Virus record (IMG/VR): IMGVR_UViG_3300019873_000005
Location: 1 to 24,017 of that record
Strand: one strand, 5' to 3'
Length of the DNA stretch: 24,017 nucleotides
From: a virus
Part shown: positions 1 through 24,017 of the stretch, piece after piece
How the letters are laid out: each line of letters opens with the position of its first letter
Position numbering within the stretch: the first letter of the stretch is position 1
The notes under the pieces: model-generated
Databases searched by the model: none
Told to the model about the DNA's origin: nothing
Seen by the model: the letters and a program-made list of their open reading frames with translations, nothing else
Position numbers and translations under genes: made by a program

Positions 1-67
1 GTTCGCGTCCGCCATCAACTGCTGGAACGGCAAGGTGTCGTTCCAGCAGTTGATGGCGGACGCGAAC
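1..67. repeat. Perfect 29-bp inverted repeat at the window edge
   Basis: Bases 1-29 are the exact reverse complement of bases 39-67, separated by a 9-base loop at 30-38. The right arm lies in convincing terminase coding sequence. The left arm reaches the first base of the window, so the true palindrome could be longer. A chance 29-bp perfect palindrome inside a coding region is very unlikely. The simplest reading is a fold-back chimera at a contig end. A real hairpin is possible but less likely. Confidence 0.9.
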
Positions 68-925
68 CCCGATGTGCCGACGCACTGGCTGAAGGTGCGC
101 TGCGACAAGGGGAAGACGCAGATGATCCGCAGCCGGCATGAGGACAACCCCACGCTGTTCAACCCGAAGACCGGGGAGATCACCAAGTCGGGCGCCGCGT
201 ACATGGGCAAGCTCGATGCGCTGACCGGCGTGCGGTACATGCGCCTGAGGAAGGGTGTGTGGTGCGCTGCGGAGGGTCTGGTGTACGAGGAGTGGAATCC
301 TGACCTGCACCTTCACAAGGCGATCAAGGTGCCGCCCATCAGTTGGACGCGCTACATCACCGTCGACTTCGGGTACACCAACCCGATGGTGGTGCAGTTC
401 TGGGCGGTTGACGAGGATGGCCGGCTCTACCTGTACAAGGAGCTGTATTCCACAAAGACGGCGGTCGACGAGATGGCGCCCAAGATCAAGGAGGCGATGA
501 ACCTGAGGCGCGAGCCGAGGCCCCGGGCGATCATCTGCGACCACGATGCGGAGGGCCGGGCCGTCCTCCAGCGCGAGCTGGGCATGTCGACCGTCCAGGC
601 GAAGAAGTCGGTGGAGGACGGCATTCAGGCGGTCAAGACCCGCATGAGGATGTCCGACGTGGACGGCAAGCCCCGCATCTACTTGTGCGAGGACGCGATC
701 ATCGAGCGGGACAAGGAGCTGTCCGACAAGAAGAAGCCCACCTGTACGCTCGACGAGGTCGTCGGCTACATCTGGGACCGCGGTAACGTCCAGGCGCAGA
801 ACAACGGGAAGCCTCCGAAGGAGCACCCCGTCAAGGAAGACGACCACGGGATGGACGCGATGCGCTATATGGTCGCCCACCTCGACCTGAAGGCCCGCCC
901 CCGCGTGCGCACCATCGCCTACTAG
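2..925 (+). CDS. terL: Phage terminase large subunit, C-terminal part (5' partial)
   Basis: This is the motor/nuclease subunit that cuts concatemeric phage DNA and drives it through the portal into the prohead. Only the end of the ATPase part and the whole nuclease domain are present. An NPDVPTHWLK segment near the start resembles the conserved stretch that follows the ATPase core in terminases. The RNase H-like nuclease follows. Counting from the GTG at 35, its likely metal-binding acidic residues are D111 in VDFGYTNP, D169 in ICDHDAE and D274 in DDHGMDAMRY. The frame is open to base 2, but bases 1-29 are an inverted copy of 39-67, so the upstream residues are unreliable and GTG 35 is not a convincing start. 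Full-length family members are roughly 450-550 residues. The order terminase-portal-protease-capsid downstream fits HK97-type phages. Confidence 0.93.
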   Translation, partial: FASAINCWNGKVSFQQLMADANPDVPTHWLKVRCDKGKTQMIRSRHEDNPTLFNPKTGEITKSGAAYMGKLDALTGVRYMRLRKGVWCAAEGLVYEEWNPDLHLHKAIKVPPISWTRYITVDFGYTNPMVVQFWAVDEDGRLYLYKELYSTKTAVDEMAPKIKEAMNLRREPRPRAIICDHDAEGRAVLQRELGMSTVQAKKSVEDGIQAVKTRMRMSDVDGKPRIYLCEDAIIERDKELSDKKKPTCTLDEVVGYIWDRGNVQAQNNGKPPKEHPVKEDDHGMDAMRYMVAHLDLKARPRVRTIAY

Positions 926-936
926 GAGCCCGTCCC

Positions 937-1185
937 ATGAATGATCTCAAGCCCCTGCCCCGTCCGGTACAGTGGTGGAGGAAGTCCAGGAATCGAAGGC
1001 AGACGGCCCTGACCACCTTCAAAAACGCGACCGCCAAGGCCTTGACTCTTGCGATTTCTGTAGCAGGGGCTATGCTGATCTCTTACGGGGTGTATTCCGT
1101 GTACCCTCCGGCCGGTTTTCTGGTCGCCGGGGTACTCGTCTGGGTGCTCCAGTGGAGTTACGAACGAGACAGGAGTAGTGAGTGA
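937..1185 (+). CDS. Small membrane protein between terminase and portal
   Basis: This 82-residue protein has a basic N-terminal third (WWRKSRNRRQ) followed by two hydrophobic segments at about residues 35-55 and 57-74, separated by a YPPAG turn, and a charged tail. That pattern predicts a two-helix hairpin in the inner membrane. The ATG at 937 follows the terminase stop by 11 bases with a short GGAG upstream. The stop TGA at 1183-1185 overlaps the GTG of the portal gene, so the two are probably translationally coupled. I recall similar short membrane proteins at this place in other actinophages, but their function is unknown to me. A role in lysis, superinfection control or anchoring of assembly cannot be told from sequence. 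Confidence 0.75.
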   Translation: MNDLKPLPRPVQWWRKSRNRRQTALTTFKNATAKALTLAISVAGAMLISYGVYSVYPPAGFLVAGVLVWVLQWSYERDRSSE

Positions 1186-2594
1186 GCGTCTTCGGTAACG
1201 TATCCGCTACGTTCCTCAACCGCTCCCCCGTACCGCAGGCTCCCCGTGGAGGCCGTGAGGTCTTCAACGTCTTCACCGGACGGTCGTCTCAGACCGCGGA
1301 CAAGATGAAGCGCGGCATGGAGCAGTACGGCCTGGTGGGGACCGCTTTTGGCGTGATTTCCCGCCTGGCCGAATCCACCGCCCAGATCAACTGGCATCTC
1401 TACCGGTCCCGTCAGGACGGCCGGCGCGTCTACCGCGAGGTCGAGCAGCGCAAGGAGGTCACGAAGCACGCGATCGTCGACCTTCTCAAGCAGCCGAACC
1501 CCCTGATGGGCTGGATGGAGTTTTGCCAGACGCTGATTCAGCACTACGACACCACGGGCGAGTTCTGGATTGTGGCGGCCTTCGGGTCGATCCGCTCTGC
1601 CGGCCCTATCGAGCTGTGGCCGATGCGCCCCGACCGGGTGAAGATCGTCACCGACCAGTACAACGGGGTCGCCGGCTACGTGTACTGCGGGCCCGACGGT
1701 GAAGAGGTGCCCCTCGCGAAGGACATCGTCATTCAGGGGCGCCACCCCAACCCGATGGACTTGTTCCGCGGGATCTCGCCCATGCAGGCCCTGGCCGTCA
1801 AGCTGGAAGCCAGCCACCTCGCATCCGAGTACAACAAGAACTTCTTCCTCAACAGCGCCGAGCCGGGCGGAATCATCGAGATCGAGGACCGCCTCGATGA
1901 CGACGAGTTCCGTGAGCTTTCCATGCGTTGGCAGGAGCAGCACAAAGGTGTGGCGAACGCCCACCGTGTCGCCATCCTGGAGCAAGGCAAGTGGGTGGAG
2001 CGCAAGTTCTCGATGAAGGACATCGCGTTCCCCGAACTGGCGGAGCTCGGTCGTGCCGACATCCTGGAAGCTTTCGGCTACCCGAAGGCGATGACCGGTG
2101 CTGTCGAGGACGTCAACAAAGCTTCCGCTGATGCGCAGGAACGGATGTTCGGCCGGTACCTCCTGAGGCCCCGCCTGAACACCCTGAAGGACGCCCTGAA
2201 CACCGGGCTCCTTCCGCTGTTCGGTGACACCGCGAAGGGCTTGGAGCTCGACTTCGAGGACCCGGTTCCCGAGGACCGTGAGGCCGATTCGGCTGAGCGC
2301 ATCACGAAGGCTCAGGCCCTCAAGATGCTCATCGAGTCGGGTGCCGACTGGGATTCCGCCCTGGAGGTTGTCGGCCTGCCGCCCATGAAGCAGGACGAGG
2401 CGAAGCTCCGCATGGCCGAGGAAGCCCACAATCTGGCTATGAACCCGCCCGCCGTTGATCCTAATAACGCCGGCCGTGAGGCCCCTGGCGGTGGGCGTGA
2501 GTCTCAGTCCGGCGGCGCCCCTAAGCCGAACCAAGAACCGTCGAAGCCCTCACCTGCAAGGGAGGCAGGAAATGACCGATCTGCAAAATCGTGA
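1182..2594 (+). CDS. Phage portal protein (HK97-type)
   Basis: This 470-residue protein should form the dodecameric ring at the capsid vertex through which DNA enters and leaves. Family hallmarks include an early helix (GMEQYGLVGTAFGVISRLAE), a FWIVAAFG segment, the stem-region stretch DLFRGISPMQAL, and NKNFFLNSAEPGG with the following wing region. Its length is typical for the family. The last 50 or so residues (from about 420) are rich in Pro, Gly, Asn and Ser and look disordered. The GTG start at 1182 shares GTGA with the stop of the preceding gene. The 3' end overlaps the protease start by 23 bases in another frame. Confidence 0.95.
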   Translation: MSVFGNVSATFLNRSPVPQAPRGGREVFNVFTGRSSQTADKMKRGMEQYGLVGTAFGVISRLAESTAQINWHLYRSRQDGRRVYREVEQRKEVTKHAIVDLLKQPNPLMGWMEFCQTLIQHYDTTGEFWIVAAFGSIRSAGPIELWPMRPDRVKIVTDQYNGVAGYVYCGPDGEEVPLAKDIVIQGRHPNPMDLFRGISPMQALAVKLEASHLASEYNKNFFLNSAEPGGIIEIEDRLDDDEFRELSMRWQEQHKGVANAHRVAILEQGKWVERKFSMKDIAFPELAELGRADILEAFGYPKAMTGAVEDVNKASADAQERMFGRYLLRPRLNTLKDALNTGLLPLFGDTAKGLELDFEDPVPEDREADSAERITKAQALKMLIESGADWDSALEVVGLPPMKQDEAKLRMAEEAHNLAMNPPAVDPNNAGREAPGGGRESQSGGAPKPNQEPSKPSPAREAGNDRSAKS

Positions 2595-3588
2595 CTACAG
2601 CGCAGACGAGCGCTCCCGTCTCGCCGAGCAGGGCAAGGCTCTGCCCGACGGATCTTTCCCCATCGCGGACCGCGAAGACCTGGAGAATGCCATTCAGGCG
2701 TTCGGCCGGGCTTCCGATCCCGCGGCGGCGAAAGCGCACATCAAGAAGCGTGCCCGAGCACTGGGCGCCGAAGATCTGATCCCTGAAGGGTGGAACAGCG
2801 TGGATCCGAGCGAGCTCAAGTCTCGCCTGAAGCGGCCCCTGGCACGGCTCCAGAACGCTCAGACGGACTGGTTCCGCATCCAGAACAAAGCCGGCTCGAC
2901 GCCCGAGGTGTTCATCTACGACGAGATCGGCTACTTCGGCCACTCGGCGAAGGACTTCTCCGACTCGCTCGCAACGATCGACTCGGACGAGCTGACCGTT
3001 CACCTGAATTCGCCGGGTGGTGACATCTTCGACGGCCTGGCGATCTACCAGTCTCTGAAGAACCACTCCGCGAAGGTGAACATCGTGGTCGACGGCCTGG
3101 CCGCTTCGATTGCTTCGGTGATCGCGATGGCTGCGGACAATCTGGTTATGGCGCCTAAGGCGACGATGATGATCCACGACGGATGGTCGATGTCGATGGG
3201 CAACGCCGGCGAGATGCGCAAGATGGCCGATCTGCTCGACAAGCAGTCCGACATCATCGCGTCCGTGTACGCTGACCGCACCGGGCAGCCTGCCGACTTC
3301 TGGCGGGACCGCATGAAGGACGAGACCTGGTACAGCGCCGATGAAGCGCTCGCCGCGGGTCTCATCGACGAGGTGGAAGGCCAGGCGAAGAAGGTCACCG
3401 ACCCGTTCGACCTGTCTGTCTTCGCCCACGCTGGACGCGAGAACGCTCCGGCGCCCAAAAACCAGACCGCCCCGGTGGTCGAGGCCAAGGTCGAAGAGAC
3501 CGTGGCTGAAGTGAAGACCGAAGAGGCCCCGGCTTTTACCTGGGACTTCGCAGGCTTCAAGAGTGCCCTTAAGGAGGGACTGAAGTAA
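2572..3588 (+). CDS. Prohead maturation protease, ClpP-type, with N-terminal accessory module
   Basis: This 338-residue serine protease is expected to cleave the scaffold part of the capsid protein during head maturation. The ClpP/S49-like domain covers about residues 110-275. The likely catalytic triad is S179 in GLAASIAS, H202 in MMIHDGW and D266 in GLIDEV, and the oxyanion segment is NSPGGD at 147-151. Residues 15-74 form a separate basic module (GKALPDGSFPI ... AKAHIKKRARALGA) that recurs in many phage head proteins. The C-terminal 50 residues are acidic and Ala/Pro-rich, like a scaffold tail. ATG 2572 is chosen because GGAGGCAGG lies 3 bases upstream. The open frame continues back to 2455, but that part reads as low-complexity shadow of the portal. 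The stop overlaps the capsid start (TAATG). Confidence 0.92.
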   Translation: MTDLQNRDYSADERSRLAEQGKALPDGSFPIADREDLENAIQAFGRASDPAAAKAHIKKRARALGAEDLIPEGWNSVDPSELKSRLKRPLARLQNAQTDWFRIQNKAGSTPEVFIYDEIGYFGHSAKDFSDSLATIDSDELTVHLNSPGGDIFDGLAIYQSLKNHSAKVNIVVDGLAASIASVIAMAADNLVMAPKATMMIHDGWSMSMGNAGEMRKMADLLDKQSDIIASVYADRTGQPADFWRDRMKDETWYSADEALAAGLIDEVEGQAKKVTDPFDLSVFAHAGRENAPAPKNQTAPVVEAKVEETVAEVKTEEAPAFTWDFAGFKSALKEGLK

Positions 3589-4937
3589 TGGCAAAGATCG
3601 TGATCCCCACCGAGTCGGCACAGCTTGAGGAGCTGCTCGGAGACCAGTCCAAGGTCCAGAATCTCATGGCCGAAGGCCAGTTCTCGGACGTCGTCAAGGC
3701 GTACGCCAAGAGCGTCGGCCAGAGCGATGACAGCATCGGCCGCCAGGTCAAGGAGGAGACGCAGCGCGTCCTCGCCGAGTACCTGCGCGAGAACGAGAAC
3801 GAAGCCGGACTGAAGGCCCTCAAGGAGGGCGGCGTCGACGCTGCCACCCGTACCGGCGACAAGTCCGTCTACAACGCCAAGGCCGTCGGCAGCTCCCTGA
3901 AGGCCGCCGACTTCGGTGGCGACATGGCCGGCTTCCTCAACACCATCTGGCACAACACCGACCGGACCGACGCGGTCAACGCCAAGCGTCAGACCCTCCG
4001 GAACGCTGCGGCGTCTTCCGGCGAGCCTGCCGGTGGTGGCTTCCTCGTCCCTGAGGCGTTCCGTGCCGAGCTGCTTCAGCTCTCCCTGGAGCGTGGCGTT
4101 GTTCGCCCCCGCGCGCGCATCGTCCCGATGGAAACCTCCCGGGTGCTGTACCCGACGGTCGACTCCACGTCCAACGCGTCCAACGTGTTCGGTGGTATCC
4201 AGGCGTACTGGACCCCCGAGTCCGGGACGATGACCGACGTCGCCGCGACGTTCGGCCGCATCGCCCTCGAAGCGTGGAAGCTGACCGCCTTCGCGAACGT
4301 CCCCAACGAGCTGATCTCCGACTCCGCGGTCTCGTTCGAGGCGTTCATCCGCTCCACCTTCCCGGAGGCGCTCGCCTGGTTCGAGGATGACGCGTTCATC
4401 CGCGGCAACGGTGCGGGCATGCCGAAGGGCTTCCTCAACGCCGACGCCGCCGTCACCGTCGCGGCCGAGGCCGGCCAGGCGACCGCCACCATCGTGTGGG
4501 AGAACATCGTCAAGATGTACTCGCGCATGCTCCCCCAGTCCCTCTCTTCGGCCGTGTGGGTCGTCTCCCCCGACGTCTTCCCGGAGCTCGCCACCATGGC
4601 GCTCTCGGTCGGCACGGGCGGTGGCCCGATCTGGCTGAACAACGGTGTCGGTGGGCCCCCGGCCACGATCCTCGGCCGCCCCGTCGTCATCAGCGAGAAG
4701 GTCAACACCCTCGGCACGGCCGGCGACATCAACTTCGTCGACTTCAGCTACTACCTCATCGGTGACCGCCAGGCGCTTACCGTCGAGTCGAGCCCGCACT
4801 ACCGCTTCCAGAACGGCGAGACGAGCTTCAAGTTCGTCTCCCGTGTGGATGGTCGTCCGTGGCTCCAGTCGGCGATCACGCCCCGCAACTCGGGTCCGAC
4901 GCTCAGCCCGTTCATCAAGCTGGCGACCCGCCCGTAG
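3588..4937 (+). CDS. Major capsid protein, HK97 fold, with N-terminal scaffold domain
   Basis: This 449-residue protein builds the icosahedral shell. Residues 1 to about 115 are charged and helical and match the cleavable delta (scaffolding) domain of HK97-type capsid proteins. The fold proper begins near residue 135-145 with the SGEPAGGGFLVPEAFR segment. It continues with PTVDSTSNA, the GIQAYWTPESGTM loop, and ends with the typical YRFQNGETSFKFVSRVDG strand pair. No separate scaffold gene is seen, consistent with the scaffold being fused here and removed by the protease just upstream. AAGGAGG at 3571-3577 is the ribosome binding site. A hairpin terminator follows directly, which would help set high capsid expression. 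Confidence 0.95.
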   Translation: MAKIVIPTESAQLEELLGDQSKVQNLMAEGQFSDVVKAYAKSVGQSDDSIGRQVKEETQRVLAEYLRENENEAGLKALKEGGVDAATRTGDKSVYNAKAVGSSLKAADFGGDMAGFLNTIWHNTDRTDAVNAKRQTLRNAAASSGEPAGGGFLVPEAFRAELLQLSLERGVVRPRARIVPMETSRVLYPTVDSTSNASNVFGGIQAYWTPESGTMTDVAATFGRIALEAWKLTAFANVPNELISDSAVSFEAFIRSTFPEALAWFEDDAFIRGNGAGMPKGFLNADAAVTVAAEAGQATATIVWENIVKMYSRMLPQSLSSAVWVVSPDVFPELATMALSVGTGGGPIWLNNGVGGPPATILGRPVVISEKVNTLGTAGDINFVDFSYYLIGDRQALTVESSPHYRFQNGETSFKFVSRVDGRPWLQSAITPRNSGPTLSPFIKLATRP

Positions 4938-4943
4938 CCTGAC

Positions 4944-4980
4944 CCCGGGGGAGGCACCAAACCCCCTCCCCCGGGTTTCT
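4944..4980 (+). terminator. Intrinsic terminator after the capsid gene
   Basis: A perfect 11-bp GC-rich stem (CCCGGGGGAGG at 4944-4954 pairing with 4965-4975) has a 10-base loop and is followed by TTTCT. It lies 7 bases after the capsid stop codon. It may end or attenuate the packaging-capsid transcript before the decoration genes. Confidence 0.85.
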
Positions 4981-5020
4981 ACCGCCAGGCATTGAAACCC
5001 CTGGCAGAAAGCAGGAAATC

Positions 5021-5476
5021 ATGTCTCAGTCCGGACTTGGTCGCGTCCTTAACGTGATCCAGACGGCTTCCGGTATCAGCGTCCCGCTGACCGCCGGCAC
5101 CGCCGTGACCTTCATCCACGCCCAGCCGGGTACCGGTACGGCCACGCTGACCTTCACGCAGACCATCAGCGGCGCCTCTTCGGCCGCACTGAACGTCGGC
5201 ACGCAGACCGCCGGCCAGGAGAACCTCGGTTCCACCTACAACGTCGGTCCTGACACCGGTGGTACCTGGACGGCCACGGCCGCCACTTCCGCCAACGTCT
5301 TCACCCTGGGCGGCGCCACCAACGACACCGGTGTCGTGACCGTCCGCGCGGAGCAGCTCGCCGACGGCTACAACTGCGTCGTGGGCACCGCTTCCGCGGG
5401 CACGCTCGTCGCCGTCATCCATGACCTTCTGGTTCAGCGCAAGCCGTCGAACCTCAAGTCGTCCATCGTGGCGTAG
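5021..5476 (+). CDS. Small beta-rich structural protein, probable capsid decoration protein
   Basis: This 151-residue protein is rich in Thr, Ser, Gly, Ala and Val and has almost no helical sequence, as expected for a beta-sandwich virion protein. The N-terminus starts MSQSGLGRVL. A TTGTVTVRAE-like strand region leads to a C-terminal stretch (DGYNCVVGTASAG, HDLLVQRKPS). It has no signal peptide, no membrane helix and a single cysteine. It is the first gene after the capsid terminator and has an AGCAGGA ribosome site about 7 bases upstream of ATG 5021. The position right after the capsid gene suggests a head decoration role, but no named family was recognised. A minor capsid or fibre role is also possible. 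Confidence 0.85.
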   Translation: MSQSGLGRVLNVIQTASGISVPLTAGTAVTFIHAQPGTGTATLTFTQTISGASSAALNVGTQTAGQENLGSTYNVGPDTGGTWTATAATSANVFTLGGATNDTGVVTVRAEQLADGYNCVVGTASAGTLVAVIHDLLVQRKPSNLKSSIVA

Positions 5477-5487
5477 GGGGCTGAACG

Positions 5488-5943
5488 ATGTCTGTCATCA
5501 TCCAGGGCTCCCAGCAGCGCGACATCAACTATGGTGTCCGCGTCCGTAAGGCCGCCCTCGCCCTGTCGGCGGCCACGCTTCCGGCGTTCACGGTCACGGG
5601 GGGCGAGGTTGTCATCACCTCGATCCACCTCAAGGTCACCACTTCGATCACAACCGACGGCGGGACCGTTGCCGTCAACAACGTGCCGACCGCCGGCTCC
5701 ACTAACGTCCTGGTCACCGCTACCGACCTGGGGACAACGGACACCGTTGTCGGCTCCGTCGTCGGCTTGGACCGCGGCACCACGGCCGCCCCTTCCTTCC
5801 TCCGCGGGGGTCGGGTCGACCTGTCCGCCGTCGCCACTACCGGTGTTCTGAACATCGTTGGTGCGGCTGCGGTCAACGGCGCGGTGGACGTGGTCATCAC
5901 GTACATCCCGCTCACCAACGGCGCGGCTGTCGTCGCCGCCTGA
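5488..5943 (+). CDS. Small beta-rich structural protein, probable decoration or head-fibre protein
   Basis: This protein is also 151 residues long, with alternating Thr/Val-rich strands (GGEVVITSIHLKVTT, GTVAVNNVPTAG, VVITYIPLTNG) and no helices, Cys or membrane segments. It resembles small virion proteins that phages encode between capsid and connector genes. I see no clear residue-by-residue alignment with its equally long neighbour at 5021, so they may not be paralogs. ATG 5488 is preceded by GGGGGCTGAACG and lies 11 bases after the previous stop. The gene is followed by a hairpin at 5955-5990. Function is inferred from context only. Confidence 0.83.
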   Translation: MSVIIQGSQQRDINYGVRVRKAALALSAATLPAFTVTGGEVVITSIHLKVTTSITTDGGTVAVNNVPTAGSTNVLVTATDLGTTDTVVGSVVGLDRGTTAAPSFLRGGRVDLSAVATTGVLNIVGAAAVNGAVDVVITYIPLTNGAAVVAA

Positions 5944-5954
5944 TCAGCCCCACC

Positions 5955-5990
5955 GAAAGGGTCGCTCGTCCACTGGGCGGCGGCCCTTTC
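5955..5990 (+). terminator. Hairpin, possible terminator or processing site
   Basis: GAAAGGGTCGC at 5955-5965 pairs with 5980-5990 (11 bp with one G-T pair) around a 14-base loop. There is no T tract after it, so termination is less certain than at 4944. It sits between two structural genes and may tune the level of the downstream ones. Confidence 0.55.
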
Positions 5991-6012
5991 ATCCGTTCGG
6001 AAGGAGGAAGAC

Positions 6013-6432
6013 ATGGCGGGCGCTATCATCACCACCGCCACGAAGATGAAGTCCGGCATCACTCAGTACCGGACTACGTGGATTTCTGATGCTGCCGGCT
6101 CGGTGAGCGGTTCGACGTTCATCGTGAAGACCGGGACGATCATCGCGGTGGAGTTCACCCCGGGCGTCGGCCTGACTCAGCCGGACGACTTGTACGACTT
6201 GGACTGCCTGGACAATCTGGGCATCTCGGTGTTCGACAACGGGGCGGGCGCCACGATCGGGGCGAACCTCTCGAACGCCATCTCTCAGCACTTCGTTCCC
6301 GCTACCGGTCTGGCCGGCTCGACCGTATACCGTCGGTGGCTCAAGGGCGGAACCCTTCAGCCGACGGTGGTGAACGCCGGCGACACGAACTCCGGCGTGA
6401 TCGACATCTATGTGGTGGACGGGATGCTCTGA
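6013..6432 (+). CDS. Small structural protein of unknown function
   Basis: This 139-residue protein is predicted to be mostly beta (ITQYRTTWISDAAGSVSGSTF, GTIIAVEFTPG), with acidic patches (QPDDLYDLDCLDN). The start is well supported: GGAAGGAGGAAG lies just upstream of ATG 6013. Its stop overlaps the next ATG (TGATG), so this gene and the two that follow look translationally coupled. No catalytic motif is visible. The alternating small and hydrophobic residues and the place in the head module suggest a virion component such as a head fibre or decoration protein. The family was not recognised with certainty. Confidence 0.83.
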   Translation: MAGAIITTATKMKSGITQYRTTWISDAAGSVSGSTFIVKTGTIIAVEFTPGVGLTQPDDLYDLDCLDNLGISVFDNGAGATIGANLSNAISQHFVPATGLAGSTVYRRWLKGGTLQPTVVNAGDTNSGVIDIYVVDGML

Positions 6433-6932
6433 TGCCCACAACTCACACGACTGCGCTGTACATCTTCTCCCGTCAGCGGGAGGACTCGCTGGTGGGCCCC
6501 AAGAACTTCGTCTCCCTGTGGAACCCGGTGTCCTCCGGGAAGGTGATGAGTTTGGGTGGCTTCTTTGTGTCGTTCATGGCGACGGTCGCCGCTCCCGCGT
6601 ATCCGATCCGCGGCTATCGGATCACCGCTCAGCCGACGGGTGGAACGCTGGCGGCGAGCTCGGAGATCTGTGCGTTCGACACGAAGGTCTTCTCCCCCGC
6701 GGCTCAGATCCGCTACGACAACCCGACGTGCACCGGTATCGATGGCGCGTTCTTCAACAGCCCTCCAGGAACGGTGAAGGACACCATCGGTGAGATCCAG
6801 CAGATTGATGCGCCGCCCGGCTTTAACCCCTTCCTGGTACGTCCAGGTGAAGGTGTTGTGATAAGACAGGACGTCGGCGCCGTCGGCCACTTCTGGAACA
6901 TCTCGATCTTGTGGCGGGAGCTGAGGGGCTGA
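6432..6932 (+). CDS. Small structural protein of unknown function
   Basis: This 166-residue protein begins MPTTHTTALYIFSRQRED. It contains a segment NPVSSGKVMSLGGFFVSFMA and later a GEGVVIRQDVGAVGHFWNIS strand pair near the C-terminus. A jelly-roll-like beta fold is plausible, but this is inference. The start at 6432 is fixed by the TGATG overlap with the preceding gene; the open frame upstream of it is a shadow. The stop again overlaps the next start (TGATG at 6930-6934). Its place among beta-rich small genes supports a role on the virion surface. Confidence 0.82.
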   Translation: MPTTHTTALYIFSRQREDSLVGPKNFVSLWNPVSSGKVMSLGGFFVSFMATVAAPAYPIRGYRITAQPTGGTLAASSEICAFDTKVFSPAAQIRYDNPTCTGIDGAFFNSPPGTVKDTIGEIQQIDAPPGFNPFLVRPGEGVVIRQDVGAVGHFWNISILWRELRG

Positions 6933-7246
6933 TGGCATCGACGACAGCTCAGGTTTCGCTGAACGGAGCAGCCACCGGTGTGGGCGCCACGGTGGACTTC
7001 GCGACCGCTAAATCGATCGTCACCTGTGTGATCATCCCGTCGAAGAGTGGCTTGACCGGCGTTGTTGCGGTTGAGGCCAGTCAGGATGGTGCGGCGTGGG
7101 TGCCGATGGGCAGCGTGTCGGTCGACAGGTCACAGCCCCGGGCCATGGACTTCAAGGGGGGCGCCTTCCGGTACTGGAGGGCGTCGGTTTATGCCGATGT
7201 CGCCGGCTCGGGGGCGGTTACCGCGACGTTCATGGAGGCGGGGTGA
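6932..7246 (+). CDS. Small structural protein of unknown function
   Basis: This 104-residue protein starts at the ATG that overlaps the previous stop. It has a beta pattern with SGLTGVVAVEASQDG followed by AAWVPMG and a FRYWRASVYADV strand. The VEAS-DGAAWVPMG arrangement recalls galactose-binding-like domains, where a sample-value phrase precedes a Trp, but the protein is too short and divergent to assign. It is the last of five small beta-rich genes after the capsid gene. The stop TGA at 7244-7246 abuts the next ATG at 7247 and also lies inside a possible GTGA start at 7243. Confidence 0.82.
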   Translation: MASTTAQVSLNGAATGVGATVDFATAKSIVTCVIIPSKSGLTGVVAVEASQDGAAWVPMGSVSVDRSQPRAMDFKGGAFRYWRASVYADVAGSGAVTATFMEAG

Positions 7247-7381
7247 ATGACCCGATGGATCCAAGGCGCAAACGGCCTTCCGGTATGGACTATGAAGGCA
7301 GATCCCTGGTACTACCATGGTTCGTACCAGGGCATGGACGAGAAGCCATGCCCTTTGTGTACCCGTGGGGGCCGCAGGTGA
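7247..7381 (+). CDS. Tiny Cys-pair protein (44 residues)
   Basis: ATG 7247 follows the preceding stop without a gap, with GGAGG at 7234-7238. The product is rich in Trp and Tyr (MTRWIQGANGLPVWTM, DPWYYHGSYQG) and ends with a CPLC pair and a basic tail. Its TGA at 7379-7381 overlaps the GTG of the next gene (GTGA), a junction type used throughout this window. Its third codon positions are richer in G/C than those of the competing frame, which reads from GTG 7243 into the next gene. A single CxxC could bind metal only as a dimer or with partners. The function is unknown. Confidence 0.55.
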   Translation: MTRWIQGANGLPVWTMKADPWYYHGSYQGMDEKPCPLCTRGGRR

Positions 7382-7599
7382 ACGAGGACCGCATCGTAGC
7401 CAAGCTCGATGGGATCGAGGAGCAGAATCGCGTCACGCTCATCGCTCTGACCAGGCTGCAAGAACAGATGAACGCCGTCCCCGACCATGAGTCGAGGCTC
7501 AGGTCGCTGGAACGGTGGAAGTACGGACTCCCGGTCACCGGCCTCACGGCGCTGGTGTCCATGGGGATTTCCGCGTGGTCGGCCTCGAAGGGGGGATGA
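7378..7599 (+). CDS. Coiled-coil protein with C-terminal membrane helix, holin-like
   Basis: The 73-residue form starts at GTG 7378 (VNEDRIVAKLDG). Residues about 4-47 have a heptad pattern (KLDGIEEQNRVTLIALTRLQEQM, then ESRLRSLERWKY). Residues 49-68 (LPVTGLTALVSMGISAW) are a single membrane helix close to the C-terminus. This layout resembles XhlA-type holin-associated proteins, but position inside the head-tail genes is unusual for lysis, so the role is open. GTG 7378 is chosen because it overlaps the stop of the upstream small ORF. A longer form from GTG 7243 (118 residues) in the same frame is the main alternative. Confidence 0.7.
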   Translation: MNEDRIVAKLDGIEEQNRVTLIALTRLQEQMNAVPDHESRLRSLERWKYGLPVTGLTALVSMGISAWSASKGG

Positions 7600-7600
7600 C

Positions 7601-7771
7601 ATGGCATGGCAGCAGCTCTTGGGGATCATGCAGGACGCCAGGGAGCTCGATGAGCAGGAGCTCAACAAAGTCCCGGTCGAGTGCCCGAACGACTTCACCG
7701 CACTTCAGGACGCCGGCGACGGGATCTTGTTCTGCCCGTGGGATGGTTGGCAGTATCCACGGGACGCCTGA
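7601..7771 (+). CDS. Conserved small actinophage protein with two CPxD motifs
   Basis: This 56-residue protein begins MAWQQLLGIMQDARELDEQ and then has CPND at about residues 31-34 and CPWDGWQYP near the C-terminus. Two such half-sites 16 residues apart resemble a degenerate zinc ribbon in which each knuckle keeps one Cys. I recall small proteins of this pattern in many actinophages beside head-tail genes, but no function is known to me. ATG 7601 lies one base after the previous stop, with GGGGG upstream. The frame is open further 5', but the start is set by the neighbour's stop. Confidence 0.78.
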   Translation: MAWQQLLGIMQDARELDEQELNKVPVECPNDFTALQDAGDGILFCPWDGWQYPRDA

Positions 7772-7778
7772 GGGCGTA

Positions 7779-7807
7779 GTATGAACCGAAGGTCAACAAC
7801 TTCATAC
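7779..7807. repeat. Inverted repeat in the 94-base gap before the connector gene
   Basis: GTATGAA at 7779-7785 is matched by TTCATAC at 7801-7807 around a 15-base spacer. It lies in the only clear gap (7772-7865) within the head-tail cluster. A second small hairpin (GAGGG/CCCTC, 7821-7837) follows. The segment is less GC-rich than the genes around it. It could be an operator, an RNA hairpin or a transcript processing site; no convincing -35/-10 pair was found. Confidence 0.45.
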
Positions 7808-7865
7808 ACCCCCAGAATCCGAGGGTTAGATCCCCTCACGTTCCCCGAAAGCAAGGACAAGGTAG

Positions 7866-8939
7866 ATGGGTCGCGTCTTTTACACGACGCGTGAGGAGGT
7901 TATGGACGCCTTTGACATCAAGGAGGCAGCCCACCGCTTCGCGCAGGTCGACAGCGCCATCGCCAGTGCGTCAGACGACATCGACGGCTGGCTCAACCGA
8001 CACAAGCATGGCGTAGCTCCCCGACTCGCGACCCGCTACTTTGATTGGCCGTCCAGCAACTACGCTGCCGCCGGACGCATCTGGTTCGACGAGAACGAGC
8101 TGATCTCCGCGACGAACGTCACCGCGGGGGGTGTTGTCATGCCTCCGGCCAACTACTTCCTGGAGCCCGTCAACTCGGGTCCTCCGTACACGTACATCGA
8201 GACGAACATCGGTTCGAACTCCGTCTTCACGAACGTCAACACCCGGCAGCATGCTGTGTCGATCACCGGCCTGTGGGGTATCTCCGACGACCAGAAGCCC
8301 GCGGGTACTGTCGTCGAGGCTCTGGACGCCTCTGAGACGGCCGTAGACGTGTCCGACGCCTCCCTGGTCGGGGTCGGCTCTGTTCTCCTCGTAGACACCG
8401 AGCGGATGCTCGTCACGGGGCGCTCTGCCCTTGCCACCGGTCAGGTCCTCGGCACCGACATGCTGGCGAAGATGAACGACCAGACAGTCGACGTGGCCGA
8501 CGGCACTCAGCTCCACGTTTCCGAGACGATCCTCATCGACTCGGAGCGCATGCAGATCGTCGACATCGTCGGCAATACCGTCACCGTGAAGCGGGCCTAC
8601 GACGGCTCCACGCTGACAACCCACTCCCCTGCGGCGCCCATCTACGCGTTCCGCACCCTGGCCGTCGAGCGTGGCGCCCTCGGAACGACCGCTGCAACGC
8701 ACCTGATCAACGCGCCTCTCTCGAAGTGGGCGGTTCCGGACTTGATCCGTGACCTGTGCCGCGCCGAGGCGATCACCCGCCTGGAGCAGGAGTTCTCCGC
8801 GTACGGCGCCCGCGTCTACTCGGATGAAGCCGAGCGTGACTCGTCGGGTACCGAAGTGGTCGCCGGCCGTGGACTCACCGACATCCGCAGGGCTGCCGCC
8901 CGCAGGTACAAGCGGAAGTTCCGGAAGAGGGCCGTCTGA
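7866..8939 (+). CDS. Head-tail connector (adaptor) with inserted beta domains
   Basis: This 357-residue protein likely forms the ring under the portal that joins head and tail. The N-terminal helical part (TREEVMDAFDIK ... SASDDIDGWLNR, residues 7-46) and the C-terminal helical part (about 288-357, ending in a very basic RRYKRKFRKR) match the adaptor family. The family is normally only about 100-200 residues. The excess is a beta-rich middle, with two copies of a repeated unit: VDTERMLV at 177-183 and IDSERMQI at 225-231. These are followed by VKRAYDGS (241-248) and VERGALGT (267-274), as if one domain were nested inside another. GCAAGGACAAGG lies just upstream of ATG 7866. Confidence 0.85.
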   Translation: MGRVFYTTREEVMDAFDIKEAAHRFAQVDSAIASASDDIDGWLNRHKHGVAPRLATRYFDWPSSNYAAAGRIWFDENELISATNVTAGGVVMPPANYFLEPVNSGPPYTYIETNIGSNSVFTNVNTRQHAVSITGLWGISDDQKPAGTVVEALDASETAVDVSDASLVGVGSVLLVDTERMLVTGRSALATGQVLGTDMLAKMNDQTVDVADGTQLHVSETILIDSERMQIVDIVGNTVTVKRAYDGSTLTTHSPAAPIYAFRTLAVERGALGTTAATHLINAPLSKWAVPDLIRDLCRAEAITRLEQEFSAYGARVYSDEAERDSSGTEVVAGRGLTDIRRAAARRYKRKFRKRAV

Positions 8940-9115
8940 TGAGGATCATCATCGAGCATGAGGGCTACCGGATCATCATCGAGCCCGACCACATCATCGA
9001 TCACCGTATCGAGCTCCACACGTCGCTCGCCGACAGAGAGGCACTCCCGCGCCTGGAGCTGGACGTCGACCTGAGTACCGTGCCGATGTGGGAGAGGGTG
9101 CCCGATGGCCATTAA
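8939..9115 (+). CDS. Small protein (58 residues) with duplicated RIIIE motif
   Basis: ATG 8939 overlaps the connector stop (TGATG), and the stop at 9113-9115 runs 11 bases into the next gene. The protein starts MRIIIEHEGYRIIIEPD, so the RIIIE strand is present twice, 9 residues apart. The rest is acidic (LELDVDLST). No domain was recognised. The coupled start, the tight fit between genes and the coding-like composition support a real gene. Its place suggests a neck or head-tail joining accessory role, which is inference only. Confidence 0.7.
   Translation: MRIIIEHEGYRIIIEPDHIIDHRIELHTSLADREALPRLELDVDLSTVPMWERVPDGH
8943..8984 (+). repeat. 15-bp direct repeat with 27-bp period
   Basis: GGATCATCATCGAGC occurs at 8943-8957 and again at 8970-8984. 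The 27-bp spacing is nine codons, so the duplication keeps frame and gives the doubled RIIIE peptide at the start of the small protein. Confidence 0.85.
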
Positions 9116-9566
9116 CTCGAAGGCCCTCATGGACGACCTGGCCTCGCACGCGATGACCCTCGGGTTCTTCGACCGGGTCAACCAGCACGAGCCGAAGAAC
9201 GGTCCCGGGCGGGGGCTCACCTGCGCTATGTGGATCGACAGGATTCAGCCGGCCCGCGCCCAGTCGGGTCTCCACTCGACGACCGCCCGGGTGACGTTCA
9301 ACGTCCGCATCTACTCGAACATGCTCCAGAACCCCCAGGACATGATCGACCCGAACATCATGGAAGCCTGCGATGCGCTGTTCGAGGCGTACTCGGGCGA
9401 CTTCACGCTGTCCGGGGATGCCGCGTACATCGACCTGATGGGCATCACGCAGGGTCACCCGCTGGAATCCCAGTCGGGGTACATCAACATCGACAACAAG
9501 GTGTTCCGTGTCCTCACGATCACCGTCCCGATCATCGTGAATGACGCCTGGCCGCAGGCCGAATAA
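9105..9566 (+). CDS. Tail terminator / neck protein (probable)
   Basis: This 153-residue protein has an N-terminal helix (SKALMDDLASHAMTLGFFD), then a strand-rich core with HEPKNGPG, ARVTFNVRIYSNML and DMIDPNIMEACDALFEAY, and ends with LTITVPIIVNDAW. This pattern and its place between connector and tail-tube genes fit the tail terminator proteins that cap the tail tube and bind the neck. The family is identified from remembered actinophage homologs, not from a search. GGAGAGG lies 7 bases before ATG 9105. The start overlaps the preceding small gene by 11 bases. Confidence 0.78.
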   Translation: MAINSKALMDDLASHAMTLGFFDRVNQHEPKNGPGRGLTCAMWIDRIQPARAQSGLHSTTARVTFNVRIYSNMLQNPQDMIDPNIMEACDALFEAYSGDFTLSGDAAYIDLMGITQGHPLESQSGYINIDNKVFRVLTITVPIIVNDAWPQAE

Positions 9567-9578
9567 GGAGACAGGAAC

Positions 9579-10346
9579 ATGGCAAAGCAGTCAGGCTTGG
9601 GCGACCAGCTCTTCATCGGTGGCTACGACATCGGTGCGGACACCGCGTCCATCGGCACAATCTCGACCCCCAGGGCGACGCTCCCCTCCACCGGGATCAC
9701 CGCCTTCGCAAACGAGAGGATGTTCGGTCAGCGGGACGCGAACGCGGAGTTCACCACGTACTTCAACCCCGGCCCGGTCGGCGGCCCGGTCGACAACGAG
9801 CACAAGGCCCTGAGGGGTCTGCCGTACACCGACACGCAGCTCATGTACCTGCGCGGCTCCGGCCTGGGTAACGAGGCGTTCTCCATGGTCGCCAAGCAGC
9901 TCAACTACGACCCGCAGCGGGGTGACGACGGAGCCCTGACGTTCGGTGTCAGCGCCCAGTCGAACGGCTTCGGTGCCGACTGGGGCTACCAGGCGACGCC
10001 TGGTAAGCGTTCGGACACCACAGCCACGAACGGCACGTCCATCGACCTCCTGGTCGGCTCTTCATCGTTCGGCTTCCAGGCGTACCTCCAGGTGTTCAGC
10101 TTCACCGGCACGTCGGTGACGATCAAGCTCCAGGAGTCGTCGGACAACGCGGTCGGTGACCCGTTCGCCGACATCACCGGTGGCGCTTTCACCGTGGTTT
10201 CCGCGGCGCCCACCTTCGAGCGGATCCAGTCGGCCTCGGCGACGCAGACGGTCGAGCGGTACGTCCGGGTGATCACCACGGGGACGTTCTCCCAGTGCTC
10301 GTTCGCCGTTACGTTCACCCGCAACGACGCTGCGAGGGTCCTGTGA
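9579..10346 (+). CDS. Tail-tube-family protein with extra C-terminal beta domain
   Basis: This 255-residue protein starts MAKQSGLGDQLFIGGYD. Residues up to about 135 resemble a tail-tube subunit, with TGI ... ER ... FNP spaced as in the shorter MAKQSGL protein at 10784, and KQLNYDPQRGDDGALTFGV. Residues about 150-255 form a second domain (FGFQAYLQVFSFTGTSVTIKLQESSDN, then a FSQCSFAVTFTRN end), which looks like a beta-sandwich exposed on the virion. It could be the major tail protein with a surface domain, or a related minor tail protein. AAGGAG lies at 9565-9570. Its stop overlaps the GTG of the next gene. Confidence 0.8.
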   Translation: MAKQSGLGDQLFIGGYDIGADTASIGTISTPRATLPSTGITAFANERMFGQRDANAEFTTYFNPGPVGGPVDNEHKALRGLPYTDTQLMYLRGSGLGNEAFSMVAKQLNYDPQRGDDGALTFGVSAQSNGFGADWGYQATPGKRSDTTATNGTSIDLLVGSSSFGFQAYLQVFSFTGTSVTIKLQESSDNAVGDPFADITGGAFTVVSAAPTFERIQSASATQTVERYVRVITTGTFSQCSFAVTFTRNDAARVL

Positions 10347-10780
10347 GGATCGAACCGAACCTCCCCACGTCGGCCTACCAGACGTTCCAGATCGTCGCCC
10401 CGACGGAGACGCACACCGTGCCGGCGTCCTGTGAGGACGTCGAGTGCGCCTCGTACCTGAACGGCTGGCGGATGAGGATCGATCTCCAGACTCCGCTGGG
10501 CGTGGAGCAGGGCCGGTACATCAAGCACGATTCCGGGCGGTCCTACAAGGTGATCGACCAGACGGACGGGCTCGTCACCCTGGAGTTCGCGGCGAACCAG
10601 CCGTGTTTCCAGGAGCACCGGATCCGTACACAGCGTCCGGAGGTCTTCCGCGTAAAGGGCGGGGATCACCGGGGGAACCCTCTCGGCATTCTGACGAGAG
10701 TCCACAAGAAGCCTGAATTCTGGGTCGAAGAGTTCGCCGAGAACCAGGCGCGAATCGCCGAAGCCATAGAGAAGGGATAA
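10343..10780 (+). CDS. Conserved phage protein of tail module, unknown function
   Basis: This 145-residue protein starts at a GTG overlapping the previous stop (GTGA). It is a mixed alpha/beta protein with two Cys in CEDVECASYLNGW and a third in QPCFQEHR. A segment HDSGRSYKVID precedes the third Cys. The C-terminal half has FRVKGGDHRGN, then RVHKKPEFWVEEFAENQ and a final helix. I recall homologs at the same place in Streptomyces phages, always between two tail-tube-like genes, but no assigned role. The three Cys and a His could allow a metal site, which is speculative. It is probably cytoplasmic or a minor virion component. Confidence 0.8.
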   Translation: MRIEPNLPTSAYQTFQIVAPTETHTVPASCEDVECASYLNGWRMRIDLQTPLGVEQGRYIKHDSGRSYKVIDQTDGLVTLEFAANQPCFQEHRIRTQRPEVFRVKGGDHRGNPLGILTRVHKKPEFWVEEFAENQARIAEAIEKG

Positions 10781-10783
10781 CCC

Positions 10784-11194
10784 ATGGCCAAGCAGTCCGG
10801 TCTCGCGTGGTCCACCCTGTCGGTCGACGACAGCGGTGGCACGCCCCGCGATATCCGTAACGACATCACCAACTTCGAGTTCGCGACGCCGCGAGCCGTC
10901 CAGGACGTCACCGGCATCGACAAGTCCGCGATGGAGCGTCTTCTGCTCCTGGCCGACTTCTCGATCACGCTGAACGGCGTGTTCAACCCGACGGCGACCA
11001 CGTCTTCGCACGCGGTCCTGAAGACGGTCTCCTCGACGTCGGTCCTGCGTACGGTCTCGATCACCGTTGCGTCTCAGTCGCTCGCCAACGAGTGCCTGAT
11101 CACCGACTACAACCTGACGCGTTCCGACTCGGGTGAGCTGACCTGGCAGGCGCCGGCAGTTCTGGCCGACGGCACCGTTCCGACCTGGTCGTAA
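10784..11194 (+). CDS. Tail tube protein (probable)
   Basis: This 136-residue protein starts MAKQSGLAWSTLSVDDSGG and contains RDIRNDITNFEF, then VTGIDKSAMERLLLLADFSI and GVFNP, and a closing strand region (NECLITDYNLTRSDSGELTW). This is the pattern of small tail-tube subunits that stack as hexameric rings around the tape measure protein. It shares the first seven residues and the TGI-ER-FNP spacing with the larger protein at 9579. That suggests an ancient duplication, with one copy gaining a surface domain. ATG 10784 lies 3 bases after the previous stop. Confidence 0.82.
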   Translation: MAKQSGLAWSTLSVDDSGGTPRDIRNDITNFEFATPRAVQDVTGIDKSAMERLLLLADFSITLNGVFNPTATTSSHAVLKTVSSTSVLRTVSITVASQSLANECLITDYNLTRSDSGELTWQAPAVLADGTVPTWS

Positions 11195-11197
11195 GTC

Positions 11198-11587
11198 ATG
11201 CTCCGGGTATCGACCAGGGTCCATCGGCACGGTCCTATGTTCGACATGCGTTCGTCGGCCATTATGGACGACTACATCGACGAGCTGGAGGAGAACGCTG
11301 CCGAGAAGGCCCTGGCCGATATCAAGGACATCTATCACATGAGCTTCCGGCACCCGACCGGATTCTACGAGTCGAACGTCCGCGTCTCGAACTCCGGCAC
11401 AGAGGTCACCGATGGCGGCTACTCTGGACCGGTGTACGGGCCCTGGCTTGAGGGTGTGGGCTCCAGGAACGCCACCACGCGGTTCAAGGGCTACCACGCC
11501 TTCCGTATCGCCGCAGAGAAGGTTCAGCGGGAGATCGAAGCGATGGGCTACCGGCTGTTCGACACGAACTACCAAGACCGGTTCTGA
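11198..11587 (+). CDS. Tail or neck protein of unknown function
   Basis: This 129-residue protein has an N-terminal basic stretch and a helix (DDYIDELEENAAEKALADIKDI). The region GFYESNVRVSNSG follows, then YSGPVYGPWLEGVGSRN and a C-terminal helix (AFRIAAEKVQREIEAMGY). The GPVYGPWLEGVG part is reminiscent of the loop in HK97 gp10-type head-tail joining proteins, but this is a weak resemblance. It lies between the tube gene and the tail chaperones. No good ribosome site precedes ATG 11198, so expression may depend on coupling to the tube gene, whose stop is 3 bases upstream. An internal ATG at 11237 is a less likely start. Confidence 0.78.
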   Translation: MLRVSTRVHRHGPMFDMRSSAIMDDYIDELEENAAEKALADIKDIYHMSFRHPTGFYESNVRVSNSGTEVTDGGYSGPVYGPWLEGVGSRNATTRFKGYHAFRIAAEKVQREIEAMGYRLFDTNYQDRF

Positions 11588-11600
11588 GAGGAAGAGGCAC

Positions 11601-11981
11601 ATGGGTTACAGAAGGATCCCGACGATTTACACCCTGGCGGATGTCGCCGGGAACGAGGGCTTCATCGTCCGCATGAAGGGGCTGAAGTTCGGCCAGACCC
11701 GCGACCTGATGAAGCTGATGGACGACGAGGACTTCACGAAGGCGATCGACCCGATCCTCGACGTGGTCGTCAAGAACATCGTGTCGTGGAACCTCGAAGA
11801 AGAGGATGGCACCCCCGTCGAGTCCGACAAGGAGGGCATTGAGTCTCTGGAGATCAATGTCGTCCTGGAGCTCGTCAACGACTGGATCGGCGCGATCGTG
11901 GGGGTGCCGGAGGATCTGGGAAAAGACTCGCAGAGTGGCGGGCAGTTCCCGGGGGCACCCGTGACGATGGAAGCGTTGTAA
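11601..11981 (+). CDS. Tail assembly chaperone, short form (gpG-like)
   Basis: This 126-residue acidic, helical protein is expected to bind the tape measure protein and help tail tube polymerisation without entering the virion. It contains EGFIVRMKGLKFGQTRDLMKL, an acidic central helix and NDWIGAIVGVPEDLGK. It resembles the G half of the lambda G/GT pair. ATG 11601 is preceded by GAGAGGAAGAGG. A slippery heptamer sits at 11918-11924, 55 bases before the stop, and lets a fraction of ribosomes continue in the -1 frame. Its place directly before the tape measure gene is diagnostic of this pair. Confidence 0.9.
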   Translation: MGYRRIPTIYTLADVAGNEGFIVRMKGLKFGQTRDLMKLMDDEDFTKAIDPILDVVVKNIVSWNLEEEDGTPVESDKEGIESLEINVVLELVNDWIGAIVGVPEDLGKDSQSGGQFPGAPVTMEAL

Positions 11982-12151
11982 CGAAGCCTCAGGAGCTGGA
12001 GGATGCCGAGCTCATCATAAATCTGTGCGACAGGTTCCATTGCCTGCCGACAGCAATCTATGACGAGCCGGCCGACCTCTTGAGGATGCTGGAGATCATT
12101 CACAGGGGAACAGCTAAAGAGGAGGCGGCTCCTCAGGAAGAAGAGGAGTAG
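11601..12151 (+). CDS. Tail assembly chaperone, -1 frameshift fusion (gpGT-like)
   Basis: If ribosomes slip back one base at GGGAAAA (11918-11924), the first 108 residues join 75 more read from AGA at 11924, giving 183 residues ending at TAG 12149-12151. The added part has a helical, Cys-containing core (LIINLCDRFHCLP, then IYDEPADLLRMLEII) and an acidic tail (AAPQEEEE). That core is what the T half of actinophage chaperones looks like to me. The -1 frame is open from before the slip site to 12151 and has no good start of its own. The tape measure start lies 3 bases further and its ribosome site (GAGGAG) lies in this tail. Frameshifting is inferred, not measured. Confidence 0.87.
11918..11924 (+). 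other. Slippery heptamer for programmed -1 frameshift
   Basis: GGGAAAA is in the X XXY YYZ phase: the zero frame reads CTG GGA AAA GAC. Both tRNAs can re-pair in the -1 frame as GGG AAA. It is the same type of site as lambda's GGGAAAG. A small CGGG/CCCG hairpin (11939-11951) lies downstream and could be a weak stimulator. Confidence 0.88.
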
Positions 12152-12154
12152 GGA

Positions 12155-14296
12155 ATGGCCTCCCGCATTAACATCACGGTCAACGCGCGCGATGAGACGC
12201 AAGGTGCTCTCGCGCGCGTCCGCCAGTCCATGAACCGTCTCGGCGACGATATGGACCGCACGTTCGGGCAGAACAACCGGCAGAACTTCGACCGGATGAA
12301 TCACTCGCTGAGGCAGATGGGCGAGGATCTAAACCGGCTGCACGGCCGGATTCCGGACGACGAATTCCAGCGCTTGGCCCGGAGTATGCGGGACGCCGAT
12401 AACGTGGTGGCCCGCGGGCGGCTGTTCGGCATGAACAACCAGTCGTTCGGTGAGCTCCGACAGGCTCTGCGCAGCCTCGACCGGGACTTCACCCGGGTAT
12501 CCGGCCACATGGGGAGCGGCGGTGGCATCCGTGTGCGTGTCCGTCCGGACGTGGACCGCAACAGGTTCCGCCAGGCGTTGATGGCGCCCCTTCACGGCCT
12601 TCAGGGCCTGATGTCGGACGGTATCGGCCAGGCCCTGGGTAACGCGTTCCAAACCGCCGCGAAGAATCCCGTGGTGTTCGCCGGCCTGGCTGCCGTTGTT
12701 GCGGCTGCTGCTGGCCTCATCGGTGCGGGTCTCGCCGGTGCGCTGACCCTGGCCTTCGGTGGCGCGTTCGTCGGCCTGGCCGGGGTTATCGCCTCGAAGG
12801 CGCCCGTGGTCAAGAAGGCGTGGTCGGGCATGGTCGACGACGTCAAGTCCTCGTGGGCGTCGGCCGGTAAGGCGATGGAGCCGGTTATCACGCACGGCAT
12901 CACCCTTCTGGGCAAGATGGCCGACACCTTCCTGCCGCACTTCAAGGAGGCTATGCGGCAGTCTCAGGGCCCGATGACGATGTTCCTGGACTCTGTGTCG
13001 AGGGGCATCATCGAGTTCGGCAGGCGGGCGTTCAAGCCGATGATGGAGGGCTTCAACGCTCTGCTTCTGGCGTTCGGCCCGGAGTTCGAGTCACTGATGG
13101 GCGGCATGGGCGATTCCTTCGGTGCGCTCGGCCGGACGGTCCGTGACCACTCGGGTGAGATTGCCATGGCCCTGAGGATGATCTTCGGCCTGATCACCAC
13201 GATCATCGACATCGTCAACTTCCTGGCGAACGTCTGGATCAGCATGGCGCGGATCGCGCTGTTCAACATCGGTGCGATCATCAACTACGGTCTCGTTCCG
13301 CTGGCGCAGGCCGCGATGTCGACCATGAAGATGATCCTCGACTCGGCGACCATCGGCCTCGGGTGGATGCCCGGCCTGGGCGACAAGGTCAAGGCCGCCA
13401 AGGAGGAGTTCTACAAGTTCGGCGACGGGGTTGTGAACAAGCTCAGGGGCATGGGCGATGAGGCCATGAACTGGGGCGACAACATGGATAAGGCCAACAA
13501 GGAGCGCAAGCTCAAGGTTGACCTTATGCAGTGGCAGGCCGACCTCCAGGCAGCTAAGGCCGACCTGAAGGCTGCGATGACGCCGAAGGAGAAGGCGAAG
13601 CTCCGCGCGGACCTGAAGGGCTGGAACGCCGACCTCGCCGAGGCGAAGAAGAAGCTGGAGACCGCCACCAAGGCGAAGACGAAGGCGAAGATCGAGGCGG
13701 ACATCAAGGACCTCGAACAGAAGATCAAGACCGCTAAGCAGCTTCTCGCCGACCAGGACCGCAGGAAGTCGAAGTCCCAGATCAAGGGCGACATCCGCGA
13801 CCTGGAAGACAAGATCGGTGCAGCGAAGCGCATGCTCGCAAGGCAGCAGGGCCGCAGCGCCACATCGAAGGTCAAGGCGAACATCAGCGACCTGGTCAAC
13901 AAGCTGAACCAGGCGTCTGGGCGGCTGCGTTCGATCGACGGCCGGACGGCGAACACCTACGTGTACACCATCTACCGCAGCCGGGATGAGCGGGCCTCGA
14001 AGAAGTTCGCGAAGGGCGGCGTCGTCGGCATGGCGTCCGGTGGCCCGGCCCGTTCGGGTTCCGACAGGATGACGCTCGTCGGCGAAGAGGGGCCGGAGAT
14101 GGTGAAGCTGCCGCCGGGCTCGATGGTCAAGCCCGCGGGCGCCACTCGTGCGGCTCTGCGCGATCAGGGTGGCGGTATGGCTACGCTGGTACTCAAGTCG
14201 TCCGGCAGGCGCGCCGACGACCTTCTCCTGGAGCTGCTCCGGGAGTCCATTCACCAGCGCGGGGGCGACCCCGTGAAGGTTCTGGGAGGTAAGTGA
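12155..14296 (+). CDS. Tail tape measure protein
   Basis: This 713-residue protein sets tail length and fills the tail tube. Residues 1-100 are helical and polar (VNARDETQGALARVRQSM start). About 165-225 is a long hydrophobic Ala/Gly stretch (VFAGLAAVVAAAAGLIGAG) typical of the membrane-active part. About 290-425 is helical with further hydrophobic stretches. Residues 452-601 hold five 30-residue Lys-rich coiled-coil repeats. The C-terminus has the GGVVGMASGGPA and LVGEEGPEMVKLPPGS motifs common in actinophage tape measures. By the rule of about 0.15 nm per residue, a tail of roughly 100 nm is expected (inference). ATG 12155 has GAGGAG upstream within the chaperone frameshift region. Confidence 0.95.
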   Translation: MASRINITVNARDETQGALARVRQSMNRLGDDMDRTFGQNNRQNFDRMNHSLRQMGEDLNRLHGRIPDDEFQRLARSMRDADNVVARGRLFGMNNQSFGELRQALRSLDRDFTRVSGHMGSGGGIRVRVRPDVDRNRFRQALMAPLHGLQGLMSDGIGQALGNAFQTAAKNPVVFAGLAAVVAAAAGLIGAGLAGALTLAFGGAFVGLAGVIASKAPVVKKAWSGMVDDVKSSWASAGKAMEPVITHGITLLGKMADTFLPHFKEAMRQSQGPMTMFLDSVSRGIIEFGRRAFKPMMEGFNALLLAFGPEFESLMGGMGDSFGALGRTVRDHSGEIAMALRMIFGLITTIIDIVNFLANVWISMARIALFNIGAIINYGLVPLAQAAMSTMKMILDSATIGLGWMPGLGDKVKAAKEEFYKFGDGVVNKLRGMGDEAMNWGDNMDKANKERKLKVDLMQWQADLQAAKADLKAAMTPKEKAKLRADLKGWNADLAEAKKKLETATKAKTKAKIEADIKDLEQKIKTAKQLLADQDRRKSKSQIKGDIRDLEDKIGAAKRMLARQQGRSATSKVKANISDLVNKLNQASGRLRSIDGRTANTYVYTIYRSRDERASKKFAKGGVVGMASGGPARSGSDRMTLVGEEGPEMVKLPPGSMVKPAGATRAALRDQGGGMATLVLKSSGRRADDLLLELLRESIHQRGGDPVKVLGGK
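13508..13957 (+). repeat. Five tandem 90-bp (30-residue) coiled-coil repeats in the tape measure gene
   Basis: Units start at 13508, 13598, 13688, 13778 and 13868, each exactly 90 bases. At protein level each has the form [KQ][LIV]-x-x-[DN][LI]-x-x-[WL] followed by an Ala/Lys-rich helix and a polar turn. For example they open KLKVDL, KLRADL, KIEADI, QIKGDI and KVKANI. DNA identity between units is modest, so the repeats are old. The last unit runs into a DGRTANT segment. Confidence 0.88.
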
Positions 14297-14297
14297 A

Positions 14298-17200
14298 GTG
14301 ACGGTCACTCGTAGGCAGTCGTCTGTGGTGTCCAACGTGTCGGGAACGTCATCGGCGACGATCGTCGTTCCCCGGCACACCGACCTGGTCGACGGGGACC
14401 TTCTGATTGCGGTGTCGAACGGTCCGGTGGGCACGCAGACGGCGCCGGCGGTGTCGGTGTCGGGCGGCAACCAGTCGAACTTCTGGAAGAAGATCGCTGC
14501 GAGCGAGCCGGCGAACTGGAGCTTCGGCTTCCCGGCGACCAGCTCGGTGAACGTCGCAGTGATCAGCTTCGTCGGCGCCCACGATGTGCTGTCCTTCGAC
14601 CACACCGAAGCGGCGGCGTCGGCGACGCTCGTCGGCCGGACCCTCGACGCCCCGCGTGACGCGGTGGCGTTCTTCGTGGGCGCCTGGCGTGACGGCACAA
14701 CGAACACCTCGACGACCAACCAGGGCAACGAGGACTTCGACGTCGCGTCGGGGAACACCGGTCTGACGATCTACCGCGGGATGACCGGTGCCTTCTACGG
14801 TCCGGGTACCGCGGGGGTCAACGACATCGTGAACACCGGTGATGCCATGCCCGGGAACAGCTTCACCATCTCGAACCCCGTCGACAACGGCACATGCTGG
14901 GGCTTCCTGATCGACAACCGGGAGGCCGACACCGAGGACTGGTCGTCGACCAACGGCGCCTTCAACATCGACGTGAAGCTCGACGACCTCCAGTTCGACT
15001 CGGTCGGCCGGGTCACCAGCCGGTTCCGTGGCGACATCACCAACAAAGTGGTCGCCTTTGCGGAGTCCGGCGAGAACGCCCCGAATGAAGTCACCGAGAA
15101 CCTCGCGGACGGCAAGTACTTCACGAAGTGGCTGACGTTCGCCGACTCGGGTTACGTCCAGTATGACCTGGGCACGCCCATGATGGTGAAGCGCTACCGG
15201 CTGAAGTCGTGCACCGATGCGCAGGAACGCGACCCGATGACCTGGACGCTGAAGGGCTCCAACGACGGCACCAACTTCACGAACCTCGATACGCGTACCG
15301 GCATGTCGTTCGCGACCCGGCAGGAGACGCAGGAGTTCAAGGTCACGCAGAACCGCGCCGAGTACCGGTACTACCGTCTGGACATCGCGTCGAACCTCGG
15401 CCCGACGGTCGCGACCTCGACACAGCTTGCGGAGTGGCGCCTGTCGACGCACGACGTCTGGGAGGACATCACTCCGTACGCCTTGTACGAGGACAAGATC
15501 CGGATCACCCGCGGCCTTCAGGGCAGCTCTGGTCGATCTGACTTTACTCGTGCGTACTACAACCTGAACAACACCGACGGCCGGTTCTCGATCCGCAACC
15601 AGGACGGCCCGTACTTCGGATCCCTCCAGAGGAACACGCAGAACCGCATTTCGAAGGCGTTCGGCACCAAAGCCCTTCGATTGCAAGGTGACGTCAATAT
15701 CGAGGGCACCGTGATGTGCGGTGACTGCATGCGCACCACGCTGACTGACGCGATGTCGATCAGCGGTGACATCGACGTCCGCATCGACGTGGAGCCGAGG
15801 TCGTGGCGGGATGAGCAGATGCTCGCCGGTATCGCCACAGCCGAGCTGGCCGGCTCGTCGTGGATCTTCTGGCTCGACGGCGACGGCAAGCTGAACTTCA
15901 ACTGGACGACGCCGACGCCCACCGCTGCCTCCGCCCGGTCCACGGTGGCCGTCCCCCAGTCGACCAGGAAGACGGTCCGGGTGTCCGTCGACATGGACAA
16001 CGGCGCCGCGGGCAACACCACGACGTTCTATGTCGCCGACAGCATCTCGGGCCCCTGGACGCAGCTCGGTGACCCGGTGGTCAACGCCGGCACCTCGTCG
16101 ATCGGCTACACGGGTGGGGCGCTGTGTGTCGGCCATGTGGGCGGCGAGAGTCAGCGCGGCATCAACGGCGACGTCTACAACTTCGAGCTCCGCAACACCG
16201 CGGGCACACTCGTCAGCGACATCGACTTCACCACGCAGACGAACGGCTCCTACGTCGTCTCGGAGAACTCCAACCGCTGGGTCGCGGTGAACAACGCCGT
16301 CATCAGCAACCGCCGCTACAGGTTCCACGGCGAGGTTGCCGAGTGGCCGATCGCGTGGGATCCGACAGGGAACTGGGTTACGGCGTCGGTGACCGCGGCC
16401 GGCGTCCAGAAGCGCATGGAGCAGGTGACCTCGTCGCTCTCGGCGATGCGGCGCCTCCACACGAAGGGCATCATTCTCGACCCGGGGCCGTTCGAGCGGT
16501 TCGCGGAGCCGGCAGCCTACTGGCCGCTGGAGGACGGTAATGTCGCCGGCCAGATGGCCTCGGGCCTGCCGTCCAAGCCGGGCATGCAGATCTACGGGAA
16601 GCTCGACCCGGAGGCCGTCCAGGACGGCTTCAACGAGTCGCTCCCCCTGCCGCAGATGGGTACCGCGAAGTTCGGTGGCCGTGTCACCGGGGCGCCGTCG
16701 GGGTTCATCGACCTGCGATGGATCCTGTACGCCCCGGACAACATGGTCAACTCGACCGACGTCCTGGAGATCTACACAACGGGTTCGGTGCGCCGCTGGA
16801 GGGTGACGTACGAGCTGTCCAACACCTGGCGGGTGCGCGGGTACACGGAGGACGACTCCGGTTCGCCGATCCACGACACCGGCAACCAGACGATTACCAC
16901 GAACAACGAGAAGATGCACATGCGTCTCCTGGTCACCGCGAACGGCGGTAACGCCGACGTCGCCATGGAAGCTTACGACGTGTTCGGTACGCTCCTCGGC
17001 TCGTGGACGGCCCCGTTCCTGTCGGCGACCGTCGGCAAAACCTTCCGGGTCAACGTCAACCAGGAGAGGCTGATGGCCACCGCGGCCATCGGTCACATCG
17101 CGCTGTACGGTGCCGAGAAGGTTCCGTGGCCGGCGGCCCTGAACGGCTACCACTACGAGACCGCCGGTAACCGCCTGAAGCGCATCGCCGACGAGGAGAA

Positions 17201-19199
17201 CGTCGAGTTCCGGTTCGTCGGTGATCTCGCCCAGACGGCATTCATGGGCTACCAGGAGGCGGACGCGCCGTTCGCTGACATGTCCTCGGCTGCGGTGTCC
17301 GACGGCGGGTTTCTCGTTGATCCTCTGGACGCTTTCGGCTTGGAGTACCGCACTCTGCGCACCCTCCTGAATCAGCCGGCTCACATCGAGCTGTCCTACT
17401 CGAACGCCGAACTGTCCGGCAACCTGGAGCCGGTTGCTGATGACGCGTACATCGTCAACGACTTCACCGCATCCCGTGGAGGGGCTGGGTCGGCGCGTGC
17501 GCAGCAGACAGAGGGCAACCTGTCGGTGAACCTGCCCCCGGACGGCGTAGGCCCGTACGAGGGCTCTCAGGCGTACTCCCTCGCCCATGAGGGGCAGTGC
17601 GTCGACATCGCCGGCTGGGAAGTTCACAAGGGGACCCTGGACGAGGAGCGGTATACCCGGGTGATGCTCGCCCTGGAGAACCGGCGTCTCGCCGCGAACT
17701 CGTCGCTCTCCGAGAAGGTCCTCCGGCTCGACGTCGGCGACCGGGTCGACATCACCGACACCCCCGACTTCCTGACGCACGACGACATCCGCCAGATTGT
17801 CATCGGGTACGAGGAGTGGTTCGACGGCTTCCAGCACGACATCAGCCTCAACATGCTGCCCGCCAGGTCGTTCGAGGTCGCCGAATACGACGGCGGCTAC
17901 CACTTCGACGCCGACGGCTCGACGCTGTACGCGGACATCGACACCGACGACACCACGTTCGAGGTCGAAGTCCGGTCGGGCGGGAATGCCGCCCCGGCGT
18001 TCTCCGAGGACCCGTCCGCCTTCCCGTACGACATCCGCATCGACGGAGAGACGATGAGAGTGCTCGGCACGGGCACCCTCCAGACGTCGAACCCGCTGTT
18101 CACCACGGGCATCAGCACCTGGTCACCGGCGAACGGCGCGGCGGCCGTGTGGGACCAGACGATCGTCTACCCGCACGACCCCCTGGCCGTCGGTTCCCTC
18201 AAGCTGACCCCCGACGGGGTTACCGGCAGCCCTTACGCTGCGTGCGCGTTCACCGGGGTGGGGAGTGTCAAGCCGAACTGGACTTACAAGTCGTCGGAGT
18301 GGGTGTACTGCGCTACGGCGGTCGCCGACGTCCGGCCTCGTATCGCCTGGTACGACGCAGCCGGCGCGTTCCTCAGCTACTCGTCCACCCTCCAGTCCAT
18401 TCCGGCCGGTAAGTGGACGTACATCGAGAACACGCACACCGCGCCCGCCGGAGCCTCACAGGCCCGCGTGCACGTCTTCATGAACGGCACCCCGGCCGCC
18501 TCGGTGGTCCTGTGGGCGTGGAACGCGAAGATCGTCGAGGCGCCGGCCTACAACGCCAACGACCAAGGGGACTCGTTCAACCGGGCCGACTCGACTACCG
18601 TCCTCGGGTCCACGGACCGCGGGGATGTCGAGGCTTGGACGCAGAACTCCGGAACGTGGGGCATCAACTCGAACCAGGCGTATATCTCGGCGGCAGCCAC
18701 GTCGATCGCAACCCTCGCCGCGGCGTCGGAGTTCATCGACTGCGAGGTCACGGTGTCGTCCTGGGCGTCCGGCACGGCGGCTCTCGTCTTCCGCTACACC
18801 GATGCGAACAACCACATCTGGTGGGGCGGCACGGTGGGCGCCACAGCGACGCTGAACATCGTTGTGGCCGGCGTTACCACCACCTGGACGCCCGACTCCG
18901 GCGGCGCTGACTTCACCCTGGCCGCAGGTGACACGCTGTCGGCGACCTGCTCCGGTTCGGTGATCATCGTCTACCGGAACGGTAAGCAGGCGCTCTGCAT
19001 TTCGACGTCGGCGAACCAGTCGGCTTCGCGTGTCGGAATGCGGCTCACCACCACGGTGCCCCGCCTGGACAACTTCTACTTCAAGGACAACACCGGTCCG
19101 CAGAGGCTCCAGGTGATCCGCGGTATCAACGGCGCCGCTTCCCGTCACGTCGGCGGAGCGGATATCGTTCTATGGCAGACGCCCACGAGAGGAATCTGA
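14298..19199 (+). CDS. Large baseplate / tail-tip protein with ligand-binding-type domains
   Basis: This 1633-residue minor tail protein probably sits at the tail tip and binds the host surface. Residues 1-240 are an unassigned beta region (DLVDGDLLIAVSNG). About 247-381 look like an F5/8 type C (discoidin) domain: VQYDLGTPMMVKRYRLKS, then WTLKGSNDGTNFTNLDT and YYRLDIAS. A Dit-like core starts near 388 (ITPYALYEDKIRITRG) and resumes near 673 (RYRFHGEVAEWP), with a concanavalin/LamG-like domain (about 468-664) between. A second AYWPLEDG region follows at about 737. About 953-1197 is baseplate-like (RLDVGDRVDITDTP). About 1273-1415 resembles a carbohydrate-binding module and 1424-1595 another LamG-like domain. 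GTG 14298 has GGGAGG upstream. The stop overlaps the next ATG. Domain names are by eye. Confidence 0.88.
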   Translation: MTVTRRQSSVVSNVSGTSSATIVVPRHTDLVDGDLLIAVSNGPVGTQTAPAVSVSGGNQSNFWKKIAASEPANWSFGFPATSSVNVAVISFVGAHDVLSFDHTEAAASATLVGRTLDAPRDAVAFFVGAWRDGTTNTSTTNQGNEDFDVASGNTGLTIYRGMTGAFYGPGTAGVNDIVNTGDAMPGNSFTISNPVDNGTCWGFLIDNREADTEDWSSTNGAFNIDVKLDDLQFDSVGRVTSRFRGDITNKVVAFAESGENAPNEVTENLADGKYFTKWLTFADSGYVQYDLGTPMMVKRYRLKSCTDAQERDPMTWTLKGSNDGTNFTNLDTRTGMSFATRQETQEFKVTQNRAEYRYYRLDIASNLGPTVATSTQLAEWRLSTHDVWEDITPYALYEDKIRITRGLQGSSGRSDFTRAYYNLNNTDGRFSIRNQDGPYFGSLQRNTQNRISKAFGTKALRLQGDVNIEGTVMCGDCMRTTLTDAMSISGDIDVRIDVEPRSWRDEQMLAGIATAELAGSSWIFWLDGDGKLNFNWTTPTPTAASARSTVAVPQSTRKTVRVSVDMDNGAAGNTTTFYVADSISGPWTQLGDPVVNAGTSSIGYTGGALCVGHVGGESQRGINGDVYNFELRNTAGTLVSDIDFTTQTNGSYVVSENSNRWVAVNNAVISNRRYRFHGEVAEWPIAWDPTGNWVTASVTAAGVQKRMEQVTSSLSAMRRLHTKGIILDPGPFERFAEPAAYWPLEDGNVAGQMASGLPSKPGMQIYGKLDPEAVQDGFNESLPLPQMGTAKFGGRVTGAPSGFIDLRWILYAPDNMVNSTDVLEIYTTGSVRRWRVTYELSNTWRVRGYTEDDSGSPIHDTGNQTITTNNEKMHMRLLVTANGGNADVAMEAYDVFGTLLGSWTAPFLSATVGKTFRVNVNQERLMATAAIGHIALYGAEKVPWPAALNGYHYETAGNRLKRIADEENVEFRFVGDLAQTAFMGYQEADAPFADMSSAAVSDGGFLVDPLDAFGLEYRTLRTLLNQPAHIELSYSNAELSGNLEPVADDAYIVNDFTASRGGAGSARAQQTEGNLSVNLPPDGVGPYEGSQAYSLAHEGQCVDIAGWEVHKGTLDEERYTRVMLALENRRLAANSSLSEKVLRLDVGDRVDITDTPDFLTHDDIRQIVIGYEEWFDGFQHDISLNMLPARSFEVAEYDGGYHFDADGSTLYADIDTDDTTFEVEVRSGGNAAPAFSEDPSAFPYDIRIDGETMRVLGTGTLQTSNPLFTTGISTWSPANGAAAVWDQTIVYPHDPLAVGSLKLTPDGVTGSPYAACAFTGVGSVKPNWTYKSSEWVYCATAVADVRPRIAWYDAAGAFLSYSSTLQSIPAGKWTYIENTHTAPAGASQARVHVFMNGTPAASVVLWAWNAKIVEAPAYNANDQGDSFNRADSTTVLGSTDRGDVEAWTQNSGTWGINSNQAYISAAATSIATLAAASEFIDCEVTVSSWASGTAALVFRYTDANNHIWWGGTVGATATLNIVVAGVTTTWTPDSGGADFTLAAGDTLSATCSGSVIIVYRNGKQALCISTSANQSASRVGMRLTTTVPRLDNFYFKDNTGPQRLQVIRGINGAASRHVGGADIVLWQTPTRGI

Positions 19200-19696
19200 T
19201 GACTTCGATCAAGCCGTTGTCGGCTGGCACGAACTTCCGGGCGGTCGACTTCCCGCGGGCGCAGTTCGCCTACGACCAGTCGACCATCGCGAACTGGAAC
19301 ACCGCCACCTATACGGTGAACGTCGCCGCGACCAACCCGGAGGTTGCTGTCCGCTGCCTAGCGCCCACCTCCGGCAAGATCGGCGTCTGTATCTCCGGGG
19401 GGCCACGCAATAACTCAACGGTTGTTGACCGGTTCTTCCTGGCCTTCCGCGTACTGGAGGGTGACCCGGCCGACGGGACGCTCATCCAGACGGATGACGC
19501 CAAGTGGGGGATCTCCAACACAGCCACATCCGACGCGTCCGACGACTACAGTTACGGTGGGCACTTCACCGTGGTGGGCGGCCTGACCCCCGGCGTCTAC
19601 TACTACTTTCAGTCGAGGTTCCGCGACACGGTCGCCCCGGTCACCGGCACGGCTGACTGCGCGTTCCGCACCCTCATGGCGATCCCCCTCCCGTAA
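19199..19696 (+). CDS. Tail appendage protein, first of three tandem paralogs
   Basis: This 165-residue beta-rich protein starts at the ATG overlapping the stop of the large tail gene (TGATG). The second half carries KWGISNTA, then HFTVVGGLTPGVYYYFQSRFRD and a MAIPLP end. These features recur in the next two genes (GLTPG, then Y-rich strand, then IPL[PT] or FPLP at the terminus). The LTPG-Y pattern is like the last strands of fibronectin type III-type domains. Two Cys (RCLAPT, VCISGG) lie in the middle. The position directly after the tip protein suggests a fibre or receptor-binding accessory. AAGGAG, formed by its own stop codon region, serves the next gene. Confidence 0.83.
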   Translation: MTSIKPLSAGTNFRAVDFPRAQFAYDQSTIANWNTATYTVNVAATNPEVAVRCLAPTSGKIGVCISGGPRNNSTVVDRFFLAFRVLEGDPADGTLIQTDDAKWGISNTATSDASDDYSYGGHFTVVGGLTPGVYYYFQSRFRDTVAPVTGTADCAFRTLMAIPLP

Positions 19697-19706
19697 GGAG
19701 CTTCAC

Positions 19707-20171
19707 GTGGCGATCAATGCAGGATCTCAGGCGTACGGAGTCGACCTCCCGCCCACCCAGTACGACCAGGATTGGACGACTCAGTCCCCGACGACGACGA
19801 CCTACACGGCCGGACAGCCGGAAGTGGGGGTCAACTTTGTGGCGCCCAGCTCTGGGCGCGTGCTCGTCACCCTGGGCGCCGGAACCCGAACAACTACCGC
19901 CGTCACCACTCGCGCGGTGGTCACGTTCATCGTCTACAACGACAACTCCGACGGCCCGGTCGTTCAGGCTGCCGACTTCAACAACGGGATCACCGGTATC
20001 GGGACCGCTTCGGTCTCTCAGTACCGGTACGTCGGTACGTTCAAGATGATCTCCGGACTCACGCCCGGTCGGAACTACTACGCCCAGATGGTGCACCGCT
20101 CCACGGCAGCCGTCGCCGCGGGCGTGGTATCCATCGCTGCCCGCGACATTTCCGTCATCCCCCTCACGTAA
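19707..20171 (+). CDS. Tail appendage protein, second of three tandem paralogs
   Basis: This 154-residue beta-rich protein has a GTG start at 19707 with TAAGGAG just upstream. It shares layout with its neighbours: a Pro/Tyr-containing N-terminus (PPTQYDQDW), then VGVNFVAPSSGRVLVTLGAG, VVTFIVYND, GITGIGTASVSQYRYVG, and the common FKMISGLTPGRNYYAQ segment ending VIPLT. The alignment with the first copy is clear in the second half but divergent elsewhere, so the duplication is not recent. No Cys remain. Expected to be a virion component exposed at the tail tip. An exact role cannot be told. Confidence 0.83.
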   Translation: MAINAGSQAYGVDLPPTQYDQDWTTQSPTTTTYTAGQPEVGVNFVAPSSGRVLVTLGAGTRTTTAVTTRAVVTFIVYNDNSDGPVVQAADFNNGITGIGTASVSQYRYVGTFKMISGLTPGRNYYAQMVHRSTAAVAAGVVSIAARDISVIPLT

Positions 20172-20179
20172 GGAACCCC

Positions 20180-20431
20180 ATGCCTGATATCGGAATCGGC
20201 GACCAGATCACCACGGCGTGGTGGCCTGCCGCCGTTGAGGACGAGGATGCCACCGACCTGGTCGTCACCTCAACGGCGTTCATTCCCGGTACGAGCCCGT
20301 GCGACGTGACGTTCACCGCGTCACGGACGGGCCGAGCTGCTGTTTGCGTGGCGGGGAACTGGACTCAGGCCTCGGCTGGCAACCGCATCTTCATCTCGTA
20401 CGAGGTATACCTGGGCACCTCCGCGGCCTGA
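20180..20431 (+). CDS. Third tandem tail appendage paralog, readable N-terminal part
   Basis: The 83-residue open frame begins at ATG 20180 with AAGGA upstream. It matches the first halves of the two preceding paralogs: an N-terminal region with TTAWWPAAVED, then CDVTFTASRTGRAAVCVAGNW and a NRIFISYEVYLGT strand. It ends at a TGA (20429-20431) in the middle of where the paralogs continue. Without readthrough, the product would lack the GLTPG half of the fold and would probably not fold like its neighbours. See the combined entry for the whole interrupted gene. Confidence 0.6.
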   Translation: MPDIGIGDQITTAWWPAAVEDEDATDLVVTSTAFIPGTSPCDVTFTASRTGRAAVCVAGNWTQASAGNRIFISYEVYLGTSAA

Positions 20432-20638
20432 GCCCTGGTCAGGTCAGCGCGCTCCGGCTTCGGCATCTCCGACAACGGCGCCACGGGCGGCTCCCTGGAG
20501 CAGGGCTGGGGCAACATGACGATGATTGAGGGGCTCACCCCGGGCGCCACGTATTTCGCCCGAGTGGTCCACATGACGGAAGCCGGCACCACCTCCACGG
20601 TCACCCACAGAAGGATCATTGTCTTCCCCCTGCCGTAA
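20180..20638 (+). pseudogene. Third tail appendage paralog, split by one in-frame TGA
   Basis: Reading straight through TGA 20429-20431 in the same frame gives 152 codons, close to the 154 and 165 of the other copies. The part after the stop keeps every family feature: GFGISDNG, then MIEGLTPGATYFARVV and the FPLP terminus. Aligned without gaps, YEVYLGTSAA-stop-ALVRSARSGFGIS matches FRVLEGDPADGTLIQ...WGIS of copy one, with the stop standing where copy one has Gly. One base change (for example GGA to TGA) would explain it. It may be a recent nonsense mutation, a sequencing error or a readthrough site. The preserved downstream half shows the break is young or tolerated. Confidence 0.75.
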
Positions 20639-20671
20639 GCTGGTCGAGTCGATCACCACAGAAGGAGTCGA

Positions 20672-20950
20672 ATGACTTATCCGACAGGAGCCGCAAAGGT
20701 GGGATACAGCGTCTCGCTGAACCCCACCGGCGCACCCTACTTCGAGTGTGACGTGGAGTTCAGTCACAATATCCAGGTCGGGGCGCCCGATGGGGGGCAG
20801 GCCGCCTATGACGCAGTCCAGGTCGGAGCCGAGGCTATCGTCACCTGGATGGAGAACGAGCCGACAGGGACCGTCGGGGGGCCACACCGGAATCACTACT
20901 TCCCCAGCACTGACACGTGGGTCAGTGACACGTCCTGGCCGACAGCCTGA
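20672..20950 (+). CDS. Small protein, first of a paralog pair
   Basis: This 92-residue protein begins MTYPTGAAKVGYSVSLNPTGAPY and contains a central helix (DAVQVGAEAIVTWMENE) and an HYFPSTDTW segment, ending in SWPTA. It aligns along its whole length with the next gene: G-A-x-x-VxY-x-[LV]-SL near the start, QxGA[ED]AI in the middle and TWPT or SWPT at the end. GAAGGAG at 20661-20667 precedes ATG 20672. It has no membrane segment or catalytic motif. As the last plus-strand genes after the tail fibres, the pair may be tail accessory or late non-structural proteins. Confidence 0.8.
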   Translation: MTYPTGAAKVGYSVSLNPTGAPYFECDVEFSHNIQVGAPDGGQAAYDAVQVGAEAIVTWMENEPTGTVGGPHRNHYFPSTDTWVSDTSWPTA

Positions 20951-20962
20951 GAAGGGGGCGCC

Positions 20963-21232
20963 ATGAGCATTCCAGCCGGAGCCGAAACCGTCCACTACGA
21001 GCTCAGCCTGACCGGTAACGATCTGCCGTACGTTGACGCCTACATCGACGCACCGATCCGTGGCGACGCGCCCGACGATGGCGAGTACTCCCATCAGGCC
21101 CTCCAGGCGGGCGCTGATGCCATCCTCGCCTACATGCAGAGCGAATACGGAGAGCTGGAGGGGTTTGAGTACGTTCAAACCCGCCGCTACTACCGCGGAA
21201 CCATCGAGGGCGACACCTGGCCCACTCCATAA
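20963..21232 (+). CDS. Small protein, second of a paralog pair
   Basis: This 89-residue acidic protein (MSIPAGAETVHYELSLTGNDLPY...) mirrors the preceding gene. It has the same strand-rich N-terminus, a central helix (HQALQAGADAILAYMQSEYG) and a YYRGTIEGDTWPTP end. The two differ at many positions, so the duplication is not recent. GAAGGGGG lies upstream of ATG 20963. It is the last gene before the convergent terminator. No function was recognised. The fold looks like a compact alpha/beta domain with one helix packed on a small sheet, which is inference. Confidence 0.8.
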   Translation: MSIPAGAETVHYELSLTGNDLPYVDAYIDAPIRGDAPDDGEYSHQALQAGADAILAYMQSEYGELEGFEYVQTRRYYRGTIEGDTWPTP

Positions 21233-21300
21233 CACCAGGCCCGTGCTACTCTGGGCGGTGGGATAGAAGGGCCGGTGCCTCGGAACCTTCGGGATGGGTA

Positions 21301-21334
21301 GAAGCCCCCCTCTGGATTACCGGAGGGGGGCTTC
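21301..21334. terminator. Bidirectional hairpin terminator between convergent gene blocks
   Basis: GAAGCCCCCCTC at 21301-21312 pairs perfectly with 21323-21334 (12 bp, 10-base loop). It lies after the last plus-strand gene and abuts the stop of the minus-strand deaminase gene (21336). There is no T tract on either side, so strength is uncertain, but the symmetric placement suits stopping transcripts from both sides. The 68 bases before it (21233-21300) hold no gene that I can see. Confidence 0.8.
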
Positions 21335-21335
21335 G

Positions 21336-21731
21336 TCATGCCTGGCCGGGGTGTCTGACCCGTTCGATGGCGGTGTTCTTCAAGATCTTGAGGCAGCCGC
21401 CGCAGGGCTCGGTTGTCACGTACATCGTGGAGCCCTTGAGCCTCGACCGGTCGGAGACGTCCAGAAGGGCGTTCATCTCGGCGTGGACCGCGTGACAGGT
21501 GCCGGGCCCGGTGTCGTAGCTCGACCCCGGTTCGACGTCACTGGCGCCCCGCGGGCATTCACCCTTGAGGCAGTTCGGGCCGCCGGGGTAGCTGCCGTTG
21601 TAGCCGGCGCCGGCGATCCGGCCGTTCGCGTCGATGATAATCGCCCCGACCTGCCGCCTGGAGCACTCCCCCCGTGTGGCGACAGCTTGAGCCACGAGGA
21701 AGGCCCACTCCTGCTTGGTCGGTCGGGTCAC
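21336..21731 (-). CDS. Deoxycytidylate (dCMP) deaminase
   Basis: This 131-residue zinc enzyme should convert dCMP to dUMP, feeding dTMP synthesis during phage replication. The catalytic site is HAE at 83-85 (Glu85 as proton shuttle) with the zinc pair in PCGGC (C110, C113). Additional Cys/His residues (C23, C54, C59, C79, H80) fit the second structural zinc of phage-type dCMP deaminases. Length is typical. GTG 21731 is chosen because it forms GTGA with the stop of the upstream gene and starts the conserved N-terminal helix. The frame is open back to a GTG at 21770, which adds 13 low-complexity residues. It is the last gene of the minus-strand operon and ends next to the terminator. Confidence 0.93.
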   Translation of the reverse strand: MTRPTKQEWAFLVAQAVATRGECSRRQVGAIIIDANGRIAGAGYNGSYPGGPNCLKGECPRGASDVEPGSSYDTGPGTCHAVHAEMNALLDVSDRSRLKGSTMYVTTEPCGGCLKILKNTAIERVRHPGQA

Positions 21732-21865
21732 TTGCCGCCCCCCTTCGGCTTGTTCCCGCCACCCATGCACAGGAGGAGGATGATCACGATGGCGATGACG
21801 CCGGCACCGCTACCCACGGTTGTGCTGGTGGGCGTCTCGGAGGCGAGCTGTAGCCAGTAGTTCAC
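21728..21865 (-). CDS. Small single-pass membrane protein (45 residues)
   Basis: GTG 21865 overlaps the stop of the upstream gene (GTGA), and its own TGA overlaps the deaminase GTG (GTGA). The N-terminus is polar (VNYWLQLASETPTST). Residues 21-34 (AGVIAIVIILLLCM) form a short membrane helix. The tail is basic and Gly-rich (GGGNKPKGGGK), so an N-out, C-in orientation is likely by the positive-inside rule. The two-sided coupling argues that this is a real gene despite its size. The function is unknown: lysis, membrane targeting of a partner or superinfection exclusion are all possible. Confidence 0.72.
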   Translation of the reverse strand: MNYWLQLASETPTSTTVGSGAGVIAIVIILLLCMGGGNKPKGGGK

Positions 21866-22059
21866 CGGAGCCTCCGCCTGACGGCCTTGATCGCGGTGTC
21901 CAAGCCCCAGATTTCGCCCTGGCGGACCCCCGGCAGGCTTCCGGCCGCACGCTGGGCCCGGACATCCTGAAGGTTCCGGAGCAGCCCCTCCAGGACGATC
22001 TTCACCTCGGACTCCTGAAGCCGGGCGACTTCCTCTTCGGTGTACAGTCGCTCACTCAC
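21862..22059 (-). CDS. Small helical protein of unknown function (65 residues)
   Basis: The protein is predicted to be almost entirely helical: SERLYTEEEVARLQESEVK, then VLEGLLRNLQDVRAQRAAG, a short linker and a basic C-terminal helix (LDTAIKAVRRRLR). GTG 22059 overlaps the stop of the SsgA-like gene (GTGA) and its stop overlaps the next GTG. It has no Cys, no membrane segment and no known motif. The strongly charged amphipathic helices suggest a protein-protein partner. Being coupled to the SsgA-like gene upstream, it could act with it, but that is only inference from position. Confidence 0.8.
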   Translation of the reverse strand: MSERLYTEEEVARLQESEVKIVLEGLLRNLQDVRAQRAAGSLPGVRQGEIWGLDTAIKAVRRRLR

Positions 22060-22478
22060 GAGTTGAGGATCCTTTCGAGTTCGGCGTCGAGCGGGCCTTC
22101 GATCTCCTCTTCACCGAGCTTGACTTCCTCGAACGTAGCGACGAGGAAGTCGTGGACGGTCCGGTAGGTGAGGGCGACCTCGGCGTAGCCTTCGGTGTTG
22201 TCGAGCGACATGATCAGCCGGCCGTGCGGGCCTCCGAGCCTCCGGAACTTCACGTCGCCCTCACCGGTCCACGTGGAGCGGTCGATGCCGGCATCGAGCA
22301 GCTCGCGGGAGAACGTCCAGACGACCGGGGCGTTCTCCGAGTCGAGGTGGTGGAACACCGCGGTGATGCTCAGCGGGTCGGCCTCCGGGTCGTAGATGTA
22401 GTCGACTTTCACCGGGACGCCGGTCCGGGTCTCACCGACCTTTACGATGGTGCCGGCGAGCTCTGCGATGACCTTCAC
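22056..22478 (-). CDS. SsgA-like sporulation/cell-division regulator family protein
   Basis: This 140-residue protein has the size and motif order of SsgA-like proteins (SALPs), which in Streptomyces steer septum formation and peptidoglycan synthesis. Visible matches are YDPEADPLSITAVF (29-42), VVWTFSRELLDAGI (52-65), TGEGDVKF (71-78), a GRLIMSLDNTEGYAEV strand pair (86-101) and a V-H-DFL helix (108-115). The family has no catalytic residues. GTG 22478 is chosen because it lies 1 base after the primase stop with GAAGG upstream and gives the usual start of the fold. The open frame back to 22607 is primase shadow. A phage copy could alter host septation or sporulation. The family call is by eye but fits over the full length. 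Confidence 0.83.
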   Translation of the reverse strand: MKVIAELAGTIVKVGETRTGVPVKVDYIYDPEADPLSITAVFHHLDSENAPVVWTFSRELLDAGIDRSTWTGEGDVKFRRLGGPHGRLIMSLDNTEGYAEVALTYRTVHDFLVATFEEVKLGEEEIEGPLDAELERILNS

Positions 22479-22479
22479 G

Positions 22480-23352
22480 TCAGCCTTCTTTCTGCGCCTG
22501 AACGCGGTATGCGGAGTTGATGGTGCGCTCGATCTCGAAGTCCCCCAGGCCCGCCTGACGGGCTGCGGCGCCCAGAACGTCCTGGGCTTCCTTCTCGGGC
22601 GCGCCATCGCTGTACATCGAGCGTGCGGCCCACAGGAGGGCGTTGTTCCTGTTGCCCTCCCCGGCGTTGGTCACCGATGCGACCAATCCCGACCACGAGA
22701 GGGCGCCTGGCTGGCGGAGACCCTGCGGCCGGACGATCTTCGGCTGGGCGGGCCTCTCGGCGACGAGCTGACGGATCCAGACGGGCGGCAGGGCGAGGGC
22801 GGCATCGTTGGTCACCTGATACGGGCCGGCTTCGTTTATTGAACCGCCGGCCAATACGTACCCGCCCCACTCCCCTCCGTTGCCCCTCACGTCGATCAGC
22901 CCCTTCACGGGTGAAGCCTGCGAGATCTTCGGCCAGGCCGCCGGCCACCGGTAGTAGAGGTGTACCCCGCCGGAGCCCGTCCGAACCGTGTAGGTCTCCA
23001 GATGTTCCGCATGCCCGGCGTGGTCCGACTTGAACCACATCTCGTCGAGGAGCTCCTCCCCGTGAACCAGCGGACCGTACGCCTGGTGCATATACGCCCA
23101 CTCGGTGCCCTGGAGCGCGAACTCCTTCTTGGCCCGGTCGAGGTCGACGACCAGGAGCTGGGACGGCTTGCACGCGACACCGATGTTCGCCTGCGGGTCG
23201 ACCTGGCTCCAGAACTGAAGGACCTGATTGAAGTCGTTGGTCGCCGTCGCCCCCCACTGTCCGGCCATGCGGTGAGGGACCTTCGCCCCGGCCGCCACGG
23301 GGAAAATGTGGAGTCCGAGGGCTTGGGCGCTAAGTGCGTGCTTGAGCATCAT
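22480..23352 (-). CDS. Bifunctional primase/polymerase (prim-pol) domain protein
   Basis: This 290-residue protein should prime or copy DNA in phage replication. The prim-pol domain covers about 1-200: an N-terminal LGLHIFPV strand, GxxP-like AGAKVPHRMAGQW, NIGVACKPSQ, the likely metal-binding pair D70/D72 in VVDLD, H131 in GSGGVHLYYRW and D154-R156 in IDVRGNGG with GGYVLAGGS. The C-terminal 70 residues (GEGNRNNALLWAARSM ... EIERTINSAYR) match the small helical domain that follows prim-pol in many phage primases. There is no helicase domain, so a separate helicase is expected outside the window. ATG 23352 shares ATGA with the protease stop; ATG 23349 is an equal alternative. Confidence 0.9.
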   Translation of the reverse strand: MMLKHALSAQALGLHIFPVAAGAKVPHRMAGQWGATATNDFNQVLQFWSQVDPQANIGVACKPSQLLVVDLDRAKKEFALQGTEWAYMHQAYGPLVHGEELLDEMWFKSDHAGHAEHLETYTVRTGSGGVHLYYRWPAAWPKISQASPVKGLIDVRGNGGEWGGYVLAGGSINEAGPYQVTNDAALALPPVWIRQLVAERPAQPKIVRPQGLRQPGALSWSGLVASVTNAGEGNRNNALLWAARSMYSDGAPEKEAQDVLGAAARQAGLGDFEIERTINSAYRVQAQKEG

Positions 23353-23951
23353 GGGCGGTTGGTCACCAGCTTCTTGAGTCCGGCGATGTCGTACGGTGTG
23401 TACTTCATGGCGGTCGACGGGGTTGAGTAGCCGCCCCAGTAGTCGCCGCACATCAGCGGGTCGGTGCCGGTGAGGTTGCACGGCGTCGGGTGGCCGAGGC
23501 CTACCGCGTGGCCGAGCTCGTGGGAGATGACGTTCTCGCGGTAGGCGGTGTGCGTGCCGGCCCGGAGCTTGTTCGTCCAGTTGACGCCGGACATGTGCAC
23601 CGATGCGCTGGTGCGGAGGTCGCCCAGGGTGCACGCGTACGTGTAGGAGCGGGTGTTGGACGGCTCCAGGCGGATCACGATACGGTGACGCCCGGTCGAC
23701 GTGTAGCCGGGGCACTGGGCGCTCGTCTTGTTGATCGTGGAGGTGTACGCGATGTCGACGCCGGTGTTCTTCTTCAGCTCCGCGGCGGTCAGGCGGACGG
23801 TCGAGGCGAGCTTGTCGCGGGAGTACGTGTCGTAGAACTGGACGGACCACCCAACGGTGTCCAGGTAGTCGCCGTCACCGACGTAGTAGCCGGGCCCGGC
23901 GACCGATGTCGAGGCGAGGGTCAGGCTGACCGCGATGGCTGCGATACTCAT
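23349..23951 (-). CDS. Probable secreted metalloprotease (metzincin)
   Basis: This 200-residue protein has a hydrophobic N-terminus (SIAAIAVSLTLASTSVAG) that looks like a signal peptide without a basic n-region. The zinc motif HELGHAVGLGH (144-154) fits HExxHxxGxxH, with E145 as catalytic base. PLMCG at 166-169 is a likely Met-turn. Four Cys (80, 107, 158, 168) could form two disulfides, as in exported proteins. An Arg/Thr-rich beta region precedes the active site. The size fits small snapalysin- or matrixin-like enzymes of Streptomyces. ATG 23951 overlaps the upstream stop (ATGA) and its stop overlaps the primase ATG. A secreted protease inside a replication operon is unusual. Its substrate cannot be inferred. 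Confidence 0.86.
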   Translation of the reverse strand: MSIAAIAVSLTLASTSVAGPGYYVGDGDYLDTVGWSVQFYDTYSRDKLASTVRLTAAELKKNTGVDIAYTSTINKTSAQCPGYTSTGRHRIVIRLEPSNTRSYTYACTLGDLRTSASVHMSGVNWTNKLRAGTHTAYRENVISHELGHAVGLGHPTPCNLTGTDPLMCGDYWGGYSTPSTAMKYTPYDIAGLKKLVTNRP

Positions 23952-24017
23952 GAGTTCACCTTCGATTCGAGGTAGTCGGCTGCGGCGTTGATGTCGCCCA
24001 TGTGGTCGTCGGTGAAC
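23948..24017 (-). CDS. C-terminal end of an unknown gene (partial)
   Basis: Only the last 22 codons are inside the window (reading FTDDHMGDINAAADYLESK to the stop at 23950-23948). The frame is open to the window end and its TGA overlaps the ATG of the metalloprotease gene (ATGA), the same coupling used along the operon. The sequence looks helical and acidic. Nothing more can be said about its product. Confidence 0.65.
   Translation of the reverse strand, partial: FTDDHMGDINAAADYLESKVNS

Follow-up and report, generated by a model that had tools for sequence, protein, structure and literature searches.

A divergent SsgA-like protein encoded beside the primase gene of a Dagobah-like soil phage and its possible role in host septation

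INTRODUCTION

SsgA-like proteins (SALPs) are about 130-145 aa long, and their occurrence has been reported as confined to actinomycetes with complex morphology (PMC3814722). According to the title of reference 41 in PMC7650747, septum formation is stimulated by host SsgA. In SsgB, a contact between R55 and E120 holds helix 3, and the substitution L96P blocks interaction with both SsgB and SsgA (PMC8061694). The closest described viral system comes from Streptomyces phage Dagobah: a 2020 publication reports an ssgA homologue in its genome and suggests that it manipulates host development (PMC7650747); actinobacteriophages have again been said to carry ssgA (PMC10117723). In the literature searched, no experimental work on any phage SALP was found.

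Here, a 24,017-base phage fragment from IMG/VR (the window, meaning the whole stretch analyzed) was compared with Dagobah and with other phage and host SALPs. It belongs to a soil phage that carries its own version of the host protein family that places septa.

RESULTS

Family assignment and predicted fold

The ORF at 22478-22056 on the minus strand encodes an SsgA family protein. The original prediction had proposed a phage-encoded SsgA-like protein here, leaving the strand unstated, and had named a profile search, a tree with host SALPs, and a structural comparison as suitable checks. Residues 24-124 of the product aligned with positions 2-98 of the 98-position Pfam SsgA profile (PF04686; E 3.7e-17, 62.5 bits, gathering score 25 bits), this being the sole Pfam match in a scan extended to E 1. 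When run against 14 control genomes, the same profile gave zero matches. Both solved SsgB proteins were matched by phmmer (3CM1, E 1.3e-10; 6SLC, E 4.8e-10), and the length of the product lies within the family range, while PHROGs gave no significant match for the SALP family. Two narrower assignments were rejected. Orthologues of SsgB are near-identical within a genus, with at most one residue varying in Streptomyces, and the window SALP is only about 35% identical to Streptomyces SsgB; the closest NCBIfam model, that of the spore-wall regulator SsgD (NF052496 equivalog), was far under its cut-off, scoring 52.8 bits vs. the required 185.

The AlphaFold2 model of the window SALP, built from an alignment with 35 homologues, reached a mean pLDDT of 88.9 and a pTM of 0.80, and its elements follow the SsgB-type order (seven-strand barrel, three helices). 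All seven significant Foldseek matches in the PDB were SsgB chains (E 2e-10 to 1e-7). Likewise, VIA-align returned Z scores of 18.2 for 6SUJ, 18.1 for 6SLC, and 17.5 for 3CM1, dropping to 9.3 for the next fold, mitochondrial RNA-binding MRP1/MRP2. Profile and predicted structure thus both bear out the proposed family membership.

The main SALP motifs, also part of the original prediction, were all recovered: the near-invariant residues P34, W51, R55, G61, G67, G69, D70, and E120 (SsgB numbering) are kept, and in the numbering of the window protein the retained set comprises P35, F42, W54, R58, L60, G64, G72, G74, D75, and E124. E124 is the equivalent of SsgB E120, so that both partners of the R55-E120 contact are intact. 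Compared with Streptomyces coelicolor SsgB (6SLC) and its Thermobifida fusca counterpart (3CM1), the window SALP is alike in fold and core motifs at 31-37% identity, but it lacks the conserved W74 (R79 instead) and P116, is acidic at the L96 position, and falls outside all host SALPs sampled in the tree described below. The acidic residue at that position (E100 in the window, D in four other Dagobah-like SALPs, L in Dagobah) is found in five of the six Dagobah-like SALPs vs. one of 35 sampled host SALPs. Counted as a single clade-level substitution, it is a lead, not proof, for altered partner binding.

Gene organization around the SALP gene

The SALP gene lies in a leftward run that begins with a metalloprotease gene and ends with a dCMP deaminase gene (Table 1). 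Exactly 1 base separates the Prim-Pol stop (22480-22482) from the SALP GTG (22478-22476), as had been pointed out before, and AGAAGG precedes the GTG. The Prim-Pol start overlaps the metalloprotease stop, and downstream of the SALP gene the two small ORFs and the dCMP deaminase gene are chained by GTGA overlaps. This overlapping-gene anatomy supports tight coupling of the SALP to the primase gene and suggests that it is co-expressed with the rest of the run. The hairpin sits between the convergent tail genes and the leftward run. In the window, the SALP gene has no dedicated late lysis cassette beside it.

Table 1. Features of the leftward gene run in the window, listed in run order
Feature	Coordinates	Strand	Basis and remarks
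Zincin-type metalloprotease, HELGHAVGLGH motif, signal-like N-terminus	23349..23951	-	Translation; weak sub-threshold peptidase matches
Prim-Pol (AEP) DNA primase/polymerase, weak PriCT-1 match	22480..23352	-	Pfam Prim-Pol E 9.4e-27
SsgA-like protein (SALP) gene	22056..22478	-	140 aa, GTG start; Pfam PF04686, AlphaFold model
65-aa ORF, homologue of Dagobah HUN42_00028	21862..22059	-	Start shares 4 bases with SALP stop
45-aa ORF, single hydrophobic stretch (membrane-type)	21728..21865	-	4-base overlap with each neighbor
dCMP deaminase, final gene of run	21336..21731	-	PHROG 174 E 1.1e-41; Pfam dCMP_cyt_deam_1 E 3e-21
Strong hairpin, probable two-way terminator	21301..21334	.	-32.1 kcal/mol (minus strand), z -5.25, GC-rich

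Synteny with Streptomyces phage Dagobah (MT711977) is evident, with amino acid identities of 77% for the terminase, 70% for the major capsid protein, 68% each for the portal and the dCMP deaminase, and 62-65% for the primase. The SsgA family protein of Dagobah (HUN42_00031) is encoded at the equivalent position, between the Prim-Pol gene and, further along the run, the dCMP deaminase gene, but is just 30-35% identical to the window SALP; with 30% identity, the SALP ranks lowest in conservation among 14 genes compared between the two. Whereas primase and SALP genes directly adjoin each other in the window, two small ORFs intervene in Dagobah, whose leftward run also includes a Pup gene and, a few genes upstream of the SALP gene, an endolysin gene. 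The earlier description of this cluster as a replication operon fits only in part: the run of the window comprises the genes of Table 1, and that of Dagobah the endolysin and Pup genes as well.

Two side observations concern the same comparison. The site directly upstream of the primase gene, occupied in the window by the metalloprotease gene, carries in Dagobah a small ORF and a homologue of the gene annotated there as ubiquitin-like Pup; this homologue (L007:22613-22849, minus strand) lies upstream of the primase gene in Dagobah and four IMG/VR relatives, and none was found in the window. On the plus strand, the products of the neighboring genes 9579-10346 and 10784-11194 each match the Dagobah counterpart of the other at 32-34% identity, which suggests that they stem from an ancient duplication, perhaps one involving tail proteins.

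SALP genes in other Streptomyces phages

Dagobah-like contigs were located in IMG/VR by capsid and terminase alignments. A PF04686 search of 35 such records gave four matches, in records of 43.7-46.0 kb, the shorter fragments being uninformative on SALP presence. A SALP gene is located downstream of Prim-Pol on the same strand in each of the six Dagobah-like genomes with an identified primase locus (the window, Dagobah, G006, G007, G012, and G013). The SALP gene directly follows the primase stop in two of them (the window and G007) and lies ~0.3-1.3 kb away in the other four; the 1-base spacing is thus not general in this group. G014, a more distant relative (terminase 65%, primase ~49%), has primase, Pup, and endolysin genes and zero SALP matches. 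Zero relatives were returned by IMG/VR pattern scans with the window SALP, the Dagobah SALP, and the primase alignment, and a pattern scan of genome contigs found zero Prim-Pol relatives; the six Dagobah-like SALPs, once aligned, diverge too strongly to yield a scan pattern.

SALPs are also encoded by larger phages. A tblastn search of GenBank phage records with four SALP queries detected them in 30 distinct named Streptomyces phages, namely Dagobah and at least 29 phages of 121-131 kb that belong to the Stanwilliamsviridae where classified. All nine larger-phage SALPs that were scanned passed the Pfam cut-off. Annotated records label these genes hypothetical, and those of Ankus, DekoNeimoidia, and Byblos are without annotation; UniProt, however, names the BillNye protein as SsgA family. 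In BillNye, Wakanda, Jada, Faust, and others of this type, the SALPs are above the PF04686 cut-off and group with the Dagobah-like SALPs in the second tree (below), but they are more acidic than the window SALP and lack the equivalents of G61 and E120. In the Stanwilliamsviridae regions examined, zero primase genes are annotated near the SALP gene, and in some of these genomes Lsr2-like genes are found a few genes away. An IMG/VR scan with the BillNye SALP matched only BillNye's own IMG/VR copy.

A protein of Streptomyces phage Ibantik (BFVD A0A2U8UNC9) resembles the modelled SALP in structure (Foldseek E 5.5e-5, TM 0.55-0.63) and is possibly a further phage SALP. GenBank record MT838510, a 5.2-kb 'Bacteriophage sp.' sequence from human faeces, contains a gene whose SsgB-like product shares 44% identity with Streptomyces SsgB; the record could be bacterial sequence wrongly labelled as phage.

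Phylogeny and selection

In a first tree, built without the four new IMG/VR SALPs, the window SALP was placed with the Stanwilliamsviridae copies and the Dagobah SALP with Geodermatophilaceae SALPs; with these fewer sequences, the placement of the window SALP was unstable. AU tests on this tree rejected zero alternatives (p 0.36-0.45), and the idea that the window SALP replaced the copy seen in Dagobah was dropped on this ground. A second tree comprised 54 sequences (16 phage, 35 host, and 3 plasmid SALPs). A single branch (97/84) separated all 16 phage SALPs from every host and plasmid SALP; within the phage set, the six Dagobah-like SALPs grouped together (97/48), as did the Stanwilliamsviridae SALPs (99/91). 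This comparison with host SALPs, another of the checks named in the original prediction, argues for a phage SALP lineage rather than a recent capture, with the reservations that the tree has long branches, that its host SALPs come mainly from a few genomes, and that the first tree, in which the six-member Dagobah-like group did not hold for Dagobah and the window, gave a different arrangement. The window SALP is close to no single host paralogue. SALP genes are also carried by Streptomyces plasmids, and all three plasmid SALPs examined group among those of hosts.

Within the second phage group, dN/dS values of 0.05-0.27 were obtained, and these SALPs are kept by purifying selection. Between the window and Dagobah SALPs, dN/dS was 1.33; positive selection was not accepted from this value, given an alignment at 30% identity and extreme codon bias (GC3 0.89-0.93).

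DISCUSSION

Produced together with the primase, early or mid infection, a SALP of this phage lineage would make protein-protein contacts, through its SsgB-like fold, with host SALPs, FtsZ, or the peptidoglycan machinery. Being divergent, it could compete with SsgA and SsgB or build faulty complexes; such interference would delay developmental septation and leave hyphae open and phage-permissive. It is tentatively proposed that the phage SALP acts through these host contacts, most likely by interfering with SsgA-SsgB septation. The effects suggested in the original prediction, a block on septation or sporulation or a change in the wall ahead of lysis, are compatible with the gene anatomy, and the sequence by itself points to neither inhibition nor stimulation. 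Interference is considered somewhat more likely than stimulation, its near rival. It fits the reports that Streptomyces sporulation helps to hold phage infection in check and that ssgB, whi, and other developmental genes undergo early repression in infected cells (PMC10117723). It also fits the hindrance of mycobacterial septation by a WhiB-like protein of phage TM4, in work cited in PMC7650747. A bolder version is rather unlikely: in it, an old phage SALP lineage, unlike all host SALPs and present in two unrelated phage groups, would serve specifically to inhibit the developmental septation that depends on SsgA-SsgB, and would thereby counter sporulation as an antiviral escape.

The phage SALP might instead have a positive effect, as SsgA or the SALPs of the spore wall do, and cause extra septa, wall remodelling, or hyphal fragmentation; before lysis, this would make the wall weaker or disperse fragments that carry the infection. 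Host SsgA has the effect on septa cited above, so that a phage copy could do likewise, and the intact R/E pair and most core residues leave room for positive action. Early sporulation is induced by some Streptomyces phages (PMC10276819). The endolysin gene in the Dagobah run, the secreted-type metalloprotease gene in that of the window, and the SsgD model as nearest, if far sub-threshold, NCBIfam relative point the same way. However, the SALP gene sits among primase and nucleotide genes rather than beside a late lysis cassette, and its sequence resembles no one host paralogue in particular; stimulation is possible, if somewhat less likely than interference.

An action on nucleic acid rather than on septation is improbable. 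Here the SALP would have turned into a protein that binds single-stranded nucleic acid in support of the neighboring primase, by means of the whirly-like fold common to SALPs, MRP1/MRP2, and PBF-2. The order of the two genes in the window and G007 is consistent with such a role, as are the VIA-align score for MRP1/MRP2 and those for WHY2 (Z 8.2) and PBF-2 (Z 7.9), but unrelated OspE folds reach scores equal to that of WHY2, and the Pfam scan gave SsgA only, with no Whirly or ssDNA-binding profile, so that the likeness is one of fold alone. Despite this fold, the acidity of phage SALPs (net charge -13 in the window, -8 to -28 in the others examined) disfavors nucleic-acid binding, as do the primase gene of G014, kept with no SALP match, and the Stanwilliamsviridae SALP genes, with no primase annotated nearby. 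Still less probable is that a host gene was acquired recently and neutrally and has no present function. Capture would be easy, as SALPs are numerous in Streptomyces (10-17 per genome in three genomes examined) and occur on plasmids, and divergence has been fast (identity to the Dagobah copy is less than half the 65% of the primase). Conservation across the six syntenic genomes, a clade apart from host SALPs, intact core residues, and purifying selection in the other phage group all argue against it.

If interference with septation is the correct reading, a phage protein aimed at sporulation would link development with antiviral defense, given that sporulation contains infection. More generally, a conserved phage SALP lineage would mean that viruses handle the septum-placing machinery of sporulating bacteria, and phage SALPs would offer a natural probe of FtsZ recruitment by SsgA and SsgB.

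No report was found of a conserved SALP slot in Dagobah-like phages, of unannotated SALPs in many larger Streptomyces phages, or of phage SALPs grouping apart from those of hosts. The phage SALP itself is a kind already known through the 2020 description of Dagobah, of which the window provides a new member, and the SALP gene now seems to be regularly present in two Streptomyces phage groups.
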